This document shows, piece by piece, positions 1-40,335 of a DNA stretch of 40,335 nt (position 1 is the first letter of the stretch; every line of letters begins with the position of its first letter). This DNA comes from a virus: IMG/VR virus record IMGVR_UViG_3300025697_000057, positions 1-40,335 of that record; one strand, given 5' to 3'. The translations under genes were made by a program, and so were the position numbers. The notes beneath the pieces were generated by a model that worked only from the letters and a program-made list of their open reading frames with translations, was not told where the DNA came from and ran no database searches.

Positions 1-101
1 GAGCCTGCAAAAGTAGAGCCTGAACCTGTTAAGGTAGAAGAGCCTGCAAAAGTAGAGCCTGAACCTGTTAAGGTAGAAGAGCCTGCAAAAGTAGAGCCTG
101 A
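1..101 (+). repeat. 39-bp in-frame tandem repeat
   Basis: Copies lie at 1-39 and 40-78 and a partial copy at 79-101; the copies are identical at the nucleotide level. The array runs off the left edge of the window, so the total copy number is unknown. Perfect identity suggests recent expansion or ongoing homogenisation. Confidence 0.9.
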
Positions 102-219
102 AATTAAGAAAATTCCTAAATTATTTAAATGTAATACTTGTGGAAAACAGTTTAGGTCGAAAAAAACTTTGACTAATCATATTAAAAAGAAGCATACATC
201 TGTAAAGAAAGATTTTTAA
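1..219 (+). CDS. C-terminal part of a repeat-rich protein with one C2H2 zinc finger (5' end outside window)
   Basis: The reading frame is open from base 1 and stops at TAA 217-219, leaving the last 72 residues. The visible part has two layers. Residues 1-34 are a Glu/Pro/Lys/Val repeat of 13 residues (EPAKVEPEPVKVE), two full copies plus part of a third, encoded by nucleotide-identical 39-bp units. Then comes one classical zinc finger, C-x2-C-x12-H-x4-H (about residues 44-65), followed by a short lysine-rich tail. The gene ends 3 bases before the neck-type gene, so it belongs to the structural operon. Function is unknown: the repeat looks like a flexible linker, and the finger may bind nucleic acid or another protein. 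Confidence 0.75.
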   Translation, partial: EPAKVEPEPVKVEEPAKVEPEPVKVEEPAKVEPEIKKIPKLFKCNTCGKQFRSKKTLTNHIKKKHTSVKKDF

Positions 220-222
220 AGT

Positions 223-987
223 ATGTCTTTAATTCCCTTGAATCGTTCCACTGTCCGTGAGTATGTCTTGACGGAGTTAGGCTACCCTACGGTTGAAGTA
301 GAACTGGTGGATACTCAAATTGACCAGTGTATAGATAAGACACTAAAACTGTTCAATGAATATCTCTATTGGGATGATTTGCAATTAACCCATAGTTACG
401 GCACAGAGGATGATGATAGTAATACTGTTACTATGGTTTCTTTGGGCGTTACTACGGTAGTCGTAGACTTACCTGAAGGGGTTAGAGGAGTAAAGTCTGT
501 TCAGGTGCTGTTCCCTTCTACGATTACCAATCTTGAAAATATGTCTGACTTTGAGTATCTTGCTAGGGCTATGCCTCCTCGATTTGCAAATTCTGATTGG
601 GTGATTTTCAAACAGCATTTTGAGATGACTAGACGGATACGTGGCGTAGACCCTGACTGGCGATTGGACGAGACTAATAAGAAATTATATATTGCCACCA
701 GTGGGGGTAATTATGATATACAATATGTATTAACTAGGGATTTTGATATAGCGTCTCTTGGGGCTTCTCAGAATTCTAATTTGCAGAATTCGTTTTTAAT
801 GGGTGTAGTGGCAAATGCGAAGATGATTCTTAGTATGATTCGTGGGAAGTTTGCAGGTATTCAAACAGCGGCGGGGACTCTTAGTTTAGATGCTTCTGAT
901 TTGAGACAGCAAGCCCAGATGGAATTAGAAAAAGTAGAGGAAAAGTTGCAGGACTACAGACAACCTTTGTCAGCTATAATTGGGTAA
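223..987 (+). CDS. Probable neck / head-tail connector protein
   Basis: A 254-residue soluble protein without signal peptide or membrane segment, starting at ATG 3 bases after the previous stop. The N-terminal third is a helical stretch of the form seen in head-completion or neck proteins of T4-like and other large myoviruses (early 'VREYVLTELGYPTVEVELVDTQ', then an amphipathic helix ending in LFNEYLYWDDL). The C-terminal third is again helical and charged. Gene order (neck, terminator, sheath, tube, chaperone, tape measure) supports a gp13-like role in closing the filled head. The assignment rests on position and general character, not on a diagnostic motif; it could be another connector component. 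Confidence 0.5.
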   Translation: MSLIPLNRSTVREYVLTELGYPTVEVELVDTQIDQCIDKTLKLFNEYLYWDDLQLTHSYGTEDDDSNTVTMVSLGVTTVVVDLPEGVRGVKSVQVLFPSTITNLENMSDFEYLARAMPPRFANSDWVIFKQHFEMTRRIRGVDPDWRLDETNKKLYIATSGGNYDIQYVLTRDFDIASLGASQNSNLQNSFLMGVVANAKMILSMIRGKFAGIQTAAGTLSLDASDLRQQAQMELEKVEEKLQDYRQPLSAIIG

Positions 988-989
988 TC

Positions 990-1481
990 ATGCAGACAAC
1001 ATTTCCATCTTTGAAAGATATAAAACTGGTTTATCAATTAGTTGAAGGCCAGTGTAAATACCTATACCCTTTAGTTCCGTATAGGAAGATTATAATATCG
1101 GAAGAGGATATAGACGAGACTCACTTAGAAATATCTGAAACAAGAAAGCGTTTTTCAGATATTATACAAATACGGGCGTTTGTAGCACCTAGTGAAGAAA
1201 CACATCCGCAATCTAAGTTTGGTCTTGAAAAAATAAGAAATATTGAGGTATCAATTTCAGTCCCAGACATGATAAAGGCGGGACTGGCAGTATTGAATGA
1301 AGAGACAAAAGAGGTTCAGGTATTAGCGAACCCAAATGATTTAGTAGAGTATTCAACATTTGAGTATGAGATTAAGGAAGTTCGTAGAGGCAAAAGTTTT
1401 GCTAACACGGATATTCCAATCTTCTTCGAGTTTACAGCAGAACGTAGACGGATAGATTCTGCTGAATTTGCTGGTGTATAG
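990..1481 (+). CDS. Probable head-closure / neck protein
   Basis: 163 residues, starting at ATG 2 bases after the previous gene, so probably translationally coupled. It is predicted to be mostly beta, with a charged C-terminal part (YEIKEVRRGKSFANTDIPIF, then a run of arginines). There are no catalytic motifs, membrane segments or cysteine clusters. Its place between a gp13-like protein and the tail-terminator candidate suggests a connector or stopper subunit. I do not recognise a family with certainty. Confidence 0.35.
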   Translation: MQTTFPSLKDIKLVYQLVEGQCKYLYPLVPYRKIIISEEDIDETHLEISETRKRFSDIIQIRAFVAPSEETHPQSKFGLEKIRNIEVSISVPDMIKAGLAVLNEETKEVQVLANPNDLVEYSTFEYEIKEVRRGKSFANTDIPIFFEFTAERRRIDSAEFAGV

Positions 1482-1574
1482 GTTTTTCTTAAACTCTTGT
1501 TGAATAGTATAGTATCAAACAGCAGAGTATAACTTACAAAGTATCAGATTATCCCACTTAATAAATAGTATCTT
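1482..1574 (+). other. 93-bp AT-rich gap in the neck gene cluster
   Basis: No ORF with a plausible start is present. The stretch contains several TAGTATC-like words (TATAGTATC, AAGTATC, AATAGTATC), but no convincing -35/-10 pair and no strong hairpin. The in-frame TAG at 1566-1568 fixes the next gene's start at ATG 1575, which lacks a clear ribosome binding site. Confidence 0.4.
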
Positions 1575-2000
1575 ATGACAGATTTCGACATAAAAAGCGA
1601 AGTCCCTTTTCAGAGATTAGATTTAAATCAGCAGTTTAAGAAATCTTTTGAAGAAAATATTGAAGACATACTTAAACGAGTAGTACAGAAATTTAAGCAG
1701 CGCATTTCTGCTTTGCTGAAACTCTGGGAGGTTTCTGAGCAGGCGAAAAAAGCCTATCCTTTTTTGGTTAATAAAAATAGCTACATAAAGGGTTATATCA
1801 AGTCTATTAAAATAGATGCTTCTGGTGTGTATTCTGATCCTGAAGTTTTGAAAAAATATAAATTGCCTGTTAATTTTCCTCAGATGTTAGAGTATGGGAC
1901 TTCTCTTATTCCTATATTATCTCATTGGGGGGAGTTACCTATATTTATCGAAACAGAGATGAAGTATTTCAGACAAAAATTCTTTGCGGGTATAAAATAA
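1575..2000 (+). CDS. Possible HK97-gp10-like tail completion protein
   Basis: 141 residues. The N-terminal half is a charged helix (FEENIEDILKRVVQKFKQR). The C-terminal half carries LEYGTSLIPILSHW, reminiscent of the conserved '(V/L)E(Y/F)GT' turn of HK97-gp10-like neck or tail-completion proteins. It lies between neck genes and the tail-terminator candidate, where such proteins occur. ATG 1575 is the first start after an in-frame stop at 1566. The resemblance is short, so the family call is tentative. Confidence 0.35.
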   Translation: MTDFDIKSEVPFQRLDLNQQFKKSFEENIEDILKRVVQKFKQRISALLKLWEVSEQAKKAYPFLVNKNSYIKGYIKSIKIDASGVYSDPEVLKKYKLPVNFPQMLEYGTSLIPILSHWGELPIFIETEMKYFRQKFFAGIK

Positions 2001-2001
2001 C

Positions 2002-2694
2002 TTGGCTCTTGATAATTTTACACAAATATATTCCAACTACGATAAAGCTGTAAAGGCTTTTGCGGGTAGTTTACGATATAACAATAGACCGATAGTAAAT
2101 GTTTTTGCTTCCCCTGAAAGAGTTTTTAATCAGGTTGAAATATCTTTAAATAAGCAGAGAAGGAAAAAAGGCATACCTGAAGAGTCCTTAACTGTTATAC
2201 CTTTGCCTGTACTTTCTGTTAGTTTAGTAGGGGAGGCTTATGATATGTCCCGTAGTAGGTATGCTACATGGCAGGTTATGTATACCAACACAGACAGGGA
2301 TACTATTTATGGGATGCAGTACCCTCAACCGTTGACCTTGACCTATCAGGTTGATATATGGACAAGGACAAAGGAAGATTTAGATATACTCGGTGTCCAG
2401 TTTATGCAGAAATTTACTACTAATTTTACTTACCTGACTGTGGATCATGTTTTTCCTATGGGGGAAAGATTAGTGATGGTAAGACTTAGTAATATAAATA
2501 TAGATATTGCTACGGACACTTTGGGAGAAAAAAAGGTAGTACGGAAATCTTATACAATAGAAGTAGATGCTTGGATTGTGCCCCCTGTATTGGAGGCGGG
2601 AAATATTCAGAATATTCAAGCAGATATATATGATATTACAGAGCCAGATAGCCCTGTTTTGATAGATGAGATAGTGGTTACTGATGATGATTAG
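2002..2694 (+). CDS. Probable tail terminator / sheath terminator protein
   Basis: 230 residues beginning at TTG one base after the previous stop; no nearer ATG fits and no strong ribosome binding site is visible, so coupling to the upstream gene is likely. The middle (LTLTYQVDIWTRTKEDLDIL, then a two-helix stretch and a beta hairpin) fits the alpha/beta fold of myovirus tail terminators, and the C-terminus is acidic. It directly precedes the sheath gene, as terminators often do. This protein would cap the finished tube and sheath and join them to the neck. The fold match is by eye only. Confidence 0.5.
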   Translation: MALDNFTQIYSNYDKAVKAFAGSLRYNNRPIVNVFASPERVFNQVEISLNKQRRKKGIPEESLTVIPLPVLSVSLVGEAYDMSRSRYATWQVMYTNTDRDTIYGMQYPQPLTLTYQVDIWTRTKEDLDILGVQFMQKFTTNFTYLTVDHVFPMGERLVMVRLSNINIDIATDTLGEKKVVRKSYTIEVDAWIVPPVLEAGNIQNIQADIYDITEPDSPVLIDEIVVTDDD

Positions 2695-2745
2695 AAGCCA
2701 GTTAAAATTAAATTGAAAAATTTTATGTTATTTTAGGAGCGTCTT

Positions 2746-4293
2746 ATGACAATTGCAAATGGCCCCGGTGTATTTGTCCGGGAGTTTGACCAATCTGTTT
2801 CTCCCGTTGTATCTGCTACGTCTATTTTTGGCATTGTTACTACGGCACGTAAAGGCATTTTGAATTCGGTTACTACGGTTACTAGTGAATCAGGTTTAAT
2901 TTCTGCGTTCGGTAGGCCGGGAGATAATCATTACGGCATTGATGCGGGTTTGAGGTATCTGCGAGAAGGTAATCAACTTAAGGTAGTGCGTGTTGCTACG
3001 TGGGATGGTGCGGCTTCTGGCGACCCTGCTGATGAGGATGATGCGACTGCTACGGGGGTTGTGTTGGCCAGTGTGGGCGGTACAGAGGCTTTACAAGTAA
3101 CAGCTAAATCTGCTGGTACGGACGGTAATAACATTGATATTATTGTATCGGCGTCTCGTCCTACTGGTACTTATAGGATACAGGTGAGGTCGTACGAGAC
3201 AGTGGTAGAGGATTATTCGGGTGTTGTCATGGATGATGACACAAGTGATTACTATGTTACTACTATGCTCGCTAATAGTGCATGGGTTATAGTGGCGGTT
3301 TTGAATTTACAGACTGCGTTGTATAGCTCTACTACTCCTGTTGATTTGGTTGGTGGGGATGATGGTGCGCCTGCTAGTACTTCTGATGTAATAGGTATAA
3401 TTACTGGAGGTGTAGCACAAGGCTTGCAGATGTTCCGTGATCCTGAACATTGTGTTGTAGATTATTTCGCCGTTCCGGGAAGAACAGAAAGGTCTATTGT
3501 AGTTGAATTGCTTGCTATTGCGGCAGCGCGGGATGATTCTATGGCGTTAATTGATGCACCTTTTGGTAAGACTGTTGATGAAATAGTGGACTGGCATAAT
3601 GGCACGGGTGGAGGAGGAGATGATCCGACATCTGCGTTAAACGAGAAAAGAGGACAATTATGTTATCCGTGGCAAATGACTAAAGACGCATATAATGATG
3701 AAGAGAAGTGGGTTCCTCCTTCTTGTTTTGTTGCTGAAAGATATGCGTATACACATAAGAATGGTAATTTTTGGGATGCCCCTGCTGGTAATATACGAGG
3801 TTTATTATCTGGTATATTGGAGTCTGAGTATTCTCCTACGCAGGGTGATAGGGCGTATATGTACGATGATGCACAGGGTAATAATGTGAACCCGATTTGT
3901 AATATTCCGGGTCAGGGTGTTATGATTTATGGTCAGAAGACTTTGAGTCGTGAAGGTACTGCTTTTAATAGGGTGAATGTTGTTTTTCTGGCGAACTTAT
4001 TGAGGCGCAGGATAAAGGCCGCAGTAGAGGCGTTCCTGTGGTTGCCTAATGTGTCTAGTACATGGGAAAGAGTAGTCAATGCAATTGAGCCTATTCTTTA
4101 CTATGTCGCGGCTGAAAATGGAATCTATCCTGCGGGTACTACTAACGGCTGGACTGTTGTATGTGATGAGAATACAAACACAGCTGTGGTTATTGCTGCT
4201 AAGACAATGAAGATAGAGGTTTCAGTAGTACCAGTGTATACCGCAGAGAGAATTGTACTTGATCTTACGTATAACAATCTGGCAACTGTTTAA
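2746..4293 (+). CDS. Tail sheath protein
   Basis: 515 residues with ATG 2746 preceded by AGGAG at 2735-2739. The N-terminus (GPGVFVREFDQS, then TSIFGIVTTARKG and LISAFGRPGD) is typical of phage tail sheath proteins. A central, more variable insertion around residues 95-220 resembles the protruding domains seen in sheaths. The C-terminal conserved domain contains NRVNVVFLANLLRRRIKAAV and ends in the beta strands that lace neighbouring subunits. The sheath contracts to drive the tube through the host envelope. It is followed by the tube gene, the standard order. Confidence 0.92.
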   Translation: MTIANGPGVFVREFDQSVSPVVSATSIFGIVTTARKGILNSVTTVTSESGLISAFGRPGDNHYGIDAGLRYLREGNQLKVVRVATWDGAASGDPADEDDATATGVVLASVGGTEALQVTAKSAGTDGNNIDIIVSASRPTGTYRIQVRSYETVVEDYSGVVMDDDTSDYYVTTMLANSAWVIVAVLNLQTALYSSTTPVDLVGGDDGAPASTSDVIGIITGGVAQGLQMFRDPEHCVVDYFAVPGRTERSIVVELLAIAAARDDSMALIDAPFGKTVDEIVDWHNGTGGGGDDPTSALNEKRGQLCYPWQMTKDAYNDEEKWVPPSCFVAERYAYTHKNGNFWDAPAGNIRGLLSGILESEYSPTQGDRAYMYDDAQGNNVNPICNIPGQGVMIYGQKTLSREGTAFNRVNVVFLANLLRRRIKAAVEAFLWLPNVSSTWERVVNAIEPILYYVAAENGIYPAGTTNGWTVVCDENTNTAVVIAAKTMKIEVSVVPVYTAERIVLDLTYNNLATV

Positions 4294-4323
4294 TTAAATT
4301 GTTAATTTATATGGAGTTATATC

Positions 4324-4836
4324 ATGGCAGACTATATTAGTGCAGACCATATCGCGGCTAAGAAGGGCGGGTTTGAACCACAACGTAAAGCCTTTTTTAA
4401 GATTTCTTTTGAGGATGCTTCTACTAACGATATTTTACAGTTGTCAGTTGCGACATGTAAAATTCCGGGAGTAAATTTTGAGGCAGGGGAAATTAAATAT
4501 GGAAATGAGAGTAGGTTTTATGTCGGTAGAGTTTCTTGGGACGATGTGGAAATTACGTTTACAGATTATGTAGATAAGGGTGTTTATGAGCAGTTGGATG
4601 AGTGGAGAGATTCGCAATATGATTTTGCTACTGGAGCAGTTGCCCTTGCTAGTGATTATAAACGGCAGGGTAGTATTTCTTTAATTTCTCCAGACGGTAA
4701 AACTAAGCGGACGTGGACAATAATTGGTGCATGGATTATGAAACTTGATCCGGGCGGTGGTGATATGGGGGCTGGAACAGATGCTAATATGATTTCCTGT
4801 ACTTTGAAATGTGATAGAGTTATTCCCGTGAAGTAG
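4324..4836 (+). CDS. Tail tube protein (gp19-like)
   Basis: 170 residues, ATG preceded by GGAG at 4313-4316. The size and predicted beta-barrel are right for the tube family that includes T4 gp19: an N-terminal strand (AFFKISFEDAS), a conserved central segment (VGRVSWDDVEITFTDYVD) and a W-containing C-terminal part (TWTIIGAWIMKLDPG). It sits directly behind the sheath gene and ahead of the tail chaperone. It polymerises into hexameric rings forming the DNA conduit. Confidence 0.88.
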   Translation: MADYISADHIAAKKGGFEPQRKAFFKISFEDASTNDILQLSVATCKIPGVNFEAGEIKYGNESRFYVGRVSWDDVEITFTDYVDKGVYEQLDEWRDSQYDFATGAVALASDYKRQGSISLISPDGKTKRTWTIIGAWIMKLDPGGGDMGAGTDANMISCTLKCDRVIPVK

Positions 4837-4848
4837 GGAGGCACTTCT

Positions 4849-4888
4849 AGTACAAAGTTGTTATTTGGTACTGCTTTTATTTTTTAGG
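4849..4888 (+). terminator. Weak hairpin with T-rich tail after the tube gene
   Basis: Arms AGTACAAA (4849-4856) and TTTGGTACT (4864-4872) pair apart from one bulged G, over a 7-nt loop. They are followed by a T-rich tail up to 4886 that runs into the ribosome binding site of the next gene. This could be an attenuator lowering transcription beyond the abundant sheath and tube genes. The stem is AT-rich and short, so the call is tentative. Confidence 0.3.
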
Positions 4889-4902
4889 AAGGAGTTTAAA
4901 TC

Positions 4903-5706
4903 GTGAGTGATGTAGATAATGTAAAACCTGAAGAGGTTGAAGTCAAAGGGTTAAAATCTTCAGATAAATTTAGAAAGACTATTCAACTCCCGTCAAAGGG
5001 TTATCTTTATTCAGAGGATAGCCCTTTATACGGCACTCCTGAAAGCCCTAATGGGAATGTAGATATTCGTCCTATAAAGACGAGAGAAGAAAAACTCATT
5101 AGGACGATAAAGGTGAAGAATCCTTTTAGTATCTTGGAAGAGGTGTCTAACAGTTGTGTGCTTACAAAAGGCATAGATTTTGATAATCTATTGGTTGGGG
5201 ATAGTATGTATCTTCTACTGGAACTTCTTTATATCTCGTATAGAAAATCTTATACTAATACGGTTAGGTGTCCTGCCTGCTCTAACACTGTCTCTTTTAG
5301 TTTTAATGTACCAGAAGATTTGTACATCAAGGGTTTGGATGATGATGCTACGGATACTTTTGAAGTTGTTTTAGAGGGCACAGGAGCAAAAGTAAAACTT
5401 AGAATGAAGAGGAACACAGATGAAAGAGCCGTTCAGAAGTTCTTGACTGCTCAAGGGGCAAAAGGTTCAGGAGGGGATGATTATATTTATTCTATGGCTC
5501 GTCAGGTTGTCTCTATTGACGGAAAAGATTCTTCTTGGCTGGATTCTATTGCTTTTATGGATGACCTGTATAGTTTTGATTTGCAGACTGTTCGAGATGT
5601 AATAGAAGAACATGATTGTGGTATTAAACTAGAGAAGAAGATTTGTTGTAATGGGTGTGGGCAAGAGATACTCGTCCCCATAAAAGTAAACAGCCTTTTT
5701 TTTTAG
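4903..5706 (+). CDS. Tail assembly chaperone, short form (gpG-like position)
   Basis: 267 residues from GTG 4903, with AGGAAGGAG just upstream. The gene lies between tube and tape measure, the place of tail assembly chaperones and of T4 gp26/gp51-type baseplate-assembly proteins. The protein has an acidic N-terminus and a mixed central region containing a CPAC pair, and near the C-terminus a CCNGCG motif; together these could form a zinc site. The last sense codons are CTT TTT TTT followed by TAG, exactly at a run of nine T's where a -1 shift opens a 69-residue extension. By analogy with other phages both forms would assemble on the tape measure protein. The zinc-site reading is inference. 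Confidence 0.6.
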   Translation: MSDVDNVKPEEVEVKGLKSSDKFRKTIQLPSKGYLYSEDSPLYGTPESPNGNVDIRPIKTREEKLIRTIKVKNPFSILEEVSNSCVLTKGIDFDNLLVGDSMYLLLELLYISYRKSYTNTVRCPACSNTVSFSFNVPEDLYIKGLDDDATDTFEVVLEGTGAKVKLRMKRNTDERAVQKFLTAQGAKGSGGDDYIYSMARQVVSIDGKDSSWLDSIAFMDDLYSFDLQTVRDVIEEHDCGIKLEKKICCNGCGQEILVPIKVNSLFF

Positions 5707-5912
5707 AGCAGTTCTTGTTTATAAATTACCAAGAAAAGAATGAGTTAGAATATAACAATCTTTTGCTTAAGCAGGTTGTACTGAGTAAAGAATTTAATAT
5801 CTCTTTTCTTGTATCGGATGAACTGACGGCTTTTGAATTAGCCAGTGTTTTTAAGATTAGAGAAGAGATGGCTGAACAGGAGCAAGAAGGTTTGAAAAAA
5901 CTTAAGCATTAA
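5703..5912 (+). CDS. -1 frameshift extension of the tail assembly chaperone (gpGT-like)
   Basis: Reading in the -1 frame from TTA at 5703 gives 69 residues, rich in Leu, Glu and Lys and ending KKLKH, with stop at 5910-5912. Fused to the upstream protein this makes a product of about 336 residues. The slippery site is the nine-T run at 5696-5704, directly before the zero-frame TAG. The frame has an ATG at 5655 inside the upstream gene, but it lacks a good ribosome binding site, and the overlap just before the tape measure gene is the classic arrangement for programmed frameshifting. Shift efficiency is unknown. Confidence 0.65.
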   Translation, partial: LEQFLFINYQEKNELEYNNLLLKQVVLSKEFNISFLVSDELTAFELASVFKIREEMAEQEQEGLKKLKH

Positions 5913-5933
5913 TTATCTCCTAAACTTTTGTAT

Positions 5934-6026
5934 ATGTTAAAGGGGGGGCCTACAGCATCTGTACCAAAGAAATGTAGATTGATAGAACACCAACCGACTA
6001 TAACATATTTTCCGCATGTAAATTAA
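5934..6026 (+). CDS. Possible 30-residue small ORF between chaperone and tape measure
   Basis: ATG 5934 to TAA 6024-6026 encodes a 30-residue basic peptide ending TYFPHVN. It is in the same frame as the chaperone extension, with only one stop codon (5910-5912) separating them and no further stop between. No ribosome binding site is seen. It contains a run of seven G's (5942-5948). It may be a read-through tail, a small real gene, or chance. Confidence 0.25.
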   Translation: MLKGGPTASVPKKCRLIEHQPTITYFPHVN

Positions 6027-6038
6027 GAGAAAGAAGTT

Positions 6039-7949
6039 ATGCCCGGCCCTACTGAACAAGCATTCAGATTTCAGACAGAATTTAAAGATACGGCATCAGA
6101 CAGGTTTAAGTCTGCTACGTTGAAGATGTCTGATGTGTGGAAAACTTTTGTGTCAAAGGCTAAAACTTTAGGCCCAACTTTTTCTAAAATGTATCAGACG
6201 CACATCCTCAAACCTATGCAGGAGAAAGTAAGGACTAAAGGGGCAGTTGCAGGCTACTTAACAGATATAATTAAATATAAAGAAGAATTATCCGGGTTGG
6301 GGTATAGTTTGGAAGACACGGGCAAGAAGATAGAAGAAACTTTTGGAGTTACTATTACTTCTACCTTCTTTGATGCTTTTAAAGATGTTGAAACAAGTCA
6401 GATTCCTACTATGCTCAAGGCTTTCCGCTCTCAATTTTCAGATTCAGGAGATGAGATGGGAGAGTCTTTGAAATTCTCTTTGATAGAAGCAGCTGTAAAT
6501 GCTGGTGGGGGTATGGGGGAGACACTGTATGCGGAGTTAGCAGAGGAACTTTCAAAAGAATTACATTTGAATGTATCTCCGGAACAATTACAAATAATGA
6601 GGGGGCAGGATGAGGGCAGAAAATTTGATAGTATGCTTGGCGCAGCCCAGAGGACAGGTTCGGGAGGAGACTCTAAAGAGGCTAAAGCCGGAGGAGACTC
6701 TAAAGAGGCTAAAAGTTCTAAGAATCTTTTTGCAAGTATAGGTAAATCTATTGGGGGTTTGGGTAAGACTGTGCTGAAAGGTTTTGCTCCTTTATTGGGG
6801 GCTATGTCTATTGTTAAACTCCTAGCTGATGCACTTGGCGGGATTATAGAGATGATACAAGACCAATTAGAGCCTTTATTTGTTCCTTTACAGATGATGT
6901 TGACGGAGGTTGTTACTGCTTTTATGCCTTTGATAGATCAACTTTTTCCTATTATAGCAGACGTTTTTAAAACTTTGTCGGATACTTTAATGCCGATAAT
7001 TGATAATATTATCCCTTTGATAACAGAGGCGTTTCAAACTTTAGCGAATATGATTATTCCTTTAATACCTCCCATCATGGAACTTATGGGTATTTTGTGG
7101 GAATTGGGTATGCAGATAGTAATGGCGTTATTGCCTGTTCTGCAACTTGTAATTGATATAGTTTTGAAGTTGGTAGAGGCTCTTATGCCTGTAGTTAAAG
7201 TGTTAATTGATATTCTGATAGCGGTTTTAATGCCTGTAATAGATGCACTGGTTCCTGTCATTGCAATGTTGGCTGATGTTTTGATGATGGTTTTAACTCC
7301 TATTATTGATGCTTTGATGCCTGTTTTAGTTATTCTTGCAGATGTTATAGGTAAACTTGTAAAGAATAATATGAAAATGTTGGTTTTTGGATTAACTTTT
7401 CTTGCTAAAATTATTAAGGTAGCGATATTGCCTACTTTGTTCTTGTTTACTTTACAGATGAAAGCCTTTGCTTGGGTGTTGACGAATGTAGTACTGCCTA
7501 TAATAGAGGGCACAGTAAGCGTATTTGATTGGATGGCAAAAAAAATAGGCTCTGTTATGAGTATTATTGTAGACATAATTTGGTGGTTTGTAGAAACTGC
7601 TGTATCTGCGTATAATGCTATACCGTTAGTCTCGGATATTGCTTTAGATGGTGTGAGGGAGGCAAAACCTGAATTTGCAGAAGGAGGTGTTGTTACTGGG
7701 CCTACTGAGGCAATCATAGGAGAGGCAGGTTATCCTGAAGCGGTTTTACCTTTAACATCAAAACCTTTGTCTTTAAATTCTGAAACTTATAAGATTCTGG
7801 ATAGGTATATGCCTAAAAAGCCTGAAGTGGTAGTGAATGTCCCTAAAAGGGATAATAAGGATGTCGTAGATAAGTTGGAAGAATTGTTAGTAGAAACAAG
7901 TAGAAAAAATTCTATGTACCCCGATTTAATTTCTTTATCGAGGTTTTGA
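6039..7949 (+). CDS. Tape measure protein
   Basis: 636 residues, placed directly after the chaperone frameshift pair. The N-terminal 200 residues are charged and helical. Next is a Gly/Ser/Lys linker with a 9-residue duplication (GGDSKEAK twice, about residues 209-225). Then come long hydrophobic segments from about residue 230 to 530 with a recurring 'LMPVID.LVP' pattern, typical of tape measure proteins. Near the C-terminus it has the frequent signature FAEGGVVTGPTEAIIGEAGY followed by PEAVLPL. The protein sets tail length and is threaded through the tube, reaching the host membrane at infection. At roughly 1.5 angstrom per residue this length would suit a tail near 100 nm (inference). Confidence 0.88.
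   Translation: MPGPTEQAFRFQTEFKDTASDRFKSATLKMSDVWKTFVSKAKTLGPTFSKMYQTHILKPMQEKVRTKGAVAGYLTDIIKYKEELSGLGYSLEDTGKKIEETFGVTITSTFFDAFKDVETSQIPTMLKAFRSQFSDSGDEMGESLKFSLIEAAVNAGGGMGETLYAELAEELSKELHLNVSPEQLQIMRGQDEGRKFDSMLGAAQRTGSGGDSKEAKAGGDSKEAKSSKNLFASIGKSIGGLGKTVLKGFAPLLGAMSIVKLLADALGGIIEMIQDQLEPLFVPLQMMLTEVVTAFMPLIDQLFPIIADVFKTLSDTLMPIIDNIIPLITEAFQTLANMIIPLIPPIMELMGILWELGMQIVMALLPVLQLVIDIVLKLVEALMPVVKVLIDILIAVLMPVIDALVPVIAMLADVLMMVLTPIIDALMPVLVILADVIGKLVKNNMKMLVFGLTFLAKIIKVAILPTLFLFTLQMKAFAWVLTNVVLPIIEGTVSVFDWMAKKIGSVMSIIVDIIWWFVETAVSAYNAIPLVSDIALDGVREAKPEFAEGGVVTGPTEAIIGEAGYPEAVLPLTSKPLSLNSETYKILDRYMPKKPEVVVNVPKRDNKDVVDKLEELLVETSRKNSMYPDLISLSRF
6663..6713 (+). repeat. 27-bp tandem duplication within the tape measure gene
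   Basis: Units begin at 6663 and 6690 and share the 24 bases encoding GGDSKEAK. The duplication lies in the linker between the charged N-terminal domain and the hydrophobic region. It keeps the frame. Confidence 0.85.
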
Positions 7950-7951
7950 TA

Positions 7952-8536
7952 ATGTCCGATAGTTATGTGACCCCTGTCGTATATATAAGTAACAAAAAAC
8001 TTAGGGGGTCAGGTGTTATATTGCCTTTATCTGAACAATGGTCTGATGGGTATAAAGCGGATATAAAACCTATAGCTGGGACTTATAAACTTTCTCACCC
8101 CATCTATTTTTCGTATAAAGGGGGAGAGGTTAAGCCATTAAATATAACTACGAAATTGGTGTGTGGCTTGAAAGCAGAGGGAAGCCCTTATAATGCGGAG
8201 GCGTTACGTACAGAGGTGGAACAACTGTATTCTTTTGCTGTACCTCCTACAGCTTTTGACGGGCCTGACGGGGGTGTTTCTGGGCTTAAACTTTATACCT
8301 CTAAAGTGCGAATAGGTAATTGGGATAATTGGTGGTTTGAGAGGTTTGGGTTTGTTACTGATGTAAATGTTACTTGGGGAGATGTATTTGATAAAAAAGG
8401 TTTCCCAATGTGGGCAGAGATTAGTTTTGTTTTTACTGCACATTTTGGGGGAGGGTGGTCGTCTACGGGAGACATGGGAGTGTGGGCAGATTTACCTCAT
8501 GGCCATTTCAAATTTAGTACAAGTGGAGGCAAATAA
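7952..8536 (+). CDS. Baseplate / tube-initiator region protein
   Basis: 194 residues from ATG 7952, preceded by GAGG (7940-7943) at good spacing; a TTG at 7946 would overlap the previous stop but lies too close to that site. The protein is beta-rich with many aromatic residues (NWDNWWFERFGFVTDVNVTW) and ends with a Gly/Ser-rich tail. Position between tape measure and a gp53-like LysM protein suggests the protein that caps the tape measure and starts the tube (T4 gp48/gp54 role). I see no diagnostic motif, so this is by context and general appearance. Confidence 0.45.
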   Translation: MSDSYVTPVVYISNKKLRGSGVILPLSEQWSDGYKADIKPIAGTYKLSHPIYFSYKGGEVKPLNITTKLVCGLKAEGSPYNAEALRTEVEQLYSFAVPPTAFDGPDGGVSGLKLYTSKVRIGNWDNWWFERFGFVTDVNVTWGDVFDKKGFPMWAEISFVFTAHFGGGWSSTGDMGVWADLPHGHFKFSTSGGK

Positions 8537-8844
8537 TGGCCCTTGATAGACATAGATTAACAGATATTTACACCGATGATTTTGTATATCCGGGAAGGAA
8601 AAGGTACGGATTATGGAAACTCGGTGAAATAAATATGGATACATACCGCACCTATATTGTCAGGGAAACGGATTTGATGAGGTTGGATTATATCGCATAT
8701 CGGGTGTATGGGGATTCTACTTTGTGGTGGGCTATTGCATGGGTTAATAATATAGAGAACCCCTTGAGGGATTTAGAGATAGGCCAGACTTTGAAGATAC
8801 CTCAGAAGCAGGCTATTACAAACTCCCTGACGGAAAAAATTTGA
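8536..8844 (+). CDS. LysM-type baseplate protein (gp53-like)
   Basis: 102 residues; ATG overlaps the previous stop by one base (TAATG). The C-terminal half has a LysM-like pattern: ETDLMRLDYIAYRVYGDSTL, then WWAIAWVNNIENP and a closing IGQTLKIP. Small proteins of this kind (T4 gp53, P2 gpX relatives) connect the baseplate wedge to the hub. The WW-x-IA-x-x-N motif is typical of the phage version. It does not look like a secreted peptidoglycan-binding protein: there is no signal peptide and the gene lies in the baseplate cluster. Confidence 0.75.
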   Translation: MALDRHRLTDIYTDDFVYPGRKRYGLWKLGEINMDTYRTYIVRETDLMRLDYIAYRVYGDSTLWWAIAWVNNIENPLRDLEIGQTLKIPQKQAITNSLTEKI

Positions 8845-9992
8845 TGCAACCATACGTAAACTTTTACATAGATAATGAACAGGGGCTTGAGGTAAGCGGT
8901 TTTAAGTCTTTTAATTGTTCTGAAAGCGTTTACGGGCACTCATTTTTTACTCTCAGTTTTAGGTCTTCTAATATATCTTTTTGGGATAAACTTTACTCCT
9001 TGAAGAAGAAGCATGTGTTTGAGTTGGATTGGGGGTTTTTTGAAGGGGATGCTGTTACTGTATTAGGAGAGAGAAGAAAAGTTCTGGTCTCTGTTTCTTC
9101 TTTTGATTATTGGAGAGGTTCAGTAGATATAGAAATAGTAGGAACTGATTTAGGTAGATTGTTAAAAGAGCGGTGTTATTCTCATATATTTTATGATGAA
9201 AAGATTAGCGATATAGTTAAGTCCGTCTGTGCTAACTATTCAAAGGATTTGAAATGCAGAGTAACGGATACGGATGGTAAGGTGTCTGCCTATTCTTGTA
9301 AGCGTAATGATGCAGATTTTATTAGTGAATCGTGTCTTCCGTCTGCTCTATCGGGCGAAAAAAGAACGGATTATAATTTTTACATAGAGAATGGGCAGAC
9401 AATAGTTTTTGAGCCGCCTAAATTAACTGGGGGTACAACTCTTTCTTTTTCATTAGATGACCCATTGGACTCTGGTATTTCGAGTATAAAATCTCATTAT
9501 CGTAGGCAGGATGTAGTAGATGGCGGGGGCTATGTAACAGAGACAAGAGGGTATGACACAGCTAGAAAAGTGCCCTTGTTTTATGTATCTTCTTCTGATG
9601 ATATGTATGGCAAGAGATTTTTGGATACAGGTAAAAAAGATTCACAGGATATGATTGTTAAGACTACAGGAAGTACGTCTACTCAGCCTGAAATAATTCC
9701 GTCGGAAATAAATATATTCTCTTCACGAGATGAGAAATACCCTTTACGGTCATTAGAGAATTATAGTAATGGTCGTTGGAGTAGGAATGCTCGGTCATTA
9801 TATCGTGTAGAGGTAGAGTATCGTCCTATTTTCAATTTGGATGTAGCGGATACAGTGAATTTAGACGTAGAGAATGCAGGAGGCGAATCGGCTTCTTTGA
9901 GTGGTAAATATTTAGTGTATGGTAGGAATACTATTGTAGAGATAGATGGGTTACGGCAGATTGCTTATTTGGAGAGGCGGGGACATGTCTAA
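8844..9992 (+). CDS. Baseplate hub protein (gp27/gpD-like)
   Basis: 382 residues; ATG 8844 overlaps the preceding TGA. The architecture fits the VgrG/gpD/gp27 hub fold: N-terminal beta domain (YVNFYIDNEQG), then a middle region with SHIFYDEKISDIVKSVCANY, the usual 'helix before the second barrel', and DYNFYIENGQTIVFEP, the 'field-reading' strand pair common to phage late-control gpD proteins. The hub trimer joins the tube to the spike encoded next. Several Cys are present (CRVTDTDGKVSAYSCKRN), with no clear metal motif. Confidence 0.72.
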   Translation: MQPYVNFYIDNEQGLEVSGFKSFNCSESVYGHSFFTLSFRSSNISFWDKLYSLKKKHVFELDWGFFEGDAVTVLGERRKVLVSVSSFDYWRGSVDIEIVGTDLGRLLKERCYSHIFYDEKISDIVKSVCANYSKDLKCRVTDTDGKVSAYSCKRNDADFISESCLPSALSGEKRTDYNFYIENGQTIVFEPPKLTGGTTLSFSLDDPLDSGISSIKSHYRRQDVVDGGGYVTETRGYDTARKVPLFYVSSSDDMYGKRFLDTGKKDSQDMIVKTTGSTSTQPEIIPSEINIFSSRDEKYPLRSLENYSNGRWSRNARSLYRVEVEYRPIFNLDVADTVNLDVENAGGESASLSGKYLVYGRNTIVEIDGLRQIAYLERRGHV

Positions 9993-10803
9993 TGAATTTT
10001 TTGGATTGTATCGGGGAAAAGTTGTTTTCAACGATGATTTAGATGAAGACCAAAATTATTTAGGTAGGATTAAAGTTTATGTACCTCAAGTCTATGGTGG
10101 GGTAGGTAAATCAGAAGAAGAACTTATAAAAAAACTTCCGTGGGCCTCTCCTTGTTTTCCTTTTGGTGGGGGTCATTTAGACGGTGATGGGGGGGAGGCA
10201 ATTTCTTATGGAAGCGTTTTTATACCCCCTGTGGGGTCTTCTGTATGGGTTGCCTTTGAGCAGGGTGATCCTACTATACCTGTATGGTTAGGATGCTGGT
10301 ACGGCAGTGTAGAGAGCGACAATAGTGAGTTGACTCAATCAGGCACTACAGTATCAGGTAGCAGGAAAAGAAATTGGGTATCTGAAATAGGAGACGAAGT
10401 AAAAAAAGATGAGAGGACAGGTATATCTTATCCTAATTTGTTGGTTATAAAAAGCCCCTCTTCTGCTACTGGAATGTATATACGGTTTGTAGGGGAGAAT
10501 AGATTAGAACTTGTAGCAGATGAAAATAATTATGTTGAGTTGGATATAGACACTAAATCTATAAAAGTTAATACTTCTGATTGGAATATAAATTTAGTTT
10601 CGTCTGAGGGGGATATAAATTTATCTGCTAAGAATATAAATATTACTGCGAAAGAAGATATAAAACTTATTTCTAATGAGAATGTTAGAGTTACTTCTGC
10701 TAAAAGTGTGGTGGTCACTGGTACAGAAGAGGTTAGGATGCAATCACAGAATCAGGTGAGATGTTCTTCACCTGCTTCATCTGGATTTGAACACCACCCA
10801 TAA
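9985..10803 (+). CDS. Baseplate spike protein (gp5/gpV-like)
   Basis: 272 residues from ATG 9985, which has GGAGAGGCGGGG upstream and overlaps the hub gene by 8 bases; a longer version from 9946 lies inside the hub gene and is unlikely. The N-terminal 110 residues form an OB-fold as in T4 gp5: LGRIKVYVPQVYGG, then FIPPVGSSVWVAFEQGD and PVWLGCWYG. The C-terminal half has short repeating strands (INLSAKNINITAKEDIKLIS), the triple-stranded beta-helix needle. No lysozyme domain is present between them. The extreme C-terminus ends in EHHP, which could mark the tip. It pierces the outer envelope. Confidence 0.85.
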   Translation: MSNEFFGLYRGKVVFNDDLDEDQNYLGRIKVYVPQVYGGVGKSEEELIKKLPWASPCFPFGGGHLDGDGGEAISYGSVFIPPVGSSVWVAFEQGDPTIPVWLGCWYGSVESDNSELTQSGTTVSGSRKRNWVSEIGDEVKKDERTGISYPNLLVIKSPSSATGMYIRFVGENRLELVADENNYVELDIDTKSIKVNTSDWNINLVSSEGDINLSAKNINITAKEDIKLISNENVRVTSAKSVVVTGTEEVRMQSQNQVRCSSPASSGFEHHP

Positions 10804-10815
10804 TAGGGGTAATTT

Positions 10816-11187
10816 ATGTCTGTACGTTGGAAAGGTATATCTCTCCCGTGGGACGGGACTCTAAAGAATTTTTTTAATTTGAAATCTGATTCTAGGATTT
10901 TGAAGACTTCTATGCTGTTTTCTATTTTGACCGGAAAAGGTGAAAGAGTTATGCGACCTGATTTCGGTAGTAATATATCGAATCTTGTTTTTGAGCCTAA
11001 TAATATGTCTCTTGGGTCTGAGATAGAATCAGAGTCTAGGTCGGCTATCCGTCATGATGATAGGATACAGGTAACAGAGGTACAAGTGTCTAGTGAAGCC
11101 CATAATGTGAGTTGTAAAGTATTCTTTAAGGATGCTACGAATCCAGACAGTCTTAGTGAAAATATTGAATTTTCTCCTACAAGTTAA
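10816..11187 (+). CDS. Baseplate wedge protein (gp25/gpW-like)
   Basis: 123 residues. It has the family signature: an early helix (ILKTSMLFSILTGKGERVMR), PDFGSNISNLVFEP, then a helix leading to DDRIQVTEVQV. Length and motif agree with the gp25-like wedge protein found in essentially all contractile tails, where it sits at the base of the sheath. It is followed at once by the gpJ/gp6-like gene, the usual neighbour. Confidence 0.88.
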   Translation: MSVRWKGISLPWDGTLKNFFNLKSDSRILKTSMLFSILTGKGERVMRPDFGSNISNLVFEPNNMSLGSEIESESRSAIRHDDRIQVTEVQVSSEAHNVSCKVFFKDATNPDSLSENIEFSPTS

Positions 11188-11199
11188 AGGTGTAAAAAA

Positions 11200-13203
11200 A
11201 TGCCTGCTATAAATTATACAAATAGAGATTTCGACAGCATCTTAGAAGAGTTGAAGATTTTTTGTAAACAGAAGTTCCCGGACACCTACACTAATTTTTA
11301 TGAGAGTGGGATGGGAACTGTTTTCATGGAGTTAATTGCTTTTGTTTTTGATAATACTGCTTTTAATTTGGATTATAGGGCTAACGAGCAATATATCTCT
11401 ACGGCAAGAGATCGAAGTAGTCTTATCAATTTAGGTAAACTTGCAGGCTATAAATTATCCCCTGCTACTGGTGCATCTGTTTCTGTGCAAGGTTTAATAG
11501 ACCCCTTTCAGGGTGAGAACATAATTATTGATGCTGGGCAGAAAGTTTTATCTGAAGGGGGAGTCACATTTAGGACGTTGACAGACCAGTTTATTCCTGC
11601 GGGAGATACATCTGCTGATATTCTTTTTGTTGAGGGGGTAGCAGATTCCGATACGTTTGTTTCTGATGGCACAGGCAGACAGTCTCATAAGTTGAGTTCT
11701 GCTGAAGTAATTTCTGGTTCTATTGCAGTTACGGTTGGGGGAGACACTTGGACAGAGGTAGTGTCTTTGGTCTATTCTGATTTTGGTAGCCAAAATTTTG
11801 CAGTAGAATATGATAAAGATGATTATGCCTATATCTTATTTGGGGATAATGAGTCGGGTAAAATTCCTGCATTGAATGATGATATTGTAGTAACGTATCG
11901 TACAGGTGGGGGTGTACAGGGTAATATTGCAATTGGAGAGATAAATACATCTGTTCAAGGATACAAGGAGGGTATATCTCCTATTTCGTATGTAACGGTT
12001 ACTTTTAATAATTTAGAGCGGGGTTCTGGTGGAGAAGAGCGAGAAACAAATGACCATGCCCGATATTGGATTCCTAATTGGGTATGTGCGAATGGCAGAG
12101 CGGTAACTGAACAGGATTTTGATACTCTTGCGGTGGCTTTTTCAGATGCTACTTATGGTAAGGTAGCCCATGCGAAGGCAAGATTAAAACAGTCCATACC
12201 CGAATTAAATTCGGTTGTCATTTCATGCTGGACGAGAGATGATGAAGGCAGTATAACTACGCCCTCTTCTGGTTTGAAAGATGCACTAGAGGCGTACTTC
12301 AATAACAATAGTACAGGTGCTATTAGGTTAATTTGTACGGATGTAGAGGTTGAAGATGGAAATATTGTTTATATTGATGTAGCCAGTTATGTTTCTTTGG
12401 ATAGTACTTATCAATCTTCGTCTGTGCTATTGAATATTTCTTCTGCCTTAGATGAGTTGTTTGAGTCTACAATTATCCTTCCGGGCAAGCCTGTAAGGTT
12501 AAGTGATGTTTACAAGAAAATAAGTCTGGTAGGGGGTGTTGAGCATTGTTTGATTGATTATGTAACTGCATCTGAAGAGTCTATTGAATTTGTTGCATCT
12601 GCATCCGGGGCAACTGCTACGTTCTCTGGTACGTTTTCGTTGGAAGTAGGTCTTCCAATCGTAGAAGGTTCTGTTTCTTTTACTGCTGGATTACAATCAA
12701 TGACTGATGATGGTGATGGTACATTATCTGGTGATGGTACAGGTACAATAGATTATGATACTGGGGCGTATTCTATTACATTAAATGCTGTTCCTGTTGT
12801 TTTGACTATTGTAACTGGAACGTATAGACATATCTTGAGTTATTCTAGAGGGGAATTAGAGACTACTGCTGATGGGATTACTGCTATGTTTGAGGGTAAA
12901 ATAGAGTTCTCTCCGATTGTGTCTTATGATGATGCGTCTGGGTTGAATGGGATAGCCTTTACTGATGGTGAACAGGTTGTTAGTGATAGTGATAGTGCTG
13001 GTGATGGTACATTATCTGGTGATGGCACCGGTACGATAGATTATGATACAGGAGTATATGCTTTTACTCTTGATGCTATTCCTGTTTTGGGGTCAAAGAT
13101 ATATTCTACGTATACGCAGATGTTGAAAACGTCTTCGGAAGATATTCCTATTGATAAAGATGCTATTGCGGTTAAGGGTGATTATTCGATAAGGGTGAGT
13201 TAG
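11200..13203 (+). CDS. Baseplate wedge protein J (gp6-like) with duplicated C-terminal domain
   Basis: 667 residues. The first ~400 are a baseplate J/gp6-like protein: NYTNRDFDSILEELK at the start, a helical 'FYESGMGTVFMELIAFVFDN' segment, then RDRSSLINLGKLAGY and the central RGSGGEERETNDHARYWIPN motif. Wedge proteins of this family dimerise around the tube end and trigger sheath contraction. Residues ~468-547 and ~563-645 are two copies of a beta domain with the core GTLSGDGTGTIDYDTG, not usual for the minimal family. They probably form surface decoration or a fibre-docking site. Confidence 0.85.
   Translation: MPAINYTNRDFDSILEELKIFCKQKFPDTYTNFYESGMGTVFMELIAFVFDNTAFNLDYRANEQYISTARDRSSLINLGKLAGYKLSPATGASVSVQGLIDPFQGENIIIDAGQKVLSEGGVTFRTLTDQFIPAGDTSADILFVEGVADSDTFVSDGTGRQSHKLSSAEVISGSIAVTVGGDTWTEVVSLVYSDFGSQNFAVEYDKDDYAYILFGDNESGKIPALNDDIVVTYRTGGGVQGNIAIGEINTSVQGYKEGISPISYVTVTFNNLERGSGGEERETNDHARYWIPNWVCANGRAVTEQDFDTLAVAFSDATYGKVAHAKARLKQSIPELNSVVISCWTRDDEGSITTPSSGLKDALEAYFNNNSTGAIRLICTDVEVEDGNIVYIDVASYVSLDSTYQSSSVLLNISSALDELFESTIILPGKPVRLSDVYKKISLVGGVEHCLIDYVTASEESIEFVASASGATATFSGTFSLEVGLPIVEGSVSFTAGLQSMTDDGDGTLSGDGTGTIDYDTGAYSITLNAVPVVLTIVTGTYRHILSYSRGELETTADGITAMFEGKIEFSPIVSYDDASGLNGIAFTDGEQVVSDSDSAGDGTLSGDGTGTIDYDTGVYAFTLDAIPVLGSKIYSTYTQMLKTSSEDIPIDKDAIAVKGDYSIRVS
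12712..13052 (+). repeat. Duplicated beta domain within the gp6-like gene
   Basis: The segments starting at 12712 and 13000 are near-identical for about 53 bases, and the similarity continues more weakly over about 240 bases in each copy. The encoded core GDGTLSGDGTGTIDYDTG is identical in both. Confidence 0.85.
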
Positions 13204-14105
13204 TGGGAATTTCGCTATATACATTATTTCCTGCTGTTATTCAATCTGAAGATTCTACGGCAAGTGCAGGACAGGATGAGACTCTACTCCAGAAAATTGT
13301 TTATGTATTAGAGCAAGAGTCAGACATATTTATAGAAAAGACGAAAGGTCTTAAAGACTTAATTGATGTAGATAAATGTTCTTCAGATTATTTTCCTTTT
13401 TTATATGGTCTCTTTGGTTTTTCCGTAGACCCTTCTTGGGATGAGGATAAACGAAGAGATTTTTTACGGGATATAGTTTACCTCATAAAGATTAGTGGGC
13501 AGAGAAAGAGTTGGAAATATTTGTTGAATAGGTACGGGTATACTGGTGCATGGCCGTGGGAATTATATAAAAGTGAGTTAAATGAGAAGTTCGATTATTC
13601 TGCATATCTTGATTATGGCAGAATGCTTTCGGCGAGGGTGGATTTAAGTAAAGTATTGGAAGAGTCTGATACAGAATCCCATCCGAGTGAAGGATATGAC
13701 CCGTACACATATACAGAGACAGAAGACATATTAGACATTTTTGAAAAAGTAAGACCTATTCATATTTTGATACGTAGTCATGGATTATCTTTTGAGATAA
13801 CAGAAGAAACTCCAATTTTTTCTATAGCGGACTCTGCCGAAGGTAAAGTAATTGGAGAAGTAGAAGATGCGGTAGGTACTCTGGCAGAGGATTTAACTAT
13901 TGAGGTTACATGTCAGTGGGGCGGTTGTCAGATTGATTGTGAGGTTTCCTGTGAGACAGATTGTGAGGCCGACTGTGAGGCTGCTTGTATTACAGGATGT
14001 GAAAACTGGTGTGAAGTAAATTGCCAATTATTTTGTGAGTTTGCATGTCAAACGGACTGTCAGGGTACGTGTGAAGGTGCAACTTGTCAACTTTCTGAAC
14101 AATAA
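13203..14105 (+). CDS. gpI-like baseplate protein A with C-terminal C-x3-C repeat domain
   Basis: 300 residues, GTG 13203 overlapping the previous TAG. Residues 1-205 resemble the P2 gpI / tail-protein-I family that follows gpJ in contractile tails: FPAVIQSED, then KTKGLKDLIDVDKC, KRRDFLRDIVYLIKISGQRK and a closing EKVRPIHILIR. After a short linker, residues 237-295 hold 15 cysteines, nearly all spaced C-x3-C, and the residue after Cys is mostly Glu or Gln (CEVSC, CETDC, CQTDC). This tail is absent from ordinary gpI proteins. It could be disulfide-linked, bind metal, or be modified by the radical SAM enzyme encoded 2.4 kb downstream (inference). Confidence 0.75.
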   Translation: MGISLYTLFPAVIQSEDSTASAGQDETLLQKIVYVLEQESDIFIEKTKGLKDLIDVDKCSSDYFPFLYGLFGFSVDPSWDEDKRRDFLRDIVYLIKISGQRKSWKYLLNRYGYTGAWPWELYKSELNEKFDYSAYLDYGRMLSARVDLSKVLEESDTESHPSEGYDPYTYTETEDILDIFEKVRPIHILIRSHGLSFEITEETPIFSIADSAEGKVIGEVEDAVGTLAEDLTIEVTCQWGGCQIDCEVSCETDCEADCEAACITGCENWCEVNCQLFCEFACQTDCQGTCEGATCQLSEQ

Positions 14106-15046
14106 AATAGGTTACAATGGGTATCCGTTTATACGAATTATTGCCTGCAATTATTAGGTATCAGAATGAGTTGATTCAAGTAGATGAGGAGAGCCTACTT
14201 GAAAAGATCGTTTCTATATTAGAACTGGAAACAGACTATTTTCTTGATAAGACTAAGGGCATAAAAAATTTAATTGATCCAGATAATTGTGATGAAGAAT
14301 TACTCTATTACTTGTCTGTTTATTTGGGTACGCCTATTGGGTCAGAGTTTTCAGAAGATTTTCGTAGATGGTTTATAAAGAATTTAGTATTTTTATATAA
14401 AATAAAAGGCACTCATTATTCTTGGGATAAAAATTTTGAGTGGTTGAATCTTGATAAATGGAAAGCAGAAGAACTTTATAAGACAGAAATAAATGAGCAT
14501 AGGAATTGGTATAGGAGTTTGGATTATAATTTATTGAAGTCTGCTAAGTTTGATTTCTATAAAACGGTTTCTGGAGAAAAAGAGTATTTATCTCCTACGG
14601 ATGGACGAGAACTACTTCCTATTGTTGAGAAGTTTCGGCCTATTCATGTAGTTTTAAGGGCGTATGTAGAGGGATTTGATTTAGAAGATTTATTCCCTGC
14701 ACCTGTTTCTGTTGCGGTAGGGCTTGTAAAAGGTGAAGTATCTGATTCTGTGGGGGGCCTATTTGAAGGTGCGTTGGAGATAACACAGTACTGTTTAAGC
14801 GCGTGTCAATCTGCGTGTACTAGCTATTATGAGGGGTCTTGTAGTTTAGATTGTACTGTTTCATGTGAGTCTGCTTGTCAGAACTCTTGTGAGGGTATTT
14901 GCCAGTTTTCTTGTGAGATGGCTTGTCAGGATGGTTGTATTTATGCTTGTGAAAATTCTTGTCAGGAATTCACCTGTCAGGCAGGCGGCTCTGAGGGGGG
15001 TGGGGCTTGTGTAACTTCTTGTGAAACAGGTTGTGAAGCATACTGT
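13911..15046 (+). repeat. Cysteine codon repeat tracts (C-x3-C) in two adjacent genes
   Basis: Tract one is 13911-14087 and tract two is 14792-15046. Cys codons recur every 12 bases over most of both tracts, usually as TGT followed by GAG, GAA or CAG/CAA. The two tracts share the pattern more than the exact sequence, so both are probably maintained by selection on the cysteine spacing. Confidence 0.85.
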
Positions 15047-15322
15047 GAAAGTGGTTTTGAGACGGGTGAAGACGAGTTCATACCCATCCAAGTTATTTCA
15101 GTAAGCGGTACGGGGTCTAGTATGACGGCCAGTGTTAAAAGAATTCAATTTGATAGTACTGAGGTGTTTAATTATAAACAGACAGGAGATGAGATACTGG
15201 ATGTATTGTTATTCCCTGCATCTGGTTGGGCTAAAGCAGATGATTTTTGTGAGCTAGTACAGGGTGAGTCAGGTAGTTGGTTGATAGTACCCGGACGATA
15301 TGGGATAGCTTTGTGGGGTTAA
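14117..15322 (+). CDS. gpI-like baseplate protein B, paralogue with longer C-x3-C domain
   Basis: 401 residues. The N-terminal ~210 residues are clearly paralogous to the previous gene (MGIRLYELLPAIIRYQNE, KTKGIKNLIDPDNC, RRWFIKNLVFLYKIKGTHYS, EKFRPIHVVLR). Residues 226-310 contain 19 cysteines, mostly C-x3-C with Gln or Glu often following each Cys, interrupted once by a Gly/Ser-rich segment. A further ~90 residues form a beta domain ending in PGRYGIALWG. Two tandem gpI-like genes are unusual. The second may be a fibre or receptor-binding version anchored by the same N-terminal domain. The stop is one base before the next GTG start. Confidence 0.72.
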   Translation: MGIRLYELLPAIIRYQNELIQVDEESLLEKIVSILELETDYFLDKTKGIKNLIDPDNCDEELLYYLSVYLGTPIGSEFSEDFRRWFIKNLVFLYKIKGTHYSWDKNFEWLNLDKWKAEELYKTEINEHRNWYRSLDYNLLKSAKFDFYKTVSGEKEYLSPTDGRELLPIVEKFRPIHVVLRAYVEGFDLEDLFPAPVSVAVGLVKGEVSDSVGGLFEGALEITQYCLSACQSACTSYYEGSCSLDCTVSCESACQNSCEGICQFSCEMACQDGCIYACENSCQEFTCQAGGSEGGGACVTSCETGCEAYCESGFETGEDEFIPIQVISVSGTGSSMTASVKRIQFDSTEVFNYKQTGDEILDVLLFPASGWAKADDFCELVQGESGSWLIVPGRYGIALWG

Positions 15323-15323
15323 T

Positions 15324-16517
15324 GTGGCAACAGCACTAGAAAAAGTATCTAAACATGACAGGGTTTGGGGGTTGCCTATAATTGGTAGTGGATGGTCTCC
15401 TAATTTCGATGGTGTGTTTGATCCTGATGTTAATGCTATGACTAAGTTATTCGCGGCGATAGATGAGCGGGTATATGTATGTTATATGCTTAATGGTGGA
15501 GGTTTTGCTCATTGGATAGCTTTTAGGACATGGTTGTTTACTCATAAACTTGAAGCATTTAGGCTGGAGGGGGAGGGTGTAGCGTATGCTTTTTATGATA
15601 CTATTGATGAATTAGCCCCTTATTTTTTAGATGATACAGAAAGGTTTATTACTAGTTCACATCACCCTTTTTATGATGTTGTTGGGAGTTATAATCAAAT
15701 ATGGTGGCACACAGGAACAGGGTATGCAGAGTATAGATCAGCGTTTGGTAGGTGGAAAAGAATAAGTGTACGTATTTTTAATTCTTTTGTTATTGCTGTG
15801 GGTTTAATGAAAAAATTAGCTATAAGACCTTATTCTGCGAGTTCAACCAAAGTGAGTAAATCTTCGGAGGGGCTGTATTTTCCTACTATATCTGCGGCGG
15901 CCTTAGATGCGTGGTCTAAACTTCCTGCGGTGTTTTCTGATGGTGGGGGGTCTTCTGATTTTAGGTTACCTGAAAGTACATCGGCAGGTGTGGAGGGGTG
16001 GATAGAGAAAGACGCTTTTGGTGAGTATAATGCGCGGTTAAGAGTAAGACGGCATGGAGGGGTTACTCCTCATGTGGGAAGTTCTCCTATATTAAATTAC
16101 AGTATTCAATCTTTAAGGTGGTATTCGTGGTTGTATCCTACATCGGGTGCAACTGATGATGCAGATATATCATTATACAGAAAAGCAGGCACAGTAACTC
16201 AAGCGGAGATGAAGAGTTTGGTGGGGTTGTCTTCTATTGCTTCATGGACTACGGATACTTCGATAGCATCTCATGGGGTTTATCAAGATTTATTGGTAGG
16301 GGATTATGATTTTTCTGATCCTTCTGCGAATTCGTATGTTTTAGTTTCTCAAGAGGCTATGCCAACTCATCCTGCGGATAGGGGTCATTATGGATACCTT
16401 CACAATGCTTATAACTATATTGGAGGAAGTTTAAGAGACCCATTATCTCCTACAAACAAAGCGTCGTCTGATTATTTGGTGGCAACTATCAATTGGGGTT
16501 ACGAGGAAGCAGTTTAA
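15324..16517 (+). CDS. Orphan structural candidate between Cys-rich tail protein and radical SAM enzyme
   Basis: 397 residues from GTG 15324, immediately after the stop of the previous gene. I do not recognise the family. It is rich in aromatic and Gly residues and has no signal peptide or obvious membrane helix. Segments such as MLNGGGFAHWIAFRTWLF, SEGLYFPTISAAALDAWSKL and HYGYLHNAYNYIGGSLRDP look like a folded beta-rich or lectin-like surface protein. Its place in the tail-fibre position of the structural operon suggests a receptor-binding or tail-tip protein. It has only one cysteine, so it is not itself an obvious substrate for cysteine modification. Confidence 0.6.
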   Translation: MATALEKVSKHDRVWGLPIIGSGWSPNFDGVFDPDVNAMTKLFAAIDERVYVCYMLNGGGFAHWIAFRTWLFTHKLEAFRLEGEGVAYAFYDTIDELAPYFLDDTERFITSSHHPFYDVVGSYNQIWWHTGTGYAEYRSAFGRWKRISVRIFNSFVIAVGLMKKLAIRPYSASSTKVSKSSEGLYFPTISAAALDAWSKLPAVFSDGGGSSDFRLPESTSAGVEGWIEKDAFGEYNARLRVRRHGGVTPHVGSSPILNYSIQSLRWYSWLYPTSGATDDADISLYRKAGTVTQAEMKSLVGLSSIASWTTDTSIASHGVYQDLLVGDYDFSDPSANSYVLVSQEAMPTHPADRGHYGYLHNAYNYIGGSLRDPLSPTNKASSDYLVATINWGYEEAV

Positions 16518-16546
16518 CTTTTTAAATACAGAAAAGAGAAAAATTT

Positions 16547-17941
16547 ATGAAGATGTTAAATGGAGAGAAACTAAAAAAATATTTTGGAACAGTTGAATCT
16601 AACCCGGACATATTTTCTATAGATGTAAAAGATAAGAGATTTTATATAGACTCGAACTCTTTGAAGGTATTAGAGGATGATAATAAAGACGGTGATTTTT
16701 CAAATATAAGTACGGAAATATTCGGAGTAAACTGGAAACCTTCTTTCCCGCTTTATGGTAATCCTATCGTACGCTATATGGTTTTAGAGATTACACATGA
16801 CTGTAATTTGAAGTGTGATTATTGCTTTGTCAGATCAAATTACGACGATAAAGGTATTATGACTTTTGCAGTTGCAAAGAAGGCCATAGATTCTATCATG
16901 TTACCTATGCGCCAGAAGAATACAGAACTTCGTCTGGGGTTTTTTGGTGGGGAGCCTCTATTGAATTGGGGTTTGATAGAAGAAGTAGTCCAATATATAG
17001 ACGGACTTGAAAACTGTAAGGGACGATACCATATTACTACTAATGGTATGTTATTAGATGAAAAGAAGATAAAATTTTTGAATGAGAATAATTTTTCTCT
17101 GATAGTTTCTATAGACGGCCCGCAGGATATACATGACAGACACCGTAAAAATGCGGGGGGTACGGGTTCATGGGAAAAAATAATAAATAACTTGAAAATG
17201 GTTAAAGGCACTCCTTTGGCAAAAAGGATTACTCTGCGGGGTACTTTTTTGAGTGAGGAAGGTATTCGTTTGTTGGATAGGGTGAAGTACCTTAATGAAC
17301 TCTGTGATGAAGGGTATGCAAGTGCTGTGTCTGTAGAGCCTGCATGTTTAGTTGAGCAGGGTTGTAAGATTTCAGAGAGTAAAGATTTTACTGTTGAGAC
17401 TGTAAAGGATTTACAGGGAGAATACTTAGAAGTAGCAGACTGGATGATTTCAAGGATTAAAGAAGGTAAGCCTGCACGGTTTAAGCATTTAGAGTTTATG
17501 GTGTCTAGGTTGTTATACTCTACCCCGTATTCGGGTGAGTGTGGTGCAGGTAAAGGGTTTGTTAGTGTTTCACATGATGGGTCTATTTTTGCTTGTCATA
17601 GGGAGGCACATACAAAGATAGGCGGCTTGGATACTGGTGGGATAGACGAGGAAAAGCGGGCTATGTGGATGGACAACAGGTATTATGCAAGAGATAAATG
17701 CCCTCAATGCCCTATAAGAAACGCTTGCGGAGGGGGCTGCCGGGAAGAAGGCCTCGGTAAATATGGGGATATTAGGAAACCTTATGAGGTTTCTTGTGAG
17801 TTCAAATACAATTTTTTACGAGGGTCTTTATGGATTTTAAGTTCTATCCCTTACGAGATACTTTGTAAAATCTTTAAGAATCCTTTCGGGAAAAAGGGTG
17901 ATAGCCCTAAACCTAAGATTTTAAAGTCGTGGGTTTTATAG
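16547..17941 (+). CDS. Radical SAM / SPASM peptide maturase, SCIFF-maturase-like
   Basis: 464 residues. The radical SAM motif is HDCNLKCDYCF, with cluster ligands Cys86, Cys90 and Cys93. It is followed by GFFGGEPLLNW (residues 131-141), ITTNGMLL (163-170) and SIDGPQDIHDRHR (188-200). The C-terminus carries a complete seven-cysteine SPASM domain, C332-x12-G-x4-C350, then C385-x2-C388-x5-C394-x3-C398 and C417, expected to hold two auxiliary [4Fe-4S] clusters. This pattern, and the wording of the core motifs, is closest to maturases that form Cys thioether bonds (SCIFF/ranthipeptide type). No separate short precursor peptide gene is seen; the Cys-rich tail proteins just upstream are the obvious candidate substrates (inference). 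Ribosome binding site is weak; ATG 16553 is an alternative. Confidence 0.88.
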   Translation: MKMLNGEKLKKYFGTVESNPDIFSIDVKDKRFYIDSNSLKVLEDDNKDGDFSNISTEIFGVNWKPSFPLYGNPIVRYMVLEITHDCNLKCDYCFVRSNYDDKGIMTFAVAKKAIDSIMLPMRQKNTELRLGFFGGEPLLNWGLIEEVVQYIDGLENCKGRYHITTNGMLLDEKKIKFLNENNFSLIVSIDGPQDIHDRHRKNAGGTGSWEKIINNLKMVKGTPLAKRITLRGTFLSEEGIRLLDRVKYLNELCDEGYASAVSVEPACLVEQGCKISESKDFTVETVKDLQGEYLEVADWMISRIKEGKPARFKHLEFMVSRLLYSTPYSGECGAGKGFVSVSHDGSIFACHREAHTKIGGLDTGGIDEEKRAMWMDNRYYARDKCPQCPIRNACGGGCREEGLGKYGDIRKPYEVSCEFKYNFLRGSLWILSSIPYEILCKIFKNPFGKKGDSPKPKILKSWVL

Positions 17942-17954
17942 TGGAGATGTGATT

Positions 17955-18890
17955 ATGCGGATAGGATTAGTGAGAGAGGCAGGAGGTTTTGGGGACATTA
18001 TAAATTTAGGTGCGCCTGCGAAACAGTTGAAGTTTGAAAACCCTAATTGTTATATTGTTGTGTTTTGTCCTGATGAATTTGTAGACCTTGTAGCACATTT
18101 GTCCTGTGTAGATGAGGTAGTTTCTTTGGGCACGTTGAAAGATTTGAGGCAGGTTAGGCGGCCCAGAGGATCAGAATTGGATATAGACAAGTATCCATAT
18201 TTGGCAGTAATAAAAGAATTTAGTTTGGATAAAGTAGTAGATTTATTTGGTGTGGGGTATATTCACGAAAGTACATTATTAGAACCTTGTACGTACAGTA
18301 GGAGTGAATTATTTTCAATTGCGGCGGGGTGTAGGTATTTAGATGATTCTTTTGCCCATTTCCTTTTTTCTGGTGAAGAGTATAAGGCTTCTCAGAAGTT
18401 TTTATCTGATAAGTATAGGGGTAGAGACTTTATAGGGGTTTCTCTTAGAGGCACTTGTAAGGCTAGGTGTTATCCTTACAAGAAAGAGTTGGTAGAGGAG
18501 ATATTAAAAAGAGGATATGATGTAATTTATTTTGATGGTATTGAACCTGATTTTGAATTGCCTGAAGGGGCATGGAGAAGCCCTAAGAATTTTTTGGATT
18601 CTGCTGAATTAGTGCAGTTCATGGAAAAAATGATTGTGGTAGATAGTGCTATGTTGCATGTAGCGGCTATGAACGGGTTTCCTACCTTGTGTTTAGCAGG
18701 CCCTACAGATGGCCGGGCTATAACTCATTCATATAAATATGTTGGATATATGAACGGAGTATCTGATAAATGTAAAGAGGCTTGTCAGTATAATCCGAAA
18801 CGGGGTTGGAATCCTGAGTGTAAAGAAAATGGATGTAAGAGAATGGACAGTTTAAGACCGGAGGTGGTTTGTGAGATCTTGTTTAATTAA
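17955..18890 (+). CDS. Glycosyltransferase, GT9 / heptosyltransferase-like
   Basis: 311 residues from ATG 17955 (GGAG at 17943-17946); a GTG at 17949 is too close to that site. The N-terminus (MRIGLVREAGGFGDIINLGA) has the Gly-rich loop of GT-B enzymes of the ADP-heptose:LPS heptosyltransferase family. The C-terminal nucleotide-sugar site reads VVDSAMLHVAAMNGFPTL followed by CLAGPTDG. The last 40 residues contain four cysteines (CKEACQYNPKRGWNPECKENGC), seen in some relatives. It would transfer a sugar from a nucleotide donor; acceptor unknown. Neighbours suggest a virion protein or host surface glycan as target (inference). Confidence 0.8.
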   Translation: MRIGLVREAGGFGDIINLGAPAKQLKFENPNCYIVVFCPDEFVDLVAHLSCVDEVVSLGTLKDLRQVRRPRGSELDIDKYPYLAVIKEFSLDKVVDLFGVGYIHESTLLEPCTYSRSELFSIAAGCRYLDDSFAHFLFSGEEYKASQKFLSDKYRGRDFIGVSLRGTCKARCYPYKKELVEEILKRGYDVIYFDGIEPDFELPEGAWRSPKNFLDSAELVQFMEKMIVVDSAMLHVAAMNGFPTLCLAGPTDGRAITHSYKYVGYMNGVSDKCKEACQYNPKRGWNPECKENGCKRMDSLRPEVVCEILFN

Positions 18891-20223
18891 TATTTTCTCT
18901 TATAACAGGTTTGAGCATTTGAGGCTGTGTTTGCTCTATCTTTTGAATTCTAATTTGATGAATATACAGATTAGGATTTCAGATGATGGAAGTACAGATA
19001 AAAGAATATTAGACCTTCTAAATAGGGTCAGTAAAGATAAAAAGGTGATTCTAAATCTTATGCCAGAGCATAAACCCTTGTCTAAGGTAGAATCGGATTC
19101 TGCTATTGGTGCGGCCAGAGGAGAAGCCGTAGAGTATTTTTTGGGTAAGAAGTATGACTATCTGTTATTGTTAGATGATGATATTTTACTAGGAAAAAAT
19201 ACAGTACAAGAGGCTATTGAAGATTACACCTTTTTACGGTACAGAGAAGAGTTTACAAAGGTAGGTGCATTGACTCTTCATGCGTGGGATAGGGGAGGTG
19301 AATTTTTATCTGGCTTTATGAACATAGACGGAAAATGGTTTTCAAGGTGCAGGCTTACAGGTGAATCTGTTTTCTTGGTAGACAGGAAAGCAATAGAGGA
19401 GGTAGGAAATCATTTTTCAGGTGAGTATAAAGGTTTTGCCGATATTCAAATAAAGAAGATATATGAAAAAGGTTTGATATATTATGACCGGAGTTCTTCT
19501 CCATACAATGTTCAACATATTGGCGTAGGAGGAGGTGGTTCAATTATATGGAAAGATAGGCAACCTTTTTGGGTAACTACTATGTGGACAAAAAATTATC
19601 CTGTAAGCAGTAAAAAATATTTACAGGTAGAGGGTTTTTCTCCTCGGAAATTTTTTGCAGATGCGGAATCTTTGGGAAGTGATAAGGCGGCTGAGATACA
19701 TTTTGAAGACGTTAAAAATACATTTGATTATTCTTTTGAAGAGATAAAAATGAAAGATAAAGAACCGCTTGTGTTAAAAGATACTGTTAAGACGGTCTCT
19801 GGTAGCGTAGAGATAAGAGTTAAGAATGTTAAGACTGGTGAAGTGGTAGAGCATACTAAAATAAAGAATTTAGACTTAAATAACTTCTATGTACAGGAAG
19901 CCTCTTTATTGGCGGGAGAGGGGTTGACCACTAAATATATAGATAGGATGGTATTTGGTACGGGTACGGTTGCACCTGTGGTCACGGATACAGGCTTGAC
20001 TGGGACTGTAACGGCCTCAGGTACTTTTAGTGCCTCCTATCCTAGTACTACTTCCGTTCAGTTTGTAGGTACGCTGGAAGGCTCTCAGGGTAATGGGGTT
20101 GCTTTAACTGAGATGGGGTTGATGTGTGCAGATGGTACGTTGGTTACGAGGACGCTTTTTGGGCCTATGACAAAGAGTAGTTTATTTTCTATTGAGATTT
20201 CTTGGACTATTGAGTGGAGTTAG
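18871..20223 (+). CDS. GT2-type glycosyltransferase fused to a virion (tail) domain
   Basis: 450 residues from GTG 18871, with GGAGG at 18860-18864, overlapping the GT9 gene by 20 bases. Residues 1-250 are a GT-A glycosyltransferase: CLINIFSYNR, ISDDGSTDKRILDLL at 36-50, and the metal-binding DDD at 102-104 (LLLLDDDILL). Residues ~310-450 are unrelated to glycosyltransferases and match the domain of the next gene: VEIRVKNVKTGEVVE, RMVFGTGTVAPVVTDTGL, ALTEMGLMCADGTLVTR. That domain is the kind found in phage tail fibres. The fusion suggests the enzyme is attached to, or acts on, the virion. The frame is continuous. Confidence 0.82.
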   Translation: MRSCLINIFSYNRFEHLRLCLLYLLNSNLMNIQIRISDDGSTDKRILDLLNRVSKDKKVILNLMPEHKPLSKVESDSAIGAARGEAVEYFLGKKYDYLLLLDDDILLGKNTVQEAIEDYTFLRYREEFTKVGALTLHAWDRGGEFLSGFMNIDGKWFSRCRLTGESVFLVDRKAIEEVGNHFSGEYKGFADIQIKKIYEKGLIYYDRSSSPYNVQHIGVGGGGSIIWKDRQPFWVTTMWTKNYPVSSKKYLQVEGFSPRKFFADAESLGSDKAAEIHFEDVKNTFDYSFEEIKMKDKEPLVLKDTVKTVSGSVEIRVKNVKTGEVVEHTKIKNLDLNNFYVQEASLLAGEGLTTKYIDRMVFGTGTVAPVVTDTGLTGTVTASGTFSASYPSTTSVQFVGTLEGSQGNGVALTEMGLMCADGTLVTRTLFGPMTKSSLFSIEISWTIEWS

Positions 20224-20227
20224 AAAA

Positions 20228-20665
20228 ATGCACGGATACTTAAATATACGGATACTAGATTTAGAAGGTAATATAGTAGAGGAAAGTGGTAATCAGAATA
20301 TTGTGGTAACAGGCTCTATCGCCCAATTAGCTCGATTGGTCTCTGAAGGGGATAGTGGGTCTACTCATTATATTTCTAAGATGCAATTTGGTACAGGCAC
20401 TATACCCGCTACTGTTTCGGATACGGCTTTACAGTCTCCTATATCTCCGGTGAAAGCTGTAACATTTACTTATCCAGAGACATATCAAATTAGATTTGTT
20501 GCTTATTTGTTGGCTAATGAGGCTAACGGGTTCCCGATAACTGAGGCAGGTTTGTTGACCGGAGGAAATACTTTAATGTCGCGGAGGGTCTTTGCGGCAA
20601 AGAACAAAACATCTGATTATCAATATGAATTTGTTTGGTTAATAGACACGAAAAATGTAATATAA
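20228..20665 (+). CDS. Stand-alone virion domain protein, paralogue of the GT2 fusion C-terminus
   Basis: 145 residues from ATG 20228, with GGAG 20216-20219 at 8-nt spacing; a longer reading from 20192 overlaps the previous gene and lacks such a site. The sequence aligns over its whole length with the last 140 residues of the preceding protein: LNIRILDLEGNIVEES, KMQFGTGTIPATVSDTAL, ANGFPITEAGLLTGG. Likely a small tail-fibre or baseplate decoration protein. It ends the structural transcription unit. Confidence 0.65.
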   Translation: MHGYLNIRILDLEGNIVEESGNQNIVVTGSIAQLARLVSEGDSGSTHYISKMQFGTGTIPATVSDTALQSPISPVKAVTFTYPETYQIRFVAYLLANEANGFPITEAGLLTGGNTLMSRRVFAAKNKTSDYQYEFVWLIDTKNVI

Positions 20666-20710
20666 ATTGTTAATTTTTAAATAGTTAATTATTAAATAGT
20701 TAATGTAGTG

Positions 20711-20745
20711 AACCCTGCTCGAAAATTCGGGTGGGGTTTTTTTAT
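20711..20745 (+). terminator. Rho-independent terminator of the structural operon
   Basis: AACCC (20711-20715) pairs with GGGTT (20734-20738), and CTCGA (20718-20722) with TCGGG (20727-20731, one G-U pair), across a small internal loop and a 4-nt loop. Seven T's start at 20737. Upstream (20666-20705) are three AT-rich variants of a 'TAGTTAAT' word of unknown meaning. Confidence 0.85.
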
Positions 20746-20772
20746 TTTCTTATAAAATGTTAAAGTTTCTCC

Positions 20773-20800
20773 TTGACAAAGACGAATTATATTATATAAT
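20773..20800 (+). promoter_or_regulatory. Strong sigma-70 type promoter, copy 1
   Basis: TTGACA (20773-20778), 16-nt spacer, TATAAT (20795-20800). The surrounding 50 bases (20754-20803) are nearly identical to the promoters at 27511 and 40031. It lies just past the terminator and drives the small-gene cassette from 20877. Confidence 0.88.
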
Positions 20801-20828
20801 ATAGGTGAACAAACAAAAACATTACCAG

Positions 20829-20854
20829 GAACAGAACAGAACCGAACAGAACAT
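20829..20854 (+). repeat. GAACA-type pentamer repeat in the leader
   Basis: A run of 5-base units (GAACA, GAACC) lies between promoter and first gene. A second run lies at 21427-21460 before the gene at 21485. Function unknown; it may act in the mRNA leader. Confidence 0.7.
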
Positions 20855-20883
20855 ATAACCTTTATGGAGACCTACCATGACAA
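20845..20883 (+). repeat. 39-bp leader repeat, copy 1 (second copy 21453-21491)
   Basis: Two identical 39-base copies, 608 bases apart, each covering a leader, the ribosome binding site GGAGA, the ATG and the first codon and a half of a small gene. They show that whole translation-initiation modules were duplicated with the genes. Confidence 0.9.
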
Positions 20884-21101
20884 TTACCGACACGACAAAC
20901 GACAGGTATGTCGGCTTTGTTGAAATAGCTGAGGGCTGTTTTTCTATTGTTCAACGGGGCGATAAATTGATTGCAGGAACGGTTTACAATGTCGGATTGT
21001 TGAAATCTTATGAGTATGATATTGACGATTGCTTCAGTTTCGACGAAAATTTGCAGGCATTTATCGAAACGATTGAAACAATGGAACACGACAATAATTG
21101 A
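20877..21101 (+). CDS. Small hypothetical protein, first gene of GC-richer cassette
   Basis: 74 residues, ATG preceded by GGAGA at 20866-20870. Acidic and soluble (DRYVGFVEIAEGCFSIVQRG, later YEYDIDDCFSFDENLQAF). No known family recognised. Base composition and codon use are visibly more GC-rich than in the structural genes. It is the first gene behind the strong promoter, so probably made early and abundantly, as are many host-takeover proteins (inference). Confidence 0.65.
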   Translation: MTITDTTNDRYVGFVEIAEGCFSIVQRGDKLIAGTVYNVGLLKSYEYDIDDCFSFDENLQAFIETIETMEHDNN

Positions 21102-21155
21102 CGGATCGCAAGGGAAATGAAACGATATTAGTATCACAAAAACCTTTTTATGGAG
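21102..21155 (+). repeat. 54-bp leader repeat, copy 1 (others 21669-21722 and about 22113-22168)
   Basis: CGGATCGCAAGGGAAATGAA at the start, then ACGATATTAGTATCACAAAA and CCTTTTTATGGAG. The second copy is nearly identical and the third more diverged. Each ends in the ribosome binding site of the following small gene. Confidence 0.85.
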
Positions 21156-21163
21156 AAAAAATC

Positions 21164-21379
21164 ATGAACACGAATTATAGAATATGCCACGGGCTGCCCG
21201 TGCAGAACGGGCGAGAATGCCAACATCCCAGCCATTGGGTACGCATGGCTCCCGTCGGCAGATTTATCTGCAGTAAATGCCTCAGGGCCTGCGCAAAACA
21301 TGAGCGCAATAGAGCAGCGAGCGCGGAGGCAAATATGCCTATTTGCGAAAATTGCGCGGATGCGGAAAACAGCGCATGA
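21164..21379 (+). CDS. Small Cys/His-rich protein, probable zinc binder
   Basis: 71 residues from ATG 21164, which follows TTATGGAG (21148-21155); a longer reading from 21098 overlaps the previous gene. It contains CHGLPVQNGRECQHPSHW, then CSKCLRACAKH, and CENC near the end: enough Cys and His for one or two zinc sites. No family recognised. Same GC-richer codon use as its neighbours. Confidence 0.6.
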   Translation: MNTNYRICHGLPVQNGRECQHPSHWVRMAPVGRFICSKCLRACAKHERNRAASAEANMPICENCADAENSA

Positions 21380-21484
21380 CAATCTCGGTGGAGACTGTAT
21401 TTCCGAGGCACTAAAAACGATAGTGCGAACAGAACCGAACAGAACAGAACAAAACAGAACATATAACCTTTATGGAGACCTACC

Positions 21485-21664
21485 ATGACAACCAGCAACC
21501 TAACAATCGGCAACAGACGTTACACGTACACCATCACCGAAAAAACCGAGAACGACCGCGCGAAAATGTTGGAAGCACGCACGCCAGAAAATAGGCGTAA
21601 CGCCGAAAGGCGTCTGCTGCGCACATTTAAGGCGCAAGGCGCGGGGTTTATGTTTATCGCGTGA
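21485..21664 (+). CDS. Small basic hypothetical protein
   Basis: 59 residues, ATG 21485 to TGA 21662-21664. The start is supported by the 39-bp leader repeat, which places GGAGA before the ATG exactly as at 20877. The protein is strongly basic (NRRYTYTITEKTEND, later ENRRNAERRLLRTFKAQG), so it may bind nucleic acid or a nucleoprotein. No known family. Confidence 0.6.
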   Translation: MTTSNLTIGNRRYTYTITEKTENDRAKMLEARTPENRRNAERRLLRTFKAQGAGFMFIA

Positions 21665-21668
21665 CCGG

Positions 21669-21722
21669 CGGATCGCAAAGGGAATAAAACGATATTAGTA
21701 TCACAAAAACCTTTTTATGGAG
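21669..21722 (+). repeat. 54-bp leader repeat, copy 2
   Basis: Nearly identical to 21102-21155; the last 36 bases match exactly, ending in the TATGGAG ribosome binding site of the gene at 21731. Confidence 0.85.
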
Positions 21723-21730
21723 CCACACAA

Positions 21731-22102
21731 ATGAAAACGATTGACAAGCCAAAGGCACTAAAAAAAGCGGAATTCATAGCGCACTGGCGCGGCATCCCCG
21801 CTAATCAGTCAATACGCATTGCGCAAGTGCCGTACAAACACACGGGAAGCACGTATGCCGAAGATGGTATCCGCTTGACGGGAAGTCGAGATTTTATTGA
21901 TAGCGTACTATCGCGCTTAAAGTCGCTACTCGACCACGAAAACAACACACAGCGTCTGCAAGTCGTCTATAAAGAATCGGTTGACCGCGAATCCGGCGTA
22001 CCGACGGGCACCTGGAATTGCTATATTCAAGCGCACGAACGCGGGGACGAAGCAAAGCACATAAACACGCGCTTTAACCTTATTGAGCGAGATCGAGCAT
22101 AA
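21731..22102 (+). CDS. Hypothetical protein of the GC-richer cassette
   Basis: 123 residues with ATG 8 bases after TATGGAG. Mixed alpha/beta, soluble and basic, with phrases such as EFIAHWRGIPANQSIRIAQV and RLQVVYKESVDRESGVPTGT. No motif recognised. The third leader copy follows it. Confidence 0.6.
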   Translation: MKTIDKPKALKKAEFIAHWRGIPANQSIRIAQVPYKHTGSTYAEDGIRLTGSRDFIDSVLSRLKSLLDHENNTQRLQVVYKESVDRESGVPTGTWNCYIQAHERGDEAKHINTRFNLIERDRA

Positions 22103-22112
22103 CGCGCTTCAG

Positions 22113-22168
22113 GCGCAAAGGGAAATGAAACGATGTTAGTAACCGCAACAAAAACCTTTATATGGAGG
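22113..22168 (+). repeat. Leader repeat, diverged copy 3
   Basis: Shares GCAAAGGGAAATGAAACGAT with the earlier copies, then diverges, and returns to CAAAAACCTTTATATGGAGG before the next start. It conserves the layout of leader, CCTTT core and ribosome binding site. Confidence 0.7.
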
Positions 22169-22176
22169 ACAAAACA

Positions 22177-22443
22177 ATGAACGCAGAATTTCATCACAAA
22201 TGTATTATAGCAAAGGCAATGTATTACGCCATTGATAAAGACACTTTCGAATTCGAGTTTGTGTTGGACGAAGCACAAGCGGTCGAGGACGACCAAACGC
22301 GGAATCAAATGCTAGCGAACGTCGCCGAGGCGGTTCGTATTTGCGGGGAATTCGAGTATATTCAAAAAAGAATCCTGCCAATGATGGACAAAGAATCGGC
22401 GTATTATGCCGTTGTTGTTGATAAAATAGCGGCTTGCGCGTAA
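22177..22443 (+). CDS. Small acidic hypothetical protein
   Basis: 88 residues from ATG 22177, with GGAGG at 22164-22168 and 8-nt spacing; an in-frame ATG at 22162 lies within the leader. Mostly helical and acidic (KDTFEFEFVLDEAQAVEDDQ, then NQMLANVAEAVRICGEFEYI). No family recognised. Last intact gene of the GC-richer cassette. Confidence 0.6.
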   Translation: MNAEFHHKCIIAKAMYYAIDKDTFEFEFVLDEAQAVEDDQTRNQMLANVAEAVRICGEFEYIQKRILPMMDKESAYYAVVVDKIAACA

Positions 22444-22453
22444 CAAAAAAACC

Positions 22454-22690
22454 TTGAACAAACGGAGAAAAAGTCCTCCAGTAGAAGATGCTCTGTTGTG
22501 TATTGAATTACGTTGTAAAAAGGCTCGTAAAGAAAAATTTACAGATGAAGATTTTGTGTTTTGTGAGACTCTTAAAGGGGAGTATGGTGAGTGGTATAAA
22601 AAAACAGAGGCCATAATTTACAATTGTACTAACCCTTTAGCTTTAATAAAGGAGTATGAACAGGAGAATAATATGGGGGATCAAAAATGA
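22454..22690 (+). pseudogene. Probable 5'-truncated small gene
   Basis: A 78-codon frame is open from TTG 22454 to TGA 22688-22690, with AT-rich codon use like the phage core rather than the neighbouring cassette. No ribosome binding site precedes the TTG. Directly upstream stands a leader fragment (ACAAAAAAACCTT) that in other copies continues with TTTATGGAG and a start codon; here it runs straight into coding sequence. This looks like a deletion that removed the start. The remaining protein has a charged helical C-terminal half (ALIKEYEQENNMGDQK). It could still be translated from TTG. Confidence 0.5.
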
Positions 22691-22726
22691 AAAAAGGGGA
22701 CATTTATAAAATCTTTGGTATTATCC

Positions 22727-22754
22727 TTGACATTGATAGATTATATCATATAAT
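22727..22754 (+). promoter_or_regulatory. Sigma-70 type promoter, diverged copy
   Basis: TTGACA (22727-22732), 16-nt spacer, TATAAT (22749-22754) followed by ATAGG as in the other copies. It drives the gene at 22796 and probably Thg1 and beyond. Confidence 0.82.
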
Positions 22755-22795
22755 ATAGGTGCGTTTTATTTTTATAGGAAAGAAACCGAGAGAAC

Positions 22796-23143
22796 ATGAT
22801 GACAGAGATAACAGTCAGACTACCTTATAACTATTGGATTTGCGGAGAAGTAGAAGCAGAACTATTTTCTGGTTCCACTGCTTATGCTGATGAGGGGGAA
22901 GATTACTGTGAAGCAAGATTTGGAAAACTTTTTGATGTTTTAACAACTAAGTTGGCTAAATCTCGTGGGGCTAATTTAATTTTGACCTCTGACGAGCATA
23001 GGGTGATAGTAGAGTGTTTCCGCAGCGTATTGAAAAGATGGGAAATGGATTATGAGTCTTTTCCTCAACCTATTCTTTATGCTGAATGTCAGGCATTAAA
23101 ACACTGGTTAAAAAAGTATTCGTATGACGCACTTCCTATTTAG
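22796..23143 (+). CDS. Hypothetical protein, first gene behind promoter at 22727
   Basis: 115 residues; ATG 22796 or the next ATG at 22799 are both possible. Acidic N-terminal half (YADEGEDYCEARFGKLFDVL) and a helical C-terminal half (HRVIVECFRSVLKRWEMDYE). No family recognised. Codon use is AT-rich like the phage core. Confidence 0.65.
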   Translation: MMTEITVRLPYNYWICGEVEAELFSGSTAYADEGEDYCEARFGKLFDVLTTKLAKSRGANLILTSDEHRVIVECFRSVLKRWEMDYESFPQPILYAECQALKHWLKKYSYDALPI

Positions 23144-23169
23144 AAGAATTTTTTACTGGAGAGGGTACA

Positions 23170-23973
23170 ATGGGTGATTTTGATGAGAGGATGAGGGTGT
23201 ATGAAGAGGTTGAAACTAAACGTAGGTGTATGCCCCTACTTCCTGTGTGCGCTCGTTTAGATGGGCGAAGTTTTCATTCTTTGACGAGGGGGTTAGAACG
23301 GCCATATGATGCAAGTTTTCGTACTTTAATGCTGGACACCCTCAAATATTTAGTTCAAGAAACAAATGCAAGTATGGGATATACTCAATCAGATGAAATT
23401 TCTCTGGTGTGGTGCAGTGAAAAGAGTAAAAGTCAAATTTTCTTTGATGGAAAGATACAGAAAATGGTTTCTACATTATCGGCCATGTGTTCTGTATATT
23501 TCATTAACGCCTTAGGTCATTTTTTCCCTGAAAGAGTTTCTCTTTTGCCCACCTTTGATTGCCGAGTGTGGCAAGTTCCTACTTTGATGGAGGCCGCAAA
23601 CGTCTTTTTGTGGAGAGAGCAGGATGCAACTAGGAACAGTGTTTCAATGGCCGCTCACTCTGTTTATTCTCATAAAGATTTGACGGGTAAAAATTTAAAA
23701 CAAATGCAGGAGATGTTATTTGAAAAGGGGATAAATTGGAATGATTACCCTGCTTTTTTTAAGAGGGGCCTGTTTGTCCAAAAATTTAAAGTGCGTAGGT
23801 CATTTACCCCTGATGAGATAGATAAACTTCCTTTGAAGCACGAGGCAAGAAATACTCCTAATTTCGTGCTTGAACGCTCTAAAGTTAGAACTGTTGACAT
23901 GCCCCCTTTTGCGAAAGTTATTAATAGGGTTGATGTTATTTTTAAGGGAAGTGATCCTACTATTGCAGAATAA
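23170..23973 (+). CDS. thg1: Thg1-like tRNA 3'-5' polymerase (tRNA-His guanylyltransferase family)
   Basis: 267 residues, start supported by ACTGGAGAGG upstream. Metal-binding residues of the catalytic palm are visible: Asp31-Gly32 in CARLDGRSFHSLTRG, and Asp75-Glu76 in GYTQSDEISLVW. The middle (NSVSMAAHSVYSHKDLTGKN) matches bacterial and archaeal Thg1-like proteins, not the eukaryotic HINNLYNT form. The family adds nucleotides to the 5' end of tRNA in the 3'-5' direction; bacterial versions repair 5'-truncated tRNAs. In a phage it could mend tRNAs damaged by host defence nucleases (inference). Only a tRNA-Leu is encoded nearby, so a tRNA-His role is not implied. Confidence 0.87.
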   Translation: MGDFDERMRVYEEVETKRRCMPLLPVCARLDGRSFHSLTRGLERPYDASFRTLMLDTLKYLVQETNASMGYTQSDEISLVWCSEKSKSQIFFDGKIQKMVSTLSAMCSVYFINALGHFFPERVSLLPTFDCRVWQVPTLMEAANVFLWREQDATRNSVSMAAHSVYSHKDLTGKNLKQMQEMLFEKGINWNDYPAFFKRGLFVQKFKVRRSFTPDEIDKLPLKHEARNTPNFVLERSKVRTVDMPPFAKVINRVDVIFKGSDPTIAE

Positions 23974-24001
23974 TTTAACTTTTTTTACTGGAGACAACAT
24001 A

Positions 24002-24955
24002 ATGAATGATTTGATGACCGTAGAACAGGGAAAAGAAATTTTGGCTAATTTGAAGATTAGACAGATTACTATTGAACCTGAAAAAATTAAGATTCATAAA
24101 AATGCTGAGACAGGTGCTTGGAATATGGAGATAGGTGATAATTTACATGAGATTAGAGATAAAAGTGGCTTGAAGAAGGTTACAGGTATATCTGATTCCC
24201 TTTTTGCGCCTTTCACAGATGATTTTGAGTTGGGTGATTCTATGCGGAAGCATCTAATGAAAAAAGTTAAAGGCCCACTTGGTATCGTTTTTGCAAAGGA
24301 TAGGATTATAAATATAGAGCCTTTCAAACAATTCAAAATAGACCCTCTGGCCGCTTTTGAAACGATAGTAGATAACTGTGATATTCAAAGTATTGCAGGC
24401 ATACATCACGATAAGGGGCTGGTAGTGGACTTCCTATCAAATGTAAACGGTAATCCTGACAAGAGAGAAGGCGATATTTCATCCGCAGGGATAGAGATGC
24501 GATGGGGTACAGATGTGGAAGTTGCTCCTTACATATATCGTTTAGTTTGTGCCACTGGGATGAAAACGCTTTCATACGGTGTCCCTAGACAGATTTCAGA
24601 TTTTACTGAAGTCAAAGAAGTTCTCAAGAATTTGGTTATGGAGATTGTTAATAAGAGGTCGCCTGAGCTGTTGAATAAATTCTTTGATTTGGATAATCAT
24701 GTAGAAGAGAATCCTGAACAGTCTATGATACGGATGGGACGAGATGGTGGTATCCGAAAAGGTTTGATAACTGATATGGTAGAACATATCCCGTCATTGC
24801 CTGATGGAGATATTACCTCTTATGATTTAATGAACATTATCACATCGTTTGCTAATACTGAAGAGATGCCCAAACTACAAGAGGTTGCAGGTCTTCTCAC
24901 AGAAAAGTACCATGATTCCTCTCGTTGTTCTCGTTGTTCTTGTATCTTAAATTAA
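24002..24955 (+). CDS. DUF932-like phage/plasmid protein
   Basis: 317 residues from ATG 24002, with CTGGAGAC upstream; a longer reading overlapping the previous gene is unlikely. The central part, GIEMRWGTDVEVAPYIYRLV followed by CATGMKTLSYG, resembles the DUF932 family common in phages and plasmids. The C-terminus carries a short Cys motif (CSRCSC). DUF932 function is unsettled; a link to DNA recombination or replication is often assumed. The match is by eye. Confidence 0.5.
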   Translation: MNDLMTVEQGKEILANLKIRQITIEPEKIKIHKNAETGAWNMEIGDNLHEIRDKSGLKKVTGISDSLFAPFTDDFELGDSMRKHLMKKVKGPLGIVFAKDRIINIEPFKQFKIDPLAAFETIVDNCDIQSIAGIHHDKGLVVDFLSNVNGNPDKREGDISSAGIEMRWGTDVEVAPYIYRLVCATGMKTLSYGVPRQISDFTEVKEVLKNLVMEIVNKRSPELLNKFFDLDNHVEENPEQSMIRMGRDGGIRKGLITDMVEHIPSLPDGDITSYDLMNIITSFANTEEMPKLQEVAGLLTEKYHDSSRCSRCSCILN

Positions 24956-24967
24956 GGAGGGGCACTA

Positions 24968-25447
24968 ATGCAAAATTACAGAAGTAGAAAAGATATTCCA
25001 GAGAATCTGGACACTATTTTCGGTTGGAAGAAACGTGGGAAGAGTATTATCAAAGGGCATTTGCCTGTTGCTATTTTTGTAGGCAAGAATAAGAAGTATG
25101 ATTTGTATGATGAGTCAGGTGTTGCAGCTATTAGGGGTAGGAGTAGTGTAAAGATTTATCCCTTTGATGCAGAAAATATTGGTATGTGCATTGCTTTTTT
25201 GGTTAAGACGGCAAGAAAAAGATCGAATACTTGTGTACAACAAGAAGAAAAGGGGGATACTATTGTTGCTCGTAGGATGGAATCTCAGCACAATAATCTT
25301 ATAATTTTGGTAACGAATGTTTTTAGTAAGCTAGAAGAGGATGGAATTGCAAATGTCTCCGATAAAGTGTTTAATAAGACACTTAAATTAAAAGATGTAA
25401 AGGCTACTTTGCAGGCATATATTTCTTCAAAGAAAGATAATGAATAA
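24968..25447 (+). CDS. Hypothetical protein
   Basis: 159 residues with AAGGAGGGG before ATG 24968. Basic N-terminus (GWKKRGKSIIKGHLPVAIF) and helical C-terminal half (NLIILVTNVFSKLEEDGIAN). No family recognised. It overlaps the helicase gene by 8 bases, so the two are probably co-translated. Confidence 0.65.
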   Translation: MQNYRSRKDIPENLDTIFGWKKRGKSIIKGHLPVAIFVGKNKKYDLYDESGVAAIRGRSSVKIYPFDAENIGMCIAFLVKTARKRSNTCVQQEEKGDTIVARRMESQHNNLIILVTNVFSKLEEDGIANVSDKVFNKTLKLKDVKATLQAYISSKKDNE

Positions 25448-26867
25448 AGAATTAACATTAACAATTTACCCTGCTAAAAGCTGTATCTCTGATATGTCTT
25501 TCTGGCTGTCTGGTGATACTCTGCCGACTATGAAAGAGGTATTGAAAGAACTTTCGTGGGAAAAATCTGTCTATAATCCTATGCTTAAATATAAAGTAGT
25601 GCATACAATTCATCTTTATACGGTAGTAGAGGACACTTTATATTTTCCTACGGGGTTGTTAGAGAAGGTAAAGCAGATATTAATAGCACATAATCAACCT
25701 TACTTAGTTATAGATGAGACTTGTGTAAAGGATTTGATTAGTACTCCTGTAGACCTTCAAGGGGTAGAGTTAAGGGATTATCAATTGGGGGCCGTCAGCG
25801 CGGGCTTAGAGGGCAAGAGGGGCATTTTTCAGATGCCTCCGGGAAGCGGAAAGACAGAAGTAATGATAGCTTTAACTGCTTCAATAGATTTACCTACGAT
25901 CTGGTTGACACATTCACTGGATTTGATGCACCAGACCCATAAAAGATTCCAAGACAGGCTCCCCTATCATAAAATAGGTAAGGTTGGTGGTGGAGAATGG
26001 AAAGAGGAAGAGATAACTATTTGTATGGTGCAGACTTTATCTTCTAAGAGTAAAAAGGAAAAAGTACAAGCATTGTTGGATAAGACACAGGTTTTAATGA
26101 TAGACGAGGCTCATCATGCTCCGTCGTCTACTTGGTATGGTATAGCTATGGCGTGTAATGCACCATATAGATTTGGTTGTTCTGCTACTCCGCTGTCTAG
26201 GGACGATGGTTCCAATAAGATGTTGGTAGGTGTAACAGGTGAGTTGCTTTATACTTATGGGCTTAAAGATGATGTAAACGGAGAAGTTTTTTCAAAACCT
26301 TCTATTGTTTTTGTTCAGTACGAAGATTCTGTTGTGTTGCCTACATGGTTGAAAGATTGGCATACAGTGTATTCTACGGGAATAATAAATAATACTGATA
26401 GGAACAATGCTATATTGTCTGTGTGTAAAACCTGTTTAGAAGAGGAAAGGAAGACTTTGGTCTTTGTAAATCAGGTAGGGCATGGAAGTATCTTGAATGA
26501 TTTATTGAAAAAGCATTTAGGTGCAGATAATTCTCATGATTTTATTTGGGGTAAAGATGATAAAGTAAGGCGAGAAGAGGTAACCAAAAAATTACAATCT
26601 GGAGAAATTAGTATTTTGATAACATCTCCGATCTTCGATGAGGGGGTGGATATACCAGAAGTGGATGCTCTTGTGTTGGCAGGAGGAGGAAAATCTACTA
26701 TAAAAAATATCCAGAGGGTCGGCAGAGGTATGAGGAAAGCAGGGAAGGATTTGAGGGTATATGATTTTGATGATGTAAATCATTACATTCTTATAAATCA
26801 CACTAAAAAACGGTTGAAGGATTACACTACATTAAGTGGGAGTCCTGCTAGGTATATTTTTCTGTAA
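25440..26867 (+). CDS. uvsW: SF2 DNA/RNA helicase, UvsW-like
   Basis: 475 residues. After a ~100-residue N-terminal domain come helicase motifs in order: Q-like LRDYQLGAV, Walker A PPGSGKT (133-139), Ia WLTHSLDLM, DEAH at 222-225 (LMIDEAHHAPS), motif III CSATPLSRDD, motif V DEGVDIPEVDALVL and motif VI QRVGRGMRKAGK. This order and size fit T4 UvsW and the XPB/RadD-like branch. T4 UvsW remodels branched DNA and R-loops during the switch to recombination-dependent replication. The RecA-, SSB- and SbcD-like genes in the window support such a role. Confidence 0.85.
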   Translation: MNKELTLTIYPAKSCISDMSFWLSGDTLPTMKEVLKELSWEKSVYNPMLKYKVVHTIHLYTVVEDTLYFPTGLLEKVKQILIAHNQPYLVIDETCVKDLISTPVDLQGVELRDYQLGAVSAGLEGKRGIFQMPPGSGKTEVMIALTASIDLPTIWLTHSLDLMHQTHKRFQDRLPYHKIGKVGGGEWKEEEITICMVQTLSSKSKKEKVQALLDKTQVLMIDEAHHAPSSTWYGIAMACNAPYRFGCSATPLSRDDGSNKMLVGVTGELLYTYGLKDDVNGEVFSKPSIVFVQYEDSVVLPTWLKDWHTVYSTGIINNTDRNNAILSVCKTCLEEERKTLVFVNQVGHGSILNDLLKKHLGADNSHDFIWGKDDKVRREEVTKKLQSGEISILITSPIFDEGVDIPEVDALVLAGGGKSTIKNIQRVGRGMRKAGKDLRVYDFDDVNHYILINHTKKRLKDYTTLSGSPARYIFL

Positions 26868-26876
26868 TTTAAACTT

Positions 26877-26961
<85 letters not shown>

Positions 26962-27043
26962 ATTTTTTTGGAAATAGAGAAGATTAATTTGTGTTGTTAT
27001 AAAATTAGGAACTAAAAAGTATACAAACTAAGGAGACAAAAAA

Positions 27044-27436
27044 ATGAACAAAACAGAAATCAAAAACAAAATTATCACCGATCTGGAATCTTACAAAAAA
27101 CAAAACGAAGAAATAATCCAAAAACGTATGATAACAATAAAAGAAGACCCCATGATGGCTTTGAATTTTAATTATATGGAAGATCTTGCCACCGCGACCT
27201 CTAAAATTTTTGAAATAGAAATTATGTCAGGTTTTCTTAAGGCAAAAACGATAGACGATGTTATTGTAATTTTTCAAAAAGAAATAGAACGATTAACCCA
27301 TCGCATACTTCATGATTGCCCAGTATGGGACAGTAGCTCAACCAGTGTTGGATCAAACCAGGCCTCAAAAATCAAAGCTAGATTAGAACTATGGTTGCGA
27401 AAAAGGATGGTTGATATTTGTGAAAAACTTTCCTAA
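27044..27436 (+). CDS. Hypothetical helical protein
   Basis: 130 residues, ATG preceded by AAGGAGAC. Helical and charged throughout (KTEIKNKIITDLESYKKQNE, then RLTHRILHDCPVWDSSS, ending KIKARLELWLRKRMVDICEK). No known family. It follows the tRNA and precedes a degraded start region and the promoter at 27511. Confidence 0.65.
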   Translation: MNKTEIKNKIITDLESYKKQNEEIIQKRMITIKEDPMMALNFNYMEDLATATSKIFEIEIMSGFLKAKTIDDVIVIFQKEIERLTHRILHDCPVWDSSSTSVGSNQASKIKARLELWLRKRMVDICEKLS

Positions 27437-27468
27437 ATATATTAACACAAACTCAGGAGACAAAAACT

Positions 27469-27480
27469 ATGGCCCCCTGA
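27469..27480 (+). pseudogene. Start-codon remnant: good ribosome binding site and ATG with a 3-residue ORF
   Basis: CAGGAGACAAAAACT leads to ATG GCC CCC TGA. The leader closely repeats the one before the gene at 27044 (AAGGAGACAAAAAA). An intact leader with almost no ORF suggests a gene lost by deletion just before the promoter module was joined. A leader mini-ORF is the alternative. Confidence 0.35.
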
Positions 27481-27510
27481 AAAACTACTAAAAAAGGTTA
27501 AAGTTTCTCC

Positions 27511-27538
27511 TTGACAATGTCGAATTATATTATATAAT
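27511..27538 (+). promoter_or_regulatory. Strong sigma-70 type promoter, copy 2
   Basis: TTGACA (27511-27516), 16-nt spacer, TATAAT (27533-27538). The 50 bases 27492-27541 are identical to 40012-40061. Drives the accessory genes from 27580. Confidence 0.88.
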
Positions 27539-27579
27539 ATAAGAGTAAGAAACAAAAACCTTTTACTAGAGACAAAAAA

Positions 27580-28023
27580 ATGAATGAAATTACAGAAGAA
27601 CAGATAGCGGAGTTGAAGAAGTATAAAGGTGTTTATAATTTTCGGGATGCAGTAGCCGATGTAGGGGAAGACTTGCTATATACCTTAGAATTAAGAAATG
27701 CAGAGATTGTAGAGTTGAAACGAGTACAAAAATGCACTAAAATATTCCATACAGGATCGAATGATTTACATACAAGTGCGTCCATAGAGGTGATAAAAAT
27801 TATATCAGAGATGGACTATAAGACGGCTGTGTTACACAAAGTTGTAGAAAATCTTATGGACTATCTTACTCGTGATGGGTGTAATACTTGCCCATTTGCT
27901 CCGTCTACTGGTGCATGTGTAGGACGAGTAGGTGAGTGGGAAAGAACAAAATGTTTTAAGTATTTGTTGGATAAAATTATTATTCGTGCAGATGAAGAAA
28001 TACAAAAAGGAGTCAAAGCATGA
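27580..28023 (+). CDS. Hypothetical protein with Cys cluster
   Basis: 147 residues; leader CAAAAACCTTTTACTAGAGA resembles those of the 20877 cassette. Helical N-terminal part; the C-terminal half has CNTCPFAPSTGACVGRVGEW and a further Cys, possibly a zinc site. No family recognised. Overlaps the next gene by 4 bases (ATGA). Confidence 0.62.
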   Translation: MNEITEEQIAELKKYKGVYNFRDAVADVGEDLLYTLELRNAEIVELKRVQKCTKIFHTGSNDLHTSASIEVIKIISEMDYKTAVLHKVVENLMDYLTRDGCNTCPFAPSTGACVGRVGEWERTKCFKYLLDKIIIRADEEIQKGVKA

Positions 28024-28382
28024 CTGAACGCGAATTATGGAAAGCAATTAACGACTGGCTTGATAGCCTTCAATCGGATTGCTGCTATTATGTTTTCATA
28101 ACAGCGCGTGAATATGCCTCTGAGCTTAAATATGCTGTACACATCAGACAGCCTATCCCATATGAGGGCGATGGCATTACCGATGACGGCCCATCATCAC
28201 CTACAATATCAGACTGCTTGAGGGATTTAATTGGGAAGCCATTTGATCTTGAGAGTTGTCAGGAGTGTGGGGCTAGTTTGCGAATTTGCAAACCCTTTGT
28301 TTTGGGTGAGATAAATTTTGGCGGGTATCGCATATTTTGTTCCGAAGAATGCAAGCGTAAATTCGAGGAGGCCAGACAATGA
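28020..28382 (+). CDS. Small zinc-finger-like hypothetical protein
   Basis: 120 residues, overlapping both neighbours by 4 bases. The C-terminal third carries CQECGASLRIC and IFCSEECKRKFEEA, a Cys arrangement like TRASH/MYM or HNH-associated zinc ribbons. The N-terminal part (ERELWKAINDWLDSLQSD) is a helix. Codon use is GC-richer than the core, like the following methyltransferase. Confidence 0.6.
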   Translation: MTERELWKAINDWLDSLQSDCCYYVFITAREYASELKYAVHIRQPIPYEGDGITDDGPSSPTISDCLRDLIGKPFDLESCQECGASLRICKPFVLGEINFGGYRIFCSEECKRKFEEARQ

Positions 28383-28804
28383 GTAGAGCCTACATAAACA
28401 AATCAACCACAACGGAGTGGGGAAGCCCTCAAGACTTATTTGATCAATTAAACCTCGCTTTCGGATTCACTCTCGACGTGTGCGCACTACCATCAAACGC
28501 GAAGTGCAAACGGTTTTTCACCCCAGAACAAGATGGATTAGCGCAATCATGGACGGGTGAACGGTGTTGGATGAATCCCCCGTATGGACGGGAAATCAGT
28601 CAGTGGATTGACAAGGCGTATTTTGAGTCGCGGAAGGGGGCACTTGTAGTTTGTCTTGTACCAGCAAGGACAGATACGCAATGGTGGCATGATGTTTGTT
28701 CTGAGGGCGATGTGCATTTAATCCGTGGCCGATTAAAGTTTGGCGGGTCTAAAAATAGCGCGCCATTTCCCAGCGCAATAGTGGTTTTTTACCCAAAACC
28801 GTAA
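28379..28804 (+). CDS. dam: Phage Dam-type DNA N6-adenine methyltransferase
   Basis: 141 residues, overlapping the previous gene by 4 bases. It begins with TEWGSPQDLFDQLN, has LDVCALPSNAKCKRFFTP and the catalytic NPPYGREISQWI, and ends with PFPSAIVVFYP, the layout of the short phage Dam family (about 140-180 residues). It methylates adenine in DNA, typically GATC, protecting phage DNA from restriction. Specificity is inferred from the family. Codon use differs from the core, suggesting later acquisition. Confidence 0.87.
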   Translation: MSRAYINKSTTTEWGSPQDLFDQLNLAFGFTLDVCALPSNAKCKRFFTPEQDGLAQSWTGERCWMNPPYGREISQWIDKAYFESRKGALVVCLVPARTDTQWWHDVCSEGDVHLIRGRLKFGGSKNSAPFPSAIVVFYPKP

Positions 28805-28828
28805 TCGAAACATAACAGGAGGGCAGCA

Positions 28829-29287
28829 ATGACTGAACCCAAAAAGCCTGATTACGTGACGTTGTGGGAGCGAATGACGGAAATAGATGTGTTTCAGTTT
28901 ATCTACAACCCGGAGGAATATGACTTTGACGGCGTGATAGGTAGTGGGACAGATTTAAGAGACGGGCACTGGTACAATAAAAAGGGGTCGCTGAACTATG
29001 AAGTCCCCGACCTTGCAATCGACACCGCCATGAATGTGCGTATACTACGCATAGGCATTGAGCGGTGGTGTATGGCACAAACACCCTCAGCAGTATTTGA
29101 TTTGAAATTTTCTAGGGGAAGGTGGTGTATTAAATTAGATTATGGTGATAGTCATATAAGCCGAAATATTTGGGTGGGGATAAACGGAGAGCATTACACC
29201 CATCACGGCGCGCTGTTTGCGCTGGCAATGAAGCTGATGAAGAAAGACGAGGCCCGCAAGGAACTTGCCGGAAAGGAGGCCGAATAA
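28829..29287 (+). CDS. Hypothetical protein
   Basis: 152 residues, AGGAGGG before the ATG. Aromatic and acidic N-terminal half (FIYNPEEYDFDGVIGSGTDL) and a C-terminal part with GINGEHYTHHGALFALAMKL, a form common in phage-borne proteins that describe an input value and its 'length' of use, but without known function. GC-richer codons. Overlaps the next ATG by one base. Confidence 0.55.
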   Translation: MTEPKKPDYVTLWERMTEIDVFQFIYNPEEYDFDGVIGSGTDLRDGHWYNKKGSLNYEVPDLAIDTAMNVRILRIGIERWCMAQTPSAVFDLKFSRGRWCIKLDYGDSHISRNIWVGINGEHYTHHGALFALAMKLMKKDEARKELAGKEAE

Positions 29288-29592
29288 TGAGTGATGAATG
29301 GGTGTTTAAGAGCATAAAATATTCTCCGGGTGGTGGTTCTGTGATTATAGATGAAGTGCCCCAGCCCTCGGAGTTGCGCGTGGTGGAGATGAAGCGTGGG
29401 CACGAGCAAACCCTATTTCGGTATGGGTGTATGGCCAACATACCTAATTCTTGGTGTCGGATAGAATTTAATGATGGGCGAATCGGGATATTGACTAATG
29501 CTGAATTGCATCAGCAAAGAGAGGAAGCAATCATAGCAGCCCGCCAGTATGCCGCCGAGGGCGGGGAAAGCGAGGGGAAAATAAATGCTTGA
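29287..29592 (+). CDS. Hypothetical protein
   Basis: 101 residues from ATG 29287, which overlaps the previous stop (AATAATG) and has AAGGAGG upstream; a longer frame from 29170 lies inside the previous gene. Contains SIKYSPGGGSVIIDEVPQPS and ends in a helix with Ala/Glu residues. No family recognised. Last gene of the GC-richer block; overlaps the next gene by 8 bases. Confidence 0.55.
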   Translation: MSDEWVFKSIKYSPGGGSVIIDEVPQPSELRVVEMKRGHEQTLFRYGCMANIPNSWCRIEFNDGRIGILTNAELHQQREEAIIAARQYAAEGGESEGKINA

Positions 29593-30328
29593 TTTATCCT
29601 TAAAATCTCGAATTGTTTACAAGAGGTTACAGGAAAGCACTCGGTATGTAACCATTGATGGAGAAAATCTTATTGTTTATATTGATAGGATTTTGGATGG
29701 AGAAGAGGACAGTATTTTTGAACTCATAGAAAAAGGGTATTTGGATAGGGTAATTTGTGGAAAAAGGAAGGTTCTGGTATTAGGTGAATGGAATATTTTA
29801 GATAGTTATTATGGGGATGAATCGGTATCAGAGCCAGAAGAGATAGAACGTCTGATGTCGAGGTACTATATAGACCAAAGGAGGACTATAAACAAAGCCT
29901 TTGAGTGCTTTGCTACTCTACGGAAGAAACAGGCCATTGCTGATTCGGTTAAACTGGTTCAACTGAAAGCATACTCTACATACCCTGCTGATGTTGTGAT
30001 TGAAGGATTAAAAAAGTATATTGATATGGGACATTATTTGGAGAATAAAAATGAAAGGTACGCTATAGGAATAATCAAAGGACTTAGAGAAGAACAATTA
30101 AGTGGTAGGATTAAACCAATTAAATTTAATAATCCTCAAAGCTCTAAGTGGGCAGACAGAGAACAACAAGTAAAAGATTTACAGGATAAAAAACTGGCAA
30201 GGAGGAAGATAATAGATAAGATGGTAAAGGAAAAGTTGAAAGAGAAAGGTTTATCTATTAATAGCACGCCATCGAGTGTCCTCTCGGAAATTATGAAAGA
30301 AGTAGAATTAGAAATTGCACCTCTATAA
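29585..30328 (+). CDS. Hypothetical replication-module protein, possible helicase loader
   Basis: 247 residues. Central helical stretch KAYSTYPADVVIEGLKKYID followed by a basic, helical C-terminal half (KKLARRKIIDKMVKEKLKEK). The layout of a globular start, a helical middle and a basic tail, together with its place directly before the primase-helicase, recalls replisome organisers or helicase loaders. No diagnostic motif is seen, so the role is a suggestion from context. Codon use returns to the AT-rich core. Confidence 0.5.
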   Translation: MLDLSLKSRIVYKRLQESTRYVTIDGENLIVYIDRILDGEEDSIFELIEKGYLDRVICGKRKVLVLGEWNILDSYYGDESVSEPEEIERLMSRYYIDQRRTINKAFECFATLRKKQAIADSVKLVQLKAYSTYPADVVIEGLKKYIDMGHYLENKNERYAIGIIKGLREEQLSGRIKPIKFNNPQSSKWADREQQVKDLQDKKLARRKIIDKMVKEKLKEKGLSINSTPSSVLSEIMKEVELEIAPL

Positions 30329-30340
30329 CAAGGATAAACA

Positions 30341-32059
30341 ATGCCGAATAAAACCAATTCTGTTGAGCAATATCTTGTTCAAAAGAAATTTCCATATAAG
30401 CCTGTATCATCAGGAGAGCAGTATTGTGTGAAAGATTGTCCTGTATGTGGTGATGATAGTTGGCACTTTTTTATAAGTAGAGATAAAGGATTATGGGACT
30501 GTAAGAAATGTTTAAGGCACGGTAATCTGTATACCCTTAAAAAAGATTTAGGTGATCTATCTAAGGTAGAGTCGGTATCTTCTTTGCTTGGGGAAACGGC
30601 AGAGGAGGATATAACTATACCTGATGAATTGGTATTGGGTTATTATGATGCTTTGATGCAAGATGATAAAACTTTAAAGTGGTTGTTGGATAGAGGCATA
30701 TCAATAGAATCTATTAGGAAATTTAGATTAGGGCTAAAAAAAGAAGGAAGTCGAGAATGGCTTACAATGCCTTATTTCAGAGGAGGGGCCACTGTAAATA
30801 TTAAATCTCGTGCCCTCCCCCCTATGGATAAAAAATTTACATTGGTTACAGGGCATTCTAAACCTCTGTTTAATGCAGATGCTTTGAAGGGCCAGAAAAA
30901 GGTTTATATTACTGAGGGCGAGTTAGATGCAATAGTGTTGTCTCAAAATGGGTATTATCCTGTGGTATCTGTTCCTACGGGTGCGAATAGTTTTTCTGCT
31001 ATTTCCTATGATGAATTGGCTTCTATGGAAAAAATATATCTGTTGTATGATATGGATGTAGCAGGACGGGCAGGGGCGAGGGAAGCGATAAAGAGGTTGG
31101 ATGCAGGTAGGTGTTATAATATAAAATTGCCTACTAATGATGTTACAGATTTTTTTATGAAGTATGGTCAACCAGAATTAGAAGCGATTATAGAAGAAAC
31201 TCCTCTTGCGGGTAAACTAACTATAATGCCTCCTTTGCAAGCATTTGACTGGTTGATAGAAGATAGAACAGTGGGGGAGGGAATATCTACTTCTTTTGAT
31301 CTGCCGTGGCCTAAATTGAATAGACTTGTACGAGGAATGGATGCAGGAAATCTTTTAATGATACTTGCACCTGCGTCGATGGGAAAGACTGCGTTTACTC
31401 TTAACATTGTTTATGAGTTGGCTAAGAAGTCTGTGCCTTGCTTTTTTTACTGTCTTGAGATGTCTGTACCTGAATTACTTAGTCGTGTTGTTTCTAATCA
31501 TAGAAATGTATCAGAAAAAGATATACGATTAGAAGATATTATTTTGACAAAAGGGGCTATGTATAACTGGCCCTTATATTTTGCGGGCGTAGGTAGTGTA
31601 AATACATTAGAAATAGTAATGGATAATATTAGACAAGCGGTACAGAGATACGGGGTTAAAGTAGTGGTTTTTGACCATCTCCATTTCCTTTGTCATTCAG
31701 CGGATAATATTACGGCTGAGGTAGGTATGGCTGCTCAATCTTTTAAATTGTTGGCGGCTGAATTAGGGATCGTAATTATTGTGATAGTACAGCCTAGAAA
31801 AGTTTCTTTGACATCTAAATTGACTATGTTTGATGCACGGGATAGTGGCTTATTAGCGTCAATTTGTGATACTATGCTAGGTATTTACAGAAAGCCTGTA
31901 GGAACAAGTAAGACGGTTTCTGAAGAAGATTATGATGGTACGCAACAAACCTTTGAGTCGAGGACATTGATACAGATTTTAAAAGCTCGTAGGTCTTCGG
32001 GTGGTAGTACGGTACTCTATTTCAATGGTGATTTTATGCGTTTCGAGGAGTGTGAATAG
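30341..32059 (+). CDS. Primase-helicase (T7 gp4 / Twinkle-like)
   Basis: 572 residues. N-terminal zinc finger with Cys33, Cys36, Cys54 and Cys57 (CPVCGDDSWHFF, WDCKKC). TOPRIM domain with Glu192 in YITEGELDAIVL and Asp237/Asp239 in YLLYDMDVAGRAG. C-terminal RecA-like helicase with Walker A APASMGKT at 343-350, CLEMSVPELLSR and Walker B VVVFDHLHF. One protein thus covers priming and unwinding at the fork. Its partner polymerase is encoded at 33575. Confidence 0.92.
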   Translation: MPNKTNSVEQYLVQKKFPYKPVSSGEQYCVKDCPVCGDDSWHFFISRDKGLWDCKKCLRHGNLYTLKKDLGDLSKVESVSSLLGETAEEDITIPDELVLGYYDALMQDDKTLKWLLDRGISIESIRKFRLGLKKEGSREWLTMPYFRGGATVNIKSRALPPMDKKFTLVTGHSKPLFNADALKGQKKVYITEGELDAIVLSQNGYYPVVSVPTGANSFSAISYDELASMEKIYLLYDMDVAGRAGAREAIKRLDAGRCYNIKLPTNDVTDFFMKYGQPELEAIIEETPLAGKLTIMPPLQAFDWLIEDRTVGEGISTSFDLPWPKLNRLVRGMDAGNLLMILAPASMGKTAFTLNIVYELAKKSVPCFFYCLEMSVPELLSRVVSNHRNVSEKDIRLEDIILTKGAMYNWPLYFAGVGSVNTLEIVMDNIRQAVQRYGVKVVVFDHLHFLCHSADNITAEVGMAAQSFKLLAAELGIVIIVIVQPRKVSLTSKLTMFDARDSGLLASICDTMLGIYRKPVGTSKTVSEEDYDGTQQTFESRTLIQILKARRSSGGSTVLYFNGDFMRFEECE

Positions 32060-32060
32060 G

Positions 32061-32591
32061 TTGAATAGTTACAATGAAATAACTAAAGATATAATGTTTT
32101 CAGTAAAAAAAATGTCTAATGTACTGTCCAAAAAATTCCCTTTTGTGGCTTTTATGGATTTGATAAACATAGGTTATTTATCAATGGTGAGAGGGTTTGA
32201 TACGTATGTAGTTGAAAAAAGTAATGGTGCTAATATTTCTACTTGGTGCATATTACTAATACGGAATTCTATGGTTGATTATATTTATAAAGAGTATAAA
32301 AATGTTTCTCAATGTAAAGGGTATGAGTTTGATGCTTTTAGGGGCAGAGGTGATTTAGATGGCTTGAATGATATAGATTTTAATGATATTTTATGGGTAT
32401 TGAGAAAGCGGTTATCTCCTATGGCCTTTGAATTATTGGAGGAATATTTGAAATGTCGTGATACGGTTTTTCATCCCCAAAGATTCTTTGAAAATTTAAC
32501 AGTAGAGTACAGGGATATTAGGATTTATTTATGGAGAGAAGTTAAAACAGAACTCTATGATATTTATTCGGAGGGGCAAGATGAAAAGTAA
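32061..32591 (+). CDS. Sigma-70 region 2-like protein, possible late sigma factor (gp55-like)
   Basis: 176 residues from TTG 32061, with GAGGAG at 32045-32050; GTG 32052 is too close to it. FMDLINIGYLSMVRGFD followed by ISTWCILLIRNSMVDYIYKE reads like sigma region 2.1-2.4 (consensus 'DL.Q.G...l..A...fD', then 'fsTya...IR..i.dy'). Region 4 is not clear. Length and partial sigma character match T4 gp55, which directs late transcription. It is encoded between replication genes, as expected for a middle-expressed regulator. If correct, structural promoters should differ from TTGACA/TATAAT; I did not find an obvious late consensus. Confidence 0.5.
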   Translation: MNSYNEITKDIMFSVKKMSNVLSKKFPFVAFMDLINIGYLSMVRGFDTYVVEKSNGANISTWCILLIRNSMVDYIYKEYKNVSQCKGYEFDAFRGRGDLDGLNDIDFNDILWVLRKRLSPMAFELLEEYLKCRDTVFHPQRFFENLTVEYRDIRIYLWREVKTELYDIYSEGQDEK

Positions 32592-32940
32592 TTTACCTTG
32601 TTTTGGAAAATTATATTCTGCGGAGGTAAAGGCGTGTATCCACTGTGAGGAAAACAGTTCTTGTGAGTATGTTTGTAGTTTTTCTCCTAAAGGTGTTGTG
32701 AAGATGTATAAAGGAAAAGTGGGACAGAGCAATAAAGATATTATTTTAGAATGTATTTCTATGGATTGGAAAAGTAAGAAGGAAATTATTTTATATTATC
32801 AAGAAAGGACTGGAAAGAAGGGTACGACTCTTTCTCAGATTTTGCAGGATTTGAAGTCTGAGGGGGTAATAAAGATTAAAAGGGATGGAAGAAGTTTTTA
32901 TTATAAATTATCAGATACATTAAACAAGGAGGTCGTATAG
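32581..32940 (+). CDS. Zinc-site plus winged-helix-like regulator
   Basis: 119 residues from ATG 32581, with GGAGGGG upstream, overlapping the sigma-like gene by 11 bases. N-terminal cysteines CFGKLYSAEVKACIHC and CEYVC suggest a zinc or Fe-S site. The C-terminal half reads as a winged helix: KSKKEIILYYQERTGKKGTT, LSQILQDLKSEGVIKIKRDG, FYYKL. A DNA-binding regulator is plausible; target unknown. Confidence 0.5.
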   Translation: MKSNLPCFGKLYSAEVKACIHCEENSSCEYVCSFSPKGVVKMYKGKVGQSNKDIILECISMDWKSKKEIILYYQERTGKKGTTLSQILQDLKSEGVIKIKRDGRSFYYKLSDTLNKEVV

Positions 32941-33209
32941 TGAGACGGATACATAAAACTGAAGAGTGGATTAAGTGTAATGTCTGCTCAGGCACAGGAA
33001 AAGATTTGCGTCATGTTAAGTCGGATTTTGAAGGTAAGATTCCTAGAAATGTTATGGAGGCTTTTTTGTTTCAGGGTATTTGTCTAGCTTGTAATGGAAA
33101 GGGTATGCAGAAGGTAATAAGGAAAGAGACAGTAGAGACCGTAGGCTTCCTTTGGTGGGTTTGGTATTCTGTTTTTGGGAAGATGGGCAGTTTTGATAGG
33201 AAGGTATAA
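32940..33209 (+). CDS. Small DnaJ-type zinc-knuckle protein
   Basis: 89 residues from GTG 32940, overlapping the previous TAG, with AAGGAGG upstream. Two CxxCxGxG motifs (CNVCSGTG and CLACNGKG) about 40 residues apart match one zinc site of DnaJ. No J domain is present. The C-terminal part has WWVWYSVFG, aromatic but too short for a sure membrane helix. Confidence 0.6.
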   Translation: MRRIHKTEEWIKCNVCSGTGKDLRHVKSDFEGKIPRNVMEAFLFQGICLACNGKGMQKVIRKETVETVGFLWWVWYSVFGKMGSFDRKV

Positions 33210-33235
33210 GTATATTTTTTATTAGGGAGAAAGTT

Positions 33236-33553
33236 ATGCAGAATCATTTAAGAGAACCTTTTTTTAAATTTAAGACAAAGTTTATGGCAGAAGTCCTTGA
33301 AACCCTCAAAGATAAAGTAGCAGGTAAATTTAGTGCTTGCAAGGTGGTCTTTGAGTATGGAAGAAGTAAATTACCATCTGTCCTATTTGAGATTGTGGCA
33401 GGGGACACTAAAGATTGTGATAATGTTTTGATCACTTTAATTGCGGGCAAGAATGTAGAAAAAGGTTTTATCATGTTAGACGATAAAATGGAAAGTGATC
33501 TTGCTTGGCTTGGTGAGAATTTTTTTGATAAATTAGAAGATGAGTTAGGATAA
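33236..33553 (+). CDS. Hypothetical protein before DNA polymerase
   Basis: 105 residues, AGGGAGAAAG before ATG. Alpha/beta, with KVVFEYGRSKLPSVLFEIVA and a helical acidic end (WLGENFFDKLEDELG). No family recognised; likely an accessory replication protein by position only. Confidence 0.6.
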   Translation: MQNHLREPFFKFKTKFMAEVLETLKDKVAGKFSACKVVFEYGRSKLPSVLFEIVAGDTKDCDNVLITLIAGKNVEKGFIMLDDKMESDLAWLGENFFDKLEDELG

Positions 33554-33574
33554 TTAACTGATTGGAGACTTTAA

Positions 33575-36028
33575 TTGACCTGTACAGATTGTATATTACA
33601 TAAAACAGTAAAGACTAATTGTTTGAAGGGCGAAGGTTCTCTGTCTAGTGGGATAATGATTGTAGGGGATTTCCCTAGATTTTTAGAGGATTTGAAAGGA
33701 AAACCCTTCATTGGAGATGCAGGTAAATTATTGGATCATTGTCTTACTAAAGTAGGCATAGCAAGGCGGTCTATTTATGTGACTAATGCTGTAAAATGTA
33801 AATCTAATACCAAAGACAATAAGGTTACTGGGGCGCAGATTACTGCTTGCCGCAAGCATATAGTAAAAGAGATAAAGGATTTGAAGCCCAAAGTGGTTGT
33901 GTTATTGGGTAATCCTGCTGTTCAATCTGTATTAAAACGATCAAGTAAGATAGATAAAATACGAAGTCTTATACAGGAGTCGGAGGAATTTCCGGGGATA
34001 GTTTTCATTCCCACGTACCACCCTGCATATATTTTAACTCATTGGGTTGATTTACCTATCTTATTGAAAGACTTAAAGCGGGCGGTAAAAGCATCTAAGT
34101 TCAATGATTATTTAGGTTATTGTGCAAAGTTGAATAGTAGATGTTCCTATAACAGTGTTTTGACTTTGGCTGGTGTTGAAAGTTTGATGGAGTACCTGAA
34201 AACATCTTCTGATTTTGTATCGTATGACACAGAGACAACAGGTTTGGATGTGCGTAATGATACTATAATCTCTATCCAATTTTCAAATAGGGTGGGCTAT
34301 GGCTGGACAGTGCCCTTATACGGATTCAAGTGTAGGGAGGTCTGGTCAGAGGAGAACAAAGTAAAGGTTATAGCCTTATTAAAAGATTTTCTTGGGGGGG
34401 CTACACCTAAAGTTGCACATAATAGTATGTTTGATAGGTCTATATTGCGCTGTAATTTAGGGATAGAAGTCAATAATACAGAGTTGGACACTCAATATTT
34501 GCATCATCAGATACAAGAAGAAGAGCATAAGAGTCTGGAATATTTGACTAATAAATATACTGAGATGTCTCCTTTCAAAGATTTAAAGGATAGGTTCCCC
34601 GAAGCGAAGCAGGGGTATCAAAATGTTCCAGAGGATGCTCTGTGGCTGTACGGCGCACAAGATGCGGATGCTACGTATAGGGTAGCAAAGATTTTGAAAG
34701 ATGCAGCTTTGAAAGAGGGCAGATTATTTGAACTCCATCAAAAGATAGTTATACCGTTGTCAGAAGTCATAATGAGTATATCTTTGGGGGGTATTCAATT
34801 AGGTGTTGCGGCCCTTGATGAGATGCAGGATACTCATAATATTGAAATAGAAGAGTTAGTAAATAAGATGATTGGTATTGTAGGCAGAAAATTTAATCCT
34901 AATTCCCCTAAGCAATTGGTAGAAATACTCTTTACTGAGTTTAAATTACCCTCTATTAAAAAAACTAAAACTGGGAGTAAATCTACAGATAAGGAGGTTT
35001 TAGCCTTTCTTGAGGGCAAGCATCCTATTATAGAATTCTTGATAGAGTATAAAAGTCTAGCTAAAGAGCGGAGTGATTACCTTAAAGGGTCGGATGGTAA
35101 GACGGGTATTCTTAAACATGCAGATGAAAATATGAAAGTACACCCAGACTGGCGTGTGGATGGGACAGTAACAGGGAGATTGGCTTGTCGTAAACCTGCT
35201 ATACATAATATTAAAAAGAACATGCGATCTATAATATCTGTACTTGATGGGATGTATTTGATGGGGGCTGACTGGAAACAGTTAGAGGTACGGATCGCGG
35301 CGGTATTATCAGGAGATAAAAAACTTAATTCCTATTTTGAAGAGGGTTTAGATATACATAGGATGGTGGCGGCTGATATTTTAGGTAAGGAAGAGAAAGA
35401 AATAACAGACGAAGAAAGAAAGAATGCTAAAGGAGTAGTCTTTGGAGCAAACTATTTGAGAGGTGCAAAGAGTATTTCTGATGAATATGGTATGACTGTT
35501 GAAGTTGCTCAAGCATATTTAGATGGGTATTTTGAATCGTTCAAAGGCTTCAAAAAGTGGAGAGATGAAAAAGTAGCAGAGATGAAAAAAATGAGGTTCA
35601 TTGAAACTGTATGGGGTAGGAGACGGAGACTAGGTAATTTGGGGGCATTGACAGATGCTTTCATACGAACTTTCTATGGTGATAGGGTTAGGGAGACTAT
35701 GGCTATTCAGAGAGAAGAGTCTGTCAGGCAGGGATTTAATGCTATTATTCAATCTGCTGGTGGTGATTTATGTAATTCGGTATTTATTCGTTTACATAAA
35801 AGGTATCAGGGTATGAGGACTAATATTATAATATCCCACCATGATGCTATTTATTGTGAATCCCCAGAGGATGAGATTGTACTTGCTTCAAAGATATTAA
35901 TTGAAGAGATGGAAACACCTGTACCAGAGTTATCTAATAAGGTTTTTCCCGTAGATTTCTCTGCTGGAAGATTCTGGGGTGATGAGAGTGAAACCGAAAA
36001 GATTTTAGAGAGGATGAAAATAGAATAA
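33575..36028 (+). CDS. Uracil-DNA glycosylase (family 4)-exonuclease-DNA polymerase A fusion
   Basis: 817 residues from TTG 33575, with TTGGAGAC 7 nt upstream. Residues 1-175 are a family-4 type uracil-DNA glycosylase: Cys3, Cys6, Cys75 and Cys92 for a [4Fe-4S] cluster, GDFPRFLEDLKGKPFIGDAG, and YHPAY with His149. Residues 210-380 are a DEDD 3'-5' exonuclease: YDTETTGLD (Asp218, Glu220), AHNSMFDRS and AQDADATY. Residues 400-817 are a family A polymerase: motif A GADWKQLEVR (Asp566), motif B RKNAKGVVFGANYLRG, motif C HHDA (Asp757). SPO1 polymerase has a similar glycosylase-like N-terminus. Either the enzyme removes uracil during replication or it uses the domain to recognise base-modified DNA. 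Confidence 0.9.
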   Translation: MTCTDCILHKTVKTNCLKGEGSLSSGIMIVGDFPRFLEDLKGKPFIGDAGKLLDHCLTKVGIARRSIYVTNAVKCKSNTKDNKVTGAQITACRKHIVKEIKDLKPKVVVLLGNPAVQSVLKRSSKIDKIRSLIQESEEFPGIVFIPTYHPAYILTHWVDLPILLKDLKRAVKASKFNDYLGYCAKLNSRCSYNSVLTLAGVESLMEYLKTSSDFVSYDTETTGLDVRNDTIISIQFSNRVGYGWTVPLYGFKCREVWSEENKVKVIALLKDFLGGATPKVAHNSMFDRSILRCNLGIEVNNTELDTQYLHHQIQEEEHKSLEYLTNKYTEMSPFKDLKDRFPEAKQGYQNVPEDALWLYGAQDADATYRVAKILKDAALKEGRLFELHQKIVIPLSEVIMSISLGGIQLGVAALDEMQDTHNIEIEELVNKMIGIVGRKFNPNSPKQLVEILFTEFKLPSIKKTKTGSKSTDKEVLAFLEGKHPIIEFLIEYKSLAKERSDYLKGSDGKTGILKHADENMKVHPDWRVDGTVTGRLACRKPAIHNIKKNMRSIISVLDGMYLMGADWKQLEVRIAAVLSGDKKLNSYFEEGLDIHRMVAADILGKEEKEITDEERKNAKGVVFGANYLRGAKSISDEYGMTVEVAQAYLDGYFESFKGFKKWRDEKVAEMKKMRFIETVWGRRRRLGNLGALTDAFIRTFYGDRVRETMAIQREESVRQGFNAIIQSAGGDLCNSVFIRLHKRYQGMRTNIIISHHDAIYCESPEDEIVLASKILIEEMETPVPELSNKVFPVDFSAGRFWGDESETEKILERMKIE

Positions 36029-36046
36029 TAGTATTTAAAAAACCCC

Positions 36047-36075
36047 TTGACTTTCCTATTATTATATCATATAAT
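36047..36075 (+). promoter_or_regulatory. Sigma-70 type promoter, diverged copy
   Basis: TTGACT (36047-36052), 17-nt spacer, TATAAT (36070-36075) followed by ATAGG. Drives 36108 and probably SSB and recombinase. Confidence 0.78.
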
Positions 36076-36107
36076 ATAGGATACCTTTTGAAAATGGAGA
36101 CTATCAC

Positions 36108-36566
36108 ATGAAGCCTGAAGAGAAAATTAAGACAGTTACAGAGTTGAGCTTAGATTTACGGATAGATAGGAACAATCTTTCTGAAGAAGTAGCAGAACAA
36201 TCTTCTAAATATGTGTATTATGCGGCCATGTTAGAAGAAACAAAAGCAGAGTTAGAGACTAAAAAATTTGAGTTAGATGTATTGTTTGCAGAACTTGATA
36301 AACTAAAAAGAATAGAATTAAAAGCTGCTGGAGGAAGTGTAACAGAAACAATAGTAAAACAGACGGTTTTACGGGATATAAAACTTCAAGAGAAAAAAGG
36401 TGAAGTAATAGACTGGAAGAAAAAAGTAGGCGTATTAACAGCAGTAGAAAAGGCTTATTGGATGAGGAAGGATATGCTGTCATCTATTGTACATTTGACG
36501 TTGAAAGAAGGTAAATTGAGAGATGCAATCAATTATGAAAAGGCTTCAGGCAACGGGCAAGGTTAA
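36108..36566 (+). CDS. Coiled-coil hypothetical protein of the recombination module
   Basis: 152 residues; leader CCTTTTGAAAATGGAGAC as in other early genes. Almost entirely helical: NLSEEVAEQSSKYVYYAAML, KAELETKKFELDVLFAELDK, with heptad spacing, ending AYWMRKDMLSSIVHLTLKEG. First gene of the transcription unit that contains SSB and RecA, so perhaps a recombination mediator or SSB partner (inference). No family recognised. Confidence 0.6.
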   Translation: MKPEEKIKTVTELSLDLRIDRNNLSEEVAEQSSKYVYYAAMLEETKAELETKKFELDVLFAELDKLKRIELKAAGGSVTETIVKQTVLRDIKLQEKKGEVIDWKKKVGVLTAVEKAYWMRKDMLSSIVHLTLKEGKLRDAINYEKASGNGQG

Positions 36567-36572
36567 TAGAAT

Positions 36573-36591
36573 TTTCATAATTGATATGAAA
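36573..36591. promoter_or_regulatory. Inverted repeat upstream of SSB
   Basis: TTTCATA (36573-36579) and TATGAAA (36585-36591) are perfect arms around 5 bases. No T run follows, so an operator or mRNA element is more likely than a terminator. It lies 42 bases before the SSB start. Confidence 0.35.
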
Positions 36592-36632
36592 TAATTATAA
36601 AATTTAACCATTTAATTAACGGAGGATAACAC

Positions 36633-37550
36633 ATGAGTTACGGTATAACAGATGTTGATTCGGTCAAAAAGGTGTATGAAAAAAGGAAATCTGGTGGTAG
36701 ATGGAAACCGAAGATAGGAGATAACAGGGTGAGGATTATGCCTCCGTGGAAAAAAGATGAAAAGTTTTTCTGGTATTCAGTAGATGTGCATTGGACACAG
36801 GGCGAGAGAAGTTTGCCAGTTGCATGTACCCAGAGTGAAGGTAAACCTTGTTTTTACTGCGAACTCTGTGAAGAATTGTTAGAATCCAATAAAGAATTGG
36901 CAAACAAAATAAAGAAGTCTCCACTTATCTATGTGAACCTTGTAGATTTGGATGACGAGGCCGCTGGTGTTCAGATGTTTAATCCTTGTGCTACGATTTT
37001 TGATGGTCTGATTTCTCTTTTTTCTGGGGATTGGGGGGATATTACTAACGTAGAGACAGGTGTCCCCATCATTATAAACAAGATTATGAAAGGTGATTGG
37101 CCTAAATATACGGTTACACCCGCTAGGACTCCTTATCCTATTACAGGTAAAGGTTATTTGAATGACCTCCATGATCTGTCTAACCAAGTGTTTAAGTTTA
37201 ATTATGACCAACAGAAAGCCTTGTATGATGGTGAAGATTTGGACATAATAAATCTTATGGGTGATTCTCCTGAAAAAGCGGCCACTGTGGATACAGTGCT
37301 TCAAACTGCTCCTATTAGTGAAGCAGTGGAAGATGTAGAAGACGGGGAAGTAAAAGATGCCCCCCCGCAAATTGGAGAGTCCTTGTCTGGTAAGGCTGAA
37401 CCTGAAAAGGTTAAGACAGATAAAGTTAAACCTGTTAAAGGAAGATTGAAGTGTTTTGGTTCATACGAGGATGACGATAAAATGTGTGTCAGATGCACAA
37501 ATGATAGAGATGCTTGTATACTTGAAACTAAAAAACGTAATACAAAGTAA
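36633..37550 (+). CDS. Single-stranded DNA-binding protein (gp32-like)
   Basis: 305 residues, CGGAGG before ATG. The core begins WKPKIGDNRVRIMPPWKKD, then FFWYSVDVHWTQGERS and CTQSEGKPCFYCELCEELLE, the zinc-binding Cys cluster pattern of gp32-like proteins. Aromatic and Lys residues in between suit ssDNA binding. The C-terminal ~90 residues are acidic and then Lys/Pro-rich (EDVEDGEVKDAPPQ), followed by a second Cys group (CFGSYEDDDKMCVRC). T4 gp32 uses an acidic tail to recruit partners. Next gene is the recombinase. Confidence 0.82.
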   Translation: MSYGITDVDSVKKVYEKRKSGGRWKPKIGDNRVRIMPPWKKDEKFFWYSVDVHWTQGERSLPVACTQSEGKPCFYCELCEELLESNKELANKIKKSPLIYVNLVDLDDEAAGVQMFNPCATIFDGLISLFSGDWGDITNVETGVPIIINKIMKGDWPKYTVTPARTPYPITGKGYLNDLHDLSNQVFKFNYDQQKALYDGEDLDIINLMGDSPEKAATVDTVLQTAPISEAVEDVEDGEVKDAPPQIGESLSGKAEPEKVKTDKVKPVKGRLKCFGSYEDDDKMCVRCTNDRDACILETKKRNTK

Positions 37551-37559
37551 AGGATAATC

Positions 37560-38570
37560 ATGTCCATAGAATCAATAGATAAACTGGTAGAGTTTGTTAC
37601 CAGTAAATTTGGGGCTGGATCGGCTATGTTAATGTCAGATAAGGCTGAAGATTTATCCTATGTTTCTACTGGATCAATTGAGGTGGATGAGGCTCTGGGG
37701 GGTCAAGGACTCCCCTTATGCCGTCTAGTGAACTTCATAGGTAAAGAGGCCGCCGGTAAGACTACTATGGCTATACACGTACTCATAGAGTGTCAGAAGA
37801 TGGGAGGTAGAGCAGTTCTCATTGAGACAGAAGAAGCATTTAGTTATGACAGATCAGAAAAGATGGGTTTGGATTTGAGTAAAACTCTTATCATCCAACC
37901 TGAAACAGTAGAAAAAGCGTTTGCTGCTATAAAGGCTTTGACTGATGGCATTACATCTAAAAAAGGAGAGGATAAACCTACAGTTATTGTTTGGGACAGT
38001 TTTTCTGGTACACCTACTAAATCTGATATAGATGCGGATATAGAAGCCTCTAAAAATAGCACAGGAGCCTCTCGAAGTAAAGAGGTGGGTAGTCATGCTA
38101 GGGTAGCCTCTTTTAATCTGAGGCATGTTCCTTCTGATTTAGTTAAGGCCAATTGTTTATTAATTGTTATACATCAGATAAAACAAAATATCATGGTGGG
38201 TTATGGGTCTCCTGATACGTTCCTTGCAGAAAGACCTTTCAAATTTCATTCTTCTGTTGGTTTGAGGGTGGCCCGGAAGGGTAATGTAGTAGAGAAAAAT
38301 GAAATTGTTGGGATAACGTCAAAGGTTAAAGTTATAAAAAATAAAGTAGCACCCCCTTTTAGGGAGTGTGAAGTAGACATATATTTTGATAGAGGGTACG
38401 ACAGAGCAAGTCAATTGCTTAAAAAGGCTCTTTTGAGAGGTATAGTGATTCGTGCGGGGGGTTGGTTATCTTATAAAGAGAATAAATTTAGAGCAAATGA
38501 ATTTGATAAAATTTTGCTTGATAATGTAGATTTGGAGAAGGAGATTTTATTAGACGGAGGCGTAAAATGA
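37560..38570 (+). CDS. RecA/UvsX-like recombinase
   Basis: 336 residues. RecA core: Walker A GKEAAGKT (61-68), LIETEEAFSYDRSEKMGLDL, Walker B TVIVWDSFSG, and a DNA-binding loop region ERPFKFHSSVGLRVARKGN. The size matches phage UvsX/RecA forms without the long bacterial C-terminal domain. Works with the SSB upstream and the UvsW- and SbcD-like proteins in recombination-dependent replication. Its stop overlaps the next ATG. Confidence 0.9.
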   Translation: MSIESIDKLVEFVTSKFGAGSAMLMSDKAEDLSYVSTGSIEVDEALGGQGLPLCRLVNFIGKEAAGKTTMAIHVLIECQKMGGRAVLIETEEAFSYDRSEKMGLDLSKTLIIQPETVEKAFAAIKALTDGITSKKGEDKPTVIVWDSFSGTPTKSDIDADIEASKNSTGASRSKEVGSHARVASFNLRHVPSDLVKANCLLIVIHQIKQNIMVGYGSPDTFLAERPFKFHSSVGLRVARKGNVVEKNEIVGITSKVKVIKNKVAPPFRECEVDIYFDRGYDRASQLLKKALLRGIVIRAGGWLSYKENKFRANEFDKILLDNVDLEKEILLDGGVK

Positions 38571-38629
38571 CTATTTTCTTTACCGCAGATGAACATTATT
38601 TAAAGAATATAAAAAATATTATTGAGTAA
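38567..38629 (+). pseudogene. N-terminal remnant of a metallophosphoesterase-like gene
   Basis: ATG 38567 overlaps the recA stop (ATGA), with GGAGG at 38556-38560. The 20 residues begin MTIFFTADEH and end NIKNIIE, very like the usual start of calcineurin-like phosphoesterases ('MTIFFTsDtHf.H.NII'), then a stop. The rest of such a gene is absent, and an AT-rich stretch follows. A true 20-residue peptide cannot be excluded. Confidence 0.45.
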
Positions 38630-38632
38630 GTT

Positions 38633-38670
38633 TTGTAATAAAAATATTGTTTAACCTATACTAAAATAGG
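38633..38670 (+). promoter_or_regulatory. Candidate weak promoter with overlapping palindrome
   Basis: TTGTAA (38633-38638), 18-nt spacer, TATACT (38657-38662). CCTAT (38655-38659) and ATAGG (38666-38670) form an inverted repeat across the -10 element, the sort of place an operator for the ribbon-helix-helix protein encoded at 38714 would lie. Confidence 0.4.
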
Positions 38671-38713
38671 AAAAATTTAATTTATTGTAGTATATTTTTG
38701 CAAGGAGCAAAAA

Positions 38714-38902
38714 ATGAAAACAGATGAAAATAGTTCTAAGCTAGGACGAACCCCTATTGACGGGGAACGTATGGTAGGAGATTCGTATATGATTACTCCT
38801 GATTTGAAAGAAGAGATGGATAAAGCCTCTGTAAAGTTAGGCATGTCTAAATCTGAATTTATTCGTCAGGCAGTACAGGAGAAATTGAAAGGATTAGAAT
38901 GA
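38714..38902 (+). CDS. Ribbon-helix-helix (CopG-like) regulator
   Basis: 62 residues, AAGGAGC before ATG. DSYMITPDLKEEMDKASVKL followed by MSKSEFIRQAVQEKL is the beta-strand plus two-helix pattern of ribbon-helix-helix DNA-binding proteins. It would bind as a dimer, perhaps to the palindrome just upstream (inference). Overlaps the nuclease gene by 4 bases (ATGA). Confidence 0.7.
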   Translation: MKTDENSSKLGRTPIDGERMVGDSYMITPDLKEEMDKASVKLGMSKSEFIRQAVQEKLKGLE

Positions 38903-39918
38903 GCAAGGTTATGTTGTTTTCGGATACCCATCTGTATCCGTATAAGCAATTTTCTACTACTCTGTCAGACGGGTTGAATTCTCGATCTAAGATTATTCTT
39001 AATGCAATAAACGAAGTGTATAAATACGCAGAAGATGAGCAAATAGAAGAGGTCTGGTTTTTAGGTGATTTATTCCATACTAGGGATAGACTACATATTC
39101 GAGAATTCAACGAGGTGTGTAAGATAATTACAGGGTTTTCTGGCCGTACAACTTTGCTGGCAGGGAACCATGATTATCCTACTGCTTCTTCTTTATATTC
39201 TACTTATGACAGTTTAAGTAATAATCGACTTGTTACAAATACAATAGAAGAAATTCAATTATGCGGCTCTCCGCTAAAATCTATATATGTTTATTTTGTC
39301 CCTTACAGTAAAGTTTTGGATATAAAGAATATAGAGACACATAAAGATGGGGTTAATATCTTAGTAACTCATGCTGATATAGAGGGGGCTAAGGTAGGGT
39401 CTGGAGAGCATAAATTGAAAGGTGGATTAGGTGTCAAAAGTTTCTCCCAGTTTGATCTGGTATTAAATGGGCATTATCATAAACGCCAAAAACTGGGAAA
39501 GAACATTCACTGTATCGGGTCTTTAGTAGCACACACTTTTGGGGATGCTGGAGATGCTAGAGGGTGCAGCATTCTTAATTTAGATGATCTAAGTATAGAA
39601 GAGCTTGGAGTAACGGCTCCCATGTTTCATGTCTTGAAAGAAGATGAAATAGAAGAATCTTCTGCTCGTGATATTATCTCTATAAATGATTATGTAAGAG
39701 TAGACTCACCTGTACCGATTGATGAAGAGAGATTAAAAAAACAATTGAATACTGAAAACATGGTATTCAACTATGAAAAAAACTATACTAAAGTGTCGAG
39801 GTTGCAGGTAGACACAGATACATCTTTTGAGGATATGGTTAAAAAGTATATAGATAAGGAAGCAAGGGATTTAGATACAGAACAATTATTTGAAATGGTC
39901 AAAGAAAAAATAGGGTGA
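38899..39918 (+). CDS. SbcD / gp47-like recombination nuclease subunit
   Basis: 339 residues. Metallophosphoesterase motifs in order: FSDTHLY (Asp9, His11), FLGDLFHTRD (Asp57, His60), LLAGNHDYP (Asn90, His91, Asp92), VTHADIEG and NGHYHKRQ. In T4 and bacteria the partner is an SMC-like ATPase (gp46/SbcC). None lies downstream in the window, so it must lie elsewhere or be absent. The two-protein complex resects DNA ends for recombination. Confidence 0.88.
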   Translation: MSKVMLFSDTHLYPYKQFSTTLSDGLNSRSKIILNAINEVYKYAEDEQIEEVWFLGDLFHTRDRLHIREFNEVCKIITGFSGRTTLLAGNHDYPTASSLYSTYDSLSNNRLVTNTIEEIQLCGSPLKSIYVYFVPYSKVLDIKNIETHKDGVNILVTHADIEGAKVGSGEHKLKGGLGVKSFSQFDLVLNGHYHKRQKLGKNIHCIGSLVAHTFGDAGDARGCSILNLDDLSIEELGVTAPMFHVLKEDEIEESSARDIISINDYVRVDSPVPIDEERLKKQLNTENMVFNYEKNYTKVSRLQVDTDTSFEDMVKKYIDKEARDLDTEQLFEMVKEKIG

Positions 39919-39951
39919 TGATTTTATCGGAGAGAAAAATTTCCTTATGTG

Positions 39952-40005
39952 AAATACCTCGGTGCTAAAAATGTAGTAGTTTTGGTATCGAGGTATTTTT
40001 ATTTT
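39952..40005 (+). terminator. Rho-independent terminator after the SbcD-like gene
   Basis: AAATACCTCG (39952-39961) and CGAGGTATTT (39989-39998) are perfect 10-base arms, with a partial inner stem, and a T-rich tail follows. Directly followed by a promoter copy, as at 20711. Confidence 0.9.
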
Positions 40006-40030
40006 TCTTATAAAAGGTTAAAGTTTCTCC

Positions 40031-40058
40031 TTGACAATGTCGAATTATATTATATAAT
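40031..40058 (+). promoter_or_regulatory. Strong sigma-70 type promoter, copy 3
   Basis: TTGACA (40031-40036), 16-nt spacer, TATAAT (40053-40058). 40012-40061 is identical to the promoter at 27492-27541; downstream it shares ATAGGTGAACAAA with the copy at 20773. Confidence 0.9.
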
Positions 40059-40115
40059 ATAGGTGAACAAAGCAACTAACTTTTACATGGAAACACTAAC
40101 TAAGGAGGCGACAAC

Positions 40116-40335
40116 ATGAGTGAAAAGCAAAAAATAACGCAAAAAGAATTACAGGGAATACTCGATAGCCACAAAAGCTGGCTTATGGGGGATGAGGGAA
40201 AACGCGCAGACCTGCGAGGCGCAAACCTGCAAGACGCAAACCTGCAAGGCGCACATCTGCGAGGCGCAGACCTGCAAGACGCAAACCTGCAAGACGCAGA
40301 CCTGCAAGGCGCACATCTGCAAGGCGCAAACCACC
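40116..40335 (+). CDS. Pentapeptide-repeat protein (3' end outside window)
   Basis: 73 residues visible, open at the window edge. AAGGAGG precedes ATG 40116. After a 30-residue helical start (ITQKELQGILDSHKSWLMG) the sequence runs in A(D/N/H)L(Q/R)(G/D) repeats (RADLRGANLQDANLQGAHL and on), the right-handed quadrilateral beta-helix family; the underlying 15-bp units are nearly identical. GC-richer codons, as in the 20877-22443 cassette. Known members mimic DNA or bind gyrase, but no function can be assigned from repeats alone. Confidence 0.85.
   Translation, partial: MSEKQKITQKELQGILDSHKSWLMGDEGKRADLRGANLQDANLQGAHLRGADLQDANLQDADLQGAHLQGANH

Follow-up and report, generated by a model that had tools for sequence, protein, structure and literature searches.

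The window, a 40 kb stretch of DNA from a metagenomic myovirus in IMG/VR, carries a tail operon with the following genes and features:

11200..13203, + strand: baseplate J-like wedge protein (phrog_219, E=1e-36), the first gene 5′ of the cassette
13203..14105, + strand: gpI-1, gpI-like baseplate/tail protein 1 (300 aa), proposed substrate
13911..14087, + strand: C-x3-C array of gpI-1 (residues 237-295, C-terminal)
14117..15322, + strand: gpI-2, gpI-like baseplate/tail protein 2 (401 aa), proposed substrate
14792..15046, + strand: C-x3-C array of gpI-2 (residues 226-310, 19 Cys, internal)
15324..16517, + strand: orphan ORF (397 aa) between the substrate genes and the enzyme, possibly part of a fibre or adhesin
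16547..17941, + strand: radical SAM/SPASM maturase (464 aa; PF04055, E=6e-17)
17949..18890, + strand: GT9 (heptosyltransferase-fold) glycosyltransferase with four invariant Cys (275, 279, 291, 296)
18871..20223, + strand: GT2 glycosyltransferase (Glycos_transf_2, E=7.5e-6) fused to a phrog_5417 fibre-like C-terminal domain
20192..20665, + strand: stand-alone phrog_5417 fibre-like protein (phrog_5417, E=2e-24), the last gene of the operon
20710..20739, + strand: terminator-like element (13-bp stem and T run) that closes the tail/cassette operon

A 12/12 promoter match at 20773-20800 opens the block after the terminator-like element. The gene positions given in a preliminary description of this DNA were all correct, but its cassette stopped one gene short, as the GT9 and GT2 genes also belong to it. 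That description also had both gpI-like proteins ending in cysteine arrays. This holds for gpI-1, whereas about 90 residues follow the array of gpI-2. Similarly, the enzyme shares an operon with the Cys-repeat genes but is separated from gpI-2 by the orphan ORF, which has no match in Pfam, NCBIfam or PHROG and no relative in any cassette locus. Relatives of the stand-alone phrog_5417 protein occupy the same place in other loci.

In the arrays of both gpI-1 and gpI-2 every fourth residue is a cysteine. The former contains 16 Cys, 15 of which lie within residues 237-295 at spacings of 5, twelve times 4, and 5, with Glu or Gln directly after 12 of 13 array cysteines. The latter contains 21 Cys, 19 of them within residues 226-310 and mostly spaced by 4. 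The window has 12 occurrences of a seven-fold TGY-N9 array, whereas 100 shuffles gave none. Tail_P2_I identifies gpI-2 as gpI-like (26.0 bits, E=9e-6, cut-off 20.6), while gpI-1 falls under this cut-off (17.0) and shows in addition a weak TIGR02242 phage tail domain, sub-threshold for the gpI-like proteins, and a profile match to R2-pyocin Tri2 (E=0.002). In the AF2 model of gpI-2 the array is unreliable and uninformative (pLDDT 33-40).

Because the N-terminal profile of gpI is too diverse to search, the J protein was used as the query. In other phages, J relatives at 47-51% identity lie 5′ of Cys-repeat gpI genes in every case where the contig extends that far, and any gpI seen next to a close J (>=47% identity) carries the array; three distant J loci lack both array and enzyme. 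The gpI of one locus (L187) is 39% identical to gpI-2. Moreover, the carriers of the arrays differ between phages, being gpI-like, hub-like, ~1000-aa tail-tip or Ig-domain scaffolds, and the enzyme tree contains at least 4 switches between gpI and tail-tip scaffolds.

The enzyme has the radical SAM cysteines 86/90/93 and a complete seven-Cys SPASM domain (Cys332, 350, 385, 388, 394, 398 and 417), as the preliminary description stated, and all ten cluster cysteines are invariant among the 16 related sequences compared. With its C-x3-C-x2-C motif and seven-Cys domain it belongs to the SPASM subgroup of the Radical SAM superfamily, and PF04055 scores 62.7 bits (cut-off 29.5). At E<=0.1 it is matched by 83 NCBIfam models, none of the best 25 of which exceeds its curated cut-off. 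The best is TIGR03974, the SCIFF maturase (216.9 bits, cut-off 425), with lower scores for PapB (NF047865, 206 bits, cut-off 340), QhpD (TIGR03906, 184 bits, cut-off 453), CefB (NF038107, 90 bits, cut-off 600) and TIGR04115 (84 bits, cut-off 350). Against structures, the family profile places CteB (5WGG) on top (E=1.5e-82), and SCIFF maturases form the sister group of the enzyme clade on the tree. Thus, the phylogeny and family comparison proposed earlier finds the nearest kin of the enzyme among thioether-forming ranthipeptide maturases (SCIFF, PapB, QhpD). Near the enzyme gene there is no small Cys-rich precursor ORF, SCIFF peptide included, in agreement with the preliminary description.

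Directly downstream, the GT9 protein alone narrowly misses the Pfam threshold (21.3, cut-off 22), but its family profile matches WaaC/GT9 structures (E=4e-18). Its AF2 model (pLDDT 92.8) has 1PSW as the top Foldseek match (E=9e-14), with ADP-heptose heptosyltransferases and TibC as the best matches. The GT-B heptosyltransferase fold and the sequence profile together identify it as a GT9 glycosyltransferase. In the GT2 gene, phrog_5417 matches residues 319-447 (E=4e-17); GT2 homologues lie 3′ in about half of the clade loci, and two of these (L281 and L284) have the same fusion.

We then asked how regularly these genes travel together. A DNA pattern of seven cysteines returned mostly low-complexity frames; the true family emerged only once Glu/Gln was required and a complexity filter applied. 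L161 was excluded for its low complexity, and L209/L237, L098 and L216 were taken off the positives list for a known TIGR04115 enzyme above cut-off. Human-gut contigs H1 and H6, whose enzymes are 29-32% identical, carry true SCIFF maturases and do not represent this system. In a first scan, 13/16 viral records with C-[EQ]-x-x repeat proteins had a radical SAM gene, compared with 2/39 controls, and in a second scan, examined afterwards, this was 6/10 compared with 2/32 (pooled 19/26 vs 4/71, p=6e-11). Several array records without the enzyme end at a contig edge where it would be expected; at least two array records, L239 (35 kb) and L529 (54 kb), lack it. In the reverse direction, a same-strand Cys-array gene lies 5′ of the enzyme in 16/22 enzyme-clade clusters and of 2/28 distant radical SAMs (p=2e-6). 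Of the 6/22 clusters without a clear array, one is truncated and three have only scattered C-x-x-x-C. The co-occurrence proposed as a check in the preliminary description is therefore found, strongly and in both directions, so that the absence of co-occurrence it named as a refutation is not seen.

The GT9 gene follows the enzyme directly in 18/22 clade clusters and in 0/28 distant radical SAMs (p=4e-10), a search with GT9 only recovered the enzyme 5′ in 20/20 loci, and in L277 the two are naturally fused. Gene order is fixed across divergent phages and different tail scaffolds. Together with the two-way co-occurrence, this supports the suggestion that the Cys-repeat tail proteins are what the enzyme acts on. 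The earlier interpretation is thus supported in part, namely as to the pairing of enzyme and tail protein, but it overlooked the glycosyltransferases. GT9 is more tightly tied to the enzyme than the Cys genes are, and therefore the same maturation probably includes glycosylation. Dozens of other phages, of the gpI and long-tail-tip types, have the set as well, which suggests that these viruses chemically cross-link and decorate their own tails. Loci in a Clostridia MAG and a planctomycete MAG (L473 and L471) point to candidate hosts. Among INPHARED phages none was found with the cassette and there was no relative of gpI, tail-tip or GT9 at E<=1e-5; the only array match was a weak one in an unannotated faecal contig.

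Next we looked for a sequence rule in the arrays, using 26 proteins found via the enzyme and not via the Cys pattern. A cysteine at -5 is the best predictor of Glu/Gln (coefficient 2.16, 1.87-2.54), ahead of cysteine at -1 (1.71) and by a wide margin of cysteine at +3 (0.57), although the difference between -5 and -1 is modest (bootstrap 0.97). Following an array cysteine, Asp is rare at +4, unlike in a PapB-type C-x3-D precursor, and Glu/Gln is found at +5 instead. An NxxC-like pairing with the acceptor first ([E/Q]-x-x-C) was rejected because Glu/Gln without an upstream Cys reaches only 5-8%, which is background. These C-x4-[E/Q] statistics resemble the C-x4-acceptor pairs of ranthipeptides.

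We consider it probable that these genes form a tail-maturation cassette that joins Cys to Glu/Gln by thioethers within the arrays and adds sugar to the tail. This reading is built on the anatomy of the locus, the family relationship of the enzyme, two-way co-occurrence, fixed order, scaffold switching and the C-x4-[E/Q] statistics. Late in infection, baseplate proteins with (C-[E/Q]-x-x)n arrays would be made together with the radical SAM/SPASM enzyme, GT9 and GT2. After binding the arrays directly, the enzyme would cleave SAM and remove a hydrogen from the side chain of a Glu or Gln. It would then use an auxiliary [4Fe-4S] cluster to join a preceding Cys to that residue, so that S-C(beta/gamma) thioether rings, probably of the C-x4-[E/Q] type, line up as a ladder. 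GT9, and GT2 where present, would then put sugar on the same tail proteins, most simply on the Ser/Thr that often fill the other array positions. This would leave the tail tip with a rod or collar that is both stapled and sugar-coated. The case for the arrays as substrate is strong. That for thioether chemistry is moderate, as is that for glycosylation of the same tail protein by the predicted GT9 and GT2, and a mechanical or protective benefit is weakly suggested.

Several known systems resemble parts of this proposal. SCIFF/ranthipeptide maturases (CteB, Tte1186) are the best match in sequence and structure, combine radical SAM with a seven-Cys SPASM domain, and place the Cys N-terminal to the acceptor, as we propose here, with C-x4-T reported for CteA/Tte1186a (PMC8326336). 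Published links made by QhpD and SCIFF maturases are Cys-Glu S-C(gamma), Cys-Asp S-C(beta) and C-x4-Thr, with disagreement over where the SCIFF ring closes (Cys32-Thr37 or Cys32-Thr34; PMC8326336). However, there is no SCIFF peptide here, and the proposed substrate is instead a virion protein of 300-1400 aa containing tens of cysteines. In addition, ~40 residues from the leader-binding (RRE) portion of CteB are missing from the alignment, and the phage enzyme is coupled to GT9/GT2. QhpD, also a radical SAM/SPASM enzyme, makes its Cys-Asp/Glu cross-links inside a protein subunit instead of a small RiPP (PMC8326336), but the phage loci have no QHNDH genes and the proposed array substrate is in tails. 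The TIGR04115 CXXX-repeat system and CefB (Cys at every fifth residue, NF038107) likewise set a radical SAM enzyme beside a Cys array, and some viral contigs that carry CXXX-type arrays (L209, L098) encode TIGR04115 enzymes above cut-off. Nevertheless, TIGR04115 is a separate starred clade on the tree, and the L209/L237 arrays fit the [E/Q] rule only in part and lack GT9. Lastly, the autotransporter heptosyltransferases TibC/AAH (BAHT) have a GT9 fold with four conserved Cys and glycosylate a repetitive surface protein (PMC4358343). The iron-finger cysteines lie within TibC (Cys339/342/358/370; PMC4358343), in contrast to the C-terminal C-x3-C-x11-C-x4-C of the phage GT9, and the sequence match is weak (E=0.002), LPS heptosyltransferases being nearer.

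The linkage evidence points to the substrate and not to the product, and SPASM radical SAM enzymes perform many chemistries. The enzyme might thus modify the arrays by epimerisation, thiol oxidation, C-C (cyclophane) links or cofactor installation, with GT9/GT2 then glycosylating Cys or Ser/Thr. The failure of the best 25 of the 83 NCBIfam models to reach their cut-offs would fit this. Yet for nearly every enzyme tested the closest models and structure (SCIFF, PapB, QhpD, CteB) are thioether-forming, and the single dominant repeated Cys suggests that Cys is the reactive residue. We regard this alternative as unlikely.

Somewhat less likely again is that the arrays work unmodified, as a disulphide ladder or in metal/Fe-S binding, beside a separate surface-modification or anti-defence module of radical SAM, GT9 and GT2 in the same late operon. 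The tighter link of the enzyme to GT9 (20/20) than to arrays (16/22) and the few enzyme loci without arrays favour it, and the four invariant Cys suggest a metal site in GT9. However, arrays without the enzyme are uncommon, and the enzyme is kept while arrays switch scaffold. Moreover, L195, L183, L131 and L221 pair arrays with out-of-clade radical SAMs and no GT9; therefore, the array-enzyme link is independent of GT9. Metabolic radical SAM genes do occur in phages (e.g. QueE-like PHROGs), and the preliminary description left room for a metabolic or host-directed role, in which the substrate would be a host factor or metabolite and the Cys-repeat neighbourhood mere hitch-hiking of an auxiliary metabolic gene. 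The fixed position in the tail operon, the conserved order, the two-way co-occurrence against matched controls, the ranthipeptide-type family and the enzyme-GT9 fusion make this very improbable.

The substrates of the known radical SAM thioether enzymes are, to our knowledge, small RiPP precursors or a handful of host enzymes. The predicted substrate here is a structural virion protein with 15 to ~190 Cys, and our searches of the open-licence literature turned up no account of phage tails being modified by a radical SAM enzyme. Self-modification of phage tails by cross-links and sugars thus seems not to have been described before. With evenly divided confidence, we propose that this is a widespread, unrecognised system in which a radical SAM enzyme knits tens to ~190 Cys into thioether ladders on interchangeable scaffolds of different tail types, followed by glycosylation, and the first covalent ladder in a virus particle made by a radical enzyme. 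If so, it would represent a novel means of stabilising or protecting phage tails and a genetically encodable route to long thioether-stapled protein rods, and would explain why phages carry genes resembling peptide maturases. Direct, testable predictions follow from the C-x4-[E/Q] rule and from the pairing of enzyme and GT9.

G000, an IMG/VR record of 40,335 bp taken whole, represents an uncultured contractile-tailed phage. The cassette sits within a single gene-dense run on the plus strand, with tail sheath, tape measure, baseplate hub, gp25 and J genes on its 5′ side and replication genes on its 3′ side. The order is as follows:

11200, plus strand, J
13203, plus strand, gpI-1
14117, plus strand, gpI-2
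15324-16517, plus strand, orphan protein of 397 aa
16547, plus strand, radical SAM/SPASM enzyme
17949, plus strand, GT9-fold glycosyltransferase
18871-20223, plus strand, GT2 fused to a fibre-like domain
20192, plus strand, fibre-like protein
20710-20739, 13-bp terminator-like stem at which the plus-strand run stops
20773, promoter (perfect match) opening the next gene block

No cassette locus held a detectable relative of the orphan protein. The enzyme and gpI-2 recur, each at 100% identity, on a second contig (IMGVR_UViG_3300035698_025633), and the window cassette is therefore not an assembly accident. Further downstream are a tRNA-His guanylyltransferase-like gene (23170-23973; phrog_4717, E=1e-80) and a tRNA-Leu(taa) gene (26876-26961).

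The preliminary description had reported a SCIFF-like radical SAM enzyme with a seven-Cys SPASM domain, no small precursor gene nearby and C-x3-C arrays of 15 and 19 Cys in two tail proteins, and each of these points held. Residue counts place 15 Cys in residues 237-295 of gpI-1 and 19 in residues 226-310 of gpI-2, nearly all at a spacing of four; at the DNA level, the window has 12 seven-fold TGY-N9 arrays compared with 0 in 100 shuffles. Cys86/90/93 and the seven SPASM Cys of the enzyme are invariant (10/10) across 16 relatives, and no small Cys-rich precursor gene lies near the enzyme gene in the window. The best NCBIfam models were SCIFF maturase (217 bits), PapB (206), Nif11-type (192), an orphan ScfB-related group (186) and QhpD (184), all scoring under their cut-offs. 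The family profile matches the SCIFF maturase CteB (5WGG) over nearly its full length (E=1.5e-82), although about 40 residues of the leader-binding N-terminal part of CteB are absent. Phylogeny recovers the enzyme clade with a support of 99 (SH-aLRT) and SCIFF maturases as its sister (92).

Co-occurrence of arrays and enzymes in other phages, which had been put forward as a check, was borne out from both directions, using fragmentary metagenomic contigs throughout. A C-[EQ]-x-x DNA pattern in viral contigs, an earlier seven-Cys scan and the window's sister contig together yielded 16 records whose arrays are true and compositionally complex, and 39 other records from the same scan, with low-complexity or chance matches, served as controls. 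A PF04055 radical SAM gene was present in 13/16 array records compared with 2/39 controls; L133 was moved to the positives once its array was seen, L124 is the window's own phage, and L167 has a weak PF04055 match and a clear match to a family model. With a stricter pattern, the enzyme was found in 6 of 10 previously unseen array records and 2 of 32 controls, giving 19/26 against 4/71 overall (p=6e-11). In most positives the enzyme gene adjoins the array gene, or nearly so. Among the seven array records lacking an enzyme, the contig end cuts the array gene in four (L135, L187, L521, L528) and in L541 the array frame runs off the locus on either side; L239 and L529 are genuine exceptions. L239 (IMGVR_UViG_3300028914_000036, 3-1349) encodes a 449-aa fragment with 81 Cys in which a period-8 xGExxCxxx array changes to C-[EQ]-x-x tetrads, and its 35-kb contig has no radical SAM gene.

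In reverse, four close enzymes were used as queries, yielding 26 clade loci (≥34% identity) and 50 radical SAM loci at greater distance, or 22 and 28 clusters at 85%. A flanking Cys-array gene was found in 16/22 clade clusters compared with 2/28 distant ones (p=2e-6). Since clade clusters share ancestry, all the p-values given overstate independence. The clade array genes are upstream of the enzyme and on the same strand without exception. The largest array beside a clade enzyme has 131 Cys (L274). The longest array seen, in L507 (IMGVR_UViG_3300032163_001976, 2-2626), has 189 Cys over an open frame of 875 aa; radical SAM homology in this record is a weak match at around 42.5-43.6 kb.

Coupling to GT9 was not part of the preliminary description. 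GT9 lies immediately 3′ of the enzyme in 18/22 clade clusters and 0/28 distant ones (p=4e-10), and a search with GT9 only gave 20 loci, all 20 with the enzyme directly upstream; the new loci L476 and L489 have Cys arrays too. Moreover, L277 (9875-12286) is a natural fusion, a single 804-aa ORF with enzyme at 43-472 and GT9 at 477-772. The AF2 model of GT9 (pLDDT 92.8) is nearest in fold to LPS heptosyltransferases and TibC. TibC, an enzyme with a four-Cys iron finger, adds sugar to an autotransporter of repetitive sequence (PMC4358343). The GT9 family has four invariant Cys, but their spacing is unlike that of the TibC finger. GT2 is downstream in about half of the loci and is fused to a phrog_5417 fibre-like domain in the window (18871-20223), L281 (4294-5610) and L284 (13185-14483), so that this transferase may belong to the fibre or act on it.

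INDEPENDENCE

The arrays are borne by varied tail scaffolds: P2-gpI-like proteins (window, L187, L181, L275, L284, L296), a YqbQ-like hub protein (L195), an Ig-domain protein (L133) and proteins of about 1000 aa (L214, L223, L228, L282) that have no Pfam matches and that we read as tail-tip-like from their size and gene place. The enzyme tree shows four or more switches between the gpI and tail-tip states. Elsewhere (L195, L183, L131, L221) arrays are paired with out-clade radical SAMs, and GT9 is absent. Such scaffold switching and out-clade pairings argue against simple hitch-hiking of linked genes. The array/enzyme pairing also occurs in two bacterial assemblies, a planctomycete MAG (L471; array, enzyme and GT9 in that order) and a Clostridia MAG contig (L473; amid phage-like genes). 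The more distant phage radical SAM genes of L335 (11175-12035) and L302 (11383-12009) lie next to Cys-repeat proteins of their own, of K/S/A/T type and Q type respectively, possibly further independent pairings.

What the enzyme might make is suggested by its family and by statistics on 1046 C-x3-C units. These come from 26 proteins, of which two are the window's own and the other 24 were identified via the enzyme and not by Cys pattern. Cys is followed by E in 49% of units and by Q in 31%, and the two positions after that are enriched in T, S, V, G and A. In a logistic model, E/Q was best predicted by a Cys five residues before (2.16; bootstrap 1.87-2.54), then by one immediately before (1.71), and hardly by one three residues later (0.57); E/Q-x-x-C lacking an upstream Cys stood at 5%, equal to background. 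Prediction by the preceding and hardly by the following Cys places the array Cys N-terminal to its presumed Glu/Gln partner. The same polarity is seen in SCIFF (Cys32-Thr37, i to i+5, with Cys32-Thr34 reported as well), freyrasin (Cys-x3-Asp) and QhpD (Cys-Asp beta and Cys-Glu gamma links) (PMC8326336, PMC8172795). The most likely product is a ladder of Cys-Glu/Gln thioethers, upon which GT9/GT2 glycosylation would form a second layer. AF2 was uninformative on array structure.

No account of virion-protein maturation by a radical SAM enzyme, or of radical SAM-GT9 coupling, turned up in the open-licence literature. No INPHARED record contains the cassette, and one unannotated faecal contig gave a weak array match. 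Every component has known kin; we rate the system as ranthipeptide-type protein maturation transferred to phage tails, and it may realistically merit a separate class.

The cassette enzyme of L292 (IMGVR_UViG_3300035099_000047, 9923-12475) is encoded by an ORF of 851 aa, which is interrupted exactly at SPASM cysteines by two intein-like insertions, one after ...ASE before CGA and one between CGSG and CRE; an NCBIfam intein model also matched the overlapping L257 ORF. L003 (IMGVR_UViG_3300028829_003800), a 35-kb viral-labelled contig, carries 12 radical SAM domains, mostly on one strand.
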